A DNA stretch of 64,000 bases from Weeksellaceae bacterium (GTDB taxonomy: Bacteria > Bacteroidota > Bacteroidia > Flavobacteriales > Weeksellaceae). Shown here piece by piece: positions 1-64,000 of the stretch. A program made the translations under genes and the position numbers. Each line of letters starts with the position of its first letter. The first letter of the stretch is position 1. The stretch spans positions 124,001 through 188,000 of the forward strand of contig JAKLPS010000008.1 of assembly GCA_022013695.1 (NCBI GenBank). Reading direction: 5' to 3'. The notes below the pieces were generated by a model. The model worked only from the letters and a program-made list of their open reading frames with translations, had not been told where the DNA came from and did not search any database.

Positions 1-626
1 GTAATTTCAAGCTGCTCATTATTGATCGGATTCGAGATCAGCACGTGATTTAGATTAGCTTCTAGATCATAGTCCAATGATATTTTGTACTCAATCGTTT
101 TGCCATTTTGCGCCATTTTCTGATTTTCTTTTGAAGCCAAATTGAAGCCAGAGCTGTTTTGATTTACATTAAAATCATTTTCAGAAACGGGAATAAAGGT
201 TTTCCCCACCAACAGATTTTGCAAAGCCTTGTAATCAATGAAATTCACATTCAAAAGTTTGTTGAGATAGCCGAAGTCCGAATCGATGTAGGTTTTATCA
301 AATTTATAATAGCCTTTGATGCCTTCTGGAGTTGCAATGCCTCTTGCAGCCTGCAGGATGACGGCCGTGAGATTCATCCAAACTTTTTGCCCATTTTCGA
401 TGTAGATGACGGCATCTAATGTGGGTATGAATGATCCTGTTTTCGCATCGATTTCACTGTTTATTTTTACTGCATCGAAAGTAGATTGTTTCCCAATGGC
501 TGAGAATAAATTAGCATTGTTGGAAATAGGTTTTGTAGTGCTGATGGGCGTCGAAGCCTGATTTTTCTGTACTTTGCAAGCGATGACGATTATAGCACAA
601 ACGATGATTAAAATATACTTTTGCAT
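1..626 (-). CDS. DUF4292-like lipoprotein, partial (C-terminus outside window)
   Basis: The reading frame opens with ATG at 626 on the minus strand and runs off the left edge, giving about 208 residues. The N-terminus (MQKYILIIVCAIIVIACK) is a signal peptide with a lipobox-like IAC followed by Lys, so an acylated envelope lipoprotein is expected. The body has beta-rich, LolB/LolA-like character (for example VWMNLTAVILQAARGIATPEG), which matches my memory of DUF4292 proteins in Flavobacteriia. Their function is not established. It lies downstream of the nucleotidyltransferase gene on the same strand but is separated from it by a terminator hairpin, so it is probably transcribed on its own. The family assignment is by eye. 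Confidence 0.7.
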   Translation of the reverse strand, partial: MQKYILIIVCAIIVIACKVQKNQASTPISTTKPISNNANLFSAIGKQSTFDAVKINSEIDAKTGSFIPTLDAVIYIENGQKVWMNLTAVILQAARGIATPEGIKGYYKFDKTYIDSDFGYLNKLLNVNFIDYKALQNLLVGKTFIPVSENDFNVNQNSSGFNLASKENQKMAQNGKTIEYKISLDYDLEANLNHVLISNPINNEQLEI

Positions 627-691
627 AATTTTTTTGGATGGAACTTACAATATTAACGCCAAAAATAAACTTATATTTCTGGATTTACCCT

Positions 692-730
692 AAAAAAAAC
701 TTTGTCAAAGTTCAGAACCTCGACAAAGTT
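692..730 (-). terminator. Rho-independent terminator after the nucleotidyltransferase gene
   Basis: Nine-base arms AACTTTGTC (698-706) and GACAAAGTT (722-730) pair perfectly. On the minus strand they are followed by a run of U encoded by A at 692-699. This sits just after the stop of the nucleotidyltransferase gene at 753. Confidence 0.8.
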
Positions 731-752
731 GCTATTTTTTGTTTTTATTAAT

Positions 753-1772
753 TTAATCTTTCGAAAGGAAATCCAAAACGGAATAATCGCCCAAAGATAT
801 TTCGCGCGCCACTCCAAAATATTTTGCAGAGTTTCCGATCATCGAGTTGCTTAGATTTCCGTGATCGATGATTGTATTTTCCTGGATCAGAGAATTATCG
901 ATATTAGAATTGATCACCACTGTATTGTTTCCGAGAGACACGTTGGGACCGATCTTGGAATTTAAAATTTTCACATTTTCCCCAATGAAACACGGCGGGA
1001 TGATCATACAATTTTCTATCTGGGCAGATTCTGGAAACTTGGCCATATTGTCCTTTTCGTACTGCAAAATCTTGCTGTTGGTCTCTACTGTTGCGTTTTT
1101 GTTGCCGCAGTCCATCCAGTCATCCACTTTTCCAAGAGAGAATTTGGCACCTTTGGCTCTCAGGTTTTCCAAAGCCGTCGTTAGCTGATATTCTCCGCCC
1201 TCGGTGATGTGATTTTCCATAATATAGTCTATTTCCGTCATCAGTTTCTCAGCAGAATTGAAGTAATAGATGCCGATAATGGCAAGATCGGAAACAAATT
1301 CCCTTGGTTTTTCTACAAAATCTGTGATGAAACCATAATCATCCAATTTCACCACACCAAATGCTGACGGATCTTCCACTTTTTTTACCCAGATCACGCC
1401 GTCCGCATTGGTATCCAAGTGGAAATCGGCACGGAAAAGCGTGTCTGCAAAGGCGATGATCACTGGCCCTGTCATACTTTTTCTTGCACAATTGATGGCG
1501 TGCGCGGTTCCCAAAGGCTCCGTTTGCGTGTAGATGCTTGCTTTGGCGCCCAGATTTTCTGCTACTTTTACGAGAGAGGCCTCCACATCTGGCCCGAAGT
1601 CTCCGATGATGAAGGCAATCTCTTCTATCGGCTCATTGGCGACCTTCGCTATATCTTCTACCAATCTCTGCACAATTGGCTTTCCGCCGATGGGGATCAA
1701 TGGTTTTGGTACTGTCAAAGTATGGGGTCTCAGTCTGGATCCACGGCCAGCCATTGGAACAATTATTTTCAT
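753..1772 (-). CDS. Sugar-phosphate nucleotidyltransferase with left-handed beta-helix tail
   Basis: This 339-residue protein has the nucleotidyltransferase signature at its very start: G9-x-G11-x-R13 in MAGRGSRLRPHT, then K23 in VPKPL. These residues bind the NTP and sugar phosphate in RmlA/GlmU-type enzymes. The C-terminal third (about 245-325) has hexapeptide-like isoleucine periodicity (IGENVKI, IGPNVSL, NSNIDNS), fitting a left-handed beta-helix. It should make an NDP-sugar in the cytoplasm for surface glycan synthesis. The neighbouring Wzx-like flippase, transcribed first and ending 47 nt upstream, supports this. The exact sugar and nucleotide cannot be read from the sequence. Confidence 0.85.
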   Translation of the reverse strand: MKIIVPMAGRGSRLRPHTLTVPKPLIPIGGKPIVQRLVEDIAKVANEPIEEIAFIIGDFGPDVEASLVKVAENLGAKASIYTQTEPLGTAHAINCARKSMTGPVIIAFADTLFRADFHLDTNADGVIWVKKVEDPSAFGVVKLDDYGFITDFVEKPREFVSDLAIIGIYYFNSAEKLMTEIDYIMENHITEGGEYQLTTALENLRAKGAKFSLGKVDDWMDCGNKNATVETNSKILQYEKDNMAKFPESAQIENCMIIPPCFIGENVKILNSKIGPNVSLGNNTVVINSNIDNSLIQENTIIDHGNLSNSMIGNSAKYFGVAREISLGDYSVLDFLSKD

Positions 1773-1818
1773 AAAAAATTTTGTTGTTAATGTATTGATT
1801 ATTAATCAATTAATAGAT

Positions 1819-3276
1819 TTATTTTAATCCCAGTTTATTTAAAATCTTTTGCGGAATTAGCTTCTCTGACTTCAACAAAATGGTTGCCAAAAATAGAAAT
1901 ATAAGATTGCCCAGCCAAATGTTTTCTCTTAAATATTGGTACGACGCCAGAGAAAAAAGCATCGTTATAAGAATGGTAATAGAATTTTTGTAGACGTTGT
2001 AAGGAATTGGATATTTGTAATGCCCCCAAATATAGGAGATCACCATCATTGCAAAATAGCTGGCAATTGTTGCCCAGGTCGAAGCCCAATAGCCATACTT
2101 TGGAATAAAATAAAAATTAATAATAATGGTGATAAAAACACCAACAGCAGAAATGTACGCGCCAATCATCGTCTTATCCGTCAGTTTGTACCAAATAGAA
2201 AGATTAAGATATATTCCCAAAAATAGGCTGGCAAAAAATAAAATCGGAAGGATTGGGATTCCATCGTAATATTCTGGATTATTGATATAACCTTTTGCAA
2301 TCCAATTGAGATTCACAGAAAGAAAAACCACAATGAGGCAATTGATCGCGATGAAAATATCCATCAGTCGCACATACATCTGCTGGGCATTGGCATTTTT
2401 GGAATTGCTGAAAAAAAACGGCTCGATGCCCAAAGAGTAAGCCTGGCGAAAAAGAATAACAAAGGTTACAACTTTTGCAACCCCACCGTAAACGCCTAAT
2501 TCGTGTCTACCGATTTCGTCCGGTAGAAGAAATTTAAGAAATTGTCTGTCAAAGGTTTCATTAATAATTCCTGCCAAACCCGCAATCGTAATAGGCCAGG
2601 AATATTGGATCATTTTTTTCCAAAGTTCCCAAGAGAAATGCTTGATTCGTGCGAGTAATAATTCTTGGGACAGCATGAAGAATGTTACAGAACTAGCCAC
2701 CAGATTGGCCACAAAGACATATCCGATTCCAAATTTGGGATTATACTTTAACCCGAAAATCCCCTCGGGATATCTTGGCAGAATGATGATAAAAAATACA
2801 ACTAATAGGAAATTAATAATGCCGTTTGCAATTCGGATTCCCGCATATTTTAGAGGTCTTTCGTTTTTCCGCAGCATCACAAAAGGCATCGCACAAAAGG
2901 CGTCCAAAGCCAAAGTTACCGTGAGAATTGCCAGCAGATCAACCTGATCTGGCGTTTTGAAAGCCACGGCCAAAGGCTGCCTGTAAAGCAAAGTGAAAAA
3001 TAAATAAACCAAAGTCACGGCAAAAACACTGAAAAATGCAGTCGAAATGAGTTTTCGGTCGTCTTTTTCGTCCAAAGCGAAGCGAAAAAAAGTGGTTTCC
3101 ATTCCGTGGGTCAGCAGCACCGCGATCACGCCGGCAACGGAATAAAAATCGGCAAAAGGAGAATACGCCGTCGGACCAAATGTAGCCGTGATAATCGGAT
3201 TGATAACAAACGGAAACAGTCTGATAATCACGGTTGTTAACCCATAAAGAGCGGTTTGTCCGAGGAGCTTCTTCAT
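1819..3276 (-). CDS. Wzx-like polysaccharide flippase (MATE/MOP superfamily)
   Basis: This is a 485-residue polytopic membrane protein with roughly 12-14 hydrophobic segments spread over its whole length. It has the MOP-superfamily N-terminal pattern (YGLTTVIIRLFPFVINPIIT, then a second segment ending in LTHGMETTFFRFA). Such proteins flip lipid-linked oligosaccharides across the inner membrane. It is the first gene of a minus-strand pair with the nucleotidyltransferase (47 nt gap), so a role in an envelope glycan is likely. The substrate is unknown. The ATG at 3276 gives a membrane segment immediately, as expected for this family. Confidence 0.85.
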   Translation of the reverse strand: MKKLLGQTALYGLTTVIIRLFPFVINPIITATFGPTAYSPFADFYSVAGVIAVLLTHGMETTFFRFALDEKDDRKLISTAFFSVFAVTLVYLFFTLLYRQPLAVAFKTPDQVDLLAILTVTLALDAFCAMPFVMLRKNERPLKYAGIRIANGIINFLLVVFFIIILPRYPEGIFGLKYNPKFGIGYVFVANLVASSVTFFMLSQELLLARIKHFSWELWKKMIQYSWPITIAGLAGIINETFDRQFLKFLLPDEIGRHELGVYGGVAKVVTFVILFRQAYSLGIEPFFFSNSKNANAQQMYVRLMDIFIAINCLIVVFLSVNLNWIAKGYINNPEYYDGIPILPILFFASLFLGIYLNLSIWYKLTDKTMIGAYISAVGVFITIIINFYFIPKYGYWASTWATIASYFAMMVISYIWGHYKYPIPYNVYKNSITILITMLFSLASYQYLRENIWLGNLIFLFLATILLKSEKLIPQKILNKLGLK

Positions 3277-3370
3277 CTAATAGTTTATTGTTTTCATCAA
3301 CCAGATGGAATCTGCGATTTCAATTCAAAAATTTTTTTCAAAAATAAGGTATTCTGAGAACAATCGATCT

Positions 3371-5668
3371 TTATTTCATCGGTTTGTTTCGCATCCAAAA
3401 AATCAGTTTTCCACCGTTCACGATATTTTGATGTTTAATTTTAAAAGCCTTGATAACTTTTCCGTCCAGTTCGACTTTTTCGATATAGACATTTTCGGCC
3501 GACTGGTTTTTAACCTCAATTTCAAAGGTTTTTCCGCTCTCCAAATTCAGTTTCGCATTCACAATATTCGGACTTCCGATCCAATATTCGTCAGAGCCAG
3601 GCGAGACTGGGTAGAATCCCAAACTGCTGAAAATATACCACGCGCTCATCTGTCCGCAATCGTCATTTCCGCCCAATCCATCGGGCTTTGGTTTGTATTG
3701 CATCGTCAGGATTTTTCGGATTTGAGACTGCGTTTTCCACGGTTGTCCGGCAACATTATAAAGATATGCGACGTGGTGTGCCGGCTCATTTCCGTGAACA
3801 TATCCGCCGATGATTCCTTCCCGAGTAATATCTTCCGTATCAGCGAAAAATTCGTCTGGGAGATGCATTGAAAATAATTCGTCAAGATTTTCCCCGAATT
3901 TCTTTTTTCCGCCCATTGATTTCATTAATTCCTTAGGATTATGCGGAACGAAGAAACTGTAATTCCACGAGTTTCCTTCGATAAAGCCTTGTCCGTGCGT
4001 GCTCATCAAATCAAATTCCTTTTTGAAACTTCCGTCAGACCATCTCGGTCTCATAAAACCGATCGATTTATCGAAGACGTTTTTCCAGTTTTCAGAACGT
4101 TTCAGATATTCCTTATAAATGTCAGTTTTGCCTAATTTTTTGGCTATTTGTGCAATCGCCCAATCATCATAAGCGTATTCCACAGTGTTAGAAACCGACG
4201 TTCCGTTTTTCTCCGCAGAGATGTAACCTTTGTCGATATATTCGCCGATGCCTTCGTAATTTCTTTTATTGGAAGTGGCAACGCAGGCCTTCAAAGCTTC
4301 TTCCGGATTTCCGGTGTAAGTGCCTTTGATAATCGCATCCGCAATCAAGGAAACTGAGTGATAACCGCTCATACACCAATTCTCATTAGCATAATGGGAC
4401 CAAACGGGCAACATTTTCAGACTGAATTGATCATAATGAGCCATCATCGATTGAATCATCTCATTATTCCGTTTTGGCTGTATGATATTGAAAAAAGGAT
4501 GCAAAGCACGGTAAGTGTCCCAAAGTGAAAAGGTGGTGTAATTCGTGAAGTCTTTGGCTTGATGCACGTTTTGGTCGAGGCCTTTGTAGTCCCCATTTAC
4601 GTCCATATAAGTGGTTGGATTGAGGAATGTGTGATACATCGCTGTATAAAAATTCACTTTGTCATCTTCAGTAAGTGTATTGACGAGGATTTTATTCAAT
4701 TCTTTATTCCAATCGTTTTGAGCTTGAGATTTTATTTTTTCGAAGTCCCAATCAGGAGTTTCTGTAATTAAATTTTCCAAAGCATTTGCTTGGCTTACCG
4801 GCGAAATGGCCATTTTGATTATAATTTTTTCATTTACCTGCGTGTCAAAATCAAAGTGCATTCTGATTTTCTTGCCTGCAATCTCTGGAAAATTATCTTT
4901 TTGATTCCATTTTCCCCAGAAACCACGATAAGCTTGTTTTGTATCAAAATTTTTCTGTCCATAAGATTTGAAAGGTTTCGAAAATTCCATTGCGAAATAG
5001 ACTGTTCTCGTTCTTGCCCAGCCGTTTGTCTGTCTATAACCAGTGATTCTGTGGTCATTTTCAATCCTTACATAAGTCCAGACATTTTTGTCATCATAAT
5101 TGTAAATGCCTGCCATCAAATCCAGAATAATATGCGCATCTTCAGATTTCGGAAAGGTGTATTGGTGGACACCGACTCGAGTTGTAGCCGTCAATTCGGC
5201 CAAAATGTTGTAATCTTCCAGTTTCACCTTATAATAGCCTGCTTCTGCTTTTTCGTTTTGATGAGAAAATCTGGAACGGAATCCACTTCGGGCATTTTGC
5301 GCAGTTCCAGGATTTAATTTTAATATTCCCACCGTGGGCATTATCAAAAAATCTCCCAAATCCGAATGGCCGGTGCCGCTGAAATGCGTGTGCGAAAATC
5401 CGACAATCGTTTGGTCTTCATAGCGATAGCCGGCGCAATATTTATAGACTTCTGGATTATATTTTCCATTGACTTCGTAAGACAGCGAATCGGTCTCTGG
5501 ACTTAGCTGAACGGCGCCAAAAGGAACGGTTGCTCCTGGAAAAGTGTGTCCCATTTTTTCGGTTCCGATGATTGGATGGACGAATTTGATAAGGTTTTCT
5601 ACTTGTTGGGAATTGATGAATGAAGCGAATAAAACCAATGGAATTATAATGTATTTTCTTGGAGACAT
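3371..5668 (-). CDS. GH92 family glycoside hydrolase (alpha-mannosidase type)
   Basis: The protein has about 765 residues. I place the start at the ATG at 5668, giving MSPRKYIIIPLVLFASFINSQ, a clear signal peptide; a TTG three codons upstream is possible. GH92 hallmarks are visible: near the N-terminus VHPIIGTEKMGHTFPGATVPFG, and near residues 669-681 GGNDDCGQMSAWY, which carries the catalytic-base aspartates of these Ca-dependent exo-alpha-mannosidases. Length is typical. It should be exported and trim alpha-linked mannose from N-glycan or mannan fragments. No SusC/SusD pair is nearby, so this is a lone enzyme and not part of a visible polysaccharide utilisation locus. Linkage specificity is not determinable here. 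Confidence 0.93.
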   Translation of the reverse strand: MSPRKYIIIPLVLFASFINSQQVENLIKFVHPIIGTEKMGHTFPGATVPFGAVQLSPETDSLSYEVNGKYNPEVYKYCAGYRYEDQTIVGFSHTHFSGTGHSDLGDFLIMPTVGILKLNPGTAQNARSGFRSRFSHQNEKAEAGYYKVKLEDYNILAELTATTRVGVHQYTFPKSEDAHIILDLMAGIYNYDDKNVWTYVRIENDHRITGYRQTNGWARTRTVYFAMEFSKPFKSYGQKNFDTKQAYRGFWGKWNQKDNFPEIAGKKIRMHFDFDTQVNEKIIIKMAISPVSQANALENLITETPDWDFEKIKSQAQNDWNKELNKILVNTLTEDDKVNFYTAMYHTFLNPTTYMDVNGDYKGLDQNVHQAKDFTNYTTFSLWDTYRALHPFFNIIQPKRNNEMIQSMMAHYDQFSLKMLPVWSHYANENWCMSGYHSVSLIADAIIKGTYTGNPEEALKACVATSNKRNYEGIGEYIDKGYISAEKNGTSVSNTVEYAYDDWAIAQIAKKLGKTDIYKEYLKRSENWKNVFDKSIGFMRPRWSDGSFKKEFDLMSTHGQGFIEGNSWNYSFFVPHNPKELMKSMGGKKKFGENLDELFSMHLPDEFFADTEDITREGIIGGYVHGNEPAHHVAYLYNVAGQPWKTQSQIRKILTMQYKPKPDGLGGNDDCGQMSAWYIFSSLGFYPVSPGSDEYWIGSPNIVNAKLNLESGKTFEIEVKNQSAENVYIEKVELDGKVIKAFKIKHQNIVNGGKLIFWMRNKPMK

Positions 5669-5696
5669 TTTTGGCAATTTTGAAGCAATTTAGTTA

Positions 5697-5815
5697 AAAC
5701 CACAAAAGGCACAAAAGTTTTCTTCATTTTAGATATGTTCAAAAGAGAAAAAACTGTTGTTATGCTTCTAATGATTACAATTAATTTTTCTATTGTGACT
5801 TGTGTATTATTAATT
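5697..5815. repeat. Intergenic CACAAAAG inverted-repeat element, copy A
   Basis: The left arm at about 5698-5718 reads ACCACAAAAGGCACAAAAG. A degenerate inverted copy, TTGTGACTTGTG, lies near 5795-5810, about 115 bp away. The same arms and spacing recur at 59574-59691. No coding potential is seen. The 239-bp gap before the dihydroorotase gene holds mainly this element. Confidence 0.4.
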
Positions 5816-5916
5816 CAAAACTTGAGTAATCGTTTCAAAAACTTAATTTTGCTTAAAATGAAATGTTTGGATTAAAGTCCCACTTTTAATATGTCAATTC
5901 TAACCTCTAATAAAAA

Positions 5917-7254
5917 ATGAAAGTTCTGATAAAAAATGCCCAAATCGTCAATGAAAATCTGATTTTCGAAAGTGATATTCTGATTGAAAATGATTGGATT
6001 GCAAAGATTTCAAAAAATATTTCTGAGGAAGATGTTGACCAAATTATCGATGCTTCCGGGAAATATCTTTTGCCAGGAATTATCGATGACCAGGTTCATT
6101 TCCGTGAGCCGGGTTTGACGCAAAAAGGCGACATCGAAACCGAATCCAAATCAGCAATCGCCGGCGGAATCACAAGTTTCATCGACCAACCCAATACAGT
6201 TCCAAATGCTGTAACTCAGGAATTGTTAGCGGATAAATACGAGATTGGTTCTCAAAAAGCCTATGCCAATTACGGTTTTATGATGGGCGGAACCAATGAT
6301 AATCTTGACGAACTTCTGAAAACAAACCCAAGAAACGTTCCCGGAATCAAATTATTTTTAGGTTCATCTACAGGAAATATGTTGGTTGATAATCCTGAAA
6401 CTTTAGAGAATATTTTCAGCAAAACCAAAATGCTGATTGCCGTTCATTGCGAAGACGAAGCCACAATTCGAGACAATACAGAAAAATACAAAACCCAATA
6501 TGGCGAGGATATTCCTGTGAAATTCCACCATTTGATAAGAACTGAGGAAGCCTGTTATAAATCATCCTCGAAGGCGATTGCATTAGCTCAAAAAACGGGC
6601 GCTCGACTTCACGTTTTCCATTTGTCAACGGCGATCGAAACGGATCTTTTCCGAAATGATATGCCATTAAAAGATAAAAAAATAACGGCAGAAGTTTGCG
6701 TTCATCATTTGACCTTCACGAATGAAGATTACGAAACCAAAGGAAACCTCATCAAATGGAATCCAGCCGTCAAAACTTTGAAGGACAAAGACGGACTTTG
6801 GGAAGCCTTGCTGGATGACAGAATTGATGTGATTGCGACCGACCACGCGCCTCACACTTGGGAAGAAAAGCAGAATGTTTACACGAGATGTCCTTCGGGT
6901 GCGCCTTTGGTCCAGCATTCTTTGGTAGTGATGCTGGAGAATTTCAGAAATGGAAAAATTTCTTTGGAGAAAATTGTTGAGAAAATGTGTCACAATCCGG
7001 CGATTCTTTTCCGGATCGAGAAACGGGGATTTGTGAAAGAAGGCTATAAAGCAGATTTGGTTTTGGTTGATTTGGATCAAAAATGGACGGTTGCGAAAGA
7101 TAATATTCTCTACAAATGTGGATGGAGTCCGCTGGAAGGAACAGGATTTCATTCTAAAGTGACGCATACATTCGTTAATGGAAATTTGGTTTATGACAAT
7201 GGGAAAATCAATCCAGAAAAATTTGGAGAACGCTTACTTTTTGAGCTTGAATAA
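5917..7254 (+). CDS. pyrC: Dihydroorotase (amidohydrolase family)
   Basis: This 445-residue cytosolic enzyme interconverts carbamoyl-aspartate and dihydroorotate in pyrimidine synthesis. Metal-site motifs are readable: H61 in DDQVHFREPG, K145 (the carboxylated lysine, KLFLGSSTG), H177 in AVHCEDE, H235 in HVFHLST and D309 in IATDHAPH. The usual first histidine of the HxH motif is replaced by Gln59. I recall this DDQVH variant from other Bacteroidota dihydroorotases, so it is probably a lineage feature and not a loss of function. The ATG at 5917 follows an A-rich leader. The gene stands alone, without other pyr genes. Confidence 0.92.
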   Translation: MKVLIKNAQIVNENLIFESDILIENDWIAKISKNISEEDVDQIIDASGKYLLPGIIDDQVHFREPGLTQKGDIETESKSAIAGGITSFIDQPNTVPNAVTQELLADKYEIGSQKAYANYGFMMGGTNDNLDELLKTNPRNVPGIKLFLGSSTGNMLVDNPETLENIFSKTKMLIAVHCEDEATIRDNTEKYKTQYGEDIPVKFHHLIRTEEACYKSSSKAIALAQKTGARLHVFHLSTAIETDLFRNDMPLKDKKITAEVCVHHLTFTNEDYETKGNLIKWNPAVKTLKDKDGLWEALLDDRIDVIATDHAPHTWEEKQNVYTRCPSGAPLVQHSLVVMLENFRNGKISLEKIVEKMCHNPAILFRIEKRGFVKEGYKADLVLVDLDQKWTVAKDNILYKCGWSPLEGTGFHSKVTHTFVNGNLVYDNGKINPEKFGERLLFELE

Positions 7255-7368
7255 CAAAATTTAGCACTGGTATTATTAGCATAATTTTTTTAGGCTTAGG
7301 TATGGAAATAATAATCTAAATTTATCATTCACAAATCAATTATTTTTAACTTTTTAATTCCTGAATTA

Positions 7369-8250
7369 ATGAATCCATATTCAAAATCAATGTTGCGCGA
7401 GAACGCGTTGAAAGATAAAGTCGCCATTGTGACCGGAGGCGGAAGCGGATTGGGAAAAGCGATGACCAAGTATTTTCTTCAGCTCGGTGCAAAAGTCGTC
7501 ATCACCTCCAGAAATTTAGAAAAACTACAAGAAACTGCTAAAGAATTGGAAGACGAAACTGGCGGAAAAGTCCTTTGCATCGCTTGCGACGTCCGAAATT
7601 GGGACGAAGTGGAAGCTATGAAAGAAGCAACCTTGACGGAATTCGGAAGGATTGATATTCTTTTGAACAATGCCGCCGGAAACTTCATTTCGCCAACCGA
7701 AAGATTGACGCATTCCGCATTCGATTCTATCCTGGATATTGTTTTGAAAGGAACCAAAAACTGCACACTTTCCATCGGGAAACATTGGATTGATGCCGAA
7801 ACGCCAGGGACAGTTCTTAATATTGTAACCACTTATGCCTGGACAGGTTCTGCTTACGTCGTCCCGTCGGCCTGTGCTAAGGCTGGCGTTTTGGCAATGA
7901 CGAGAAGTTTGGCTGTTGAGTGGGGGAAATATAATATCCGTTTCAATGCGATTGCTCCGGGACCATTTCCTACCAAAGGGGCTTGGGACCGATTGCTCCC
8001 TGGCGATATGAAGGACAAATTTGATTTGGCTAAGAAAAATCCACTCAAAAGAGTAGGCGAGCATCAGGAATTGGCCAATCTTGCCGCTTATCTGGTCTCT
8101 GATTTTTCATCTTTCGTGAATGGCGAAGTAGTGACCATCGATGGTGGCGAATGGTTACAAGGTGCCGGCGAATTCAATATGCTTGAGGAAGTTCCGCAAG
8201 AGATGTGGGATGCGTTGGAAGCGATGATTAAAGCCAAGAAATCAAACTAA
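7369..8250 (+). CDS. SDR oxidoreductase, 2,4-dienoyl-CoA reductase type
   Basis: This 293-residue short-chain dehydrogenase has the TGGGSGLG cofactor motif at 22-29 and NNAAG at 100-104. It lacks the usual YxxxK; instead Y156 (TTYAWTG) and K171 (PSACAKAGV) are 15 residues apart. That is the spacing and local sequence I know from mitochondrial DECR1, where Tyr199 and Lys214 are used. NADPH-dependent reduction of 2,4-dienoyl-CoA during beta-oxidation of unsaturated fatty acids is therefore the best reading. An internal ATG at codon 8 (MLRENALKDK) is an equally good start. It stands alone, with 114 bp to the preceding gene. Confidence 0.85.
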   Translation: MNPYSKSMLRENALKDKVAIVTGGGSGLGKAMTKYFLQLGAKVVITSRNLEKLQETAKELEDETGGKVLCIACDVRNWDEVEAMKEATLTEFGRIDILLNNAAGNFISPTERLTHSAFDSILDIVLKGTKNCTLSIGKHWIDAETPGTVLNIVTTYAWTGSAYVVPSACAKAGVLAMTRSLAVEWGKYNIRFNAIAPGPFPTKGAWDRLLPGDMKDKFDLAKKNPLKRVGEHQELANLAAYLVSDFSSFVNGEVVTIDGGEWLQGAGEFNMLEEVPQEMWDALEAMIKAKKSN

Positions 8251-8414
8251 AAAATATTTACCGGAGTACTCTAAAAGACAATTATTTGTTAAAGATCCCT
8301 ACCTTTTTTCAAAATCAAACCAATAAAATTTATTTAAAAATTAGATTATTGCTAAATTATCATACACTTTCTCAAAAAAAATTAAATTATAATGAGTTTT
8401 CTAAAATAAAACAT

Positions 8415-8422
8415 TATATTTG
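8415..8422 (+). promoter_or_regulatory. Bacteroidota -7 box upstream of the T9SS beta-propeller gene
   Basis: TATATTTG matches TAnnTTTG and lies 27 bp before the ATG at 8449. The matching -33 element is not convincing. The rest of the 198-bp gap is A/T-rich and featureless to me. Confidence 0.45.
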
Positions 8423-8448
8423 ATGCATTAATCATTAAATTATATATT

Positions 8449-9546
8449 ATGAAAAAAATTTACATTTCTCTATTTGTGTTTACAATGTCTTTGGTAAACG
8501 CCCAAGTGGCTGATAAGTCGCCCGGCGTCATCGTTGCTTCTTCTAGTTCTAATCAATCGTCACAGAAAGACCCAGCCATTATTCTTTACAATCTTTCGCA
8601 GTCTATTGCAGCTGCCGGCAATGCAGGTGTGGTATTTTTCGGAGGCCAATATTGGGTTTCTGCTTGGGCCAGTAATAAAATTCATATTCTTAGCAATACA
8701 GGTGCTTTTGTGGAAACTATTCAGATTCCGGGTCTTACGGGTGTGAGATCGTTCACTACAGACGGCACCAATATTTATGCGACGGCAAATAATGCCAATA
8801 TTTATGTGATCAATCCTGCAACAAAAACGGTTACAGGAACTATTACTACGCCTTCCTCCAGTAGTATCAGATTTGCAACTTATGACTCCAGCTTGGATAG
8901 TGGCAATGGAGGGTTTTGGATCGGCAATTTTAGTACTAACCTGTTTTCTATAAAGAAAACTGGTGCAAGCATCAGTTCGATTCCTGCAGCTACCCACGGT
9001 ATGGTTGGAATGTACGGAGCAGCTGTAGATTCTTCAAAAGGTATTATTTATGTCTATAATCAGGGAGGAACTAACAGCGACGAAATTAGAGCATTATATA
9101 CGTCCAATGGATTGAAGGCGGGAAATACGTACGATGTTTATAATGAAACTTTGCAGAGTGCGGGCGCTACTACTTCTTTAGCAGGTGGTCTATTTTTAAG
9201 CTCACAGGTAATGACTGGGAAAAAAGTTTTAATTGGCGTTTCACAAGCAACTCCAGATAATTACCTGTTTGGAGTTGATACGGCAACAAATTTTTTAGCC
9301 GTGAATAGTGGTGTGAAAAAATCTACTTTCAAGGTTTATCCAAATCCGGTCTCCAACTTTGTCAACTTTGATAATTTTAAAGACATTAAATATGTAGAAA
9401 TTTTAAATATGGCAGGACAAAAATTAATGTCAGAAGAAAATATACAGTCAGGTCTTAATTTGTCCAGATTACCCAAAGGCAACTATATGCTCTTAATTCA
9501 TCCATTGCAAGGATCTGTGGTTATTGAAAAAGTAATAAAACAGTAA
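8449..9546 (+). CDS. Secreted beta-propeller-like protein with T9SS type A sorting domain
   Basis: The 365-residue protein begins with a signal peptide ([19 protein letters not shown]). Residues about 45-270 hold repeated strand pairs of the YVTN/NHL beta-propeller kind ([38 protein letters not shown]). The last 75 residues are a T9SS type A sorting domain: [34 protein letters not shown]. It should cross the outer membrane by T9SS and be anchored or released at the surface. No catalytic motif is seen, so a binding or structural role is possible. A strong terminator follows directly. Confidence 0.85.
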
Positions 9547-9573
9547 AAATCAAATTTTACATCTTAAATTATT

Positions 9574-9605
9574 CCCAAACTTGTAACAAGTTTGGGTTTT
9601 TTTTT
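9574..9605 (+). terminator. Rho-independent terminator
   Basis: The arms CCCAAACTTG (9574-9583) and CAAGTTTGGG (9587-9596) form a perfect 10-bp stem with a TAA loop, followed by nine T. It separates the T9SS protein gene from the M1 peptidase gene. Confidence 0.95.
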
Positions 9606-9629
9606 ACTCATATAAAAAATATACCACCA

Positions 9630-11828
9630 ATGAATTTCAAACTACCAAAACTCCTTTCCGCGGTTGCGATCTTTGCTTTCTCGGCTACTACTTTTGCACA
9701 GGAAGCACCCAAGTATGATTATACCGAGGCCTTCAAACCCTTTTTCTACCCTCAGACCGGAACCGAAACCCGTTCTGCAAGCGGCCAACCCGGTCACAAA
9801 TATTGGCAGAATTCAGCAGATTATCAACTCAATGTGAGCCTTGATGAAAATAAAAATGAGATCACGGGTTCGGCAGAAATTACTTATACCAACAACAGTC
9901 CCGATCAGTTAGGATTTCTCTGGTTGCAATTGGATCAAAATCTTTTTGCAAAGGATTCCAGAGGTAACGCAGTCGTTCCACTTTCCGGAAGTAGAAACGG
10001 CGCGCATGGCGAAGAATTTGATGGCGGTTACAAAATCAAATCGGTAAAATATGATGGCAAAGATGTGAAATATACCATCTCTGATACCAGAATGCAAGTA
10101 GATCTTCCAAGCGATTTGAAAGCCAACGGCGGTGTTGCAAAGTTGAAAATTGAGTATTACTTTGTTTCCCCGCAATATGGCTCCGACAGAATGGGAGTAC
10201 AAGAAACCAAGAACGGCAAAATATATACAATGGCGCAGTGGTACCCAAGAATGTGCGTTTATGATGACGTTTTGGGATGGAACACCATGCCGTATTTGGG
10301 AGCTTCTGAGTTTTATCTGGAATATGGAACTTTATCAGCAAATATTACGGTTCCCGCCAATCAATATGTGGTTGCATCGGGCCAATTGATGAATGAAAAA
10401 GAAGTCTATTCCAAAGAAGAAATCAACCGGTGGAACGAGGCGAGAAATAGCGATAAAACCGTCGCCATCCGTCCGGAATCGGAACTGGGAAAGAATAAGC
10501 CAACGGGGACAAAGACTTGGAAATTCAAAATAGAAAAGGCAAGAGATTTTGCTTGGGCTTCCTCCGCCGCTTTCATCATCGATGCCGCAAGAATCAACTT
10601 GCCAAGTGGTAAAAAATCTTTGGCAATCTCCGCTTATCCGGCAGAAAGTGCCGGCGAAAAAGCATGGGGAAGATCTACCGAATATACCAAAGCAGCCATA
10701 GAACATTACTCGCAAAAATGGTTTGAGTTTCCATATCCTGCTGCTACCAACGTTGCTGGCAACGAAGGTGGTATGGAATATCCAGGCATCGTGTTCTGCA
10801 ATATGACCTCCAAGGGAGAAAGCCTCTGGGGCGTGACCGACCACGAGTTTGGACACTCTTGGTTCCCGATGATTGTCGGTTCCAACGAAAGATTGTTCGC
10901 GTGGATGGACGAAGGCTTCAATACTTTTATCAACGAAGGTTCTACAGAAGCCTTCAACAAAGGCGAGTATTATCACAAACAAAATATGGGCAAGATGGGC
11001 TCCTATGTTCTCAATGACAGCTTCGAGCAGATGATGGTGGGCGCAGACAATATGAAAGAAAGAAGCATCGGCGTTTTGGCTTATTTCAAACCTGGAATGG
11101 GACTTACTATGTTGAGAGAAACGATCCTGGGTCCTGAGAAATTTGATAAAGCATTCCGCACCTACGTTGCCAGATGGGCATTCAAACATCCTACGCCGTG
11201 GGATTTCTTCCATACGATGGAGAATGTCTCCGGAGAGGAACTCAACTGGTTCTGGAGAGGATGGTTCATGAACAAGTGGAAAATAGACCAAGGCGTGAAA
11301 GCTGTAAAACCTTTGAACGGCGATTACAAAAATGGTGCGCAGATTACGGTTGAAAATCTGGGACAATTACCGATGCCAACGACAGTGGAGGTGAAATATA
11401 AAGACGGAACCACGCAAGTAGTCAAATTACCAATTGAGGTATGGAAGCGCAATACGGAATGGACTTTCAAACTGAATTCTACCAAGGAAGTGGATCAGGT
11501 AAAGTTGGATCCGGCTTCTGGCGTTCCAGACATCAATTCCAAAAATAATATTTGGACTGCTGCGCAGGCAACACCGGTAGAAAAGGTGAATATGAAAGCA
11601 TTTGAAGGTGTTTTCAGTACAAAAGATTTGCCTTTGAAATTGACTTTCACAGAGAAAGCAGGGCTGTTATATGGGCAGGCAACTGGCCAGCCGGAGTTTG
11701 CTTTGCAATATGAGGGCAACAATAAATTCACATTTGAGCAAGCAGATATTGTGATTACCTTCAGTGCAGATAAGAAGAGCATCGACTTCTCGCAAGGTGG
11801 GCGCGCGTTCAAATTTACCAAAGAATAA
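9630..11828 (+). CDS. M1 family zinc metallopeptidase, exported
   Basis: This 732-residue protein starts with a signal peptide ([24 protein letters not shown]). The zinc site HEFGHSW is at about 405-411, followed after the usual 18 residues by the glutamate in WMDEGFNTF. The substrate-binding GxMEN loop appears as GGMEYPG. These place it in the M1 (aminopeptidase N / leukotriene A4 hydrolase) family. The Asn-to-Tyr change in GxMEN is a variation seen in divergent M1 members. An N-terminal beta-saddle domain (about 60-250) precedes the catalytic domain. It probably degrades peptides in the periplasm. Confidence 0.92.
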
Positions 11829-11850
11829 GCAGTCTATAACAAGTTAAGAA

Positions 11851-11884
11851 AATGCTCCGAAATTGCGCGGAGCATTTTTGTTTT
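11851..11884 (+). terminator. Rho-independent terminator after the M1 peptidase
   Basis: The arms AATGCTCCG (11851-11859) and CGGAGCATT (11868-11876) are followed by T5-G-T4. Confidence 0.9.
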
Positions 11885-11924
11885 ATAAAGAAATAATTCA
11901 TTTTTTTTTATCACGTCTTAGTCA

Positions 11925-12125
11925 AAAACCTCCACTGCCAGAGGAATCCTTTCGTGATGCATTTTTTGGTTTAGGGTTTAGTTTTTGGTGCTGAAGATGA
12001 AAGATATATCAGTGCGATTGATTTATTCTTATGAGAAAGATCTTTTGGATGGCATTGTAATTTTTGGAATGTTTGATTTCTAATCATTAGACCACTCGAA
12101 AGGATTTTTGCGGTAGCGTCGAGAG
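11925..12125. repeat. Intergenic element bounded by ~28-bp inverted repeats
   Basis: The 368-bp gap between the M1 gene and the next gene holds no open frame. At 11929-11956 a segment ends in AGGAATCCTTTCGTG. Near 12095-12123 an inverted copy begins CTCGAAAGGATTTTTGCGG. Aligned in opposite orientation the two share CNCGAAAGGATTYYT and GGYAGYG. This looks like the ends of a mobile or REP-like element about 200 bp long. The interior (GGTTTAGGGTTTAG and so on) is non-coding. Confidence 0.45.
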
Positions 12126-12152
12126 ATTAGTTTTAAGAAGTAATTATAAATG

Positions 12153-12179
12153 AAAATCCTCTTGTTGAAAGAGGATTTT
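12153..12179 (-). terminator. Hairpin terminator downstream of the orphan lipoprotein gene
   Basis: AAAATCCTC (12153-12161) pairs with GAGGATTTT (12171-12179). It lies 18 nt beyond the stop of the minus-strand gene and is nearly symmetrical, so it could act in both directions. Confidence 0.65.
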
Positions 12180-12196
12180 TGCTTTTATATGATTCC

Positions 12197-12913
12197 CTAT
12201 TTTATCCATTCCTGAATAAAACTTGTTTCTTTGTCGTAATCTTCGTTCTCGTAAGTAAATCTTGCTAAATGTTTTTCATCTTTTTGAGGAATAGATTTGG
12301 GCTCGATTTTATAAAGATTGTAAAAGATTGTGTCTTTTTGTTCAGCATTTCTTCCGTGAAATGTTTTGCTTAAGTAATAAACGTTATTTTTAATTTTATA
12401 AAGATTCATATCGAAACCAGTTCTAAATCTTCCAAAAGGAAAAACTTTTTTAGAATATAAATCATAGATTAATTGATAATTGACACTACATCCAAGACCT
12501 GTACACATATCATTGTTGAGTTGTAGCAACAATAAGTTTAATGGCTTATAATATTTGACTTCTGATATGTTATTAGCGTAATTAACTGAATCTTTTGAAC
12601 TCCAAACATCATTGATAGTTAGAAGTTTTTTCACATCAACTCTATTTTCATTAATACTAATTACAAAACCATTATTTTTATTAGAGCTGCTAATTTTTAG
12701 ATTTGGATTTAATACAGAAACAGAATCCAAACTTGTAGAAAATGTTGGTTTAATCTCTGAACTATCCAAAGCAGAAACAAAATCAATTACTTTATTTTTA
12801 ATTTTCTCTGTTGAATCAACTTTATTTATTTTAATTTCTGTACTATTTTTTATACAACTAAATAAAGTGAAACTTAAAATAAGGAAGAATAATATTTGGA
12901 TAGTGTTTTTCAT
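12197..12913 (-). CDS. Hypothetical lipoprotein
   Basis: I do not recognise this 238-residue protein. The N-terminus MKNTIQILFFLILSFTLFSC is a lipoprotein signal peptide with the lipobox LFSC (Cys20) followed by Ile-Lys-Asn. Residues 25-80 are rich in Lys and Ser and look like a linker. The remainder (about 90-238) alternates short beta-like segments, with a pair of cysteines in MCTGLGCSVNY that could form a disulfide in the periplasm. It is more A/T-rich than its neighbours. It shares the strand of the GH3 gene and follows it by 18 nt, so they may be co-transcribed. Confidence 0.7.
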   Translation of the reverse strand: MKNTIQILFFLILSFTLFSCIKNSTEIKINKVDSTEKIKNKVIDFVSALDSSEIKPTFSTSLDSVSVLNPNLKISSSNKNNGFVISINENRVDVKKLLTINDVWSSKDSVNYANNISEVKYYKPLNLLLLQLNNDMCTGLGCSVNYQLIYDLYSKKVFPFGRFRTGFDMNLYKIKNNVYYLSKTFHGRNAEQKDTIFYNLYKIEPKSIPQKDEKHLARFTYENEDYDKETSFIQEWIK

Positions 12914-12931
12914 AGTTTAAATTTAGAAAAA

Positions 12932-15154
12932 CTATTTCTCCCAAACAATCTTTTTCCTCATCACATCACTGGAATTGGTTCCGACCATTATTTCAAATTC
13001 GCCAGCTTCCCAATCGTAATTCAAAGCGTCATCGTAGAATTTCAAATCTTCGGGCGTTAGCTTGAAAGTTACATTTCTGTTTTCACCTTTCTTCAAAAAT
13101 ATTTTCTGGAAACCTTTCAGTTCTTTGATGGGACGAACCACTTTTCCGAAAAGGTCTCGGATGTACAGTTGAACCACTTCTTCGCCATCAAATTTCCCGG
13201 TATTGGCCACATTCACATTGATAGTCAATATTTGATTTCCTTTCAGATTTTCAGAACTTAAATTAAAGTTGGAATATTTAAAATCCGTATAACTCATTCC
13301 AAAACCAAAGAGGAATTTCGGGTCGTTATCCAAATCAATGTAAGCAGAAACGTAATTTCTGTCCGTGGATTTTCCAGCTGGCCTTCCGGTGTTGTAGTGG
13401 TTGTAATAGATTGGAATTTGCCCTTCCGTTCTTGGGAAAGTCATTGGCAGTTTTCCGCCAGGATTCACATTTCCGAAGAGGACATCCGCGATAGAATTTC
13501 CAGCTTCCGTTCCCAGCCACCAGCTATAAACGATTGTGGGAATGTTGTCTGCTGCCCAATCAAAAACCAACGGTCTTCCTGTGTTTATGAGCAGAACGAT
13601 CGGTTTTCCGGTTTTAGCAATTTCTTTTAGTAATTCTTCCTGAACACCTGAGAAATGGAGGTTGCTTCGGCTTTTCGCTTCGCCACTCATGGTGTGTCCT
13701 TCGCCAAAAGTCATGATTACGACATCTGCTTTTTTCGCCGTTTCGATGGCTTCCGTAAACATAGATTTGTCGTCGTCGTTTTCATTGCAACCTTTGGCGT
13801 AAAGCAAGCTTGAGTTTTTGTCTAATTGATTTTTGATGCCGTCAAATTGAGTCACGATTCTTTGCGCATCATCTTTAAACGGAACGGACCAAAATCCGTG
13901 CATCGCCACTGCATCTTTTCCGAATGGACCAATCAAAGCAACTGTTTTAATAGATTTAGAAAGGGGAAGAAGTTTCTGTTCATTTTTCAAAAGGACGACA
14001 CTTTTTGCCCCAAATTCTCTTCCGAATTTTCTATGTTCAAGATTGTCGGTTTGTTGTTTTTGTCTTTCAGTATTTGAAAATTTATAAGGGTCATCAAACA
14101 ATCCCAGCTCAAATTTTTTGGTTAAAATTCTTCTTACCGCATCATCTACGAATTTGATGTCCACTTTTCCCTCCTTTACCAATTTCGGAAGCTGTTCCAT
14201 ATAGATATTGCTTTCCATATCCATATCACTTCCTGCGAGGATGGCTTTTTCGGCTGCTTCGGCATTGTCTTTTGCGTAGCCGTGTTTTATCATCTCGCCA
14301 ATGCTTCCCCAGTCGGAAACGACGAATCCCTTGAAGTTCCACTGGCCTTTCAGCAAATCTCTCAGGATATATTTGTTGCCAGTTGTCGGGATTCCGTTGA
14401 TGTCGTTGAAGGCATTCATAAATGTGGCAACTCCCGCTTCCGCCGCTGCTTTGAAAGGTGGCAGATAAGTTTCATTCAATTGTCTCAAACTCATATCGAC
14501 GGAGTTGTAATCCCGTCCGCCAATTGCTGCGCCATAAGCCGCAAAGTGTTTGGCACAGGCCATTATCGCATCAATGTTTCCTAGGCCTTTTCCCTGGAAA
14601 CCTTTGATTCTGGCGACGGCGATTTTGGTTCCGAGATAAGTATCTTCACCCGAACCTTCCATCACGCGTCCCCATCTGGGGTCTCTCGCGATGTCCACCA
14701 TTGGTGCAAATGTCCATTGGATGCCGAATGCGGAGGCTTCTGTTGCGGCGATTCTTTCGGATTTTTCTATCATATCTAAATCCCAGCTTGCGGCTTGACC
14801 AAGGTTAATTGGGAAAGTCGTTCTGAATCCGTGAATCACGTCTTGTCCGAATATCAAAGGGATTTTGAGCCTAGATTCTAAGGCTAATTTTTGGAAGGCT
14901 CTCGTTTCGTCCGCACCGGTCACATTCAGCATCGAGCCGACTTTTCCCTGTTTGATTTCTTCTAAGACTTTTTTGGAATTGGAATTCTGAGGTCCGGTTG
15001 CATATTCGAAGCCGCTGTATTGGACGAGTTGTCCGGCTTTTTCTTCCAGGGTCATTTTAGAAAGGAGTTCGGTGACTTTTTGGTCAATGCTTTTCTGGGC
15101 GGAAATGCTGATTCCGAAGAGGATCAGCAGGAACACAAGGCTGTGATTTTTCAT
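12932..15154 (-). CDS. bglX: GH3 family beta-glucosidase, periplasmic
   Basis: The 740-residue protein begins with the signal peptide MKNHSLVFLLILFGISISAQ. GH3 motifs occur in order: DVIHGFRTTFP, RDPRWGRVMEGSGED, KHFAAYG (substrate-binding Lys-His), then GFVVSDWGS, which carries the nucleophile Asp. A C-terminal alpha/beta sandwich follows (TFGEGHTMSGEAKSR with the acid/base region), and then a fibronectin-III-like domain (about 640-735: VNVANTGKFDGEEVVQLYI). This order and length match E. coli BglX. It should cleave beta-glucosides in the periplasm. Substrate range is not predictable from this alone. Confidence 0.93.
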   Translation of the reverse strand: MKNHSLVFLLILFGISISAQKSIDQKVTELLSKMTLEEKAGQLVQYSGFEYATGPQNSNSKKVLEEIKQGKVGSMLNVTGADETRAFQKLALESRLKIPLIFGQDVIHGFRTTFPINLGQAASWDLDMIEKSERIAATEASAFGIQWTFAPMVDIARDPRWGRVMEGSGEDTYLGTKIAVARIKGFQGKGLGNIDAIMACAKHFAAYGAAIGGRDYNSVDMSLRQLNETYLPPFKAAAEAGVATFMNAFNDINGIPTTGNKYILRDLLKGQWNFKGFVVSDWGSIGEMIKHGYAKDNAEAAEKAILAGSDMDMESNIYMEQLPKLVKEGKVDIKFVDDAVRRILTKKFELGLFDDPYKFSNTERQKQQTDNLEHRKFGREFGAKSVVLLKNEQKLLPLSKSIKTVALIGPFGKDAVAMHGFWSVPFKDDAQRIVTQFDGIKNQLDKNSSLLYAKGCNENDDDKSMFTEAIETAKKADVVIMTFGEGHTMSGEAKSRSNLHFSGVQEELLKEIAKTGKPIVLLINTGRPLVFDWAADNIPTIVYSWWLGTEAGNSIADVLFGNVNPGGKLPMTFPRTEGQIPIYYNHYNTGRPAGKSTDRNYVSAYIDLDNDPKFLFGFGMSYTDFKYSNFNLSSENLKGNQILTINVNVANTGKFDGEEVVQLYIRDLFGKVVRPIKELKGFQKIFLKKGENRNVTFKLTPEDLKFYDDALNYDWEAGEFEIMVGTNSSDVMRKKIVWEK

Positions 15155-15230
15155 AAAAATATTGTTGTCTCTTGCGAGAAATTAGACATTGGTAAAAATA
15201 ATATTTATTCTTAGACAGACCGATTAAAAA

Positions 15231-15266
15231 TAAAAAAAGCCGTTTCTGCACTTGGCAAAAACAGCT
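15231..15266 (-). terminator. Terminator of the M43 protease gene
   Basis: On the minus strand AGCTGTTT (15266-15259) pairs with AAACGGCT (15245-15238) with one G-U pair, and a U run follows (A at 15232-15238). Confidence 0.7.
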
Positions 15267-15289
15267 ATATTGAGTTTTTTTTGGATATC

Positions 15290-16261
15290 TTAATAAACCC
15301 GTAGACCGGATCTGGCTCCAGTTGAAGTCAGGACAGACTGTGTTCTGCTTTTCTGCCCAGCTGAGAACATAAACATCGCGGCGTCGTCCACATAGTCCAT
15401 ATAATTCATAAACATAATGGATCTGGATGTTCCGCTGCACGTGTTGTATTTTGGATAGGTTGGTTTTCCATAGTTGGCTCCCGTTTGGGTAGGTGTGTCG
15501 GATACAAGATCGTTTCCGCAGGTTGCATCGCCCCAAATATGTCTCAGATTGAGGTAATGTCCCACTTCGTGAGTGGCTGTTCTGCCAAGATTATACGGAG
15601 AAGTTGCCCCTGTTTTCCCGAAATAGGGTGCTGCAATCACGACGCCATCGTTCCACAAACCAGCAGATTCTGGAAAAGTGGCATATCCAAGAATTCCACC
15701 CATATTTCCCACTACCCAAAGGTTAAAATAGCTGGAAGGCGATGTAGCATCGATTCCGCCGCTGGAGGCTTTCTTCATAGCATCATTAGTTCCCCATTTT
15801 GTTTTGGCGGTAGATTTTCTTACGGTCTTCACCAGGTGAAATCTGACTTTGGTGTCTCCTGCTTTGATTCCTGAGAATTCTGCCGGGATTTTTGAAGCGT
15901 CCGTATTGGTTCCGGCAAAGTCAGCATTTAAAATGGCAATCTGTTCTGCGATTCTGCTGTCGGATAAATTTTCTGCCGATGTTCTGTATAAAACATTGAC
16001 AACTACTGGAATGTCAACGGTGCCATCTGCTAAGACTTTCCCATCTAATACATTTTGCACTCCCACTTCTACATTCGCATAGCGCTGTCTTGCCGCGGGA
16101 TCATTTTTCAGGAGTTCTGCACGAATTTCTTCCGATGGGCAACTTCTTCTCTCTACGATTGTGGAACTTGGGTCGTCGCTGGTTATATTTTCGGTTTCGG
16201 AACTGCTGTTGCAAGCGGTAAGTACGACTGCAGAAATCAGGTAAAAAAGGTTTTTCTTCAT
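15290..16261 (-). CDS. M43 family zinc metalloprotease (cytophagalysin/pappalysin-like), lipoprotein
   Basis: The 323-residue protein carries HEVGHYLNLRH at 231-241, the HExxHxxGxxH zinc site of metzincins, followed by IWGD as in the M43 family. A Met-turn candidate lies in SIMFMNYMDY near 281-290. The N-terminus MKKNLFYLISAVVLTAC is a lipoprotein signal (Cys17, then Asn-Ser-Ser-Ser). It should be a surface or periplasmic protease with self-processing N-terminal sequence. Unlike many M43 homologues in Flavobacteriia it has no T9SS sorting domain, which fits lipid anchoring. It is flanked by its own terminator. Confidence 0.9.
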   Translation of the reverse strand: MKKNLFYLISAVVLTACNSSSETENITSDDPSSTIVERRSCPSEEIRAELLKNDPAARQRYANVEVGVQNVLDGKVLADGTVDIPVVVNVLYRTSAENLSDSRIAEQIAILNADFAGTNTDASKIPAEFSGIKAGDTKVRFHLVKTVRKSTAKTKWGTNDAMKKASSGGIDATSPSSYFNLWVVGNMGGILGYATFPESAGLWNDGVVIAAPYFGKTGATSPYNLGRTATHEVGHYLNLRHIWGDATCGNDLVSDTPTQTGANYGKPTYPKYNTCSGTSRSIMFMNYMDYVDDAAMFMFSAGQKSRTQSVLTSTGARSGLRVY

Positions 16262-16420
16262 AAAGTTTAATTTTTTTATTTATTCAAAAGTATAAATTAA
16301 CTTTGAGGAAAATTCATTTTTTTTAACTAATTATTTACTAAACGAGCTATTTTATTGTGGATAGTTTAAGACCGCTTGTGATAACTTGCTGATTTTATAG
16401 GATTTAATGACTAAAATCAA

Positions 16421-16453
16421 AATAGCCTTCCAGGGACATCTGAAAGGCATTTT
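16421..16453 (-). terminator. Probable terminator of clpB
   Basis: On the minus strand GCCTTTC pairs with GAAGGC around an 11-nt loop, flanked by AAAAT and TATTTT. It lies 32 nt after the clpB stop. Confidence 0.55.
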
Positions 16454-16484
16454 AAATAGGACTAATATGAAGAAAATTTAACTC

Positions 16485-19076
16485 TTATTCCACCGGTCTG
16501 AAAACCAAACCTGTTTCCTCAAAATAATCCAGCGTGATTCTATCGCCATCTTGCACGGTTCCTGCGAGGATTTCTCTTGATAATTTATTCAAAACTTCCT
16601 GCTGAATGACTCTTTTCAAAGGTCTTGCTCCGAAAACCGGATCGTAACCTTTATTAGTTAAGTAATTCAAGGCATCTTGTGTCGCAGTCATAATTATATT
16701 GCGTTTTGCTAACATATCATTAAATCCTCTCAACTGATACTGAACGATTTTTCCGATTTCTTTTTTTCTTAAAGGCTGGAACAATACTGTTTCATCAATC
16801 CTGTTCAGAAATTCCGGACGAAGCGTTTGTTTCAGTAAATCAAAAACTTCAATTTTCGTTTTAGCTACAATTTCATCCTGATTTTCCTCGGTGATATTTT
16901 CAAAATTCTCTTGAATAATATGTGAACCGAGATTCGAAGTCATAATGATAATCGAGTTTTTGAAATTTACCACACGACCTTTATTGTCCGTCAACCTTCC
17001 GTCATCTAAAACTTGCAATAACGTGTTAAAAACATCAGGGTGTGCTTTTTCAATTTCATCTAAAAGCACGACCGAATAAGGTCTTCTTCTCACCGCTTCC
17101 GTCAATTGTCCGCCTTCTTCATAGCCAACATATCCTGGCGGCGCCCCAACCAATCTTGAAACAGAGTGCCGCTCCTGATATTCACTCATATCAATTCTAG
17201 TCATATTATTTTCATCATCGAATAAAAACTCAGCCAAAGCTTTTGCGAGCTCAGTTTTACCAACTCCGGTTGTTCCTAAGAATAAGAAACTTCCGATTGG
17301 TTTTTTCTCGTCGCTCAATCCAGCTCTGTTTCTTCTGATGGCATCAGCAACTGCTTCGATGGCTTCTTCCTGACCGACCACTCTATGATGAAGTTCGGTT
17401 TCAAGATGCAATAATTTTTCTCTTTCGGATTGAAGGAGCTTGGTAACAGGGATTCCGGTCCATTTTGCGATAACTTCGGAGATGTTTTCGGAAGTGACTT
17501 CTTCTTTTATCAATTCATTTTGATGGTTTTGCATCTCCAGCTCCAGTTTCTGCAAAGCATCTTCTTTCTCCTTGATTTTCCCGTATTGGATTTCAGCTAC
17601 TTTCGCGTAATCTCCTGCTCTGGAAGCTCTTTCAGCTTCTAATTTGAGAGATTCGATATCTTTTTTAATGGATGTTAAATCCTCAGATTTTTGTTTTTCT
17701 TTCAGCCATTTGGCGTTGATTTCATTTCTTTCTTCAGAAATTTTCGAAATATCTTCTTTTAAATGGTCGATTTTCGTTTGATTTCCTTCTCTTGAAATGG
17801 CGGCCAATTCAATTTCCATCTGCATCAGTTTTCTGTCGAGAACGTCCAATTCTTCAGGTTTTGAATTGATTTCCATTCTCAATTTTGCCGAAGCTTCGTC
17901 AATCAAATCAATCGCTTTATCAGGTAAAAATCGGTCTGAAATATATCGTTGAGACATTTCCACGGCCGCAATAATCGCTTCGTCTTTGATTCGGACTTTG
18001 TGGTGGGCTTCATATTTATCTTTGATTCCACGTAGAATCGAGATTGCAGATTCAGTATCCGGCTCTTCTACCATCACTTTCTGGAAACGTCTTTCAAGCG
18101 CTTTATCTTTCTCAAAATATTTTTGATATTCGTTCAAAGTGGTTGCGCCGATTGCTCTTAATTCTCCTCTTGCTAAAGCTGGTTTTAGAATATTCGCAGC
18201 ATCCATCGCTCCTTCGCCCCCGCCGGCTCCTACCAAAGTATGGATTTCGTCGATGAAAAGAATGATTTGTCCCTCTGATTTTGTAACCTCGTTAATAACA
18301 GATTTTAATCTTTCTTCAAATTCTCCTTTATATTTTGCACCCGCAATCAAAGCACCCATATCCAAGGAATACAAGGTTTTGTCCTGTAGGTTTTCCGGAA
18401 TATCGCCACTGATAATACGGTGCGCAATTCCTTCCGCGATGGCGGTTTTACCAACTCCAGGTTCGCCAATGAGAATCGGGTTGTTCTTGGTTCTTCTGGA
18501 AAGAATTTGCAGAACTCTTCTTATTTCTTCATCTCGTCCGATTACAGGATCTAATTTTCCCTCGGCAGCAAGTTCGTTGAAGTTTTTAGCATATTTTTTT
18601 AAGGATTGATACGTTTCTTCAGAGCTTGCTGATGTCGCAGTACTTCCTTTTCTTAATTCTTTAATTCCGCCTTCCAAAAGACTTTTGGTGACGCCCATAT
18701 CTTTCAAAGTTTTCGAAACTTCAGAATTGGTTTCCAACAAGGAAAGCCACAGATGCTCTATGGTTACGAATTCATCACCCATTTTTTTGGCGATGTTCGG
18801 TGCATCCAACAAAACTTTGTTTGCAGACTGCGAAAGGTAGATGTTTCCGCCCTCAACTTTGGGAAGTTTTTCCAAATTTTCTCGGTTGCGTTCTCGCACC
18901 AAAGCAGCGTCCGCTTCAGACTTTTTGAGTAAGAAAGGCGATATATTTTCGTCCACCTGAAAAATTCCTTCCAGTAAATGCTGTGGTTCGATCTGCTGGT
19001 TGCCAAACTCCATTGCGACTTGCTGCGCAGCCTGGATGGCTTCCTGCGATTTGACAGTATATTGGTTTAAGTTCAT
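16485..19076 (-). CDS. clpB: ATP-dependent disaggregase ClpB
   Basis: The 863-residue protein has the full ClpB architecture. An N-terminal Clp-N repeat domain (1-150) comes first. NBD1 has Walker A GEPGVGKT near 207 and Walker B ILFIDEIHTLVGAG. The coiled-coil middle domain at about 410-525 (many Glu/Lys heptads) follows. NBD2 has Walker A GTTGVGKT near 608 and VVLLDEIEKAHPDV. The length is standard and the middle domain separates it from ClpC/ClpA. With DnaK it resolubilises aggregated proteins in the cytoplasm. No HrcA/CIRCE-like repeat is obvious in the upstream gap. Confidence 0.97.
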   Translation of the reverse strand: MNLNQYTVKSQEAIQAAQQVAMEFGNQQIEPQHLLEGIFQVDENISPFLLKKSEADAALVRERNRENLEKLPKVEGGNIYLSQSANKVLLDAPNIAKKMGDEFVTIEHLWLSLLETNSEVSKTLKDMGVTKSLLEGGIKELRKGSTATSASSEETYQSLKKYAKNFNELAAEGKLDPVIGRDEEIRRVLQILSRRTKNNPILIGEPGVGKTAIAEGIAHRIISGDIPENLQDKTLYSLDMGALIAGAKYKGEFEERLKSVINEVTKSEGQIILFIDEIHTLVGAGGGEGAMDAANILKPALARGELRAIGATTLNEYQKYFEKDKALERRFQKVMVEEPDTESAISILRGIKDKYEAHHKVRIKDEAIIAAVEMSQRYISDRFLPDKAIDLIDEASAKLRMEINSKPEELDVLDRKLMQMEIELAAISREGNQTKIDHLKEDISKISEERNEINAKWLKEKQKSEDLTSIKKDIESLKLEAERASRAGDYAKVAEIQYGKIKEKEDALQKLELEMQNHQNELIKEEVTSENISEVIAKWTGIPVTKLLQSEREKLLHLETELHHRVVGQEEAIEAVADAIRRNRAGLSDEKKPIGSFLFLGTTGVGKTELAKALAEFLFDDENNMTRIDMSEYQERHSVSRLVGAPPGYVGYEEGGQLTEAVRRRPYSVVLLDEIEKAHPDVFNTLLQVLDDGRLTDNKGRVVNFKNSIIIMTSNLGSHIIQENFENITEENQDEIVAKTKIEVFDLLKQTLRPEFLNRIDETVLFQPLRKKEIGKIVQYQLRGFNDMLAKRNIIMTATQDALNYLTNKGYDPVFGARPLKRVIQQEVLNKLSREILAGTVQDGDRITLDYFEETGLVFRPVE

Positions 19077-19434
19077 ATTATTTAGTTGTTATTAGTAGGT
19101 TGATTTGCGGATAGATTATTATCAAAATTTATACAAATCCTAAGTTTGAAATACTGATTTTTGTTTTGTTCAAACTATATCCAAACTTGAGTTTGCCAAT
19201 CCAGATGTCTTAGCACAAAAACCATTCTTTTGTTGAATTTTTAACAATATGAGACAAAATTTCCGAATAATTCAATTTTGCTTATTTTGCGCAAGACAAA
19301 ATTTCCGAAAACCGAAGTTACTGTATGGGAAATTGATTCAAAAACCGACATTCTTTTGCTACGTTGAAAATAGAAGTTTATCTGATATTTTCAATTAAAT
19401 AGATTAAATTGCATCCATCAATATGATCTAAAAA
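19077..19434. promoter_or_regulatory. Divergent intergenic region with direct repeats and a palindrome
   Basis: This 358-bp gap separates clpB (minus) from the crotonase gene (plus). It holds two perfect 15-bp direct repeats, GACAAAATTTCCGAA, at 19253-19267 and 19295-19309. Their starts are 42 nt apart, close to four helical turns. It also holds a 14-bp palindrome CAAACTTGAGTTTG at 19182-19195. No reading frame with codon character is present. I could not assign promoters with confidence. Confidence 0.5.
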
Positions 19435-20232
19435 ATGACTTATAAACAAATAGAAGTAGAGACCCAGTTTGATGGAAAACTTCAGCTGATTTACCTAAAC
19501 CAGCCGGAAAGTTACAACAGTTTGACTCAAGTAATGCTTTTGGAATTGCGGAATGCCGTTCACCGATTTAGCGAGGACGAAAGTGTGCGCTGTGTTGCGA
19601 TTGCTGGCAAAGGAAAAGCGTTTTGCGCCGGTCAAAATTTGAAAGAAGTTTTAAGCGTAGATGATGCAGATGACCGTGCTATTCAGCGTTTCGTGATCGA
19701 ATATTACAATCCTCTGGTCCTGGAGATCGTAAAATGCAAAAAACCCGTGGTTGCTTTGGTGAACGGCGCTGCAGTCGGTGCTGGCGCAATGCTGGCCTCC
19801 ATTTGCGATTTCAGTTTGGCAGTCGAAAGTGCCTATTTTTCTTTTGCCTTTGCGAATATTGGTTTGATTCCCGACACTGCAGGCACTTATTATTTGCCAA
19901 AATTAGTGGGCCGGCAATTGGCTCATTATTTGGCCTTCACTGGCAAGAAAATTCCAGCTACCGAGGCTAAGAAGATAGGATTGGTTGCCGATGTTTTCCC
20001 GGATTCAGAATTCGTAGAACGATCGATGGAAGTTCTTAGCCAGCTTGCCCATTCTGCAACCACAGCCCTTTATCTCACCAAAAAAGCCTTCAACAAATCC
20101 TACGATTTCACTTTGAAAGAGCAACTGGACTACGAATCCATCATTCAGCAAGATGCTGCCGATACTATAGATTTCCGCGAAGGTGTAACGGCCTTTATTG
20201 AAAAACGCTTGCCACAATATAAAGGGAAATAA
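19435..20232 (+). CDS. Enoyl-CoA hydratase/isomerase (crotonase) family, PaaG-like
   Basis: The 265-residue protein has the crotonase oxyanion-hole segments KAFCAGQNLKEV (about 61-72) and NGAAVGAGAMLASICDFSLA (about 104-123). It then has IGLIPDTAGTYYLP, where the Asp in PDTAGT matches the catalytic Asp of PaaG-type isomerases and the Glu of hydratases is absent. That favours a PaaG-like ring or double-bond isomerase over a hydratase. The hotdog thioesterase gene starts 69 nt downstream. A crotonase beside a PaaI-like thioesterase recalls phenylacetate clusters, but no other paa gene is present here. Confidence 0.82.
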   Translation: MTYKQIEVETQFDGKLQLIYLNQPESYNSLTQVMLLELRNAVHRFSEDESVRCVAIAGKGKAFCAGQNLKEVLSVDDADDRAIQRFVIEYYNPLVLEIVKCKKPVVALVNGAAVGAGAMLASICDFSLAVESAYFSFAFANIGLIPDTAGTYYLPKLVGRQLAHYLAFTGKKIPATEAKKIGLVADVFPDSEFVERSMEVLSQLAHSATTALYLTKKAFNKSYDFTLKEQLDYESIIQQDAADTIDFREGVTAFIEKRLPQYKGK

Positions 20233-20301
20233 ATATCGTTAGAAGCCACAAATGCCTTTGTAGTACTTAACTTTGTAAATCACCCTTTGTACATCTTAAA
20301 A

Positions 20302-20715
20302 ATGACTCCGAAAGAAAACGCCGAATATCTTTTGTCGAAGGACTTATTTTCGCAATGGCTGGGAGTAGAACTCGTCCAAATCGAAGACAAGTACTGCCTC
20401 ATCCAGATGCCTGTGAAGGCAGAAATGATCAACGGATTGGGCACCGTTCACGGCGGCGCAACCTTCGCATTTGCAGACTCAGCTTTGGCATTTGCCAGCA
20501 ACAATGCAGGCGAGGCAGCAGTTGCGCTCAATTGCTATATCAATTTTACAAAAGCGGCTCGAATGGGAGATATTTTGACCGCAGAAAGCGCTTTGTTGAC
20601 GGACACGCGGAAAACGGCAGTCTATGACATCACAATCAAAAATCAAAATCACGAGCTGATTGCAGGTTTCCGAGGAACGGTTTATAAAATCGGCAAAAAA
20701 GTGACCAAATTGTAG
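20302..20715 (+). CDS. Hotdog-fold thioesterase, PaaI type
   Basis: The ATG at 20302 starts MTPKENAEYLLSK and gives 137 residues; a TTG at 20287 would add five. The PaaI/4HBT pattern GTVHGGATFAFADSALAFAS contains the HGG motif and the catalytic Asp of this thioesterase group. FVEVNYIN-like strand pairs follow (ALNCYINFTKAA). It should hydrolyse acyl-CoA thioesters, perhaps rescuing CoA trapped in dead-end intermediates, in the cytoplasm. Coupling with the PaaG-like gene supports an aromatic or fatty-acyl-CoA role. Three TTTGTA direct repeats lie at 20257-20291, one within a TAnnTTTG match (TAACTTTG, 20268-20275), so it may have its own promoter. Confidence 0.85.
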   Translation: MTPKENAEYLLSKDLFSQWLGVELVQIEDKYCLIQMPVKAEMINGLGTVHGGATFAFADSALAFASNNAGEAAVALNCYINFTKAARMGDILTAESALLTDTRKTAVYDITIKNQNHELIAGFRGTVYKIGKKVTKL

Positions 20716-20759
20716 AATGACTTTAAAACAAAAAGACTCGGTCAATTTTTAGTTTTATT

Positions 20760-20845
20760 TTGGAGCTATTTCCCGCTTTCCGTTGCAATCTTTTTCTTTT
20801 TCTCAAAAAAAGAAAAAGGATTTCACTACAATCAGGGCTATGGGT
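20760..20845. repeat. Intergenic hairpin repeat (REP-like, GGAGCTATTTCCC...CAGGGCTA type)
   Basis: A 12-bp perfect stem, CTTTTTCTTTTT (20790-20801) with AAAAAGAAAAAG (20807-20818), lies at the centre. It is flanked by GGAGCTATTTCCCGC on the left and ACTACAATCAGGGCTATGG on the right. I recall the same flanks from many intergenic repeats in Chryseobacterium genomes. It follows the thioesterase gene and may also terminate it. Confidence 0.55.
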
Positions 20846-20940
20846 TTCATCATCCCATTTTCGTTTTTGCCAAATTTTTTACTTCGATGAGATAGTTAGA
20901 TGGCATAACGGAACAATTTCAAAAAAAAATTCAAAAAAAT

Positions 20941-20982
20941 TTTGGAGAATGCAAAAAAATTATAACTTTGCAATTCAAAGTT
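20941..20982 (+). promoter_or_regulatory. Promoter with overlapping palindromic operator (site 1)
   Basis: TTTG at 20941-20944 and TAACTTTG at 20963-20970 form a -33/-7 pair with an 18-bp spacer. The -7 box is embedded in a palindrome: AACTTTG (20964-20970), CAATT, CAAAGTT (20976-20982). The start codon follows at 20989. A repressor bound here would cover the -7 box and the start site. A matching palindrome lies at 21962-21979. Confidence 0.7.
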
Positions 20983-20988
20983 CTTTAT

Positions 20989-21606
20989 ATGGAATCAAAA
21001 AATTATCAGGAAGAGTTGGCGCACATCCGCCAACTGATGGAACGCAGCTCAAGATTTATTTCATTGAGCGGTTTGTCCGGCGTTATTGCAGGAATCGTAG
21101 CATTGCTGGGTTCCGTTTATGTCTATTTCGTTTTCCAGAGAGAAAGTCTCGATTATTTTGATGTCGAAAGAAATAATTATACTCACGATCTAGCCAAGGA
21201 ACTGTTTTTTGTGACTTTGCTTGTTTTGAGTCTTGCGATTATGAGCGGATTTATATTCACAGCAAGGAAAAGCAAAAAGAAAAATCTGAAAATCTGGGAT
21301 TCGATCACCAAGAAATTGTTATTTAATTTTGCTATTCCTTTAGTGGCAGGTGGAACTTTTTGTGTCGCGCTTTGGCATCATCATCACTTTGCTTTTATAG
21401 CGCCCGTGATGCTCATTTTCTACGGCCTGGCCTTGATCAATGCAGAAAGATATACCCTGAGCGACATCAAGTATCTTGGCATTTGCGAAGTTGTACTTGG
21501 AATCGTCTCTTTATTTTTCCTTGGTTGGGGATTGATGTTTTGGACGATCGGCTTCGGATTTCTTCATATTTTCTACGGGATTTTGATGTACAAGAAATAT
21601 GATTAA
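20989..21606 (+). CDS. Conserved polytopic membrane protein in HTH_34-regulated operon
   Basis: The ATG at 20989 gives 205 residues beginning MESKNYQEELAHIRQLMERSS, an amphipathic cytoplasmic helix. About five or six membrane segments follow, including LSGVIAGIVALLGSVYVYFVF near 34-54. A His-rich turn (ALWHHHHFAFIAP) sits between two of them. I recall similar proteins widely in Bacteroidota, without known function. It is the first gene of a plus-strand unit with a winged-helix regulator 49 nt downstream. Its promoter carries a palindrome that is repeated before the DUF4153/4173-like gene, so control by that regulator is likely. Confidence 0.75.
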   Translation: MESKNYQEELAHIRQLMERSSRFISLSGLSGVIAGIVALLGSVYVYFVFQRESLDYFDVERNNYTHDLAKELFFVTLLVLSLAIMSGFIFTARKSKKKNLKIWDSITKKLLFNFAIPLVAGGTFCVALWHHHHFAFIAPVMLIFYGLALINAERYTLSDIKYLGICEVVLGIVSLFFLGWGLMFWTIGFGFLHIFYGILMYKKYD

Positions 21607-21655
21607 AGAAAAAATCGAAAGAGGAAAGAATCAAAATAAAACAAACGACTAACAG

Positions 21656-21946
21656 ATGCTCAACATCAACCAACTCAACAAAGAATTCGAAAGTCGTGTA
21701 AGATTGGGCATAATGTCCGTTCTTATGGTCAACGATTGGGTTGATTTTACCGAAATGAAAAACCTGCTGAGTGCGACCGACGGAAATCTCGCCAGTCATA
21801 GCGCAGCGCTAGAAAAAGCAGAATTTATAGAAGTGAAAAAGGAATTTGTAGGCAAAAAGCCGAAAACTTCCTACCGTGTTACGAAAAAGGGACGCGACGC
21901 GTTTACAGAGCATATCAATAATCTGGAACAACTGCTCCGCTCATAA
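21656..21946 (+). CDS. Winged-helix transcriptional regulator (HTH_34 type)
   Basis: This 96-residue protein is a single winged-helix domain. RVRLGIMSVLMVNDWVDFTE forms the first helices, LLSATDGNLASHSAALEKA is the recognition helix, and VGKKPKTSYRVTKKGRDAF is the wing and final helix. The TDGNL..H and SYRVTKKG words match the HTH_34 (ArsR/MarR-like) domain. No metal or ligand site is visible. It lies between two membrane-protein genes, each preceded by an ACTTTG-N5-CAAAGT palindrome, so it probably controls both and itself. Such small regulators usually bind as dimers, which fits 6-7 bp half-sites. Confidence 0.88.
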   Translation: MLNINQLNKEFESRVRLGIMSVLMVNDWVDFTEMKNLLSATDGNLASHSAALEKAEFIEVKKEFVGKKPKTSYRVTKKGRDAFTEHINNLEQLLRS

Positions 21947-21961
21947 ATTTTTTTAGCTTAC

Positions 21962-21979
21962 AACTTTGAAATACAAAGT
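21962..21979 (+). promoter_or_regulatory. Palindromic operator (site 2) upstream of the DUF4153/4173-like gene
   Basis: ACTTTG (21963-21968), AAATA, CAAAGT (21974-21979) repeats the arms and 5-bp spacer of the site at 20964-20982. The preceding CAACTTTG is one base from a TAnnTTTG -7 box. The start codon of the downstream gene is at 22029. Confidence 0.65.
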
Positions 21980-22028
21980 ACTTTAAATATAAAAAAAATA
22001 ATATGTTCACACAAAAATCATCAAAATT

Positions 22029-23414
22029 ATGAAAAAACAACATCTCATCTTCGTCACAGTTTTGGCAGTCGTCATTCTTTTTTATAGAGAATACATCGCC
22101 CTCAACCTCGGAATTTTAGGCGTATTTCTGAGCATTCTGACCTTTGCGCAAACCAAAACGGAACTGCGAGACAGGCCATTTTTGTTTCTGTTCGTCACGT
22201 CCGTTTTTTCATCATTTGCATTCGCTTGGTTTGGCGACGCGGTTTCGTTCGTTGCGGTATTCAGTTCCATTTTCTTATTAAGATTTAGAGGAACGTTCCC
22301 TGAATTGAAACCGCTTCTGTACCTCGAGATCCTCTTAATCAACCTTTTTACGTTTATTATAAGAGTTTTCAACATCCAACAATGGTACGAGGGTTCCAAA
22401 GAAAGAAGCTTTGTCAAAAAAATGATCACCTTTGTTCTGATTCCGGGATTATTCACCGTGGTTTTCTTTTTTATCTATGCGCACGGTAGCGATCATTTTG
22501 CTAATTTGTTTAATGATGTTGATTTTCAGCCGCTTACCTGCATCGTGATTGCGATTATTGGATTCTATTGGGGTTTCATTTTTTGGAATTTCAATGTGCA
22601 AACATGCATTTTCAAGCAAAATCAGTATCTGAATGACGATTTTTCAGGCAGAATCAATACAGAAAAGCCCACGTTCGGATTTTTGGATGTAGATTCCGAA
22701 AGAACCAGCGGACTGATCTCTTTTTCGGCCCTCAATATTTTGCTTTTAATTTTCCTTGTGACCTATAATTATGAACAATTTTTCGAGGTTTCAAAGTCTG
22801 CAAACAGCCTGAGTGCAGAAACGCACGAGCGGGTAAACTCTGTGATAGTCTCCATTGGGATGGCAATTCTCGTGATTCTTTTCTATTTCAAAAAAGGATT
22901 TAATTTTGATGAAAAATCGAAGTCTTTGAAAATTTCTGCCAAGATTTGGATCGGATTGAATGCACTTTTGCTCGTGTCTGCGATCCTTAAAAATTCGGAA
23001 TATATTATTAATTTTGGTCTTACTTACAAGCGTTTGGGTGTTTACGCATTCTTGGCAATGGCCTTGATTGGTTTGATTTTTACCTTCATCAAAATTCAAA
23101 ATAGAAAGACAAATGCCTTCCTCTTCAACAAAATGTTTTGGGCGTCGTATGGCTTGATTTTGGTTTGCAGTTACGTCAATTGGGGCGCAATCATCACACA
23201 AAACAACATCGAAAGAAAGGATTTTGCCGAGAATTTTCATTTGGTTTCCATTAATTATAACGAGCGAATTTTACTGGATTATGCCAATAAAACCGGAAAC
23301 TTACTTATGAAAAAACAGATTTCGCAAAGAATTGAATCGTATCAAAAGGAAAGCTTCCTATCAAAAATTTTATATTATGAAAGCATTAATATCGACCAAA
23401 CAAAGTCTAAATAG
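22029..23414 (+). CDS. DUF4153/DUF4173-like polytopic membrane protein
   Basis: The 461-residue protein has about 11-12 membrane segments in two blocks (roughly 5-125 and 135-410). A cytoplasmic or loop stretch between them contains LNDDFSGRINTEKPTFGF. The second block has INFGLTYKRLGVYAFLAMALIGL. The G-L-T-x-x-R-x-x-V pattern is typical of DUF4153/DUF4173 proteins, whose function is unknown. The C-terminal 60 residues are soluble (LLDYANKTGNLLMKKQISQRIES). It follows the regulator by 82 nt with an operator between, and overlaps the next gene by 38 nt. Family naming is by eye; which of the two DUFs fits better needs an HMM search. Confidence 0.7.
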   Translation: MKKQHLIFVTVLAVVILFYREYIALNLGILGVFLSILTFAQTKTELRDRPFLFLFVTSVFSSFAFAWFGDAVSFVAVFSSIFLLRFRGTFPELKPLLYLEILLINLFTFIIRVFNIQQWYEGSKERSFVKKMITFVLIPGLFTVVFFFIYAHGSDHFANLFNDVDFQPLTCIVIAIIGFYWGFIFWNFNVQTCIFKQNQYLNDDFSGRINTEKPTFGFLDVDSERTSGLISFSALNILLLIFLVTYNYEQFFEVSKSANSLSAETHERVNSVIVSIGMAILVILFYFKKGFNFDEKSKSLKISAKIWIGLNALLLVSAILKNSEYIINFGLTYKRLGVYAFLAMALIGLIFTFIKIQNRKTNAFLFNKMFWASYGLILVCSYVNWGAIITQNNIERKDFAENFHLVSINYNERILLDYANKTGNLLMKKQISQRIESYQKESFLSKILYYESINIDQTKSK

Positions 23415-23874
23415 CTTGAAATATCTTTCTTTAATTCCACTTTTTTTGGTGGCTTGCAAGAAGGAACCGGCAGTAAAAGAATCGCAACCCCCAACTGAAA
23501 TAGGGGTGGACAAATCAGTTGATACATTGACGGCCATCTTGAAGACAGAAAAGGAAGCGAATCAGAATATCGTGACCGTGGATGCCTCCAAAATGCCCAT
23601 TCGACTGAATCTCGAGATTAAAAATCCGGATGATCAAATTATTCTGAAGTTAGAAAACTTCGGGCAGCCAAAGCTGAAAGCTTATTTGAAGACCGAAACG
23701 CCTATGAACATTCGATTCAGCCAAATCCGAATGCCAGATAATACCTTTGATGGACCGTTTGGCCCTGCTATTGAATATGAGACGAAACAGAAAGGCGAGT
23801 ATTGGTTAATTTTTGCAAAAAATAATATGGCAGATGGCGAGCCAGTCGGAAAATTCTTTGTAAAAATTGAATAA
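23377..23874 (+). CDS. Hypothetical lipoprotein, last gene of the HTH_34 operon
   Basis: The ATG at 23377 gives 165 residues, starting inside the 3' end of the previous gene (38-nt overlap), so translation is probably coupled. The N-terminus MKALISTKQSLNSLKYLSLI leads to the lipobox VACKK with Cys at about 28. The mature part is a small beta-rich domain (INIRFSQIRMPDNTFDGPFGP, YWLIFAKNNMADGEPVGKFF) that resembles the pre-peptidase C-terminal or jelly-roll domains of exported proteins. I do not recognise a family. Its position suggests it works with the two membrane proteins at the envelope. Confidence 0.7.
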   Translation: MKALISTKQSLNSLKYLSLIPLFLVACKKEPAVKESQPPTEIGVDKSVDTLTAILKTEKEANQNIVTVDASKMPIRLNLEIKNPDDQIILKLENFGQPKLKAYLKTETPMNIRFSQIRMPDNTFDGPFGPAIEYETKQKGEYWLIFAKNNMADGEPVGKFFVKIE

Positions 23875-23880
23875 AATATC

Positions 23881-23907
23881 AGACCTCTGCGTGAGATCTT
23901 TTTTTAT
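23881..23907 (+). terminator. Terminator of the membrane-protein operon
   Basis: AGACCTC pairs with GAGATCT (one mismatch) around TGCGT, followed by seven T. It overlaps the 3' end of aroQ, which converges from the other strand. Confidence 0.55.
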
Positions 23908-24311
23908 TTCAAGCTCTGGATCGCAAGCCGATAGCCCTTCATCCCAAATCCTGAAATGACGGCGTCGCAATTTTCTGCGGTCACAGATTTTTTCCGGAAT
24001 TCTTCCCGTTGATAGATATTGCTGATGTGAACTTCCACTTTCGGTTTCTTGATATTCTTGAGACAGTCAGAAATTGCGTAGGAATAATGTGTAAAAGCAC
24101 CTGGATTGATGACCACCGCATCGAAGTCGTCTTCCTGCAAGCGGTTGATCAGCTCTCCTTCGACATTAGATTGGTAGTAGGAAACATCGTCACCATCAAA
24201 TTCTTTTTCCAAATCCGACAGACAATCTTCCATAGAAACCGAGCCGTAGACTTCGGGTTCGCGGGTGCCGAGTAAGTTGAGATTGGGTCCGTTGATGATG
24301 AGGATTTTCAT
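23904..24311 (-). CDS. aroQ: 3-dehydroquinate dehydratase, type II
   Basis: The 135-residue protein opens with IINGPNLNLLGTREPEVYG, which carries the flexible loop with the catalytic Arg and Tyr. It then has VINPGAFTHYSYAI and VEVHISNIYQREEFRKKS, with the catalytic His. These are the complete type II dehydroquinase signatures. It removes water from 3-dehydroquinate in the shikimate pathway and works as a dodecamer in the cytoplasm. It is slightly shorter than the usual 140-150 residues but has all motifs. It is preceded by a bidirectional terminator and tRNA-Glu on the same strand. Confidence 0.96.
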   Translation of the reverse strand: MKILIINGPNLNLLGTREPEVYGSVSMEDCLSDLEKEFDGDDVSYYQSNVEGELINRLQEDDFDAVVINPGAFTHYSYAISDCLKNIKKPKVEVHISNIYQREEFRKKSVTAENCDAVISGFGMKGYRLAIQSLK

Positions 24312-24340
24312 AAGATTTTGATAATTTGTGTAAAAGTAAA

Positions 24341-24371
24341 AAATCCTTAGAGAATTCTAAGGATTTTTTTT
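24341..24371. terminator. Strong bidirectional terminator after tRNA-Glu
   Basis: AAATCCTTAGA (24341-24351) and TCTAAGGATTT (24356-24366) pair perfectly around a 4-nt loop, with a T-run on the plus side and a shorter one on the minus side. It ends the rpsT-tRNA-Glu transcript before aroQ. Confidence 0.9.
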
Positions 24372-24374
24372 GAG

Positions 24375-24446
24375 TAGCCCGTAGGGGAGTCGAACCCCTC
24401 TTACCAGGATGAAAACCTGAGGTCCTAACCGATAGACGAACGGGCC
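24375..24446 (-). tRNA. tRNA-Glu (anticodon UUC)
   Basis: A 72-nt cloverleaf is read on the minus strand. The acceptor stem is GGCCCGT with ACGGGCT, the D-arm GTCT...GGAC. The anticodon stem CAGG/CCTG has loop TTTTCAT, giving UUC. The T-arm GAGGG-TTCGACT-CCCCT is paired. The discriminator is A and no CCA is encoded. It lies 12 nt after the rpsT stop, so both are probably on one transcript. Confidence 0.95.
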
Positions 24447-24458
24447 AAGACGAGGTGA

Positions 24459-24713
24459 TTAAGCTAAGCTGTTGACGTGTTTTGTCAGCTTGCTTTTCAA
24501 GTTGGCCGCTTTATTCTTGTGAATAATATTTTTCTTAGCCAATTTGTCAAGTAAAGAGATTACTCTTGGCAATTGCTCTACTGCTACTGCTTTGTTTTCT
24601 TCTGTTCTCAGAGATTTCAAAGCGGTTCTTGCAGTCTTGTGATTGTATTTATTACGAAGTCTTCTTACTTCGTTTTGTCTGATTCTTTTAAGTGCTGATT
24701 TATGATTTGCCAT
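24459..24713 (-). CDS. rpsT: 30S ribosomal protein S20
   Basis: I start at the ATG at 24713 (MANHKSALKRIRQNEVRRLR), which is the conserved S20 N-terminus, and not at an upstream start codon in the same frame. The 84 residues are almost all helical and very basic, as in S20, which binds 16S rRNA early in 30S assembly. The family words KSALKRIRQ and IHKNKAANLKSKL are both present. A good promoter lies 19 nt upstream. The tRNA-Glu gene follows within 12 nt. Confidence 0.97.
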   Translation of the reverse strand: MANHKSALKRIRQNEVRRLRNKYNHKTARTALKSLRTEENKAVAVEQLPRVISLLDKLAKKNIIHKNKAANLKSKLTKHVNSLA

Positions 24714-24731
24714 AACGTTCAAATGTGGGTG

Positions 24732-24762
24732 CAAAGATAAAAACTAAATTTTAATTTGCAAA
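24732..24762 (-). promoter_or_regulatory. Promoter of rpsT-tRNA-Glu
   Basis: On the minus strand TTTG (24762-24759), a 19-bp spacer and TATCTTTG (24739-24732) match the Bacteroidota sigma consensus exactly. The rpsT start codon is 19 nt further on. Confidence 0.8.
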
Positions 24763-24939
24763 CTTTTTTCTGAAAAAAAACTAAAAAATATATGGCGCAG
24801 TTTGACAATGTAAAATGACAGCAAAAGCTTTATGGATAAAGGCTTGTGGTCGTTTTATTTTATGCGCTGCAAAAATATAAATAATTTTTAAAAACACTAA
24901 TTTTGCGCTAAATTTTTTGAAACTTCGTCCAATAGAAGT

Positions 24940-25755
24940 TTAAGTATTTCCCATAACAACCATACTTTCCATTGTAGGAACTGCGCTTCCACCTTGTTTT
25001 TCTAGAGTGATGGCGAAGGCTTGTGCTTTCGGAATTTGCGACAGACTTTGGCGTGTATCTTTGTCAGCGGAGTACATTCCCGCGCTCACAGGCTTGCCAT
25101 CTACGATTGCCCAAAGCTGATATTGCATCCCAGAAGGAGCTTGTGGGAGATTCTTGGCGTTCAAATAAACATCTTTAGAGTTTTTGTCCCAATACACCAT
25201 TGCCTTTGAATTTGGATGTTTTGGCACCCCGTTTAGCGGTACTGCGATGATATTGGGGTTAGATAAAACAGCCAATTTCTCTTGCGAGGTTTTCAACTGC
25301 CTATCGCTGGATTTTTTGTCGGTCTGCAATTGGGCGATTTCCCTTTTGTTTTCAGAAATATTTTGAACCCAAAAGAAATTTCCTATGATGCTGATCAAGA
25401 ACAGAACCGAGGCGGCAATCGCATATTTTTGCCAGTTGATAGATTTGCTAGGATATAGTGCGCGTGTTATTTCCGAAGGATTTGAAATAGCAGTTTGGGA
25501 AACATCATCTTGGGCGCTAGCGCCGATTTGGTTTTGTTGTATTTTGGCCCATATTTTGGTTTGCAGATCGTCAGGAGGGCTTAAGGCCTGTGCGGTTGCA
25601 AGATCTTCAAGAGTTTTCTGTGCTTCCTCTACTGCCGCTTTTACAGCGACATTATTCTTCATAACACACTCCAAGATACTCGCTTCCTCGGGAGAAGCAA
25701 GACCTAGAATATAAGATTCTAAGATTCCGGATGATATGTATTCTTCTATGTTCAC
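24940..25755 (-). CDS. Anti-sigma factor, RskA-like, membrane-bound
   Basis: The 271-residue protein starts with GTG at 25755, one base after the sigma-factor stop, which indicates coupled translation. Residues 1-75 form the helical sigma-binding region (IEEYISSGILESYILGLASP, then EEASIL), lacking the HxxxCxxC zinc motif. One membrane helix lies near 121-141 (YAIAASVLFLISIIGNFFWV). The periplasmic part (about 175-271) has the RskA C-terminal pattern: VPLNGVPKHPNSKAMVYWD, GMQYQLWAIVDGKPVSAGMY and QAFAITLEKQGGS. It should hold the neighbouring ECF sigma factor inactive until an envelope signal triggers its proteolysis. Confidence 0.9.
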   Translation of the reverse strand: MNIEEYISSGILESYILGLASPEEASILECVMKNNVAVKAAVEEAQKTLEDLATAQALSPPDDLQTKIWAKIQQNQIGASAQDDVSQTAISNPSEITRALYPSKSINWQKYAIAASVLFLISIIGNFFWVQNISENKREIAQLQTDKKSSDRQLKTSQEKLAVLSNPNIIAVPLNGVPKHPNSKAMVYWDKNSKDVYLNAKNLPQAPSGMQYQLWAIVDGKPVSAGMYSADKDTRQSLSQIPKAQAFAITLEKQGGSAVPTMESMVVMGNT

Positions 25756-25756
25756 T

Positions 25757-26275
25757 TTATTTATAATCTTGTAATAGATCTTTCAGTTTGACTAAGGCAT
25801 TCCGCATCTTGGTCTTAATGGTTCCAAGCGGAATTTTCAATTTTTCCGATATTTCGCTTTGCGTATAGCCCTGATAATAAGCCAGGTCTATCATCTCTCT
25901 TTTATCACTTTCCAAATGGGCAAGCACATCAACAAAACCAATAAAATCCGACGACTTATTTATGGTAGAAAGTTCTGTGCTGTTATATACGAAGTCAGGA
26001 AGAGGTTGGTTTTTGAGCTCGTTTTGGAAAGATTTTGATTTCAAATAATCAATCGCAGTATTTCTGGCAATATTGATCATCCAAGTGTAGAAGCGGCCTT
26101 TGAAAGCATCATATTGATGTATAGAATTCCATATTTTGACAAAAACGTCCTGTATCACTTCTTCCGTATACTCTTTGGACTGCACAATTCTGAAAATGAC
26201 ACCATACAATGCACCAGAATAGTGATTGTATAAGTGTTTGAAACCTGCCTCGCTTTTTTTCCTCAGCAATTCCAA
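25757..26275 (-). CDS. ECF sigma factor (SigK-like), start codon uncertain
   Basis: About 172 residues cover both sigma domains. Region 2 has YTEEVIQDVFVKIWNSI and AFKGRFYTWMINIARNTAID; region 4 has YYQGYTQSEISEKLKIPLGTIKTKMRNAL. No ATG is available. The first usable codon is TTG at 26275, but the frame remains open upstream as TTYSEDELLELLRKK. This looks like real sigma N-terminal sequence and could begin at a rare ATT at 26305. The next gene is its RskA-like anti-sigma factor. Divergent neighbours are MsrB, fasciclin and ferritin-like genes, the likely targets. Confidence 0.92.
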   Translation of the reverse strand: MELLRKKSEAGFKHLYNHYSGALYGVIFRIVQSKEYTEEVIQDVFVKIWNSIHQYDAFKGRFYTWMINIARNTAIDYLKSKSFQNELKNQPLPDFVYNSTELSTINKSSDFIGFVDVLAHLESDKREMIDLAYYQGYTQSEISEKLKIPLGTIKTKMRNALVKLKDLLQDYK

Positions 26276-26324
26276 AAGTTCATCCTCAGAATAGGTGGTT
26301 TTAATTGTCTATGATTTACAAATC

Positions 26325-26345
26325 CAAATGTAATACAATATTACA
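26325..26345 (-). promoter_or_regulatory. -7 box with inverted repeat upstream of the sigma-factor gene
   Basis: TACATTTG on the minus strand (26332-26325) matches TAnnTTTG. The inverted repeat TGTAAT-N5-ATTACA at 26329-26345 overlaps its upstream edge. No convincing -33 element is present. If used, transcription would begin near 26318, too close for a long leader but compatible with the proposed ATT start at 26305. Confidence 0.4.
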
Positions 26346-26411
26346 AATAATCTTGTATTTTTTTTGATTGGCCGTTTTAAAATTCAGTTCGTAGTGTAAA
26401 TTTTGAGTCGG

Positions 26412-26440
26412 TAGAATCCAAAAGAAGCCCTCCCTCGTAA
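26412..26440 (+). promoter_or_regulatory. Candidate ECF-sigma promoter upstream of msrB
   Basis: TAGAATC at 26412 and TCGTAA at 26435-26440 (23 nt between starts) resemble TAGAAATC...TCGTAA before the fasciclin gene at 27018-27047. TCGTA-type -10 boxes are common for ECF sigma factors. Two sites only, so this is weak. Confidence 0.3.
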
Positions 26441-26462
26441 ATAAGTATAAATATTTAAAACA

Positions 26463-26978
26463 ATGAAAAAGCTTAAAAAAATATTTCTTGTCAGTTCTGT
26501 CGCTTTGATGCACGGAAATGCCGTCGCACAAACCGCAAACTTCAAAATCAAAAATCCTTATTATTCCAAAACTGAAACTACGCCGCTAAAAGTAAGCAAT
26601 GCTGAATGGAAAAAAATCCTCCAGCCAGAACTATATCAAGTAGCAAGAGAAGCGGCCACGGAAACAGCCTTTACTAGTAAATTCTATGAATTTGATGAGA
26701 AGGGAACTTATTTCTGTGCTGTTTGTGGAAATGCTTTATTTCTTTCCACGTCAAAGTTTGCGACCACTTGTGGATGGCCATCATTTTACGAACCTCTCCG
26801 TAAAAGTAGTGTGACGTACAATAAGGATACTTCCTATAATAAAACAAGGACCGAAGTTCTCTGTGGCCGATGTACCTCGCACTTGGGTCATATCTTCGAC
26901 GATGGTCCCAAACCCACAGGAAAGCGATTCTGCATGAATTCTATTTGTTTGGATTTTGTGCCATTGGCTAAAAAATAA
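26463..26978 (+). CDS. msrB: Peptide-methionine (R)-S-oxide reductase, exported
   Basis: The 171-residue protein has a signal peptide (MKKLKKIFLVSSVALMHGNA, cleaved near VAQ) followed by a complete MsrB/SelR domain. Zinc-binding CxxC pairs are CAVC and CGRC. TTCGWPSF holds the candidate resolving Cys, and KRFCMNSICLDF holds the catalytic Cys. It repairs methionine-R-sulfoxide in proteins, here in the periplasm and not in the cytoplasm. It is transcribed divergently from the ECF sigma/anti-sigma pair and upstream of the fasciclin gene, supporting a role in envelope oxidative stress. Confidence 0.95.
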   Translation: MKKLKKIFLVSSVALMHGNAVAQTANFKIKNPYYSKTETTPLKVSNAEWKKILQPELYQVAREAATETAFTSKFYEFDEKGTYFCAVCGNALFLSTSKFATTCGWPSFYEPLRKSSVTYNKDTSYNKTRTEVLCGRCTSHLGHIFDDGPKPTGKRFCMNSICLDFVPLAKK

Positions 26979-27017
26979 AAACCTGATAGTGAAGCAGTTA
27001 AAAATTAGTTTCCATTT

Positions 27018-27047
27018 TAGAAATCTAAATCTAAACCAATCTCGTAA
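27018..27047 (+). promoter_or_regulatory. Candidate ECF-sigma promoter upstream of the fasciclin gene
   Basis: TAGAAATC at 27018 and TCGTAA at 27042-27047 (24 nt between starts) parallel the msrB upstream site. The start codon is at 27087. Confidence 0.3.
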
Positions 27048-27086
27048 CTGCAATTAACACTCAATATTAATATAAATAAACAAAAA

Positions 27087-27653
27087 ATGAATTCAAGAAC
27101 AAAATTTGCCGCTTTCGGAATGATTGCGATTTCAGTAGCCTTCAGTGGAAACGCAGCTGCCCAGGCAATGAAAGAAAAAGTAATGGTGGGCGGAGCGCCA
27201 ATGTATCCTTCAAAAAACATTGTGGAGAACGCCGTTAACTCCAAAGATCACACAACTCTCGTTGCTGCAGTTAAGGCGGCAGGGCTGGTAGAAACGCTCC
27301 AAGCACCTGGACCTTTTACCGTTTTGGCTCCTACAAACGAAGCTTTTGCCAAACTTCCAAAAGGAACTGTTGAGACTTTGGTAAAACCCGAGAATAAAGA
27401 AATGTTGACCAAGATACTGACGTACCACGTGTTAGCAGGAAATTACAGCGCCAAACAAATTTGGGACGCCGTAAAAGCAGGAAACGGAAAAGCCTCTATG
27501 AAAACGGTAGAGGGCGACGAAGTAACTTTTTGGACCAAAGGAAATAATCTCTATGTAAAAGATGCGAAAGGAACTAGCGCAAAAGTAACCATTGCAGATG
27601 TCAATCAGTCCAATGGCGTCATCCATGTGATTGATTTAGTTCTAATGCCATAA
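27087..27653 (+). CDS. Exported fasciclin (FAS1) domain protein
   Basis: The 188-residue protein has a signal peptide ([20 protein letters not shown], cleaved near AAAQA) and one FAS1 domain at about 45-187. The domain words are clear: [48 protein letters not shown] and [15 protein letters not shown]1 proteins act in cell-surface adhesion; in mycobacteria MPT70/MPT83 are FAS1 proteins controlled by SigK/RskA. The nearby SigK/RskA-like pair makes the same logic plausible here. A terminator follows, so the ferritin-like genes need their own promoter or read-through. Confidence 0.93.
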
Positions 27654-27666
27654 ATTAATAGACAGG

Positions 27667-27704
27667 AAAACCAGTATTCTATTTGTGCTGGTTTTTTAAT
27701 TTTT
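27667..27704 (+). terminator. Terminator after the fasciclin gene
   Basis: AAAACCAG (27667-27674) pairs with CTGGTTTT (27688-27695), and the T-run is extended by AATTTTTT. Confidence 0.75.
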
Positions 27705-27730
27705 TAAATCAAACCCTAAAAAATAACATT

Positions 27731-28444
27731 ATGAAACAAACAATTACCGTGTCCAACGGTGCAGCCACCTTGGATACGAACAGAAGAAACTTTTTGAAAC
27801 TCAGCGGTGTTGGTCTTGCCATCGCCGGTCTGGCACTGGTGGGTTGCAACGATGACGACGATTTCCAAACGATGCCGGCCAGCAGCGTATTTGATCTAGG
27901 AACAGGTGATGTTGGTGTTTTGAATTATGCCTACGCACTAGAGCAACTGGAGGCTGATTTTTATACCAAGGTTGTAAACAGCTTTTACACAGGAATATCT
28001 AGTTTCGAAAAGCAAATTTTGACCGATCTGTACCACCACGAAGTTATTCACAGAGATTTTTTCAAAACAGCTATTAGTGCGGCAACTAGCAATGTATTGC
28101 CAACGCTTGAATTCCAATATACAGGTGTAGACTTCAGCAATAGAAATTCTGTCTTGGCTACGGCAAAAGCCCTGGAAGATACAGGCGTATCGGCATACAA
28201 TGGTGCCGGGAAATATATAACCAATGTCGATTACCTTGTGATTGCTGGTAAGATAGTATCTGTAGAAGCACGACATGCCGCAGCCATCAGAGATCTTATC
28301 AATCCAAAGTCTGCCGATTTTTCTGGAGATGATGTAGTGAACGCTTTGGGACTTGATTTGGCAAAGGAGCCAAAAGATGTCGTGACGGTTGCTGGTGGCT
28401 TTATCAAAACACCATTCACCTGGAAAGAGAGAGGCATTATTTAA
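27731..28444 (+). CDS. Exported ferritin-like protein 1 (Tat-type lipoprotein signal)
   Basis: The ATG at 27731 gives 237 residues starting MKQTITVSNGAATLDTNRRN. RRNFLKLSGVGLAIAGLALVG is a twin-arginine-type signal, and it is followed by a lipobox-like VGC and an Asp run. The mature part has the four-helix ferritin-like (Ferritin_2) pattern: YALEQLEADFYTKVV, LYHHEVIHRDFFK (ExxH), ALEDTGVSAY and VEARHAAAIRDL (ExRH). These Glu/His positions can form a di-iron site. Folding with iron before Tat export would fit. It is followed at 25 nt by a paralogue, implying a functional pair. Confidence 0.85.
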   Translation: MKQTITVSNGAATLDTNRRNFLKLSGVGLAIAGLALVGCNDDDDFQTMPASSVFDLGTGDVGVLNYAYALEQLEADFYTKVVNSFYTGISSFEKQILTDLYHHEVIHRDFFKTAISAATSNVLPTLEFQYTGVDFSNRNSVLATAKALEDTGVSAYNGAGKYITNVDYLVIAGKIVSVEARHAAAIRDLINPKSADFSGDDVVNALGLDLAKEPKDVVTVAGGFIKTPFTWKERGII

Positions 28445-28469
28445 ATTATTAATTCAAAAATTTACGATT

Positions 28470-29279
28470 ATGAACATTCTTAGAATATTAGATAAGCTCT
28501 CTAACGACCAATTCTTCACCGGAGAAGCTTCAAGATTACAAACATTATCCAGCATTGCCGACTTTGGCAAAAAAGCAGCGGTGGCTTCTGTTCCGCTAGG
28601 ATTAGGCGTTTTAATGTCTGTACCTGCAAAGGCCGAGACCACCTCAACGTTTACTAACTCATTAGCAACACCATTGACAGATGCCTTGCAGCTCGCTCTG
28701 ACTCTTGAATATTTGGAAGACGAATATTACCGCACAGGCCTAGCAAAGGCGGGATTGATACCGACTGCCGACAGAACCGTTTTTACTCAGATCTCAAAAC
28801 ACGAGACCGCACACGTTTCTTTTCTGAAAAGCACCTTGACAGCCTTGGGAACAGCTCCGACGCCAAAACCAACTTTTGATTTTACAGCAGGCGGCGCTTT
28901 TGACCCACTGAACGATTATCAACAGTTTTTGACGGTGGCGCAGGCTTTCGAAGATACAGGCGTACGTGCATACAAAGGTCAGGCTGGCAATGTAATGTCC
29001 AACAAAGATGTTTTGACAGCCGCACTTCAAATTCACTCCGTCGAGGCAAGGCACGCCTCTCAGGTAAGACGAATGAGAGCCAATAAAGGCTGGATAGAAC
29101 TTGCCAATGGAGGCAATATGCCGGCTGCAACAAACGCGGTCTATACAGGCGAAGACGTGACATTGCAAGCGGGCTTCAACACGGCATCCACATTTGGCCC
29201 AGAAGCCGGATCTGCGGCATACGACGAAATTCTCAGCGGTACGGATGCTGCTACAATCGCTGGGTTATTTATTGTATAG
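28470..29279 (+). CDS. Exported ferritin-like protein 2
   Basis: The ATG at 28470 (25 nt after the previous stop) gives 269 residues. The first 55 residues are an unusually long leader: MNILRILDKLSNDQF, then a hydrophobic stretch VASVPLGLGVLMSVPAKAE that looks like a Sec-type cleavage region, without a twin-arginine. The rest repeats the paralogue pattern: LALTLEYLEDEYYRTGLAK, ISKHETAHVSFLK (ExxH), AFEDTGVRAYKG and VEARHASQVRRMR (ExRH). It is probably a periplasmic di-iron or four-helix protein acting with the first copy. A strong terminator follows, ending the unit. Confidence 0.85.
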   Translation: MNILRILDKLSNDQFFTGEASRLQTLSSIADFGKKAAVASVPLGLGVLMSVPAKAETTSTFTNSLATPLTDALQLALTLEYLEDEYYRTGLAKAGLIPTADRTVFTQISKHETAHVSFLKSTLTALGTAPTPKPTFDFTAGGAFDPLNDYQQFLTVAQAFEDTGVRAYKGQAGNVMSNKDVLTAALQIHSVEARHASQVRRMRANKGWIELANGGNMPAATNAVYTGEDVTLQAGFNTASTFGPEAGSAAYDEILSGTDAATIAGLFIV

Positions 29280-29306
29280 GAAACACAAATGATGAAAATA
29301 GTTTTG

Positions 29307-29341
29307 AAATCCTTTTCCTTAGCTGGAAAAGGATTTTTTTA
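29307..29341 (+). terminator. Strong terminator after the ferritin-like pair
   Basis: AAATCCTTTTCC (29307-29318) and GGAAAAGGATTT (29325-29336) form a 12-bp stem with a 6-nt loop and a run of T. Confidence 0.95.
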
Positions 29342-29383
29342 TAAAATTTTGCCAAAAAAAGGATTTTTATACATCTATTATGC

Positions 29384-29415
29384 AAAAAAGGCACTCCGAA
29401 AAATCGTAAGTGCCT
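29384..29415 (-). terminator. Terminator of the second tRNA-Glu
   Basis: On the minus strand AGGCACT (29415-29409) pairs with AGTGCCT (29395-29389) and is followed by six U. It lies 28 nt past the tRNA 3' end. Confidence 0.85.
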
Positions 29416-29443
29416 GAAAAGTGTGTTATAGATTTTTCTATTG

Positions 29444-29515
29444 TAGCCTATAGGGGAATCGAACCGCTGTTGCAAGAAAGAAAATCTTGAGTCCTAACCA
29501 CTAGACGAATAGGCC
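29444..29515 (-). tRNA. tRNA-Glu (anticodon UUC), second copy with T-stem mismatch
   Basis: A 72-nt cloverleaf is read on the minus strand. Acceptor GGCCTAT pairs with ATAGGCT, D-arm GTCT with GGAC, and anticodon stem CAAGA with TCTTG around loop TTTTCTT (UUC). The T-stem is AGCGG against CCCCT, so the middle pair is C-C (positions 29466 and 29454). All other conserved positions, including TTCGATT, are intact. It has its own terminator. It may still be functional or be decaying. Confidence 0.85.
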
Positions 29516-29570
29516 GGGTTTGTGGCCTGCAAAAGTAAAGACTTTAGACGGGCTGGGCAAATGTTTCTGC

Positions 29571-30854
29571 CTATTTCAGTTTTTTCTCGATCACTGTGTC
29601 GCCAATTCCCTTTTTCTCCAACTCTTTCTGAGCTTTGATCGCTTCTTCAATAGATTTGTAGCGACCATAAGTATAATAGAAAACGCCATTCTCTTTATTT
29701 CTGATGATGTCGGGAAAAGACTTCAAGATCGTGGATTTGGAATCAAGTTTATCTCTTCCAGAGTAGATCTCCAAAGTGTAATAGCCAGAAGCTAAAGCCT
29801 GATTGGGAACAAAGCTGATGGAGATGGCATTGCGGAATCCCGCGTCCTTAGCTGTTTTTAAGTTGGTATCTCTCACCGAGGCATAGTTAGTAGTGCCATA
29901 ATAATATTTGTACACGCCATTTTCCTTGATGGTAAAGATATATTTCAAACCTTTTAGCGCAGGATCTTCGTCGCTGTATTTGTTGGGAGTGCTCATCAGC
30001 AAAATTCGGAAATCATTTTTCAATGGCAATTCTGCAGGTTTTTCCGGCTCCGGTTCTTTTACATTCCTGTCCACCAGTTTTTTATAGCTTACAATGGCCG
30101 TGTAGATACTCTCTGCGATGGCTTGCTGTCCTTCTTCTGTAGAGATGTAATGGGCGTCATCATAGTTGTTTACAAAGCCAGTTTCTACAAGGATGGAAGG
30201 CATTGCATTCATTCTCAGAACGTGCAGGTTCTCCTGTTTTACGCCTCTGGACATTCGTTTGTCTTTTTTCACAAAATTATCCTCTACCAAACCGCCAATG
30301 ATGAGGCTGGCTTCCAAATATTTGCTTTGCTGAATTTTCAGTGCAATCAGAGATTCGGGTGAGCTGGGATTATAGGACGCAAAGTTTTCTTTGTCTTTTT
30401 CGTCCAAGAAGATCACATCATTCTCCGCTTTTGCCACGTCTAGATTGGTTTTATTTTGGTTGGGACCTTGCACAAAAGTTTCGGTTCCTTGCGCCGTGGC
30501 GCTCTTGCTTGGCGAGGAGTTGACGTGCACGGAGATGAAGAGATCTGCTTTGCTACGGTTGGCAAGATCTGTACGGAATGTGAGCGATGGATATTCGTCC
30601 ACTTTTCTGGTGTAGATGACTTTGTACTCTTTATTTTTTTCCAGCATTCTTCCCAATTTGAGAACGATCCCCAGCGTGACATTTTTCTCTTGCACGGCAC
30701 CGATGTCTGGATAGTTTCTATTGGCGCCGATATCACTGCCGCCGTGCCCTGCATCCAGCACCAGCGTGAATTTCTTCTGAGCCTGCAAGCTGCCAAAACT
30801 TATCAAAAAGAGGCACAGCAGAAAAATTTTATTATAAAGTGTAGACCTAACCAT
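29571..30854 (-). CDS. N-acetylmuramoyl-L-alanine amidase (Amidase_3) with C-terminal SPOR-like domain
   Basis: The 427-residue protein has a signal peptide (about 1-25, ending SLQAQ). It then has an Amidase_3 domain at about 28-260: LVLDAGHGGSDIGANR (first zinc His), QEKNVTLGI with the zinc Glu, LFISVHVNSSPS, and SILVETGFVNN with the catalytic Glu. The rest contains paired YYYGTTNYASV/FRNAISISF and YYTYGRYKSIEEAIKAQKEL segments that look like SPOR-type peptidoglycan-binding repeats. It should cleave septal peptidoglycan during cell separation in the periplasm. The gene is divergent from the lptD-like gene with only 42 bp between them. Confidence 0.92.
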   Translation of the reverse strand: MVRSTLYNKIFLLCLFLISFGSLQAQKKFTLVLDAGHGGSDIGANRNYPDIGAVQEKNVTLGIVLKLGRMLEKNKEYKVIYTRKVDEYPSLTFRTDLANRSKADLFISVHVNSSPSKSATAQGTETFVQGPNQNKTNLDVAKAENDVIFLDEKDKENFASYNPSSPESLIALKIQQSKYLEASLIIGGLVEDNFVKKDKRMSRGVKQENLHVLRMNAMPSILVETGFVNNYDDAHYISTEEGQQAIAESIYTAIVSYKKLVDRNVKEPEPEKPAELPLKNDFRILLMSTPNKYSDEDPALKGLKYIFTIKENGVYKYYYGTTNYASVRDTNLKTAKDAGFRNAISISFVPNQALASGYYTLEIYSGRDKLDSKSTILKSFPDIIRNKENGVFYYTYGRYKSIEEAIKAQKELEKKGIGDTVIEKKLK

Positions 30855-30896
30855 TTTAATCTTTAAAATTTAATTAATTTTGAACCCAATTTCAGA

Positions 30897-33518
30897 ATGA
30901 CTGCATTGGCCCGAAGTATTTTCAAAAGTATATTACTAATTTTAAATATCCTAATTTTTAACAATATTTTAGCACAAACTGTGACTCAAAATAATGATAG
31001 GAATAATGGTGTGCAAGATTCTTTAAATATAAACAGAGATTCCTCAGGTATTAAAAAAGACACCATCATCCCCAAAGAATCCTTGCAGGATGTGGTCAAA
31101 ATGAAGGCTGAAGAAAAAAGCAGCTCGTCCATTGCCAATAAGCAAACCACGCTGCACAAAAATGCCCAGATCATCTATCAGGATATGCAGATCGATGCAG
31201 ATTACATCCGATTCGAGTGGGAAACTGGAAAGATCTATGCCAGAGGAGAGCAGGACGCCAAGGGAAAAATAATCAAGCCAGCCGTTGCGACCCAGGCCGG
31301 CAAAAAATTTGAATACAGCGAGGTGATTTATAATACCAAGACCAAGCAGGCCATCGCCTTCAACGCAAGAACGGAAGAAAGCGAAGGCGTCATCGTAGCG
31401 CAGAAAACAAAGAAGTACAATGATTCGGTTTTCTTTATGAGAAAGGCCATTTACACCACCGACGAATATTTTCTCAAAAAGAAAGACTCGCTCCCAGATT
31501 ATCATATGTCGGCGCCTAATATCAAACTCCTTAAGACGAAAGGAAATTCACAAATCGTGACAGGACCAATCCAAATGTACATCGAGCAAGTTCCAACGCC
31601 TTTAATTCTTCCATTTGCGATTTTGCCTTTTTCCGACAAGCGGTCTGCAGGGATTTTGATTCCCAGTTTCGGAGAGCGTCAGGATGTTGGTTTTTTCCTG
31701 AATGGATTGGGCTATTATCAGCCTATCGGCGACCATTTCGATTTGAAAATTTTATCAGATCTTTATACCAAAGGCAGCTGGAACCTGAAGCCAGAGCTTA
31801 ATTACTTGAAAAAATACCGATATTCCGGGAATTTTGCAGCCGATTATGGTTACACCGTCCGCGGCATCAAGGGTTTGGACAATTATTCCCGAACTAAGAC
31901 GTACCGAATCGCGTGGCGGCATTCGCAGGATTCCAAGGCCAATCCTTATTTTACCTTCAACGCAAGCGTCGATATCGTCAGTACCAAGTTTTATAACAAT
32001 ACGGTCAATAATAATTACATCTTCAACCAAAACGTTCTGAACACACAGCAGACTTCCCGAGTCAATGTAACCAAACGTTTCTTGAATCTGCCAGTGACGA
32101 TAAGCGCCAGTATGGCTTACTCCCAGAACTTTGCGACTGGACTTACGGACATCCGACTGCCAGATATGACCGTTGCCATCAATCAGTTTTATCTTTTCAA
32201 GCCTAAGACTGGCGTGAGAACTGGATTGCTTGAGAATATCAATGTGAATACAGGCTTGGCTCTCAGCAATTATGTAACCACCACCGAGGAGGAGCTCTTC
32301 AAAAAAGGAATGTGGGACAATATGAAAACGGGGGCTAAGAATAACATTTCTATGTCCACCAACACCACCGTTGCGAAGTATTTCACTTTCACCATTGCTG
32401 CAAATGCAGATAACGTGCTCACGACCAAAACTTTGGAAAAAAAATACAACCCGCTGACGAATCTTGTGGAAAATAACTTCATAAACGGCATCGCGGGATA
32501 CTCCACCTTCTCTGCCAGCACCAGTCTCCAGACGGTCTTGTATGGGCAGAAGAACTTTAGCAAAAGTTCCGCCATAGTGGCCATTCGTCATATGATAACG
32601 CCGAGCATGAGTTTCAATTATTCGCCAGACTTTGGAGACCCAAGTTGGGGTTATTTTAAAAATTATTCCAATGCACGGGGCGAGATGACGCCATATTCTA
32701 TCTTCGAAAATGGAATCTACGGAGCGCCATCGGCCGGGCTGACGCAGAGTGTCGGGTTTAATATCAATAATAATCTGGAGATGAAAATCAGATCCAAAAG
32801 CGATTCTACCGGTGTGAAAAAAGTGAAAATCTTCGAAAATCTGAACATCGCGGGCAATTATAATTTTGCGGCGGAGCGGAACAAATGGTCCGTTTTCACC
32901 GTCAACGGGCAATCCTCTTTTTTGAATAATAAACTGAGCGTGAACACCAGTCTTACAATCGAGCCATACGAAATCGTCTTTGCAGATGGCAGCGATATCG
33001 GCGTGAGAACCGAGAATTTTGGTCACTTCAGCTTGCAGGGTTTCAATCTTCAGCTGTCGTACCCGATGAGCGAGGCTATTTTTGGCAAGAAGGAAGATCT
33101 TTCCAAAAAATATAAGAAGAAAGGGGAGATCCGCAACGAGAATTATTTCTTCGATGGTGATAATTATTCCCGATATACACCTACTTGGACTTTGAACGTG
33201 AATGCCAATTATGCGTACACCAAAGGATTATCCAGATTTGGCAATAGAGTTGCAACGCTTGGTCTGGATGGGAGCATCAAACTGACACCTTATTGGAACA
33301 TCAACGGCAGCACGAATTATGACATGGAAACCAAAGCGCTGGGCTACACGCGACTGGGGTTTGCGAGAGATCAGCGTAGTTTTACGATCACGTTCAACTG
33401 GGTGCCGTTTGGCCAGTACAAGGTTTATGATTTCTTTATCGGGATCAAGGCCAATATCTTGAAGGATGCGGTAAAGTACAAGGAAAGAAGTTTTACGCAG
33501 CCCAACAGTACTTTCTAG
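30897..33518 (+). CDS. lptD: LPS-assembly protein LptD-like outer-membrane protein
   Basis: The 873-residue protein has a signal peptide (about 1-26). An N-terminal OstA/LptA-like beta-jellyroll at about 70-230 follows (KNAQIIYQDMQIDADYIRFE, IVAQKTKKYNDSVF). The long C-terminal beta-barrel has many alternating aromatic strands, ending in VPFGQYKVYDFFIGIKANI. The ILPFAILPFSDKRSAGILIP segment between them matches the LptD hinge. It should insert lipopolysaccharide into the outer leaflet. It lacks the two-disulfide cysteine pattern of E. coli LptD. A TAATTTTG -7 box at 30875-30882 leaves a very short leader. Confidence 0.9.
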   Translation: MTALARSIFKSILLILNILIFNNILAQTVTQNNDRNNGVQDSLNINRDSSGIKKDTIIPKESLQDVVKMKAEEKSSSSIANKQTTLHKNAQIIYQDMQIDADYIRFEWETGKIYARGEQDAKGKIIKPAVATQAGKKFEYSEVIYNTKTKQAIAFNARTEESEGVIVAQKTKKYNDSVFFMRKAIYTTDEYFLKKKDSLPDYHMSAPNIKLLKTKGNSQIVTGPIQMYIEQVPTPLILPFAILPFSDKRSAGILIPSFGERQDVGFFLNGLGYYQPIGDHFDLKILSDLYTKGSWNLKPELNYLKKYRYSGNFAADYGYTVRGIKGLDNYSRTKTYRIAWRHSQDSKANPYFTFNASVDIVSTKFYNNTVNNNYIFNQNVLNTQQTSRVNVTKRFLNLPVTISASMAYSQNFATGLTDIRLPDMTVAINQFYLFKPKTGVRTGLLENINVNTGLALSNYVTTTEEELFKKGMWDNMKTGAKNNISMSTNTTVAKYFTFTIAANADNVLTTKTLEKKYNPLTNLVENNFINGIAGYSTFSASTSLQTVLYGQKNFSKSSAIVAIRHMITPSMSFNYSPDFGDPSWGYFKNYSNARGEMTPYSIFENGIYGAPSAGLTQSVGFNINNNLEMKIRSKSDSTGVKKVKIFENLNIAGNYNFAAERNKWSVFTVNGQSSFLNNKLSVNTSLTIEPYEIVFADGSDIGVRTENFGHFSLQGFNLQLSYPMSEAIFGKKEDLSKKYKKKGEIRNENYFFDGDNYSRYTPTWTLNVNANYAYTKGLSRFGNRVATLGLDGSIKLTPYWNINGSTNYDMETKALGYTRLGFARDQRSFTITFNWVPFGQYKVYDFFIGIKANILKDAVKYKERSFTQPNSTF

Positions 33519-33563
33519 GATTTGAGGAAAATTTGTATAGTTTTGTAAAATTAATATCAAGCC

Positions 33564-33944
33564 ATGAAGAAGATTATTCAAACGTCGGATGCGCCGGCCG
33601 CCATCGGTCCGTACGCCCAGGCTACTTTGGTTAATGGAACCTTATATATCTCGGGCCAGATTCCTGTGGATGCGGAGACCGGAAAGCTGATGGAAGGAAT
33701 AGAAAAAGAAACGCATCAGGTGATGAAGAATCTGAAAGCGATTCTCGACGCTGCCGAAATGGACTTCGGCCATGCCGTGAAGGCTTCTATTTTTCTTAAA
33801 AATATGGATGATTTTGCGGTGGTGAATGAGATTTACGCCTCGTATTTCGACAGTGGTGTCTATCCGGCGCGGGAAACGGTGCAGGTTTCCTGTCTTCCGA
33901 AGAATGTGGATGTCGAGATTTCTATGATCGCATTCAAAGAGTGA
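33564..33944 (+). CDS. ridA: RidA family enamine/imine deaminase
   Basis: This 126-residue protein spans the full RidA (YjgF/YER057c) fold. The signatures are APAAIGPYAQATLVNGTLYI, SGQIPVDAETGKL, NLKAILDAAEMDF and YPARETVQVSCLP, with the arginine that binds the substrate carboxylate. It hydrolyses reactive 2-aminoacrylate-type enamines formed by PLP enzymes. A TAGTTTTG -7 box lies at 33538-33545. The next gene begins 4 nt after its stop and so is co-transcribed. Confidence 0.95.
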   Translation: MKKIIQTSDAPAAIGPYAQATLVNGTLYISGQIPVDAETGKLMEGIEKETHQVMKNLKAILDAAEMDFGHAVKASIFLKNMDDFAVVNEIYASYFDSGVYPARETVQVSCLPKNVDVEISMIAFKE

Positions 33945-33948
33945 AAAG

Positions 33949-34413
33949 ATGAATTTCTGTAGGAATATCATTGGTGTTTTGGCGGGCTTGGCGGTGGCCG
34001 CTTTCATTATCACTCTGGGGATAAAGATCAATTCCTCGTGGATCACCTACAAGCAGTTTTCGCCTTTTGGGCATTGGGAAAGGCTGTTGCAATCGGTGCA
34101 GCGGAAAGATTCTTTTTTTGTGGCACTTTTATTTTTCGGAGGTTTGGGGGTTACTTTCGGCGGAGTAGTAACGGCGATGATTGTGAAATATGCGAAGGTG
34201 GCGTACGCTATTTTGATTGGGTTCATCATGCTGTTCATTGCGATGCTGGATATTATTATTTACCCTTATCATCCGGTTTTTTATAAGATTTCTATCTTCT
34301 TGATCTTCTTCCCATTCTCGTGGATCGGGGGGAAAATCACCGAAATCATCTACAAAAGAAGAGAAAAGCGCGCCAAGCAATTGCAACTCAAAAATAAGAA
34401 ACCACAAGTATAG
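33949..34413 (+). CDS. Hypothetical four-helix membrane protein
   Basis: I do not recognise this 154-residue protein. It has four hydrophobic segments: about 7-25, 48-70, 77-97 and 104-122. The 25-45 loop carries a short periplasmic or cytoplasmic stretch (INSSWITYKQFSPFGHWERL). The C-terminus is strongly basic (YKRREKRAKQLQLKNKKPQV), indicating a cytoplasmic tail by the positive-inside rule. It follows ridA by 4 nt. Its stop codon lies inside the terminator hairpin. Confidence 0.7.
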   Translation: MNFCRNIIGVLAGLAVAAFIITLGIKINSSWITYKQFSPFGHWERLLQSVQRKDSFFVALLFFGGLGVTFGGVVTAMIVKYAKVAYAILIGFIMLFIAMLDIIIYPYHPVFYKISIFLIFFPFSWIGGKITEIIYKRREKRAKQLQLKNKKPQV

Positions 34414-34428
34414 GCTTGTGGTTTTTGT
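34399..34428 (+). terminator. Terminator overlapping a stop codon
   Basis: AAACCACAAG (34399-34408) pairs with CTTGTGGTTT (34415-34424), followed by TTGTTTT. The TAG stop of the membrane protein (34411-34413) is in the loop, so termination and translation end together. Confidence 0.9.
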
Positions 34429-34445
34429 TTTGTTCGACTAAAAAA

Positions 34446-34820
34446 TTACTTCACCGTTGCTGCGTCGGCTGCTCTTCTGCTTTTGAAGTTTTCCTTTTTT
34501 TCGGCCATTTTCTGGGCTTTTAATTCTTGAAACTTTTTGAATTGCTCTGGCGTCAGGATTTTTTGCATCTCGGCTTCATTCTGTTTCATTTTCTGCATTT
34601 TGTCCGCTTTGCTTGTGCCCATATTCTCTTTTCTGTCCGCCGCATTTGCTTCGTGCAGTGCTTTTAGTTGGGCAACCTGGGCATCGGATAAGTTAAGATC
34701 CTGTTTCATTTTTTGCATATGCTCCATTTTTTTCTGAGTCATATCTGCTGTTGCTGTTTGTTGCGCAAATCCAAAAACACCAAGTCCAAGGAATGCTGCG
34801 CTTAAAATTAATTTTTTCAT
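34446..34820 (-). CDS. Small periplasmic helical protein, Spy/CpxP-like
   Basis: The ATG at 34820 starts MKKLILSAAFLGLGVFGFAQ, a signal peptide, giving 124 residues; an upstream frame exists but lacks that logic. The mature part is a Lys/Met/Gln-rich helix set with two LTxxQ-type words: LNLSDAQVAQLKAL and ILTPEQFKKFQELKA. This is the pattern of Spy/CpxP periplasmic chaperones and of small Bacteroidota relatives. It may dampen envelope stress by holding unfolded proteins. It lies 95 nt downstream of the Tyr-rich secreted protein on the same strand. Confidence 0.75.
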   Translation of the reverse strand: MKKLILSAAFLGLGVFGFAQQTATADMTQKKMEHMQKMKQDLNLSDAQVAQLKALHEANAADRKENMGTSKADKMQKMKQNEAEMQKILTPEQFKKFQELKAQKMAEKKENFKSRRAADAATVK

Positions 34821-34915
34821 TTTGATTTCGATTTTATATTGTTTTTGATTAATCTGTAGGTTTGATGTGGAACGGAGACTCAAGTTAAAATTCCAAAAGT
34901 TAAACTATGTTAATT

Positions 34916-35836
34916 TCATCTTGAGGTAAATCTTGCGCCAGAATTCCGACCGTTGTTTTCAGACCTCGGAGCGGAGTTTCGCTGCATATTACTTCTGTTA
35001 TCAGCTTTTCGCTCGAAGTTTTGATTTTGGCGTACACTGCTATTTTGACTTCTTACTTTGTCATTATTCGGAGCCTGAGTCCGGACATTGTCGGTTCCAC
35101 TTCGCATTCCCCCTTGATTTCTGCCGGAGTTATCTGCTGATCTAAGGACTGCATTGCTCTCAGCACGCACGCCGCCCGTTAGGTTGCCGTTTGCCCCGCT
35201 TCTGGTGGATTGATTTCTAACGCTTTCATTCGTTCTGCTTGGAGTTATCATATTGGCATTTCTGTTTGTATTTCTAAAACTTTCTTTGAAATCCGTACGA
35301 TTCACCCTGTACACATTGATGTTCACATTTCGATAAACGGGTCGCACAGGATATCGTCTTGCATAGAAATTGACACAACGGTTTCTGTAAAACACGAAGG
35401 GACTCGCGCCATGAAAATAGACCTTTTGATAGACGACGAAGACCCGAGGTCCCAGAATGCTTTGCAAAGCATAAAATCTGTCGTAATACCAGCGGTTGGG
35501 GTTCCATCTGTAATAAGAATTCCAGGCGTTATAGGATGCAAATCGTTTGTTCAGGACAATAATCCGATTGATCTGAATCGGACTTAGGTGATACTGTACA
35601 AAAAACTGATTCCAATTAACAGAAACCACCACTTTCTGATAATCATTATAATACTCTTGATAATATTCGTCTGGATAATAATCCGTTGGGTAATTGTAAT
35701 AATACTCGTCTGGGTAGTCGTACGAGCTGTCGTAATATTCGTATCCATTATACTCGCTTGGATATGTGTCATAATAATCTTGGGCGTAAGTCATCGTTCC
35801 CAAAATCATTGCAAGGCCTAACATTATCTTTTTCAT
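34916..35836 (-). CDS. Secreted low-complexity protein with acidic Tyr-rich and basic Asn-rich ends
   Basis: I do not recognise a family for this 306-residue protein. A signal peptide (MKKIMLGLAMILGTMTYAQ) precedes a Tyr/Asp/Glu-rich stretch at 20-67. A middle region at about 70-165 looks folded (VSVNWNQFFVQYHLSPIQIN, then FHGASPFVFYRNRCVNFYAR). The last 125 residues are Asn/Arg/Ser/Gln-rich with NRNAN, RNQ and SR repeats and very basic. The charge split from acidic to basic is unusual. A matrix or cell-envelope binding role is possible but unproven. Confidence 0.7.
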   Translation of the reverse strand: MKKIMLGLAMILGTMTYAQDYYDTYPSEYNGYEYYDSSYDYPDEYYYNYPTDYYPDEYYQEYYNDYQKVVVSVNWNQFFVQYHLSPIQINRIIVLNKRFASYNAWNSYYRWNPNRWYYDRFYALQSILGPRVFVVYQKVYFHGASPFVFYRNRCVNFYARRYPVRPVYRNVNINVYRVNRTDFKESFRNTNRNANMITPSRTNESVRNQSTRSGANGNLTGGVRAESNAVLRSADNSGRNQGGMRSGTDNVRTQAPNNDKVRSQNSSVRQNQNFERKADNRSNMQRNSAPRSENNGRNSGARFTSR

Positions 35837-36000
35837 TTCTTTTATTTTTTAAAATTAAATTGAAAAGTTGCTTATTCACCTGGACTTTTCTGTGTTTTGG
35901 ATACTCATAAAGGTTAAAAGTTAAAATCGCAAGAAATTATTAGTTCAAATTCAGAGAGAAAAAGGGGTTAAATCCTGATAATCAGAAGCATTATTTTACA

Positions 36001-36043
36001 TCAAAAAAAACCCCTTCCGAAATGATTTCTCACGGGGCTTTTT
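36001..36043 (-). terminator. Terminator after malQ
   Basis: On the minus strand CCCC pairs with GGGG, with an inner GAAAT/ATTTC stem, followed by eight U. It lies 23 nt after the malQ stop. Confidence 0.75.
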
Positions 36044-36065
36044 ATAAAAAACTGCTTTTTAGGAC

Positions 36066-38720
36066 TTAATATCTTCCGCTACCTTCTATCCAGCCCGCAA
36101 TCTTTTGGTTAAAAGACGTTTGCGCTTTCAGATCCTCCAAAGTCAGGTGCATTCGATATCGCCAGTAATGGGGAAAGACTGCTGGATCATTGATTCTTTC
36201 CTCGTCCATAGAGGGGTTCATGAGATGTGGATCTGTCGCAAAAAATTCTTGTATGGGGAAGATTGCCAGCATCGCTTCGGTGTACAGGTGCTGTTTCATA
36301 ATCATCTCCGACAATTCCGGAGCAAGATCCCAAGGCGCAGTGCCGTACTGCCCGAGTTGAAGATTGAAATATTTCTGCGTCAAATTCCGATCCTCGTGCC
36401 ACCACTGTCTCAAAGTAGAGCTGTCGTGCGAAGAAGCGGTAACCACATTGAGGTAAGTGGCATTCTTCGGGTCGTACCAAAGTATATTTTCGGAAGGCAT
36501 TCGTTGAACTTTCAGAGCTGTGATGGCCAACTTATCCATTACAGCTGGAACCGAATCTGGCACGAGGCCTAAATCCTCGCCGCAAATCAGCATGGTAGTA
36601 GAATTGAGCAACGCCGGCAGTTTTTCCATCGCTTTTTGATACCAAAGTCCATCCTGACGTTTGAAAAAATAATCGTTGTACAAGTCAGACAGCTTTGCCT
36701 TTTCCCAATCGGGAAGATATTGGTAAGACGAGGTCTTTGCAATGTTGAATCTTGGATGATAGACGATGCCTTGCTCTGTGTCCTCGGTTAAGAAGAGCAC
36801 ATTTCCAGCAAGAGAAATCAGTTTTTCTTCTGCCCAATCCCACTTTTCTTTTGCGAAATAATCCGTTAATTTGCGTTGGGTATCAAATTCTGGCTTGAAG
36901 GTGAAAATCCCTTGGCTCCGAGTATCAAAAAAATGCGCTTGCACTTTTTCCTTCATCTCCCCAAAATTCTCCCAAAGAATGGGCTCGTTTACATACGGTT
37001 TGACGTAACGGTCGTAATTGAAAGGAATCTGCCAATCCGCAAATTCTTTTTCCGTCACAGGAACTGCCGGATAAAAATAACCCAACAGCCCTTGCGTTGC
37101 AGAGATCGGCATTCTCCAAATTCTGAAAAATCCAAGAATATGATCAATCCTCATGGCATCAAAATATTGCTCCAAAACCCGAAACCTTTTTTTCCACCAT
37201 TGGTATCCGTCGGCTTTCATCACTTCCCAATTGTAGGTCGGGAATTCCCAGTTCTGGCCAAGATCCGAGAATTGGTCTGGCGGTGCGCCAGCTTGAAAAT
37301 CCATCCCGAAAAGCTCGGGCTCTTTCCACGCCTCTACGGAATAGCGATAAATACCGATTGGAAGGTCACCTTTTACGGAAAGTCCTAATCTATGCACATA
37401 TTCTACTGCTTCCTGCAATTGCAAATGCAACTGATATTGTATCCAGGCGTGCAGCATTACCGTGGCATATTCCTTATGTTTTGGTGAATATAGGACGGCC
37501 ACTTTACCTGCAACAAATTTTTTGTGCGTTTTCCACAGGTTGAAGTTGGGGGTTTTGTATTTGTCTCTCAGCATACAAAACGTGGCGTAAGGCATCAGCC
37601 AATCTTCATTCTCTTTTGTGAATTTCTTGAAATTTTTATCCTTCAAAATTGTTTCTTGGTACTCTTGGAAGACCGCTTTTACAAACTGCCACTTTCCGGT
37701 CATCATCTTCTCATAATCGATTAAGCTAAGCGCATTAAGTTCCGATTTCTGATCCTGATATTCCTTTGCCAACGTTTTTGGTAATGCATAATCCAACTTT
37801 TCAATCGAAAGATACTGCGGATGAAGAGCGTAAACCGATATGGAAGCGTAAGGGTACGAATCCGTCCAAGAATAATTGGCTGTGGTATCATTGATGGGCA
37901 AAATTTGAATCACAGAAAGCTTGGCTTCACTCGCCCAATCTCCCAATTTTTTGATGTCAGAAAATTCGCCAACGCCAAAGCCATCTTCCGTTCTAAGCGA
38001 GAAAACAGGAACTGCCACACCTGCAGAATGCCAAAGCGTCTCATTATTGAATTTGAAATAATGATCGGCTTTAATGTACAAAATATCCTTCGTGGGATTA
38101 CCAAAAATCCAACGATTTTCGCCCGGTTCAATGTAAAATAATTGACCTGTATTTTTATCTTTGATTGCGTATTTGTAAAGAACGGTTTGACGGGTGTGGA
38201 TCTCTATACCCATTTCCCACACGCCGTACTCGGTCTGTTGGAGTTCCACCGCATTCTCTGCATTCCAGTTGCCTAATGCATCTACATTTCCGATCAAAAA
38301 AAGCTGCCAATTGGGATGATAGAGTGGCGCTTCTATTCGGAAAAGGTGGGTTTGTTTTTTCACGACCGATAATTTGGCAGGTTTGAAGTCTGGCAGGCGA
38401 TTGTGAAGGATTTTGTTCGTTAAATAATTCTCCGGAAAATTCTTGAGATTCCATTGGTCAAAAATGACAAATTCTTTGAAACTGTGGGGCAAATTGAGAT
38501 GATGGTGTGGAATCTCCTGATCCAAAACGCTATTTTGTTCGTTTAGTAAAAGATATTTGTATTGAAGTGTTTTTGAAAAATAATCGATTTCTGCGAGCCA
38601 GTTGTTATTTTCGGAATAGGTCAAGTCGTAGTCGCGATGCTCGTCTCTCTCGTCGTAGAGGCGCAAGACGAGCCTTTGGCCCACTTTTGTTCCAAAATTA
38701 ATACTAAAGTATAGTTTCAT
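36066..38720 (-). CDS. malQ: 4-alpha-glucanotransferase with two N-terminal CBM20 domains
   Basis: The 884-residue protein has two starch-binding CBM20-type modules at its N-terminus (about 1-115 and 120-225; the second shows FLIGNVDALGNWNAENAVEL and YKYAIKD). A GH77 catalytic domain follows. GH77 words are VFSLRTEDGFGVGEF, MRIDHILGFFRIWRMP with the nucleophile Asp, ICGEDLGLVPD with the acid/base Glu, and ASSHDSSTLRQWW. It transfers maltosyl units between alpha-glucans in the cytoplasm; there is no signal peptide. CBM20-GH77 architecture is known in Bacteroidota and in plant DPE2. No other starch genes are adjacent. Confidence 0.94.
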   Translation of the reverse strand: MKLYFSINFGTKVGQRLVLRLYDERDEHRDYDLTYSENNNWLAEIDYFSKTLQYKYLLLNEQNSVLDQEIPHHHLNLPHSFKEFVIFDQWNLKNFPENYLTNKILHNRLPDFKPAKLSVVKKQTHLFRIEAPLYHPNWQLFLIGNVDALGNWNAENAVELQQTEYGVWEMGIEIHTRQTVLYKYAIKDKNTGQLFYIEPGENRWIFGNPTKDILYIKADHYFKFNNETLWHSAGVAVPVFSLRTEDGFGVGEFSDIKKLGDWASEAKLSVIQILPINDTTANYSWTDSYPYASISVYALHPQYLSIEKLDYALPKTLAKEYQDQKSELNALSLIDYEKMMTGKWQFVKAVFQEYQETILKDKNFKKFTKENEDWLMPYATFCMLRDKYKTPNFNLWKTHKKFVAGKVAVLYSPKHKEYATVMLHAWIQYQLHLQLQEAVEYVHRLGLSVKGDLPIGIYRYSVEAWKEPELFGMDFQAGAPPDQFSDLGQNWEFPTYNWEVMKADGYQWWKKRFRVLEQYFDAMRIDHILGFFRIWRMPISATQGLLGYFYPAVPVTEKEFADWQIPFNYDRYVKPYVNEPILWENFGEMKEKVQAHFFDTRSQGIFTFKPEFDTQRKLTDYFAKEKWDWAEEKLISLAGNVLFLTEDTEQGIVYHPRFNIAKTSSYQYLPDWEKAKLSDLYNDYFFKRQDGLWYQKAMEKLPALLNSTTMLICGEDLGLVPDSVPAVMDKLAITALKVQRMPSENILWYDPKNATYLNVVTASSHDSSTLRQWWHEDRNLTQKYFNLQLGQYGTAPWDLAPELSEMIMKQHLYTEAMLAIFPIQEFFATDPHLMNPSMDEERINDPAVFPHYWRYRMHLTLEDLKAQTSFNQKIAGWIEGSGRY

Positions 38721-38759
38721 TATTAAGGTCTATTAATATGGACGCAATTTAATGAATTC

Positions 38760-39095
38760 TTACAATCGCATAAAATTTATTTTTTTCTTGGACAGAACAT
38801 CCCAATCGGCCGGGATATTCTGATCCAGCGCCCAAGTTATGCTACCAACATTTTTGGCTTGCATATCCATTAAAACTTTTTCGTCTCGCAAGGAGAAAGT
38901 AAGAAAATCATTCAGTTTTTCGGGCGCTATTCCTGCTTCTTCAAAATATTGAGAATCTATATTATTACGGATCCAAGCCAATCCTTCCTGCAAATCCTCG
39001 TACTTGTAAAGCCGCTTCAGCCGTCTGGATTTTCCGCTCAGCACATCATAAATAGCTTGAATATTAACCGTTGGAGGAATACCAATTAATGGCAT
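38760..39095 (-). CDS. Hypothetical protein, probably N-terminally frameshifted
   Basis: The ATG at 39095 gives 111 residues that I do not recognise: a mostly helical protein (YEDLQEGLAWIRNNIDSQYF, FLTFSLRDEKVLMDMQAK). The frame stays open upstream as SQSPEKPREKPSEAVNDIL to a TGA at 39157-39159. Just before that, another frame reads a signal-peptide-like KRFLFLFFVSS from a TTG at 39210. Removing one C from CCC at 39153-39155 would join the two into one secreted protein. Either a frameshift exists or the true start is the ATG. It sits 39 bp upstream of malQ on the same strand. Confidence 0.5.
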   Translation of the reverse strand: MPLIGIPPTVNIQAIYDVLSGKSRRLKRLYKYEDLQEGLAWIRNNIDSQYFEEAGIAPEKLNDFLTFSLRDEKVLMDMQAKNVGSITWALDQNIPADWDVLSKKKINFMRL

Positions 39096-39230
39096 CAAAA
39101 TATCATTTACAGCTTCAGAAGGTTTTTCCCTTGGCTTTTCGGGAGATTGACTGGGAACTCACAAAAAAAAGGAATAGAAATCGCTTCAAAAGTTGCTCAA
39201 ATTTTTTCAAAAATAGGTGATTATCAAAAG

Positions 39231-39264
39231 AAAAAATACGGTTTAACTTTTGTTAACCGTATTT
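39231..39264 (-). terminator. Terminator of cysS
   Basis: On the minus strand AAATACGGTT (39264-39255) pairs with AACCGTATTT (39243-39234) and a U-run follows. Confidence 0.8.
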
Positions 39265-39310
39265 CTAATTATTAAAGATTTTTTCAATCTTAGGTCCAGA
39301 TTTCCGGATT

Positions 39311-40780
39311 TTAAAGCAACTGATAAGTGGTGCCTTCTCGCCCATCTTTCAGTTCGATGCCTTTCTCCAAAAGTTGATCGCGAATCTGATCGGACAGTTC
39401 CCAATTCTTTGCCTTTCTGGCTTGATTTCTAAGATCTATCAAAACGTGCAAAGTCTGATCCAGCTTATCATTATTAGACTCTTCAATGGTTTGTAATCCG
39501 AGCACATCAAAAACGATGGCATTTAGAAATTGTTTCAAATCTTCAAAATCAGTGGTAGAAATGCTTTCTTTGCCAAGTTGGGATGCCGCGATCAACCTCA
39601 CTATTTCGAAAAGATGGGCAACCAAAATGGGACTATTGAAATCGTCTGCCAATGCATCGTAAACCTTTTCTTTCCAGTCTTTTAAATCAAAAGTGGACGT
39701 TTCTATGCCTTCTACCGCAGATTCTGTATTCAGTATTTTGACAGCTTCCATCAATCGGTTGAAACCCTTTTCGCTGGCCAGCATCGCGTCATTGGAAATA
39801 TCCAAAACACTTCGGTAATGTGCTTGCAGAAAGCAGAATCTCAGCACACTTGGATGAAAGGATTTCTCAAAAAAATCGTTATTTCCGGTAATCAATTCCA
39901 TTGGAAGAATGTAATTTCCGGTTGATTTGCTCATTCTTTGTCCGTTCATTGTCAGCATATTGGCGTGCATCCAATAGTTTACAGGTTCTACGCCGTTGCA
40001 AGCTTTTCCTTGGGCGATTTCACATTCGTGGTGCGGGAATTTCAAATCCATTCCGCCCCCGTGAATATCGAATTGGTCGCCCAGATATTTGGTACTCATC
40101 GCAGTACATTCGAGATGCCAGCCTGGGAAACCTTCGCCCCACGGCGATGGCCATTTCATAATATGTTCCGGCGATGCTTTTTTCCAAAGGGCAAAATCCG
40201 GAGGATTCTTCTTCTCAAATTGTCCGTCCAGATCTCTTGTATTGGCAAATAATTCTTCAATATTTCTTCTGGAAAGTTCGCCGTAATTGAGGCCTCTCGC
40301 ATTGTACTCCAAAACATCAAAATAGACGGAACCGTTGCTTTCGTAAGCAAAACCTTTGTCAACCAAAAGTTTTGTAAGTTCCAACTGTTCGATGATATGA
40401 CCGGTTGCAGTCGGTTCTATAGTAGGCGGAAGCAAGTTGAATTTCTTCAAAACCTCGTGAAAATCGACTGTGTATTTTTGGACGATTTCCATCGGCTCCA
40501 GCTTTTCCAGTCTTGATTGCTTGATGAATCGGTCGTTGTTGATATCACCATCGTCGGTGAGATGTCCGGCATCTGTGATATTTCGGACATATCGGACTTT
40601 GTAACCCAGAAATTGTAAACTTCTGTAAATAAAATCGAAAGATAAAAAAGTTCTCACGTTTCCCAAATGGACATTGCTGTAAACCGTGGGTCCGCAAACG
40701 TACATCCCGATATGACCTTCTAATATGGGTTTGAAAACTTCTTTTTCGCCTGTGAGCGAGTTGTATATTTTTAGTTGCAT
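39311..40780 (-). CDS. cysS: Cysteinyl-tRNA synthetase
   Basis: The 489-residue protein has the class I signatures of Cys[18 protein letters not shown] carries the HIGH-type motif and a zinc Cys, [16 protein letters not shown] and FPHHECE hold the other zinc ligands, and [10 protein letters not shown] is the KMSKS motif. The C-terminal helical anticodon-binding region ends in [18 protein letters not shown]. The length is typical. It charges tRNA-Cys in the cytoplasm. An extended hairpin separates it from the folE unit upstream. Confidence 0.97.
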
Positions 40781-40826
40781 TGTTTTGTTATGAATGATAA
40801 ATTATAATTGTTAAATGATTAAATGT

Positions 40827-40886
40827 TGACGCACAAAATCAGCAACAGATAATTGTTGTGATAAAAATTTGATGCGTCAGTTTTTT
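40827..40886. terminator. Long imperfect hairpin between cysS and the folE region
   Basis: TGACGCA (40827-40833) pairs with TGCGTCA (40873-40879), with inner ATCA/TGAT and CAACA/TGTTG pairs. The T-run (40881-40886) is on the plus side, where no gene precedes it. It may terminate folE-side transcripts on the minus strand weakly or act in an antisense RNA. Confidence 0.4.
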
Positions 40887-40901
40887 ATATTTTATCATTT
40901 T

Positions 40902-41084
40902 TCAAACGTTTTTCTTAAAATAAATGTCATAAATAATCAGATTAATAATTGCAAGAATGACAAATATTAAAATCAACAAAGACAAGCCTTTTCCAAGTAG
41001 TGATATTTGATTAAAATTGAAAATAAAGTAAAAAAGTAAAACCAAAATTATAAATGGGTTTAAAAAATCTATTTCAAATTTCAA
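40902..41084 (-). CDS. Possible small membrane protein, TTG start
   Basis: A 60-codon frame encodes two hydrophobic helices (NPFIILVLLFYFIFNF and LGKGLSLLILIFVILAIINL) with a basic tail (YFKKNV). The only start is TTG at 41084, directly after an in-frame stop, and base composition is very A/T-rich. It lies 24 nt after the folE stop on the same strand. It could be a real small membrane protein or chance A/T-rich sequence; I cannot decide from the sequence. Confidence 0.35.
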   Translation of the reverse strand: MKFEIDFLNPFIILVLLFYFIFNFNQISLLGKGLSLLILIFVILAIINLIIYDIYFKKNV

Positions 41085-41108
41085 TCAAAAAGCTTTTCCG
41101 CTGCATTA

Positions 41109-41783
41109 TCAATCAAATTTTGCGTGGCTTCCTACATAATGAAGGAACTCCTGACGTGTAATTGGATTGGTTCTGAAAATCCCACTCAATTCGGCAGTGA
41201 TTGTAGAACTTGCGGTATCTTTGATCCCACGACAATTGACGCAAAGGTGTTTTGCATCGATGATGCACGCTACATTATTGGTTCCCAAGGTCTCTTTCAA
41301 GGCATCCACGATTTGCATTGTCAATCGTTCCTGCACTTGCGGGCGTTTTGCGTAATAATCCACGATTCTATTAATCTTTGACAAGCCGATGACTTCGCCA
41401 TTCGAAATGTAGGCAACGTGCGCTTTTCCTATAATGGGCAAGAAATGGTGCTCGCAAAACGAATAGACCGTGATGTCTTTCTCCACTAGCATTTGGCGAT
41501 ATTTGTACTGATTTTTAAATGTAGAAACACTGGGTTTATTTTCTGGAAGCAGGCCTCCAAAGATCTCATTGACGTACATTCTTGCCACGCGTCTGGGAGA
41601 ATCTTTCAAAGAATCATCTGCCATATCGAGACCCAAAGTTTGCATTATCTCGCCGAAGAGATGTTCTATCTTTTTTATTTTATCCGCCGGCTTCAGATCA
41701 AAAGCATCTTCCCGCAGAGGCGTGTGATCTTTTCCTGTAAACAGATCATCATCATTGTCAGGAATGTGTTCCATATTTGTCAT
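41109..41783 (-). CDS. folE: GTP cyclohydrolase I
   Basis: The 224-residue protein contains the full FolE core. DSPRRVARMYVNEIFGGL comes first, then TVYSFCEHHFLPIIGKAHVAY with the zinc Cys and His. GLSKINRIVDYYAKRPQVQERLT follows, and CIIDAKHLCVNCRGIKD carries the second zinc Cys. It converts GTP to dihydroneopterin triphosphate, the first step of folate (and pterin) synthesis, as a decamer. The first 40 residues are acidic and variable, as is normal. A TAATTTTG -7-like box lies at 41801-41794. A downstream ATG at codon 4 is an alternative start. Confidence 0.97.
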   Translation of the reverse strand: MTNMEHIPDNDDDLFTGKDHTPLREDAFDLKPADKIKKIEHLFGEIMQTLGLDMADDSLKDSPRRVARMYVNEIFGGLLPENKPSVSTFKNQYKYRQMLVEKDITVYSFCEHHFLPIIGKAHVAYISNGEVIGLSKINRIVDYYAKRPQVQERLTMQIVDALKETLGTNNVACIIDAKHLCVNCRGIKDTASSTITAELSGIFRTNPITRQEFLHYVGSHAKFD

Positions 41784-41892
41784 TAATAATAAGCAAAATT
41801 AAACAAAATTTGGATAGTTCATCTACGCCAAATCTAAAGATTTGATTATAAAAACACTAGATTTGACAAGCGTCTAAAAAATTAAAAAAAAA

Positions 41893-41921
41893 TTGAAATG
41901 ATTTGAAATTTTATATATTTG
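41893..41921 (+). promoter_or_regulatory. Promoter of the acpP-fabF-rnc operon
   Basis: TTG at 41893-41895, an 18-bp spacer and TATATTTG at 41914-41921 match the Bacteroidota consensus. The acpP ATG is 33 nt further on. Confidence 0.8.
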
Positions 41922-41953
41922 CACCAAATTAACATCATTAAAAATAAAATACT

Positions 41954-42193
41954 ATGTCAGACATTGCATCAAGAGTAAAAGCTATCATCGCTGATAAGCT
42001 TGACGTTGAAGAAACAGAAGTGACTCCAGAAGCTAGCTTCACCAATGATTTGGGAGCCGATTCTTTGGATACTGTTGAACTTATTATGGAATTCGAAAAA
42101 GAATTCAACATCCAGATCCCCGATGATCAGGCGGAGAAAATCACAACCGTTGGTCACGCTATTGCTTACATCGAAGAAGTTGTAAATAAATAA
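41954..42193 (+). CDS. acpP: Acyl carrier protein
   Basis: The 79-residue acidic protein has the phosphopantetheine attachment site [14 protein letters not shown], where Ser of DSL is modified. It matches ACP over its whole length: helix [15 protein letters not shown], helix II at the attachment Ser, and the last helix [13 protein letters not shown]. It carries acyl chains during fatty-acid synthesis in the cytoplasm. It is the first gene of the operon, with fabF starting 24 nt after its stop, the usual acpP-fabF pairing. Confidence 0.98.
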
Positions 42194-42217
42194 TATCTAT
42201 CCAAGACAAAAAAATTC

Positions 42218-43465
42218 ATGGAATTAAAGAGAGTAGTTGTAACCGGTTTTGGCGCTATCACACCCGTTGGAAATAATGCTAAAGAATACTGGGAAAGCCT
42301 CAAAAATGGAGCCAGTGGCGCTGCTCCGATTACTCTTTTTGATTCCACTAATTTTAAGACCAAGTTTGCCTGCGAGGTAAAGCATTTCGACGCTCTTAAT
42401 TATTTCGATAAAAAAGAGGCAAAAAAGATGGACAGAAACTCTCAGTTTGGTCAGATTGCCGCACGAGAGGCCATCGCGCACGGCAGACTCATCGAAGATC
42501 AAGTTGACAAAAACCGTGTTGGCGTCATCTGGGGATCGGGAATCGGCGGACTGGAAACTTTTGAAAAAGAAGTTTTGGGTTGGGCTGCTTCTAATAATAT
42601 CCCAAGATTCAATCCCTTCTTTATTCCAAAAATGATTGCGGACATTACGCCAGGAAATATCTCTATTGAATATGGTTTCCACGGGCCTAATTACACAACC
42701 GTTTCAGCTTGTGCCTCGTCTGCCAATGCTTTGATCGATGCAAAAATGCTTATCAACTTAGGCAAAGCAGACGTCATCGTATGTGGAGGATCGGAAGCAG
42801 CCGTCACAGCCAGCGGAATGGGCGGATTCAACGCGATGCACGCACTTTCTACAAGAAATGATGACCCAAAAACAGCTTCCAGACCATTTGACAAAGACAG
42901 AGATGGATTTGTATTGGGAGAAGGCGCGGGTTGTATGATTTTGGAAGAGTACGAACACGCAAAAAAAAGAGGAGCAACCATCTATGCAGAATTGACCGGT
43001 GGCGGAATGAGTGCTGATGCTTATCACATGACAGCCCCGCATCCCGAAGGACTTGGCGCCTATCTGGTAATGAAAAATTGCTTAGAAGATGCTGGTGTAA
43101 CTGCCGATGAAATAGATCATATCAATATGCACGGGACATCTACTCCACTGGGAGACATCGCAGAATCTAACGCTATTGCAAAATTATTCGGAGAGCACGC
43201 TTTTGATATTCAGATCAATTCTACCAAATCTATGACGGGCCACCTGCTGGGAGCGGCCGGCGTGATTGAAGCCATTGCAGCACTGCACACCATTATCCAC
43301 AGTATTGTTCCGCCAACGATTAATCACTTCACAGACGATGAAAACATCGACCCAAGATTGAATTTCACATTCAATAAGGCGGTTGAGAAAAATGTTGATA
43401 TCGCTATGAGTAACACATTTGGGTTTGGAGGTCACAACGCTTGCGTCCTTTTCAAAAAATTATAA
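42218..43465 (+). CDS. fabF: 3-oxoacyl-ACP synthase II
   Basis: The 415-residue protein has the KAS II catalytic triad. The Cys is in TVSACASSANAL (about C165), one His is in NMHGTSTPLGD, and the other is in STKSMTGHLLGAAG. RVVVTGFGAITPVGN at the N-terminus and SNTFGFGGHNACVLF at the C-terminus are also family marks. It condenses malonyl-ACP with longer acyl-ACPs and is a dimer in the cytoplasm. It lies directly between acpP and rnc, an arrangement I recall as conserved in Bacteroidota. Confidence 0.97.
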   Translation: MELKRVVVTGFGAITPVGNNAKEYWESLKNGASGAAPITLFDSTNFKTKFACEVKHFDALNYFDKKEAKKMDRNSQFGQIAAREAIAHGRLIEDQVDKNRVGVIWGSGIGGLETFEKEVLGWAASNNIPRFNPFFIPKMIADITPGNISIEYGFHGPNYTTVSACASSANALIDAKMLINLGKADVIVCGGSEAAVTASGMGGFNAMHALSTRNDDPKTASRPFDKDRDGFVLGEGAGCMILEEYEHAKKRGATIYAELTGGGMSADAYHMTAPHPEGLGAYLVMKNCLEDAGVTADEIDHINMHGTSTPLGDIAESNAIAKLFGEHAFDIQINSTKSMTGHLLGAAGVIEAIAALHTIIHSIVPPTINHFTDDENIDPRLNFTFNKAVEKNVDIAMSNTFGFGGHNACVLFKKL

Positions 43466-43474
43466 TATGTTTTT

Positions 43475-44245
43475 ATGGAGTTGAAAAGCTATTTTTCTAA
43501 ATTCCTTTCTAAAAGCAGAGCACAAAAACTTTCGGAAAAAGATATTTTTTTTCGCAAAAACATTTCCAAAATCGTTGGCTACAACATCCACGATCTGGAA
43601 ATCTTCAAAGAAGCATTTTCTCTGAAATCGTCTTCCAAAAGCACGAATAAAAAAAATTACGAACGTCTTGAGTTTTTAGGAGATTCTGTTTTAGGAACCA
43701 TTATTTCTTGCCATCTTTTTCATACCTATCCCAATGAAAACGAGGGATTTATGACGCAGATGAAATCCAAAATCGTCAATAGAAAAAATCTAAACAAGCT
43801 GGGTGATGATCTCAAACTAAGCAGCTTACTCCAAGCCGATACTAGCCAAACAATCCTAAGCGAAAATATCTCTGGAAATCTTTTGGAAGCGCTAATCGGC
43901 GCACTTTACCTAGATATCGAGTATGAGTTTTGCAAGAAGATCGTGCTGGACAGAATCCTTACGCCATCGACCATCAACAAGCTGGAAAATAAAATTATCA
44001 GCTACAAAGGGCTCCTTTTGGAATGGAGTCAAAAGAAAAAAATTTCTATCAAGTATGAGACTTGCGAAGAATTTCAGGCTAATAAAGTGGCTGTTTTCCG
44101 CTGTCACGTTTGGCTCCACAACGAAAGAATTGCCAACGCTGTAGAAACTTCTAAAAAGAAAGCGGAGGAAAAAGCGGCCCAAAGAGCATTCTACGTCCTG
44201 AGTAAAAAAGAAAATATCATTGAAAATCAAAAAACAATATCTTAA
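43475..44245 (+). CDS. rnc: Ribonuclease III
   Basis: The 256-residue protein has the RNase III signature ERLEFLGDSVLGTIIS, which holds the metal-binding Glu and Asp residues, and the second acidic site in EALIGALYLD. A double-stranded RNA-binding domain forms the C-terminus (about 165-245: YKGLLLEWSQKKKISIKYET and KKKAEEKAAQRAFYVL). It trims rRNA precursors and structured mRNAs. It starts 9 nt after fabF and its last 26 nt overlap the next gene, so the operon is tightly coupled. Confidence 0.96.
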   Translation: MELKSYFSKFLSKSRAQKLSEKDIFFRKNISKIVGYNIHDLEIFKEAFSLKSSSKSTNKKNYERLEFLGDSVLGTIISCHLFHTYPNENEGFMTQMKSKIVNRKNLNKLGDDLKLSSLLQADTSQTILSENISGNLLEALIGALYLDIEYEFCKKIVLDRILTPSTINKLENKIISYKGLLLEWSQKKKISIKYETCEEFQANKVAVFRCHVWLHNERIANAVETSKKKAEEKAAQRAFYVLSKKENIIENQKTIS

Positions 44246-44693
44246 ACTAGAAGAAGATCTTACAGAGATCAACATCGCTTTGATTAGGCTCGCCAAACCA
44301 ATCCCAGAGCACGAATTGTTCTTTTTCATCAATGACATTAATACTTTCAAATTTTCTAGGACAGAGGATATCCAAGTGAAGGGCTACTACTTCGACCATT
44401 ATTTTTCGCGCTATCAGGCCTACGACCACTCTTCTAAAAATTGTTTCAGTTTCATCTCCAACAAATCTGTATCATCTGTGGAAAAGAGAGTTTCAAATCA
44501 ACTCTTTTCAGATGAATCCAATATTAAATTTCTACTACATCTGCATCAAGATGTGGATTACATTTTAACAAATTCCGATATGTTTGCCGAATTTTCTTTA
44601 ATTTTGCTCCCGGAAAATCTGGTGTTTCAAATCCAAGAATATCCACTGAGTTCTCAAGAAGAACTTTATCAATTAATTCAATATTATGAATAA
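44220..44693 (+). CDS. IPExxxVDY family protein (function unknown)
   Basis: The start is TTG at 44220, inside the 3' end of rnc, giving 157 residues. The family name comes from words like those seen here: KPIPEHELFFFIND near residue 26 and QDVDYILTNSD near 110. I recall this family between rnc and pyk in Flavobacteriia. It has no membrane segment or signal peptide and no known catalytic motif, so it is probably a small cytosolic protein. Conserved clustering with rnc and pyk suggests a role tied to growth or RNA metabolism, but this is inference only. Confidence 0.85.
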   Translation: MKIKKQYLKLEEDLTEINIALIRLAKPIPEHELFFFINDINTFKFSRTEDIQVKGYYFDHYFSRYQAYDHSSKNCFSFISNKSVSSVEKRVSNQLFSDESNIKFLLHLHQDVDYILTNSDMFAEFSLILLPENLVFQIQEYPLSSQEELYQLIQYYE

Positions 44694-46131
44694 AAACCTA
44701 AAGAAAACCAAAATCATTGCAACGCTAGGACCTGCATCTTCCGACAAGGAAACGATGATCCAAATGATCCAATCTGGTGTTGATGTATTCCGAATAAACT
44801 TTTCACACGCCGATTACGAACTGGTCTTGAAAAACGTTAATATCATCCGAGAAATCAACCAAGAATATGGCTACTCAGTCTCGATACTGGGCGATCTCCA
44901 GGGACCAAAACTAAGAGTAGGCATTGTAAAAGAAGGATCTTTCCTTAATCCTGGCGATGTCTTGACTTTTACCAATGAAAAACTGGAAGGAGACGCGACT
45001 AAAGTTTACATGACTTATGACAAATTTCCGCAAGATGTAAAAGTTGGAGAAAGAATTTTGATAGACGACGGCAAATTGGTTTTCGAAGTCATCGAGACTA
45101 ATAATATCGACACCGTTCGAGCAAAAACGATCCAAGGAGGTCCATTGAGTTCCAAAAAAGGGGTGAACCTTCCTAATACAAACGTTTCCCTCCCAGCACT
45201 CACCGAAAAAGATATTGAGGATGCCAACTTCATGTTGGATCACGAGTTTGACTGGATTGCATTGTCATTTGTGCGCCACGCTCAAGATATCATCGACCTG
45301 AAAGAGTTGATGGCAAAACATCCCCATAACAAATATAAAACGCCCATCATCGCAAAGATCGAGAAGCCAGAAGGGGTCAAAAATATCGATGAGATCTTGC
45401 TCGAGTGTGACTGCCTGATGGTGGCAAGAGGGGATCTTGGGGTCGAAGTTCCGATGGAGCAAGTACCGGTGATCCAGAAAAATTTGGTTAATAAGGCAAG
45501 ACTCTATGCAAAACCGGTGATCATTGCAACGCAAATGATGGAAACGATGATCAACATCCTGACGCCAACAAGAGCGGAAGTGAATGATGTTGCCAACTCG
45601 GTTTTGGATGGTGCCGATGCAGTGATGCTTTCTGGCGAAACGTCGGTAGGAAAATATCCAGTAGATGTTATAAAAACGATGAGCAAAATCGTTAAAAACA
45701 TCGAGAAAACACCGCTCTATTCCAAACTGAACCACGTGATCGAAGAAAAGATTAACTGTGTAGATGAGCGTTTCATCACAGATAAAATTTGCCGCTCCGC
45801 AGTGGACGTGGCCAAATCTACTGGCGCTGAGGCCATTATTACCTTGACGGCTTCTGGCTACACTGCTTTCCAAATCTCGGCGCACAGACCAACCTCCCAC
45901 ATCATTGTCTTCAGCAACAACAGACGTGTGATCACAATGCTGAATCTTCTTTGGGGTGTGAGGGCTTTCTATTATGATATGGAGAAATCTACCGACGAAA
46001 CCGTGATCCAAGTGAATATGCTGACGCACAATTTCGGCTTTGTAGAGCAAGGCGACTATGTGGTAAACCTAAACGCAATGCCAGTGCACAACGGCGGAAA
46101 AACAAACACAATGAGATTATCGACAATATAA
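44686..46131 (+). CDS. pyk: Pyruvate kinase
   Basis: The 481-residue protein has the pyruvate kinase core: KTKIIATLGPASSDKETM, SILGDLQGPKLRVG, then IIAKIEKPEGVKNIDEIL with the catalytic Lys. MVARGDLGVEVPMEQVP, ATQMMETM and ADAVMLSGETSVGKYP follow. The C-terminal regulatory domain is present (GAEAIITLTASGYTAFQISA). It makes pyruvate and ATP from PEP and ADP in glycolysis. Its start overlaps the IPExxxVDY gene by 8 nt; a strong terminator follows, ending the operon. Confidence 0.97.
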   Translation: MNKNLKKTKIIATLGPASSDKETMIQMIQSGVDVFRINFSHADYELVLKNVNIIREINQEYGYSVSILGDLQGPKLRVGIVKEGSFLNPGDVLTFTNEKLEGDATKVYMTYDKFPQDVKVGERILIDDGKLVFEVIETNNIDTVRAKTIQGGPLSSKKGVNLPNTNVSLPALTEKDIEDANFMLDHEFDWIALSFVRHAQDIIDLKELMAKHPHNKYKTPIIAKIEKPEGVKNIDEILLECDCLMVARGDLGVEVPMEQVPVIQKNLVNKARLYAKPVIIATQMMETMINILTPTRAEVNDVANSVLDGADAVMLSGETSVGKYPVDVIKTMSKIVKNIEKTPLYSKLNHVIEEKINCVDERFITDKICRSAVDVAKSTGAEAIITLTASGYTAFQISAHRPTSHIIVFSNNRRVITMLNLLWGVRAFYYDMEKSTDETVIQVNMLTHNFGFVEQGDYVVNLNAMPVHNGGKTNTMRLSTI

Positions 46132-46152
46132 TCAATCATTTATACTCTAATA

Positions 46153-46182
46153 AAAATCCCGATCGCTTGATCGGGATTTTTT
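46153..46182. terminator. Strong bidirectional terminator between pyk and the M13 gene
   Basis: AAAATCCCGATC (46153-46164) pairs perfectly with GATCGGGATTTT (46169-46180) around GCTT, with T-rich sequence on both sides. It can serve both converging genes. Confidence 0.95.
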
Positions 46183-46217
46183 GATTGGTATCTAATTGAC
46201 AACAAAAACTTGAACCG

Positions 46218-48242
46218 TTACCAGATTTTTATTCTTTCTTCCGGTTTTTTGTAGAGTTTGTCTCCTGACTTTAGGTCAAATGCCTTATAAAATGCTTCTG
46301 TATTCACCAAAGGCCCAAAACTCCTAAAAAATCCAGGCGAATGCGGATCTGTCTTGACCTGATTGGTCAGATATTTCTCTGTGGATAAGGTTCTCCAGAC
46401 GGTAGCCCAGCTCAGGAAAAATCTCTGATCCGGCGTATAACTGTCGATTTTGCCCGGTGCTCCATTATCTTTAAGATACATTTGTAATGCATCATAAGCG
46501 ATATTGACGCCTCCTAAGTCTGCGATATTCTCACCATTTGTAAATGTTCCGTTGATATGAACATCCTTGGCAGGCTCGTATTTATCATACTGAGCCGCTA
46601 AACTTTTGGTGGCCTTCTCGAAGTTGGCTTTGTCCTCAGCCGTCCACCAGTCTCTCAGGTTACCATCGCCATCAAACTGTGCGCCGCTGTCATCAAAACC
46701 GTGCGTCATCTCGTGACCAATAACACCACCGATTCCTCCAAAATTAACGGCAGCATCAGCGGCTGGATTGAAGAAGGGCGGCTGAAGAATAGCGGCTGGG
46801 AAAACAATCTCGTTGTTGATGGGATTATAATAGGCATTTACAGTCTGAGGCGTCATCCCCCATTCTTTTTTATCAACCGGTTTTCCCACTTTTTCCAACT
46901 CTTTTGCATAATGCCAGTTGGAAACGCTTTGAAGATTACCATACAGCGTTCCGCCATCTTTTTCAGATTTTAGCGTCAGTTTCGAGTAATCTTTCCAAGT
47001 GTCGGGATAAGCGATTTTAACTGTGAATTTATTTAATTTTTCTAATGCTTTGGTTTTCGTTACGGGCGACATCCAGGTCAAACTGTTGATGTGAACTGCG
47101 AAACTTTTCTTAAGATAATCGATGTAGGTCAGCATCTGCGCTTTGGCTTCGGGCGTGAAATATTTCTCTACATACACTTTTCCAAAAGCTTCGCCAACGA
47201 CCCCATTGATCAAACCGAGCGCTCTTTTGTTCATGGCTCGCTGCTCCTGTTGGCCTTGGAGGTATTTGCTGTAAAAATTGAATCGCAGATCATCCAATTT
47301 TTGGTTGAGGGAACCCGCATTACCCGATACGAGATTGAACTTAAGATAATCCTTGATCAAAGGAATATTCTGCTCGGTAAGGAAAGTGTCTAAATGTTTA
47401 TAATAACCCAATTCTCCGATGATGACTTTGTCTGTTTTCACACCGACTTCTGACAAATATTTTGGTAAGTCAACGCTTTTCACCAAAGTTTTTAGCTCGG
47501 GCAGCGTTTTCGGATTGTACTGCAAATTGGCGTCGCGGATCTGCTCATTCGTCAGCAAAGTTTTTGCAATTTTCTTTTCGAAATCTACGATCTGTCCAGC
47601 GACTGCTGTTGAATTTTTATATCCAATTTCCGCAAGAATCTGCGCAACATATTTCTTGTATTCCTCGATGGTTTCTGTATTTTTAGCAGATTCCTTTTGA
47701 TAATAATCTCTACCAAGACCTAGCGATGCATCGCCCAGGTAAACGGCGTTCATCTTAGAATTTTTGAGGTCGCCATCGATACCCCAAGCGTAGAAAGGGT
47801 TGTCTCCGGTCTTTGTTGCATCAATAAGATAAGTTTGAAGATCAGACAGATTTTTGATAGCATCAACCTTGGCAAGATCTTGTTTGATGGGGCTGAGGCC
47901 ATTGGCATTACGACTGTCCATATCCATATAGGTCTGGTAAAGTGCTTGTATCTTTTGCCCTTCGGAACCGTTTTCATATTTTTCCTTTAGGATATTGTCC
48001 AAAAGTTTTAAAGAATTCAAATCAGTAGTTTCTCTCAACTGCGAGAAGGATCCCCAGCTTGGCTTGTCGGCCGGAATCTTGGCGGTTTTCATCCAAGTGC
48101 CATTGACATAGTTGTAAAAATCGTCTTGCGGACGTACAGAAGGATCCATAGAAGTAAGTTCCAATGCCTGCTGCTTGGACTGCGCAGAAACGGTGCTTAC
48201 TAAAGAAGCCAACATTAATGCGGTGATAGAGATCTTTTTCAT
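46218..48242 (-). CDS. M13 family zinc metallopeptidase (PepO/neprilysin-like), exported
   Basis: The 674-residue protein starts with a signal peptide (MKKISITALMLASLVSTVSA). M13 signatures are VNAYYNPINNEIVFPAAILQ with the NAYY substrate word, GGVIGHEMTHGFDDSGAQFD with HExxH, NGENIADLGGVNIAYDAL with the third zinc ligand Glu, and SPGFFRSFGPL near the C-terminus. It should cleave peptides in the periplasm. Length and motif order are typical of bacterial PepO. It is a single-gene unit. Confidence 0.94.
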   Translation of the reverse strand: MKKISITALMLASLVSTVSAQSKQQALELTSMDPSVRPQDDFYNYVNGTWMKTAKIPADKPSWGSFSQLRETTDLNSLKLLDNILKEKYENGSEGQKIQALYQTYMDMDSRNANGLSPIKQDLAKVDAIKNLSDLQTYLIDATKTGDNPFYAWGIDGDLKNSKMNAVYLGDASLGLGRDYYQKESAKNTETIEEYKKYVAQILAEIGYKNSTAVAGQIVDFEKKIAKTLLTNEQIRDANLQYNPKTLPELKTLVKSVDLPKYLSEVGVKTDKVIIGELGYYKHLDTFLTEQNIPLIKDYLKFNLVSGNAGSLNQKLDDLRFNFYSKYLQGQQEQRAMNKRALGLINGVVGEAFGKVYVEKYFTPEAKAQMLTYIDYLKKSFAVHINSLTWMSPVTKTKALEKLNKFTVKIAYPDTWKDYSKLTLKSEKDGGTLYGNLQSVSNWHYAKELEKVGKPVDKKEWGMTPQTVNAYYNPINNEIVFPAAILQPPFFNPAADAAVNFGGIGGVIGHEMTHGFDDSGAQFDGDGNLRDWWTAEDKANFEKATKSLAAQYDKYEPAKDVHINGTFTNGENIADLGGVNIAYDALQMYLKDNGAPGKIDSYTPDQRFFLSWATVWRTLSTEKYLTNQVKTDPHSPGFFRSFGPLVNTEAFYKAFDLKSGDKLYKKPEERIKIW

Positions 48243-48346
48243 ATTACAAGTTGTATTAAATTTTTAAAAACATAAAAGTAAGATTTATTTTCGGAATAAT
48301 TTCTATGCTGGACCCGGGCAATGCTGCTAACCTGAGAACCAATAAA

Positions 48347-48381
48347 GAATCCGTCTCACAACAAAAAAGTGAGACGGATTC
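48347..48381 (-). terminator. Hairpin terminator of the fibronectin-III protein gene
   Basis: GAATCCGTCTCAC (48347-48359) pairs perfectly with GTGAGACGGATTC (48369-48381), a 13-bp stem. It lies 27 nt past the stop; the U-run is short (TTTATT). Confidence 0.8.
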
Positions 48382-48407
48382 CTATTTTTCATAATTCAAA
48401 AAATGAA

Positions 48408-50780
48408 TTATTTCTTAATTGCTTTGAAAGATTTCACACTTCCGTCTTCCATTTTTAGGTTGACAATATATAAACCTGTTTGTAAGCTAGATAGATGAAG
48501 CTCTGCAGCAGGTGCAAGAGATTTTACCTCTCTGCCTGTCATATCATTTACGGAGATGGATTTGACACCTTTCACATCAGAGATCTTAAGCACATCTGTG
48601 AATGGATTAGGATAAACAGAGATGGCCGATTTATTAAGGTCTGATACGCCCATAGTGACGTCTTCTATTATAGAGATATCATCGACACCTACAAAATTCT
48701 GATTAGCTGCGGAATAGGCATTAAATCCAAAATAATATACTCCGTCTGCCGGTGGAGAGAAACTTTTGGAAGCTGAGGCCAAAGCAGTATTAACTCTTAT
48801 ATCGGAATGATCATTGATCGGATTGGTCATTGCTGTGTTGGTTGCAGACGTTCCGTATGCTACTTTTAATTTATCAATGTAAACTGTGGTACCGTCGTCG
48901 AATCCGCCACCGTATTTATAAGATATCAGATAGGTTTTATTTGCTTTCAGATTAATTCCTGGTGTATAGAACCAAGCATTGGATGCGTATGTTGCATTAT
49001 AATTACAGAATAATATATTGGATGGGAAATAAACATCAGCAGGGTAAATAATCCAACTGCTGCCGGAACCCAAATTCTGCGTAGTGGCACAAACTGGTAA
49101 ACTTGTGGAGCTATTGAAATCTTGAGTATATGGAACTTCAATTGCTAGGCAGGTGGTGGTAAAAGTTGAGACTGCCGACCATTCTCCTTTTTGAGCTTCC
49201 GAACAGTTGGATCTTACCCAAGCATAATAGGTTGTACCGGCTATAAGATCTGACAAAGAATAAGAAGTCTCTGTGATGCCAGTTGCAGATGGCGTTGTGG
49301 CACTTGTGGGAGGGGTGTTTGTGGAACTGTAATAAATTTCATAACCGTTTGCCGGAGCATTGCTTGGAGCAGACCAAGATAAGGTTGCACTAGTTGCAGT
49401 AATATTGCTTGCGGTTACAGCAGAGGGGGAAACACAGCCTGGCGTGGTTTTCATCGAGAAATCGTCAACACCCAAATACCATGGAGCCCCAGTGGAAGAA
49501 ACACTTACCGCAAAGTAATAAGTTCCTGTTGTTGTTGGTGTATAACTCACTTTATAAAGCGTGTATGCTGTGGTACCTTGTGTAGCGGTAATAAATGTTC
49601 CAAGTGAGGAGGCTCCCGTCAACGAAGGGGACGTGTTTACCTGCACATCGCCTGTAAATCCAATGTAACTAGACGAAGTCCCATTGGTATTATAGTAAAA
49701 AGAAAAATCATAGGATGTACCGGCAGTCAATGCAAAACCCGGAGTCCACAACTGGCTTGCTGTCGTGTTACTATAAGCAATCGTCATATAATTTGGAGCA
49801 GATTTTGGCAAATTATAAGTAGTAGATGTTGCGTTCATAGAACTCCAAGCCTTCGAACCGGTTACGTTCTTCCAACATGATGGTACAATACCTCCTCCAA
49901 TAGTTGTCATGCTGTCGAAGTTCTCACTCCAAGGCAGCGAAGAAATGGCATCACATAATGTGGTGAAAGATAATGGTCCCACCCAACTACTCTGGTCCGA
50001 AGTAGCACAGTTAGACCTTACCCAAACGTAATACACCGTTGCAGAAGCAAGGCTGGACAAGGTTGTACTGGTTCCAGACGGAATATTGGTGAAGGTCGAG
50101 GAGGTAGTTGGTGCTGTATTGCTGGTGCTGTAATAAACATCGTATCCACTTGCAGGAGCAGTCGTTGGAGCCGTCCACGAAATGTCGGCACTGTTCGTTG
50201 TCACGCCAGATGTCACAACGGAAGAGGGTGCAAAACAAGTAGGAGCTGCACCTTGGCTAATTGACACATTATCAAAGTAGTAGTAGGAATCTCCACCTGA
50301 AGAAGATGTTACATTAAATCTAACATAAAGGCTACCGCTAGAAGGACTGAATGTCACTGTTTTCGTAGCACAAGTGTTTGCAACCGTATGATTAGTAGCA
50401 TCAATAGTATATGCAGTGATCCACGGACCAGAGGTACTAGAGGCGTATTCTACCTTTATAGTGCCAATTTTTGAAAGAACTGTTCCAGTTGTTCCTAAAC
50501 TATAGTCTGTTATTTTATAATCAAATGACATCGTCACGGGTCCTTGATTATTCCCGGTTAGGGCAGGAGAAGTAAATTGACCACTATTACCATAATAACG
50601 TTCTCCCCGTATAGTTCCCCCTGTACCACCACAGGTTTGAGCCGGTGTTGTGTTTCTCGAGAAAACAGATCCGGTCCATGAGTTGAGGCCGGTACCAGTG
50701 TCCCAATTTTGAGAATAAGCGATTTGCGCATTAGCAACAATCCCTAGTGCTAAAAAGCACGATAGTAAAAATTTCTTCAT
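48408..50780 (-). CDS. Surface protein with fibronectin-III and adhesin domains, T9SS type A sorting domain
   Basis: The 790-residue protein has a signal peptide (about 1-18) and then alternating modules. A jelly-roll domain comes at 19-175 and an FN3 domain at about 178-275 (ADISWTAPTTAPASGYDVYY). A cleaved-adhesin-like domain at about 280-440 (PWSENFDSM) is followed by a second FN3 at about 445-540 (ATLSWSAPSNAPANGYEIYY) and a third jelly-roll at about 545-705 (VPYTQDFNSSTS). The T9SS sorting domain fills the last 75 residues (SVYPNPFTDVLKI, LQTGLYIVNLKM). The two FN3 domains are near-identical in layout, each ending at a cysteine. It should be exported by T9SS and act in adhesion or binding. 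Confidence 0.85.
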   Translation of the reverse strand: MKKFLLSCFLALGIVANAQIAYSQNWDTGTGLNSWTGSVFSRNTTPAQTCGGTGGTIRGERYYGNSGQFTSPALTGNNQGPVTMSFDYKITDYSLGTTGTVLSKIGTIKVEYASSTSGPWITAYTIDATNHTVANTCATKTVTFSPSSGSLYVRFNVTSSSGGDSYYYFDNVSISQGAAPTCFAPSSVVTSGVTTNSADISWTAPTTAPASGYDVYYSTSNTAPTTSSTFTNIPSGTSTTLSSLASATVYYVWVRSNCATSDQSSWVGPLSFTTLCDAISSLPWSENFDSMTTIGGGIVPSCWKNVTGSKAWSSMNATSTTYNLPKSAPNYMTIAYSNTTASQLWTPGFALTAGTSYDFSFYYNTNGTSSSYIGFTGDVQVNTSPSLTGASSLGTFITATQGTTAYTLYKVSYTPTTTGTYYFAVSVSSTGAPWYLGVDDFSMKTTPGCVSPSAVTASNITATSATLSWSAPSNAPANGYEIYYSSTNTPPTSATTPSATGITETSYSLSDLIAGTTYYAWVRSNCSEAQKGEWSAVSTFTTTCLAIEVPYTQDFNSSTSLPVCATTQNLGSGSSWIIYPADVYFPSNILFCNYNATYASNAWFYTPGINLKANKTYLISYKYGGGFDDGTTVYIDKLKVAYGTSATNTAMTNPINDHSDIRVNTALASASKSFSPPADGVYYFGFNAYSAANQNFVGVDDISIIEDVTMGVSDLNKSAISVYPNPFTDVLKISDVKGVKSISVNDMTGREVKSLAPAAELHLSSLQTGLYIVNLKMEDGSVKSFKAIKK

Positions 50781-51013
50781 AAAAATTTAATTTATTTTTT
50801 GTAGCACAACTGTAGTAATTATAATTTAGCAAACACCAAATATTTTTGATGCAAATTCAATTATTTTAGCAGTAGACCGAAATATTGCTAATTTGGAATT
50901 GATAAATCTTCAAAAATATGCATTTGTATAACGAAGTAGATTTTTATTTCTCTTTAATTTTGCCAACTAGCAAGAATGCTTACGGATAATGCATTATTTT
51001 GTCATCATTTTTA

Positions 51014-54000
51014 CTAATTCAAAAAAATTTCATAGTTCTGAACCTCATGGAGCACTTCCAAAAGTTCTTCACTAATATTGATCTGATGTTTCATAGAAAC
51101 AAGTTCCAAAATTGATTGGTCTGCTGGATTCTTGATATAAAATTTAAGTTTATGCTCTCCCCGATTTTTTAGGATTGTTTCCTTAAAAAAATCGAAATCT
51201 GATTGTCGCAATGAATCCAAAGGAACCACCACCGACATACTTTTTGCAAATTTTTGAAAGGTTTCTTTCAGATCCAAAACCTCCGCCACATTTACAAAAA
51301 CACGTCCATCCTTTCCTTGCGAAAATTTCAGCTTCATAATCACAAATCGCTGGACGTCCAATTTATCTTTCAGCCGCATATATTCGCGGTCTCCCAAGCG
51401 GAAAGAATAAGAACCCATATAATCCTCCAGCTGGACAAAAGCTACTTTTTCGCCACTTCGGAAGCCGTCTGCCACTTTATAATCTGTGATCAAGCCTGCG
51501 ACAGTATATTCTTTGGAATTTTCTCTTTCGTTCTGGCGCTCTTTCCAGCTTTTCTTCTCTTCAAAGAGTTCTGCCAATTTCGCAGGAAAGGCCTGGTCTT
51601 TAAAAGCTTCCACCTCATCGAGATTCAGAAAATTAAAATTACCCTTTGGCTCCGCTTTTTTTATAGATTCCTCCACGATTTCATCTTCAGCACCAAGATC
51701 TTCGGAAACGGAAAGATCCGGAACGTCTTCATCAGAAAGCACATCCGCATCCAAAATCGGAAGCCCCTCATCCAAGCTAATTAACGTTTCCTTTTTTTCT
51801 TCCAAGATTGCTTTTTTGGAAAGGACACCTTGCATAAATTGGAACTGATACTTGAACTCGTCCAAAGGATGTGCAGACAGATAGAAACCGATAATTTCCT
51901 TTTCTTTGTTGAGTTTATGCATATTGGGCCATTCTGCACAAGGCAAGATTTTCGGTCGTTCGATTTGCACTTCGTCTGCAAAATCTGCGAAGAGCGAGTT
52001 TTCCATTTCGTCTTTGCTCTCTTGGAAACTCTGCCCATAGCGCGAAAGTCTTTCGATATTGGTCCGGCCCGCCGAATCCACGTCGAAGTATTGCGCACGG
52101 TGATAAGTATCTACTTCGTCAAAAGCACCCGCAATCACGAGGCTCTCGGCCACTCTTTTATTCACTTGCGACGCCGGCACCCTTTCGAAGAAATCATAAA
52201 TATTTTTAAACTTACCATTTTTTCTAATTAATGCAATCGTTTCGCTCGGCCCTTCTCCAATGCCTTTGATGGCGCCCAGTCCAAACCGGATTTGCCCCTT
52301 GTCATTCACCGAGAATTTGTACTGCGATTCATTGACGTCCGGACCCAAAACATCCACGCCCATCGCCTTGCAATCTTCCATAAACATGGTGATAGAAGCC
52401 GTGTTGTTGATATTATTGCTCATCACACTCGCCATATATTCCGCCGGAAAATTGGCTTTCAAATATGCCGTCTGATAGGCAATCCAAGCATAGCAAGTGG
52501 AATGAGATTTGTTGAAAGCGTACTCTGCAAAGGCTTTCCAATCGTTCCATATCTTCTCCAAGCGTTGTTCATCCAAGTTATTTTTCCGCCCGCCTTCTAT
52601 GAATTTGGGGTACATTTTGTTCAGAACTTCGATTTGCTTTTTCCCCATCGCTTTTCTCAAAGTATCGGCTTCGCCTCTGGTAAAATTGGCCAATTTCTGA
52701 GACAGAAGCATCACCTGCTCCTGATAAACCGTGATGCCGTACGTTTCTTCGAGATATTCCTTCGTTTCTGGCAAATCGTAAATGATTTCCTCTGTGCCGT
52801 GCTTTCTGTTGATGAAATTTGGGATATATTTAATCGGCCCCGGCCGATAAAGCGCATTCATCGCGATTAAATCTGCAAAAACGGTAGGCTTGAGCTCGCG
52901 CATATATTTTTGCATTCCGGGACTCTCGTATTGGAAAATCCCTATTGTTCTTCCCTCTTTGAATAATTGATAGGTTTTGGCATCATCCAACGGGATTTCG
53001 TCGGGATCAATGTCGATTCCGTGGCGTTCTTTGATGAGTTTCACGGCATCTTTAATAATAGTCAAGGTTCTCAAGCCAAGAAAATCCATTTTCAGAAGAC
53101 CGGCACTCTCTGCCACCGAGTTGTCGAACTGCGAAACCAAAATGTCGGCATCTTTTGCAGCAATCGTAATCGGCACCAGATTGCTCACCGGTTCTGGCGT
53201 TATGATCACACCGCAAGCGTGGATTCCCGTGTTCCGGATGCAACCTTCCATCTTTCTGGCACTTTCCAAAACGGCAAATCTGGCGTCGCCGGGGTTTTCC
53301 AAAATAGCTTTGATCTCGTTCACCAATTGCTGGTCTTCCGGTCTCAGTTTGTCGTATTTCGAAAGCGCTCCGGCAATATTTATTCCCGGACTTGGCGGAA
53401 TCAGTTTGGCAATCATATTGGTTTCTGGAATCGACAAATCTAAAACGCGACCCGCATCTTTAATTGCCGATTTTCCTCCCAAAACGGAATATGTAATGAT
53501 CTGCGCCACTTGCTCCTGTCCATATTTTTCAACCACCCATTTGATGACTTTGTCGCGGCCTTCATCATCAAAATCGATATCGATATCGGGCATCGAAACC
53601 CTTTCCGGATTGAGGAATCTCTCAAAAAGCAGATCATATTTAATAGGGTCGATACTGGTTATTTTTATGCAGTAAGCCACCGCGGATCCGGCTGCCGAGC
53701 CCCGCCCGGGACCCACGGTGACCCCCATTTTTCTGGCTTCGTTGCAAAAATCCTGAACGATCAGGAAGTAACCCGGGTAGCCTGTGTTGGCAATCACTTC
53801 CAGCTCAAAATCCAAACGCTCTTTTATTTCCGGAGTCATATTCGGATAGCGTTTTTTTGCACCTTCGTAGGTCAAATGTCTCAGATAGGCCATCTCACCG
53901 CGTTTTCCGCCGTCTTTTTCATCTTCAGGATCCACAAATTCTGCGGGAATGTCAAACTTTGGTAGCAAAACATCACGTTTCAATGTGTAGGGTTTGAACT

Positions 54001-55663
54001 TAGCTAAAAATTCCTCATAAGCGTCGAAAGCATCGGGATAAGCGAGGAAAGCTTGCCGCAGCTCGTCCGGATTTTTGATATAATATTCGTTGGTCGTCAA
54101 ACCTTTTCTTTTACCAAAACCTTTTCCGATGGGCGTTGTTTGTTTTTCCCCATCTTTGATGCAGCACAAAATATCTTGGATGTTTGCATCCTCTTTATTG
54201 GTATAGAAAGTTTCGTTTTGAGCCAGAATTTTGACATGATACTTCTCTGCAAACTGCAAAAGAACTTCGTTCAAATGCTCTTCCTCGGGTAGATTGTGAT
54301 TTTGGAGCTGCACATAAAAATCATCGCCGAATTCGTCTTTCCACCATTGGAAAAGTTCTTCCCCTTTTTGCTCGCCAATATTTAAAATGGTGTTGGGAAT
54401 GTCGCCATTGATCCCAGAAGTGAGCGCGATGAGTCCTTTTTTATATTGAGCAATCAATTCTCTACTTATCCTCGGAACGCCAAAATAGAAACCTTTCTGA
54501 AAACCAATGCTAGAGAGCTTAATCAGATTTTTGTAACCCTCGAAATCTTTTGCCAGCAAAACCACTTGTGTGCGGCGGTCGGGATCGTCTTTTGTAAATT
54601 GTTTCTGCCCATAGCGCTCGGAGATGAAAAACTCGCAACCAAGGATTGGGATCAGCGGCTCTTTGATAGGTTCTTCTTCGATGAAATCTTCGCCATTCTC
54701 TTCAGCTTGCTTTTTTTTATCCCAATATTCTTGATGTTTTTTTAAGCGGGCAGCGTTGGTATCTTCTACCGCAGAAACGAATTTGAAAGCGCCCATCATA
54801 TTGCCAATGTCCACCATCCCAACAGCGGGAAAATTCTCCTCCAAAGCTTTGCTGACAAGATCGTTGATAGTCGTCGTCGCAGAAAGGGTGGAGAAAATAC
54901 TATGATTGTAGAAATGAAAATATTTTCCAAGATCGATGTCCTCCACACGGCCAAAATCGGCTTGTTTTTTCTTAATGTTGAAGTTGGCAACCTGTCTTCT
55001 GATGACAATTCCGAAAGGTTTTATGACCGATGGATTTGCTTTTTTAAATTCTTGTAATTGCATTTCCGAAACTTTCAAAACATCCGCAGGAATGATACCT
55101 ATTCTCATCATTTCGAAGAAGACTTGGGCGGTTGCATTCACGTCTGCTGCGGCGTTGTGCGCTTCGTCAAATTTTTCGCTGTACAGTTTTTCGTAAAGTT
55201 CTGCCAGTTTGGGCGATTTGAATTTTCCGTTTTTTCCGCCAGCAATTTGGCAAAAATCGGTTCCCAGGATCATTGTGTCGGCTTTCGGTTTTTCCTGAAG
55301 ATTATCTGTAATGTTTTTCCTGAAAAATTCTGCACCTACGATCTTGTAATCGAATTCTACATTGTGTCCGGAAACGACTCTTACGTTTTCCAACGCTTTG
55401 GAAAATTCTATTAAAACTTCTTCTAAATCTCGTCCTTCTTCATTGGCAATTTTTGTGGTGATTCCGTGAATTCTGGAAGCATTAAACGGGATGTCATAAC
55501 CTTCCGGTTTGATGATGTAGTCTTGGTTTTCGATAAGGTTGCCCAGATCATCGTGGATTTGCCAAGCAATCTGAACCATCCGAGGCCAATTGTCTGAATC
55601 TGAGAGTGGTGCGTTGAAATTTTTGGGTAAACCGGTGGTTTCTGTGTCGAAAACTAAGTACAT
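51014..55663 (-). CDS. dnaE: DNA polymerase III alpha subunit with N-terminal exonuclease domain
   Basis: The 1549-residue protein is a fusion. Residues 1-190 form a DnaQ-like 3'-5' exonuclease with DEDD residues in YLVFDTETTGLP, SGHNVEFDYKIVG and EAHNAAADVNATAQ. From about 240 a PHP-like domain begins, but its usual H-x-H metal motif is degraded (YFHFYNHSIFSTLS). The polymerase core has the catalytic aspartates in MPDIDIDFDDEGRDK near 690-702, then GPGRGSAAGSAVAYC. An acidic linker sits near 1290-1350, then an OB fold (YTVAGLITDYKVADG). It is the replicative polymerase, with proofreading in cis. Confidence 0.96.
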   Translation of the reverse strand: MYLVFDTETTGLPKNFNAPLSDSDNWPRMVQIAWQIHDDLGNLIENQDYIIKPEGYDIPFNASRIHGITTKIANEEGRDLEEVLIEFSKALENVRVVSGHNVEFDYKIVGAEFFRKNITDNLQEKPKADTMILGTDFCQIAGGKNGKFKSPKLAELYEKLYSEKFDEAHNAAADVNATAQVFFEMMRIGIIPADVLKVSEMQLQEFKKANPSVIKPFGIVIRRQVANFNIKKKQADFGRVEDIDLGKYFHFYNHSIFSTLSATTTINDLVSKALEENFPAVGMVDIGNMMGAFKFVSAVEDTNAARLKKHQEYWDKKKQAEENGEDFIEEEPIKEPLIPILGCEFFISERYGQKQFTKDDPDRRTQVVLLAKDFEGYKNLIKLSSIGFQKGFYFGVPRISRELIAQYKKGLIALTSGINGDIPNTILNIGEQKGEELFQWWKDEFGDDFYVQLQNHNLPEEEHLNEVLLQFAEKYHVKILAQNETFYTNKEDANIQDILCCIKDGEKQTTPIGKGFGKRKGLTTNEYYIKNPDELRQAFLAYPDAFDAYEEFLAKFKPYTLKRDVLLPKFDIPAEFVDPEDEKDGGKRGEMAYLRHLTYEGAKKRYPNMTPEIKERLDFELEVIANTGYPGYFLIVQDFCNEARKMGVTVGPGRGSAAGSAVAYCIKITSIDPIKYDLLFERFLNPERVSMPDIDIDFDDEGRDKVIKWVVEKYGQEQVAQIITYSVLGGKSAIKDAGRVLDLSIPETNMIAKLIPPSPGINIAGALSKYDKLRPEDQQLVNEIKAILENPGDARFAVLESARKMEGCIRNTGIHACGVIITPEPVSNLVPITIAAKDADILVSQFDNSVAESAGLLKMDFLGLRTLTIIKDAVKLIKERHGIDIDPDEIPLDDAKTYQLFKEGRTIGIFQYESPGMQKYMRELKPTVFADLIAMNALYRPGPIKYIPNFINRKHGTEEIIYDLPETKEYLEETYGITVYQEQVMLLSQKLANFTRGEADTLRKAMGKKQIEVLNKMYPKFIEGGRKNNLDEQRLEKIWNDWKAFAEYAFNKSHSTCYAWIAYQTAYLKANFPAEYMASVMSNNINNTASITMFMEDCKAMGVDVLGPDVNESQYKFSVNDKGQIRFGLGAIKGIGEGPSETIALIRKNGKFKNIYDFFERVPASQVNKRVAESLVIAGAFDEVDTYHRAQYFDVDSAGRTNIERLSRYGQSFQESKDEMENSLFADFADEVQIERPKILPCAEWPNMHKLNKEKEIIGFYLSAHPLDEFKYQFQFMQGVLSKKAILEEKKETLISLDEGLPILDADVLSDEDVPDLSVSEDLGAEDEIVEESIKKAEPKGNFNFLNLDEVEAFKDQAFPAKLAELFEEKKSWKERQNERENSKEYTVAGLITDYKVADGFRSGEKVAFVQLEDYMGSYSFRLGDREYMRLKDKLDVQRFVIMKLKFSQGKDGRVFVNVAEVLDLKETFQKFAKSMSVVVPLDSLRQSDFDFFKETILKNRGEHKLKFYIKNPADQSILELVSMKHQINISEELLEVLHEVQNYEIFLN

Positions 55664-55874
55664 CTATCTTGTAATTTGGGGTAAAGTTAAGGTTTTAAAA
55701 AGAGAAATAAAATGCTTTAGAAGTCAGATTTTGTTAAATTCATTTAAAAAAATCAGTGCATATTTTTATGGCGTGATGAAGATATTCCAAAAGAATTCTA
55801 AGCTTTAGATTTCTTTAAAAATCCGAAAAAATATAGTTATTGCTATGGGAAACCGATTTGAAATAAGTATTTTT

Positions 55875-55882
55875 TATCTTTG
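55875..55882 (+). promoter_or_regulatory. -7 box of the T9SS subtilase gene
   Basis: TATCTTTG matches TAnnTTTG. A TTTG at 55857-55860 is only 14 bp upstream of it, too close for a standard -33. The start codon is at 55896. Confidence 0.5.
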
Positions 55883-55895
55883 TAAAAAGTTTGCA

Positions 55896-57947
55896 ATGAA
55901 AAGAATTGTGTTAACTGCCGGATTGCTCTTTTCTTATTATTTTGCTAATGCTCAGGATTTTAGAATTCAAAGATTAAATAATGAGAAGAAATTAGATCTC
56001 TATTTTCGGAAAAATCCTGCCCGCCTGTCATCGAAAGTCAAAGATAGTTTGAAGAAGAATCTTGCCGGTTTTGCAGGAGAGATTCCTCTTTTTTATTCTC
56101 TGGAAGAAACGAGTGCTAATGCCACTGCCAATATCGATGAGTTGCAAGCCGGAACTGTCGCCGGCATCGCTGCTCCGGTTACAGGGAATGGTGTGAAGAT
56201 TACGGTTTTTGATGCCGGCAGAATCCAAGACACGCACGAGCAGTTTGCCACCAATAGAGCGGTAAATCAGGAAGCAAGCAGTGAAGCCAAACATTATCAC
56301 GGCACCAATGTGAATAGTATTTTGATCGGAAACGGACTGGCGACTGGAACTTTCACGCAAAGCAGCATCGCCTACCCGAAAGCCAATGCCAAAGGCATCC
56401 TTCCCCAAGGAACCACGGATAATTATATGTTTGCAACGACTGCTTTGGGCAATAATTATGACAAACTCGCCAATCTGCCAGATCTTAATATTTCCAATCA
56501 TTCTTATGGTGTGAATGTAGGCTGGCAACTTTCTGGCGGCGCCTATTACTGGATAGGAAATTATGAACTGAATCACCAGGATACTTATTCGGGTGCTTAT
56601 TATCAGAATGATTATAATTTCGACACTATCGTTTATTCACAGCCTCAACAGATTATCGTAAAATCTACCGGAAATTATTATGGTGTTGGTCCGGCAGCGA
56701 ATTCTACAAAATATAAATATGACACAGCAACAAGCAGCTGGATTCCTTTTGCGGCCGGCGATGAGATTCCACCAGCGAACTGCAGCCAGGGTTACAACTG
56801 CATCGGTTACGGATCGTTGGCCAAAAACATTATTGTGGTAGGAGCGGTGAATCAACTGACGACTCCAAATCATAAATATACTCAGATTTCAGATGTTGTA
56901 AAAGGGAGTTTCAGCAGTGCCGGTCCTAGAAAAGATGGTGCTATAAAGCCCGATCTGACGGCAGTTGGCGTCGATATGATTATGGCGAACTACACCACTT
57001 CGAATCCAACGGCGAACAATCTGTACGTGGTGAATTACGGAACATCTTATGCAGCACCGATGGTGACGGGGATTGCAGGTGCGCTGACTCAGATCAAAAG
57101 AAATATCTCTGGAAACAGCAGTTTTATCTTCAAAGCAGACGAGATGAAGGCGCTGCTGACACATACGGCGAATGAAGCGGGCAGACCCGGCCCCGATGTT
57201 TGGTATGGATGGGGATTGGTAGATGCTAAAAAAGCCGCGCAGGTCTTGGTGAATGAACTGACAGAAGATGCTTATTTCGAAAGACCAAATCTTAAATCTG
57301 GACTTAATTTTACTAAAGAAATCAAAGCATCGGGAAGTGAACCCTTGAAAGTCAGTATTTCTTGGGTAGATCCTGCAATCGCTTATTTTACAACCGACAT
57401 AGACCTTCAGCAGAATCACTCGTCCCGAATCGTGAATGATCTGGATTTGCGGGTCGTCGAAGTAAGTTCTGGCACAACATTTTATCCTTGGAAGTTGGAT
57501 ATTAGCGATCCAAATGCCAATGCAACTAAAGGTGATAATACCGTCGATAATGTTGAGCAAATAGTGATTGACAATCCAGCAGCAAGTGGTACTTACAGAA
57601 TAGAAGTGAGTAACAAAAACACATTGGTAAATCAGGCTGGAAACGCCACAACTCAGGATTTTGCACTTGTAGCAACAGGAACGAAAAAAACGACTTTAGG
57701 AGCTGATAATCTCTCCAAAAATGATCTTAAAATCTACCCTACAAAAACAAGTGATATAGTTCATATTGATGCGCCAAGTGATATCATGAGAATTGCTGTT
57801 TTCGATATGAATGGGAAATTGGTGATTGAAAAAACAAACCTATCGAAATTTCAAACGATTAATCTCAACCAATTGCCAAGTTCTATTTATATTCTAACCG
57901 TCACAACGAAAGAAGGAATTCGCTCCCAGAAAATAGTGAAAGATTAA
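55896..57947 (+). CDS. S8 family serine peptidase (subtilisin-like) with T9SS sorting domain
   Basis: The ATG at 55896 starts MKRIVLTAGLLFSYYFANAQ, a signal peptide, giving 683 residues; an upstream frame start would spoil it. The catalytic triad is visible: Asp in TVFDAGRIQDTH, His in KHYHGTNVNSI and Ser in YGTSYAAPMVTG. A beta-sandwich follows (about 465-600), and the last 75 residues are a T9SS sorting domain. Its first motif reads KIYPTKTSDIVHI, where the usual Asn-Pro is Thr-Lys. It should be a secreted protease acting at or beyond the cell surface. Confidence 0.92.
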   Translation: MKRIVLTAGLLFSYYFANAQDFRIQRLNNEKKLDLYFRKNPARLSSKVKDSLKKNLAGFAGEIPLFYSLEETSANATANIDELQAGTVAGIAAPVTGNGVKITVFDAGRIQDTHEQFATNRAVNQEASSEAKHYHGTNVNSILIGNGLATGTFTQSSIAYPKANAKGILPQGTTDNYMFATTALGNNYDKLANLPDLNISNHSYGVNVGWQLSGGAYYWIGNYELNHQDTYSGAYYQNDYNFDTIVYSQPQQIIVKSTGNYYGVGPAANSTKYKYDTATSSWIPFAAGDEIPPANCSQGYNCIGYGSLAKNIIVVGAVNQLTTPNHKYTQISDVVKGSFSSAGPRKDGAIKPDLTAVGVDMIMANYTTSNPTANNLYVVNYGTSYAAPMVTGIAGALTQIKRNISGNSSFIFKADEMKALLTHTANEAGRPGPDVWYGWGLVDAKKAAQVLVNELTEDAYFERPNLKSGLNFTKEIKASGSEPLKVSISWVDPAIAYFTTDIDLQQNHSSRIVNDLDLRVVEVSSGTTFYPWKLDISDPNANATKGDNTVDNVEQIVIDNPAASGTYRIEVSNKNTLVNQAGNATTQDFALVATGTKKTTLGADNLSKNDLKIYPTKTSDIVHIDAPSDIMRIAVFDMNGKLVIEKTNLSKFQTINLNQLPSSIYILTVTTKEGIRSQKIVKD

Positions 57948-58146
57948 ATTTGGGATTTGGAAACAGTTAGAATTGCATAATACTGAAAAAGGGGGAGAAA
58001 ATTCTCACCTTAAAACTATCATTTTTGACATTAATGCTATTGCTCAAAAGTTGGTCTCCACAAGAACTTTGTCCTCTGCAGATTAATGCGCATCATTTAC
58101 AAAACTTTTCCCGAAAAATCACAACTATTTTGACCTCAGTACCTAA

Positions 58147-59478
58147 TTAATTTTGATAACTGTAGTATCTTGCGCCCTTCAAAACTGGGCTTTCCTCTTC
58201 AATTCTTATAAGTCCAAAACCTTTATAATATTGATTAACTGAAGATTCCAGTTGTTTGCGATGTAATTTTTCATAGGTTTCAAAATCGATTGGCAATCTG
58301 TTTTTCAGTTCTTCAAATAGATTCCATTTTTCAACGACAGATTTCCATTCCGGAGAAACTTTGCCAACGAAGACTTTTGATTTGGATCCGCTTCCGTACG
58401 CTAAGAAACCGATTTCTTTAGCCGTTAAATCTTCATTTTCGTCAAACGAAGTTTGAAGAGCTGACAGCAACGCCATAAAAATAGAAGCCGTGTACATATT
58501 TCCGATTTCGGAAGAAGCGCGCTGAGATTTCTCTATTTTCTCATTAATGAAATTGATGTAATCCTCGGATTTTGCTATGGTTTTCTGTTTCTCTGCATCA
58601 GAATAATCCAGATGATTTTCCAAACTGTAAATTTCGGTAAAGACTCTTTTCCCGTGGAATGCGTAAGGCAAGTGGAAAATCAAATAGCGCCAATCCTCGT
58701 AGGGTCTCACGGTGAAAGTCTGATCCTTATAATCTTCATAAGCCTCTCGGATCCGGTCCTGATAACACTGATTGGAATATTGTCCATCGAAAACCGGTTC
58801 GTCTGTAAACACTTCAATTTTGTCGGGAAAATTTTCCGGCGCAGTTGGAAAGTCATCTTTGAAAAAACGGCGCCTCGGCTTGAAGAAATCGAAAACACTT
58901 TCTGTTGCAACGCCCCAATTGTTATCAATTTCTATTAATTTTGGATTGGCTGAAACCAATAAGGCCACTGCGCCGCCACCCTGAGTATATTCGCCAGACG
59001 AAGCCAACTCATATTTTGCATAGTCACTTGCAATTACAACTGCTTTTTTGGTTGGATTTGCTCTCATAAAATCTAAACAATTGTGTAAAGCATCCACCGC
59101 TCCAACGCAGGCAAAAGTCATATCGACAACGTCGCAATTTTTGAAACTTCTTTCACCAAAATCTTCGGTTAAAAATTCTTCCACCATTTGGACAGCGTAA
59201 GTTGCGGTCGGTTTCGCGGCGTCCAAAGCACTTTCGGTTCCGAGATAAACTCTGGAGATTTCCTGGGGAGTGAGATTATAATCCAGAATTAATTTTAATA
59301 ATGCTTCTGCGGCGAAAGTTGCTGCGTCTTCGTGAACATCGGGCAAAGCCATTTTGTGCAGTCCCAGACCTTTCTCCAATTTTGCCGGTTCGATTCCTCG
59401 TTTCTCAGCAAGTTCTTTGATTTCTAAATATAAAGTAGGCACATAAAAACTGGCCACATCAACTCCGAATTTCGTCAT
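58147..59478 (-). CDS. Hydroxymethylglutaryl-CoA synthase
   Basis: The 443-residue protein has the HMG-CoA synthase triad in sequence context. Glu is E82 (GTESALDAAKPTA), Cys is C124 (MTFACVGAVDALHN), and His lies in HLPYAFHGKRVF. GSGSKSKVFVG near the C-terminus is also typical. It condenses acetyl-CoA with acetoacetyl-CoA, the first committed step of the mevalonate pathway, by which Flavobacteriia make isoprenoids. The other mevalonate genes are not in the window. The length is at the upper end for bacterial enzymes. Confidence 0.94.
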   Translation of the reverse strand: MTKFGVDVASFYVPTLYLEIKELAEKRGIEPAKLEKGLGLHKMALPDVHEDAATFAAEALLKLILDYNLTPQEISRVYLGTESALDAAKPTATYAVQMVEEFLTEDFGERSFKNCDVVDMTFACVGAVDALHNCLDFMRANPTKKAVVIASDYAKYELASSGEYTQGGGAVALLVSANPKLIEIDNNWGVATESVFDFFKPRRRFFKDDFPTAPENFPDKIEVFTDEPVFDGQYSNQCYQDRIREAYEDYKDQTFTVRPYEDWRYLIFHLPYAFHGKRVFTEIYSLENHLDYSDAEKQKTIAKSEDYINFINEKIEKSQRASSEIGNMYTASIFMALLSALQTSFDENEDLTAKEIGFLAYGSGSKSKVFVGKVSPEWKSVVEKWNLFEELKNRLPIDFETYEKLHRKQLESSVNQYYKGFGLIRIEEESPVLKGARYYSYQN

Positions 59479-59827
59479 TTTAAAAATTTTAAGACACGAA
59501 TTTAGAGATTTTTCAGCGGAATTTAGGTGTATTTTGGGTATAATATTTTGGAAAAATGAAACTAAATAAACAAACGACCAAAGTCACAAAAGTTCTATTG
59601 ATTTTTTAAAAGTTAGAAAAGCAAAATGATCAGATTACTCTTTTGAAAATACCTTAAACTTAGATTTTCTTTTGTAACTTTTGTGGTGTCCCGTCCTAAA
59701 AATCCGATACAGATTATAGGTCAAAGATAAATAATTAACCAAAGAAAAAAACGTTTTTGTTTTGGTTTGAAAAATGAGGTCGTATTTGATCAAAGGAAGT
59801 CGCCCCGAAAAATTTCGGGGCGATTTT
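59479..59827. repeat. 349-bp gap with CACAAAAG inverted-repeat element, copy B
   Basis: Left arm ACCAAAGTCACAAAAGTTCT near 59577-59596 and inverted right arm TTTGTAACTTTTGTGGTGTC near 59671-59690 frame an A/T-rich core of about 115 bp. Copy A with the same arms is at 5697-5815. The rest of the gap is non-coding, ending in the GC hairpin at 59800-59823. Confidence 0.5.
59800..59823. terminator. GC-rich hairpin after the SRPBCC gene
   Basis: TCGCCCCGAAA (59800-59810) pairs perfectly with TTTCGGGGCGA (59813-59823). It starts 5 nt past the gene end, but the minus-side U-run is weak. Confidence 0.6.
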
Positions 59828-60358
59828 CTATTTTTCAGACAGTTCCTTTAATTTTCCGAGACCTTCCGAGAAGGACTTGCTCATCTGCGAATTCATTAGC
59901 GGCATCATTGGCTTGAAATACGCCTCGACGTCATAATCAATGCTCCAAGTCGCCTTTGTTGCAGCACCCTCCGCGGTCAGCTGCAGGTTCGAAGTGGCCG
60001 TATCATCCATCGGCTTGATGAAATGCATTTTAGTAGCCACGCTTTCATTGGGGACGATCGCGGTAATTTCTTCCTCGCCTTCTCCTGCATCAGCATTTCC
60101 CTTCCAATGGTAGCCGTCGCCCACTTCCCCGGGAGTTCCTTTGTAAGTCACGACAATATTCGGGTCGAATTTCATCCAAGGATTCCAAGTGTTGAATGCC
60201 CTCATAGAATTTACATTTTGCCATACTTTTTCCTTTGGCGCATTGATAAGGATGGATTGCTCGTTATGAACTTTGCTGTCAACTACCAACATCATCACTG
60301 CACAGTAGATCACGATTACGGCCAAAATAGCACCTAAAATTTTCAAAAATTTTTTCAT
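59828..60358 (-). CDS. SRPBCC family protein with N-terminal membrane anchor
   Basis: The 176-residue protein has one membrane helix at about 5-26 (ILGAILAVIVIYCAVMMLVV) followed by an SRPBCC (START-like) domain at about 35-172. Recognisable words are EQSILINAPKEKVWQNVNS and FNTWNPWMKFDP, with the WxPW-type turn, then VGDGYHWKGNADAGEGEEEI and KATWSIDYDVEAYFKPMMPL. The fold binds hydrophobic ligands, but the ligand here is unknown. A polyketide-cyclase-like name is sometimes given to such proteins without evidence of that activity. It is a single-gene unit. Confidence 0.85.
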   Translation of the reverse strand: MKKFLKILGAILAVIVIYCAVMMLVVDSKVHNEQSILINAPKEKVWQNVNSMRAFNTWNPWMKFDPNIVVTYKGTPGEVGDGYHWKGNADAGEGEEEITAIVPNESVATKMHFIKPMDDTATSNLQLTAEGAATKATWSIDYDVEAYFKPMMPLMNSQMSKSFSEGLGKLKELSEK

Positions 60359-60455
60359 AAGATTTATAGTTTAAGTTTAAAACAAATCTAAAAATTATTT
60401 AAATACAAAAAGTTTTTCTACAACAATAATATTTCCGTGCAAGTCAGGGCGCAAT

Positions 60456-60489
60456 TTTGTCACACTTTCAACTTTAGGTACTAAATTTG
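60456..60489 (+). promoter_or_regulatory. Promoter of the M3 peptidase gene
   Basis: TTTG at 60456-60459, a 22-bp spacer and TAAATTTG at 60482-60489 match the Bacteroidota pattern at the long end. An inverted pair GTCACA/TGTGAC (60459-60464 and 60488-60493) flanks it. The start codon is at 60536. Confidence 0.55.
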
Positions 60490-60535
60490 TGACTCCGAAA
60501 CGATTAAAAATTCACCGACAACCATCAACTATATT

Positions 60536-62575
60536 ATGAATCCACTATTGCAAAAATTCGATACAAAATACACCTCAGCACCTTTTGCCGACATCAAAGA
60601 AGAACATTATCTTCCTGCTTTTCAGAAATTAATCAAAATATCCGAAAATGAAATAGAGGAAATTGCCAACAATCCGGAACCGCCTAATTTCGAAAACACC
60701 ATCGAAGCAATGGCATTTTCCGGCGAACAGTTGGACAGAGTTTCCAGCATTTTCTTCAATCTTAATTCTGCAGAAACCAACGATGAAATTCAGAAAATTG
60801 CGCAGGATGTTTCCCCACTTTTGACGGAATTCTCTTCCAAAATTTCTCAAAACGAAAAATTATTCGGAAGAATAAAAGCCGTTTATGACGAAAAAGACAA
60901 GCTGGAATTGAACGATGAACAAGAAATGTTGCTCAACGAAACCTACAAAGGTTTTGTAAGAAGCGGCGCTTTATTAAATGAAGAGGACAAAAAGAAATTG
61001 GAGAAAATCAATATGGATCTCTCCATCAAGTCGCTTCAATTCGGGCAAAATGTGTTGGCTTCAACCAATTCTTATTACAAACATATTACAAACGCAGAAG
61101 AACTAAAAGGCATTCCCGAAGCTGTTCTTCAGCAATACGAAGAAGACGCGAAGGAAAAAGGCTTGGAAGGATATGTGATTACTTTGCAATATCCGAGCTA
61201 TCTTCCTGCGATGACTTATGCCGAAAATCGTGAGCTCAGAAAAGAACTCGCCCTTGCGAATGGAAAAAAATCCTTTGACGGTGGCGAATTCGACAATCAA
61301 AATCTCATCAAAGAAATCGTAAAACTTCGTCAGAAAAAAGCGGAATTGTTGGGGTATAAAAATTATGCAAATTTTGTTCTTGAAGAAAGAATGGCACAAT
61401 CTCCGGAAAAAGTTTTTGCCTTCCTCAACGAACTTTTGGAAAAAGCAAAACCCTACGCCGAAAAAGAAATCGAAGAACTGAAAACTCTGGCAAAAGCCGA
61501 CAGAATTGAGGAAATCCAAAGTTACGACCACGCATTTTATGCAGAAAAATTAAGAAAACAAAAATTTGACATCGATGATGAAGAGCTGAAACCTTATTTC
61601 CAATTGGAAAAAGTTCAGGAAGCGGTTTTTGGATTGGCCGGAAAATTATTTGGTTTAGAGTTCAAGGAAATCAATGATATTCAGAAATATCACGACGACG
61701 TGAAAACCTTTGAGATTACGGAAGTTGGAAACAACCTCGACGCCTCAGCCCACTTCAAAGCCCTGCTCTACGTCGATTATCACCCGAGAAAAGGCAAACG
61801 GGCCGGCGCTTGGATGACGAGCTATAAAAATCAATACAAAAAGGACGGCGAAAATTCCCGTCCGCATATTTCCGTGGTTTGCAACTTCACCAAACCTACG
61901 AAAGAGACGCCAAGCTTGCTGACTTTCCAAGAAGTGACCACTTTGTTCCACGAATTCGGACACGCACTTCACGGCGTTCTGGCAGATACCACCTATCCCA
62001 ATCTTTCGGGAACATCGGTCAAATGGGATTTTGTGGAATTGCCTTCGCAGTTTTTGGAAAACTTCTGCTACGAACCGGAATTCCTGAAAACTTTCGCCCA
62101 ACATTATCAAACCGGAGAAATCTTGCCCGATGAAAAAATCGAGAAAATCGCTCAAAGCAAATCTTTTATGGAAGGTTATCAGACTATGAGACAGCTTGGT
62201 TTAGGGCTTTTGGATATGGGCTACCACACAAAATCAGATAAAGTTTCGGACATTAAAACCTTTGAAGCCGAAGAAACCAAAGCAACCAATCTGTATCCTT
62301 CCAATCCGGAAACGGCCGTCAGTCCGAGTTTTTCTCATATTTTCCAGGGCGGCTATTCGGCTGGATATTATTCCTACAAATGGGCAGAAGTTTTGGATGC
62401 CGATGCGTTTCAATATTTCAAGGAAAACGGAATTTTCAATCCGGAAATCGCAGCAAAATATAAAGTTTTATTATCTTCCGGCGGAACCAAAGACCCAATG
62501 GAATTGTACAAAAACTTCCGAGGAAGCGAGCCGAAAGTGGAAAGCCTGCTGAAAAGAGCGTTTGGAAGTAATTGA
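60536..62575 (+). CDS. M3 family oligopeptidase (Dcp/PrlC-like)
   Basis: The 679-residue protein contains the M3 zinc site TTLFHEFGHALHGVLAD, HExGH with the downstream Glu in WDFVELPSQFLENF. The long helical N-terminal half (about 1-300) is typical of thimet-type oligopeptidases. GGYSAGYYSYKWAEVLDADAF near the C-terminus is the substrate-binding tyrosine region. There is no signal peptide, so it acts in the cytoplasm on short peptides. It could be peptidyl-dipeptidase Dcp or oligopeptidase A; I cannot separate these by eye. Confidence 0.94.
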   Translation: MNPLLQKFDTKYTSAPFADIKEEHYLPAFQKLIKISENEIEEIANNPEPPNFENTIEAMAFSGEQLDRVSSIFFNLNSAETNDEIQKIAQDVSPLLTEFSSKISQNEKLFGRIKAVYDEKDKLELNDEQEMLLNETYKGFVRSGALLNEEDKKKLEKINMDLSIKSLQFGQNVLASTNSYYKHITNAEELKGIPEAVLQQYEEDAKEKGLEGYVITLQYPSYLPAMTYAENRELRKELALANGKKSFDGGEFDNQNLIKEIVKLRQKKAELLGYKNYANFVLEERMAQSPEKVFAFLNELLEKAKPYAEKEIEELKTLAKADRIEEIQSYDHAFYAEKLRKQKFDIDDEELKPYFQLEKVQEAVFGLAGKLFGLEFKEINDIQKYHDDVKTFEITEVGNNLDASAHFKALLYVDYHPRKGKRAGAWMTSYKNQYKKDGENSRPHISVVCNFTKPTKETPSLLTFQEVTTLFHEFGHALHGVLADTTYPNLSGTSVKWDFVELPSQFLENFCYEPEFLKTFAQHYQTGEILPDEKIEKIAQSKSFMEGYQTMRQLGLGLLDMGYHTKSDKVSDIKTFEAEETKATNLYPSNPETAVSPSFSHIFQGGYSAGYYSYKWAEVLDADAFQYFKENGIFNPEIAAKYKVLLSSGGTKDPMELYKNFRGSEPKVESLLKRAFGSN

Positions 62576-62668
62576 TTATTAACCAATTATAAAGTAAATA
62601 ATTGCACTTTTGAAGCATTTGAAACTTTGAAAACCAAGCGTTGTTCGGCTGAGATCGTCAGCGCAGCA

Positions 62669-62905
62669 TCAATTATTTTTCTTCTTCTGTCTCAAAACAT
62701 AGAGGTACAAACTTTCCACTTTTGCTCTCGCCCAATCGGTTTTCCTTAGAAATTTCAAAGACGAATTGATGCTCGGCTTGTCGTTGAAACATCGGATGTT
62801 AATTTGCTTGCCTAATTCTTCGAAACCATCATAATAATCGAGCAATTCTTCCAAAATAGTGTCGAGTCTTTTGCCGTGTAAAGGATCTTTCGAAGGTTTT
62901 TCCAT
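62669..62905 (-). CDS. VF530 family DNA-binding protein (DUF2132)
   Basis: The 78-residue protein matches the VF530 pattern over its whole length: KDPLHGKRLDTILEELLDYY, ELGKQINIRCFNDKPSINSS and LKFLRKTDWARAKVESLYL. I recall the Vibrio fischeri member as a small helical fold proposed to bind DNA. The physiological role is not known. It ends with a Lys run. It is a single gene on the minus strand between two plus-strand genes. Confidence 0.9.
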   Translation of the reverse strand: MEKPSKDPLHGKRLDTILEELLDYYDGFEELGKQINIRCFNDKPSINSSLKFLRKTDWARAKVESLYLYVLRQKKKNN

Positions 62906-63052
62906 CTTGTAAAATTATGAATTAAATATAATTTTAAACTTTAAGCCCGCAAAGATCTTTTGATAATTACTAAAAATATTTTTGAGATTCGCAAAGGCGC
63001 TTCGCTCAGCCAAGTATTATGAAAAATAAAATATTTAGATATCCTTATTTCA

Positions 63053-63060
63053 TATATTTG
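63053..63060 (+). promoter_or_regulatory. -7 box of the SGNH esterase gene
   Basis: TATATTTG matches TAnnTTTG, 16 bp before the ATG at 63077. The -33 region has only a weak TTTA. Confidence 0.45.
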
Positions 63061-63076
63061 ATTTTAAATTGAAACA

Positions 63077-63730
63077 ATGAAAATTCTAACTTTAGTACTC
63101 GGATTATTGTCCACGATGTTTTACACGCAAGACTTTGCGAACTTTGCCAGATATGAAAAACAAAATCAGGAACTGAAATCCAGCGGCATCACGCCCGAAG
63201 CCGTTTTGATGGGCGATTCCATCACGGAAGGTTGGTTTGCCACAGATCCGGAATTTTTCACTCAAAATAATTTTGTGGGGCGGGGCATCAGTGGCCAAGT
63301 TACTTCTCAAATGTTGTTGCGCTTTCGCGAAGACGTGATTTTATTAAAACCAAAACGCGTGATTATTCTCGCCGGAACCAATGATATTGCGGAAAACCAG
63401 GGTCCGATTTCTCTGGATAAAGTTCTTGGCAACATCATTTCGATGGCAGAATTGGCAAAAGCGAACAAGATCAAAGTGGTTTTATGTTCCGTTCTTCCCG
63501 CTTTTGATTTTTGGTGGAGACCGGGAATGCATCCTGCTGATAAGGTAATTGCATTAAATCAAATGATAAAAGATTATGCTCAGAAAAGCAAAATCCCTTA
63601 CGTCGATTATCACACACCTTTGAAGGACGAAAAAAACGGCTTGCCCAAAGAATTTGCCGCAGACGGAATCCATCCAAACCAAGTGGGTTACCAAAAAATG
63701 GAAGCCATTCTGATGAAAAATTTGAGATAA
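63077..63730 (+). CDS. SGNH/GDSL-type esterase, exported
   Basis: The 217-residue protein begins MKILTLVLGLLSTMFYTQ, a signal peptide. SGNH blocks are all present: VLMGDSITEGWF (nucleophile Ser, block I), GRGISGQVTSQMLLRF (Gly, block II), ILAGTNDIAENQG (Asn, block III) and DGIHPNQVGYQKM (Asp and His, block V). It resembles the acetylhydrolase/platelet-activating-factor group, which de-esterifies acetylated sugars or lipids in the periplasm. The substrate is unknown. It precedes the hutH-like gene by 98 nt on the same strand. Confidence 0.93.
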   Translation: MKILTLVLGLLSTMFYTQDFANFARYEKQNQELKSSGITPEAVLMGDSITEGWFATDPEFFTQNNFVGRGISGQVTSQMLLRFREDVILLKPKRVIILAGTNDIAENQGPISLDKVLGNIISMAELAKANKIKVVLCSVLPAFDFWWRPGMHPADKVIALNQMIKDYAQKSKIPYVDYHTPLKDEKNGLPKEFAADGIHPNQVGYQKMEAILMKNLR

Positions 63731-63828
63731 AAAAAGGATTCAATCGATAATGGTTGGCCATGATTTTTGTCTAATTCCTTCAATATATTAGTGCTGAAAA
63801 GTGTATTTTTAGGCAAAATTTTTTACTA

Positions 63829-64000
63829 ATGATTTACGGAATCGATACGCTTGGCTATCAGGATGTTTTGGACATCGCAAAAGTGCCGTCCAAGGCAACA
63901 CTCAATCAAAAATCAAAAGAACAAATCATCAATTCTTACCAGAATGTTCAGAAGATTGTTGCTTCCGATCGTACTGTTTATGGCATCAACACAGGATTTG
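63829..64000 (+). CDS. hutH: Histidine ammonia-lyase, partial (N-terminus only)
   Basis: The ATG at 63829 opens a frame that runs off the right edge after 57 codons. The visible part reads IYGIDTLGYQDVLDIA and ends in VYGINTGF. The YG-INTGFG word is a hallmark of the aromatic amino-acid lyase family (HAL/PAL). It would convert histidine to urocanate and ammonia. The MIO active-site triad lies beyond the window, so the substrate could also be phenylalanine or tyrosine. Confidence 0.8.
   Translation, partial: MIYGIDTLGYQDVLDIAKVPSKATLNQKSKEQIINSYQNVQKIVASDRTVYGINTGF

Follow-up and report, generated by a model that had tools for sequence, protein, structure and literature searches.

A putative one-component HTH_34 regulator and a 22-bp element recurring at two places around its membrane-protein gene pair in Bacteroidota

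Comparison of a 64,000-nucleotide stretch of DNA from a Weeksellaceae bacterium (the window) with related genomes established a 22-bp element that is tied to a gene pair encoding an integral membrane protein, here called mem1, and an HTH_34 winged-helix regulator. On the evidence of these alignments, the element occupies the same two places around the pair (sites 1 and 2), is embedded in two different architectures and lies next to recurrent families of target genes. We consider it quite likely that these parts form a one-component module, i.e., an HTH_34 regulator with two elements, an autorepressed operon and a gated envelope operon, with mem1 as the likeliest signal source. Binding to the element, the dimer, repression and sensing by mem1 are steps that we infer. 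In the proposed mechanism, the 96-aa regulator would bind as a dimer to the 22-bp element at both places. Occupation of site 1, covering about −10 to +12, would switch off the mem1–regulator operon, whereas at site 2 the same regulator would gate an envelope operon. This operon would consist of the DUF4153 and lipoprotein genes in the window's genome, and in relatives of CreD together with genes for a Coq4-like protein, DUF1361, a metallophosphoesterase and small membrane proteins. mem1 may report the state of the membrane or envelope, thereby relieving or imposing regulator binding. The regulator probably controls poorly characterized inner-membrane proteins that maintain the cell envelope.

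The features of the locus are listed in Table 1. Judged by the regulator, the closest relatives of the source genome are Epilithonimonas and Chryseobacterium, with best matches of 91–95% identity. The regulator scored 105.6 bits against HTH_34 (PF13601, cut-off 27) and the DUF4153 protein 113.5 bits against PF13687 (cut-off 27), placing both within these families; no Pfam family was matched by the lipoprotein-like ORF, which overlaps the DUF4153 gene by 38 bp. An earlier note on this DNA had placed the palindrome AACTTTG-N5-CAAAGTT at 20964–20982, which is correct, and a second one, ACTTTG-N5-CAAAGT, from 21962; the latter starts at 21963 and ends at 21979. The same note treated the four genes as a single unit. 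This view holds only in part, as site 2 and the T-tract separate genes 1 and 2 from genes 3 and 4.

Table 1. Positions of the promoter, the elements and the genes of the locus, numbered from the first letter of the window.
Feature	Position	Strand	Remark
TTG, −33 element of promoter P1	20942..20944	+	18 bp 5' of the −7 box
−7 box of P1, TAACTTTG (consensus TAnnTTTG)	20963..20970	+	
Site 1, 22-bp element ACTTTG-CAATT-CAAAGT-T-CTTT	20965..20986	+	kept in 160/168 loci
mem1, 205-aa integral membrane protein	20989..21606	+	no Pfam family over cut-off
HTH_34 regulator, 96-aa single-domain winged helix	21656..21946	+	Pfam match
T7 tract	21948..21954	+	ends 8 bp 5' of site 2
Site 2, 22-bp element ACTTTG-AAATA-CAAAGT-A-CTTT	21963..21984	+	kept in 153/168 loci
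DUF4153 membrane protein, presumed main target here	22029..23414	+	Pfam match
Lipoprotein-like ORF, candidate Cys motif LVACKK (by eye)	23377..23874	+	overlaps the DUF4153 gene

The full element, ACTTTG-N5-CAAAGTNCTTT, is 22 bp long and oriented along transcription. Its sequence logo, ACTTTG-N5-CAAAGT-N-CTTT, reveals an AT-rich spacer and a third half-site, CTTT, following the palindrome. The element is directional: CTTT always came downstream of the palindrome, at sites 1 and 2 as well as in 14 unlinked copies when these are read towards the gene. According to the sequence, the half-sites are 11 bp, or one DNA turn, apart, a spacing that would suit a winged-helix dimer on one face of the DNA. 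The third half-site, the T-tract and the link to CreD described below are absent from the earlier note.

The exact palindrome did not occur in any of 100 Markov-model windows. Degenerate copies with up to two mismatches were discarded as evidence, with nine matches in the window against 5.9 in shuffles and 15 of 100 shuffles reaching nine. The 2.6-Mb genome contains three exact palindromes, the third of them within an ORF on contig C22 that we take to be PurH. Extra sites in the same genome were likewise rejected: allowing up to two mismatches, the 22-mer gave ten matches and its reversed control nine, so only the two exact 22-mers were counted. Within the order, the exact 22-mer was present in at least 93 of 296 genomes and the reversed control in one.

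Conservation was followed over a collection of 190 regulator loci, of which 80 came from the nearest relatives (the best 80 of 382 loci), 20 from the family, 50 from the order and 40 from the phylum. The order set (50 regions) and the phylum set (40 regions, drawn from 192 matching genomes out of 345) were picked by hand, and a site was accepted if no more than two of its 16 fixed positions differed. mem1 adjoins the regulator in 168 of the 190 loci and is thus its constant partner. In these 168 loci, site 1 was detected in 160 and site 2 in 153, with both sites in 147 and at least one in 166; 21 loci were without one or both sites, including two with neither. The share of loci with both sites falls from 77/79 in the nearest group through 16/18 in the family and 32/37 in the order to 22/34 in the phylum set, so that conservation decreases in the more distant parts of the phylum. 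Among the best 80 of 382 loci, the 78 whose mem1 start is readable all have site 1 (70 exact, eight with one change), and 79 of the 80 have site 2 (58 exact, 20 with one change, one with two changes); at the sole miss, L038, the sequence consists of N. Regulator homologues with no mem1 nearby were siteless in 19 of 22 cases, the other three (L052, L218 and L269) having one site.

The palindrome and the regulator also co-occur at the level of whole genomes. Of 148 family genomes, 102 have the regulator; the exact palindrome was present in 98 of these and in 7 of the 46 others (Fisher 6e-24, uncorrected for relatedness), and the reversed control in 48 of 102 and 24 of 46, respectively (p = 0.60). 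Genome counts of this kind are phylogenetically non-independent, and relatedness inflates the statistics. Four genomes encode the regulator and have no exact palindrome: in G013 and G021, the copies at the two places each have one mismatch, and the homologues of G025 and G086 are distant and come without mem1. For the seven regulator-less genomes with a palindrome, four loci were examined; one of them, L178 (identical to L316), holds a full element 5' of a target-type gene, which indicates that the site can outlive the regulator. Taken together, the same two places in nearly all orthologous loci and the co-occurrence over 148 genomes argue that the palindrome is tied to the regulator, as had been proposed. 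The earlier note had named the lack of a palindrome upstream of orthologous operons as an outcome that would speak against its idea; palindromes were looked for there and are present, leaving the proposal standing.

Site 1 has the features of a promoter. For Bacteroidetes, the sigma-A −7 box is given the consensus TAnnTTTG at −12 to −5 in the part of PMC9723704 available to us. Site 1 coincides with a promoter of the form TTG-N18-20-TAnnTTTG; in the window, both TAACTTTG and the TTG 18 bp upstream of it were found, in agreement with the earlier claim that the first palindrome overlaps a −7 box. A TTG lay 17–23 bp 5' of the −7 box in 139 of the 160 site-1 copies. With the box at −12 to −5, as in that portion of the source, site 1 spans about −10 to +12 of P1. 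Since site 1 sits on the promoter of the regulator's own operon, autorepression is the natural reading, and the position and conservation of the site are compatible with it.

Site 2 is built differently. TTG was present at the −33 position in only 2 of 153 copies, and the TA of the −7 box is variable, unlike at site 1; the copy in the window, CAACTTTG, has no TTG and does not qualify as a sigma-A promoter. A promoter of the site-1 type is not supported for site 2, which has neither the −33 element nor a constant TA in the −7 box. Because of these absent promoter hallmarks, simple promoter occlusion is, judging from the alignments, insufficient for site 2. A run of at least six T residues accompanies site 2 in 140 of 153 copies and ends exactly 8 bp 5' of it in 132; seven copies without a run of five or more T have A5-7T3-4 there instead. 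A general class of T-tract promoters was considered and rejected: in 2.17 Mb searched on both strands, T6-[AG]-N5-8-ACTTTG gave 19 matches beyond the main site 2, of which 16 were other copies of the element and three lay elsewhere, with two to seven expected in all. The T-tract hence belongs to the element. A count of TpA steps over the tract (76/153) was not used, as it cannot tell a rigid A-tract from a T-run.

Several explanations of this arrangement were weighed. The T-tract could be nothing more than a standard intrinsic terminator at the end of the regulator gene, with site 2 acting as a usual weak promoter repressed like site 1, which we regard as possible but somewhat doubtful. Unlinked Flavobacterium sites do have a real hairpin before the T-tract and qualify as terminators, hairpins 5' of the tract were stabler than shuffles in 47 of 77 nearest relatives, and TAACTTTG was found at 41 of the 78 site-2 copies of this group. 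Such a terminator is, however, hard to reconcile with the window, where the best fold before the tract reaches only −2.3 kcal/mol and falls short of an intrinsic terminator, with the wider groups, where hairpins beat shuffles in 6/15, 8/35 and 8/19 (22/69), and with the exact spacing between tract and element. Alternatively, site 2 would be no promoter at all, and the bound regulator would halt polymerase that has travelled from P1 across mem1 and the regulator gene; the enzyme would stop with its active centre above the T-tract, some 15 bp 5' of the site, and be released at this point. A blocked polymerase stands off by 15–20 bp. This roadblock appears unlikely to us, and we are just as reserved about its consequence, namely that departure of the regulator would allow read-through and switch the targets on. 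It would accommodate the absence of the −33 TTG (2/153) and of a constant TA, the set distance of the T-tract and, in three of four groups, hairpins that do not surpass shuffles. For the remaining copies of the element beyond the nearest group, presence of the T-tract is linked to a co-directional gene close upstream (18/33 vs. 10/70, p = 4e-5), an association that fits termination and roadblock alike; the tract also travels with site 2 when the latter has moved to a position apart from the regulator (L192, L205, L242, L264), as a roadblock would have it. Still, the tract–element spacing is stricter than such a mechanism requires, the A5-7T3-4 variants (7/153) would not yield U-rich RNA, and no P1 lies upstream of the unlinked copies; where these have a tract, they mostly follow a real hairpin (L304–L308, L313, L314).

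It is rather improbable that site 2 represents a weak, non-canonical promoter at which the T-tract, as UP-like or bent DNA, recruits polymerase together with the regulator; that a single protein should repress P1 yet activate the targets seems similarly hard to credit. The missing −33 element, the tract–element phase of exactly 8 bp and the A-tract substitutions, which preserve DNA shape rather than U content, all speak for such activation, but a start placed as at site 1 would be covered by the regulator, and downstream of site 2 no further conserved −7 box was apparent. We consider it most improbable that the palindrome is a piece of a promoter or mobile element independent of the regulator. 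Its left arm lies within the −7 box and the pair of elements flanks the mem1–regulator cassette, as this would predict; against it, the right arm and CTTT equal the left arm in constancy with no known promoter element there, regulator-less genomes are free of the palindrome except for 7 of 46, and its position is set relative to start codons, the ATG lying 22–28 bp past the first base of site 1 in 152 of 160 copies. Under control by the HTH_34 regulator, site 2 could be a gated passage rather than a promoter operator, where polymerase from P1 is halted or polymerase is recruited without a −33 element, so that two mechanisms operate and a membrane regulon answers to mem1; we hold this as a serious, if tentative, possibility. 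The composite involved would measure 37 bp, combining a phased T/A-tract with the 22-bp element across the Bacteroidota sampled, which we put forward with some reserve. Its regulon may conceivably comprise CreD or DUF4153, Coq4-like proteins, the C92 amidase and the small LAVG proteins. If true, one protein and one element would serve two different mechanisms at sites 1 and 2, and the split architecture poses the question of how one operator fulfils two purposes.

The genes 3' of the regulator fall into a few families. Of the 168 loci, 39 encode CreD and 105 DUF4153, the nearest group contributing 78 of the latter; 24 have neither gene, and no locus has both. The assignment of CreD to PF06123 was obtained for all five proteins tested, with E of 1e-109 or better. 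No homology between DUF4153 and CreD was detected (hhalign probability 0.4). As they exclude each other per locus and share no detectable homology, DUF4153 and CreD may be analogues, or their relation may be too distant to detect. The part of PMC4822843 available to us states that DUF4153 is unrelated to Cache domains. Recurrent companions were Coq4-like proteins, DUF1361, a metallophosphoesterase and small proteins with the motif W-(A/S/L/I)-(E/N)-LAVG. Among the matches listed, 14 unlinked copies of the element from 13 genomes were fetched. The gene downstream of these copies encoded a C92 amidase in six cases (Pfam tested in one), a VIT-domain membrane protein in two (Pfam tested in one), a LAVG-type protein in two and other small membrane proteins in two; a Coq4-like gene followed directly in two and within two ORFs in seven. 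This proximity suggests that the Coq4-like gene retains the element after moving away. In the window's genome, neither Coq4 nor CreD (PF06123) was found, which points to a reduced form of the set.

A structure model of the regulator (pLDDT 84) showed the winged-helix fold, with 1ub9 (PH1061) as the best match (TM 0.82) and PadR Rv3488 (5zi8) as the next structural neighbour. mem1 is predicted to have an N-terminal helix followed by six long helices; its model reached a pLDDT of 83, yet no PDB match was obtained (best E 0.61). By association, mem1 is the best candidate for the signal source. The earlier note had considered the lipoprotein for a sensory role, which the comparison does not bear out: the constant partner in 168 of 190 regulator loci is mem1, not the lipoprotein, and a search for a lipoprotein homologue in 150 regulator loci gave no matches in 70 of these (one search set).

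Autoregulated winged-helix repressors that act locally are already known. Like the PadR, MarR and HxlR autoregulators, the module has a single winged-helix domain, a palindrome on its own promoter and envelope or transport neighbours. In contrast to them, its regulator belongs to HTH_34, two operators of unlike architecture flank the gene pair, the operator is nearly unchanged over the phylum sample, and a membrane protein is the constant partner. CreD is common to CreBCD of Proteobacteria and to 39 of the 168 module loci, the window's genome being without it. In Proteobacteria creD is tied to a two-component system, whereas the module pairs a one-component winged-helix protein with a membrane protein. 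Loss of CreD in Stenotrophomonas maltophilia leads to filaments, SDS sensitivity and a leakier outer membrane, according to the accessible part of PMC4689548. Compared with Bacteroidetes sigma-A promoters, as far as our partial source describes them, site 1 conforms to TTG-N18-20-TAnnTTTG and site 2 departs from it, with a phased T-tract. Our literature search, which scarcely covered subscription journals, found no description of the module; as far as this literature shows, the phylum-scale element, the split architecture and a CreD/DUF4153 regulon under a one-component regulator are undescribed. To our knowledge, few one-component regulons with a known operator have been described for Bacteroidota. 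Here, a regulator, its operator, a constant membrane partner and target families emerge from sequence alone over much of the phylum sampled. CreD, DUF4153, DUF1361 and the Coq4-like proteins of bacteria, each of them little understood, are thereby joined in one candidate regulon, which makes the role of each member testable, e.g., in the laboratory strain Flavobacterium johnsoniae.

The presumed recognition helix of the regulator, TDGNLA(S/T)H, is nearly constant across 93 orthologues and altered in 21 homologues without mem1, most of which are siteless. In some lineages the right arm of the element reads AAAAG (10 site-1 copies among the 93 loci compared). The change of C to A in the right arm of site 1 was accompanied by Thr47 in 4 of 10 cases versus 2 of 76 (p = 0.0013, uncorrected for relatedness and for the positions compared).

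In many relatives, the interval between mem1 (the 205-aa membrane protein) and the 96-aa HTH_34 regulator holds extra genes that differ from one relative to another, among them one for a 23S rRNA-intervening-sequence-type protein. This gap is an insertion spot within an otherwise conserved gene pair.

Features at loci from related genomes
Locus	Position	Feature	Genome
L037	3564-3950	extra gene(s) between mem1 and regulator	
L061	3379-3996	extra gene(s) between mem1 and regulator	
L315	2877-5372	large membrane protein with element	Flavobacterium group
L309	from 1999	large membrane protein with element	Flavobacterium group
L316 (same site as L178)	7185-7206	full element with site-1-type promoter	no regulator detected
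L180	1501-1522	ACTTTGTTTTGCAAAGTACTGT, 5' of PadR-type gene	without regulator

One of the two large membrane proteins carrying the 22-bp element contains a VIT domain. At L316, the element and promoter are followed immediately 3' by a gene for a 96-aa membrane protein of the LAVG type, an arrangement resembling what a deletion of mem1 and the regulator would leave behind.

Among the regulator-less members of 148 family genomes, the palindrome ACTTTG-N5-CAAAGT averaged 0.17 occurrences, versus 0.61 for its reversed control, as if it were avoided. The L180 sequence may be a chance occurrence or a site for a different regulator.
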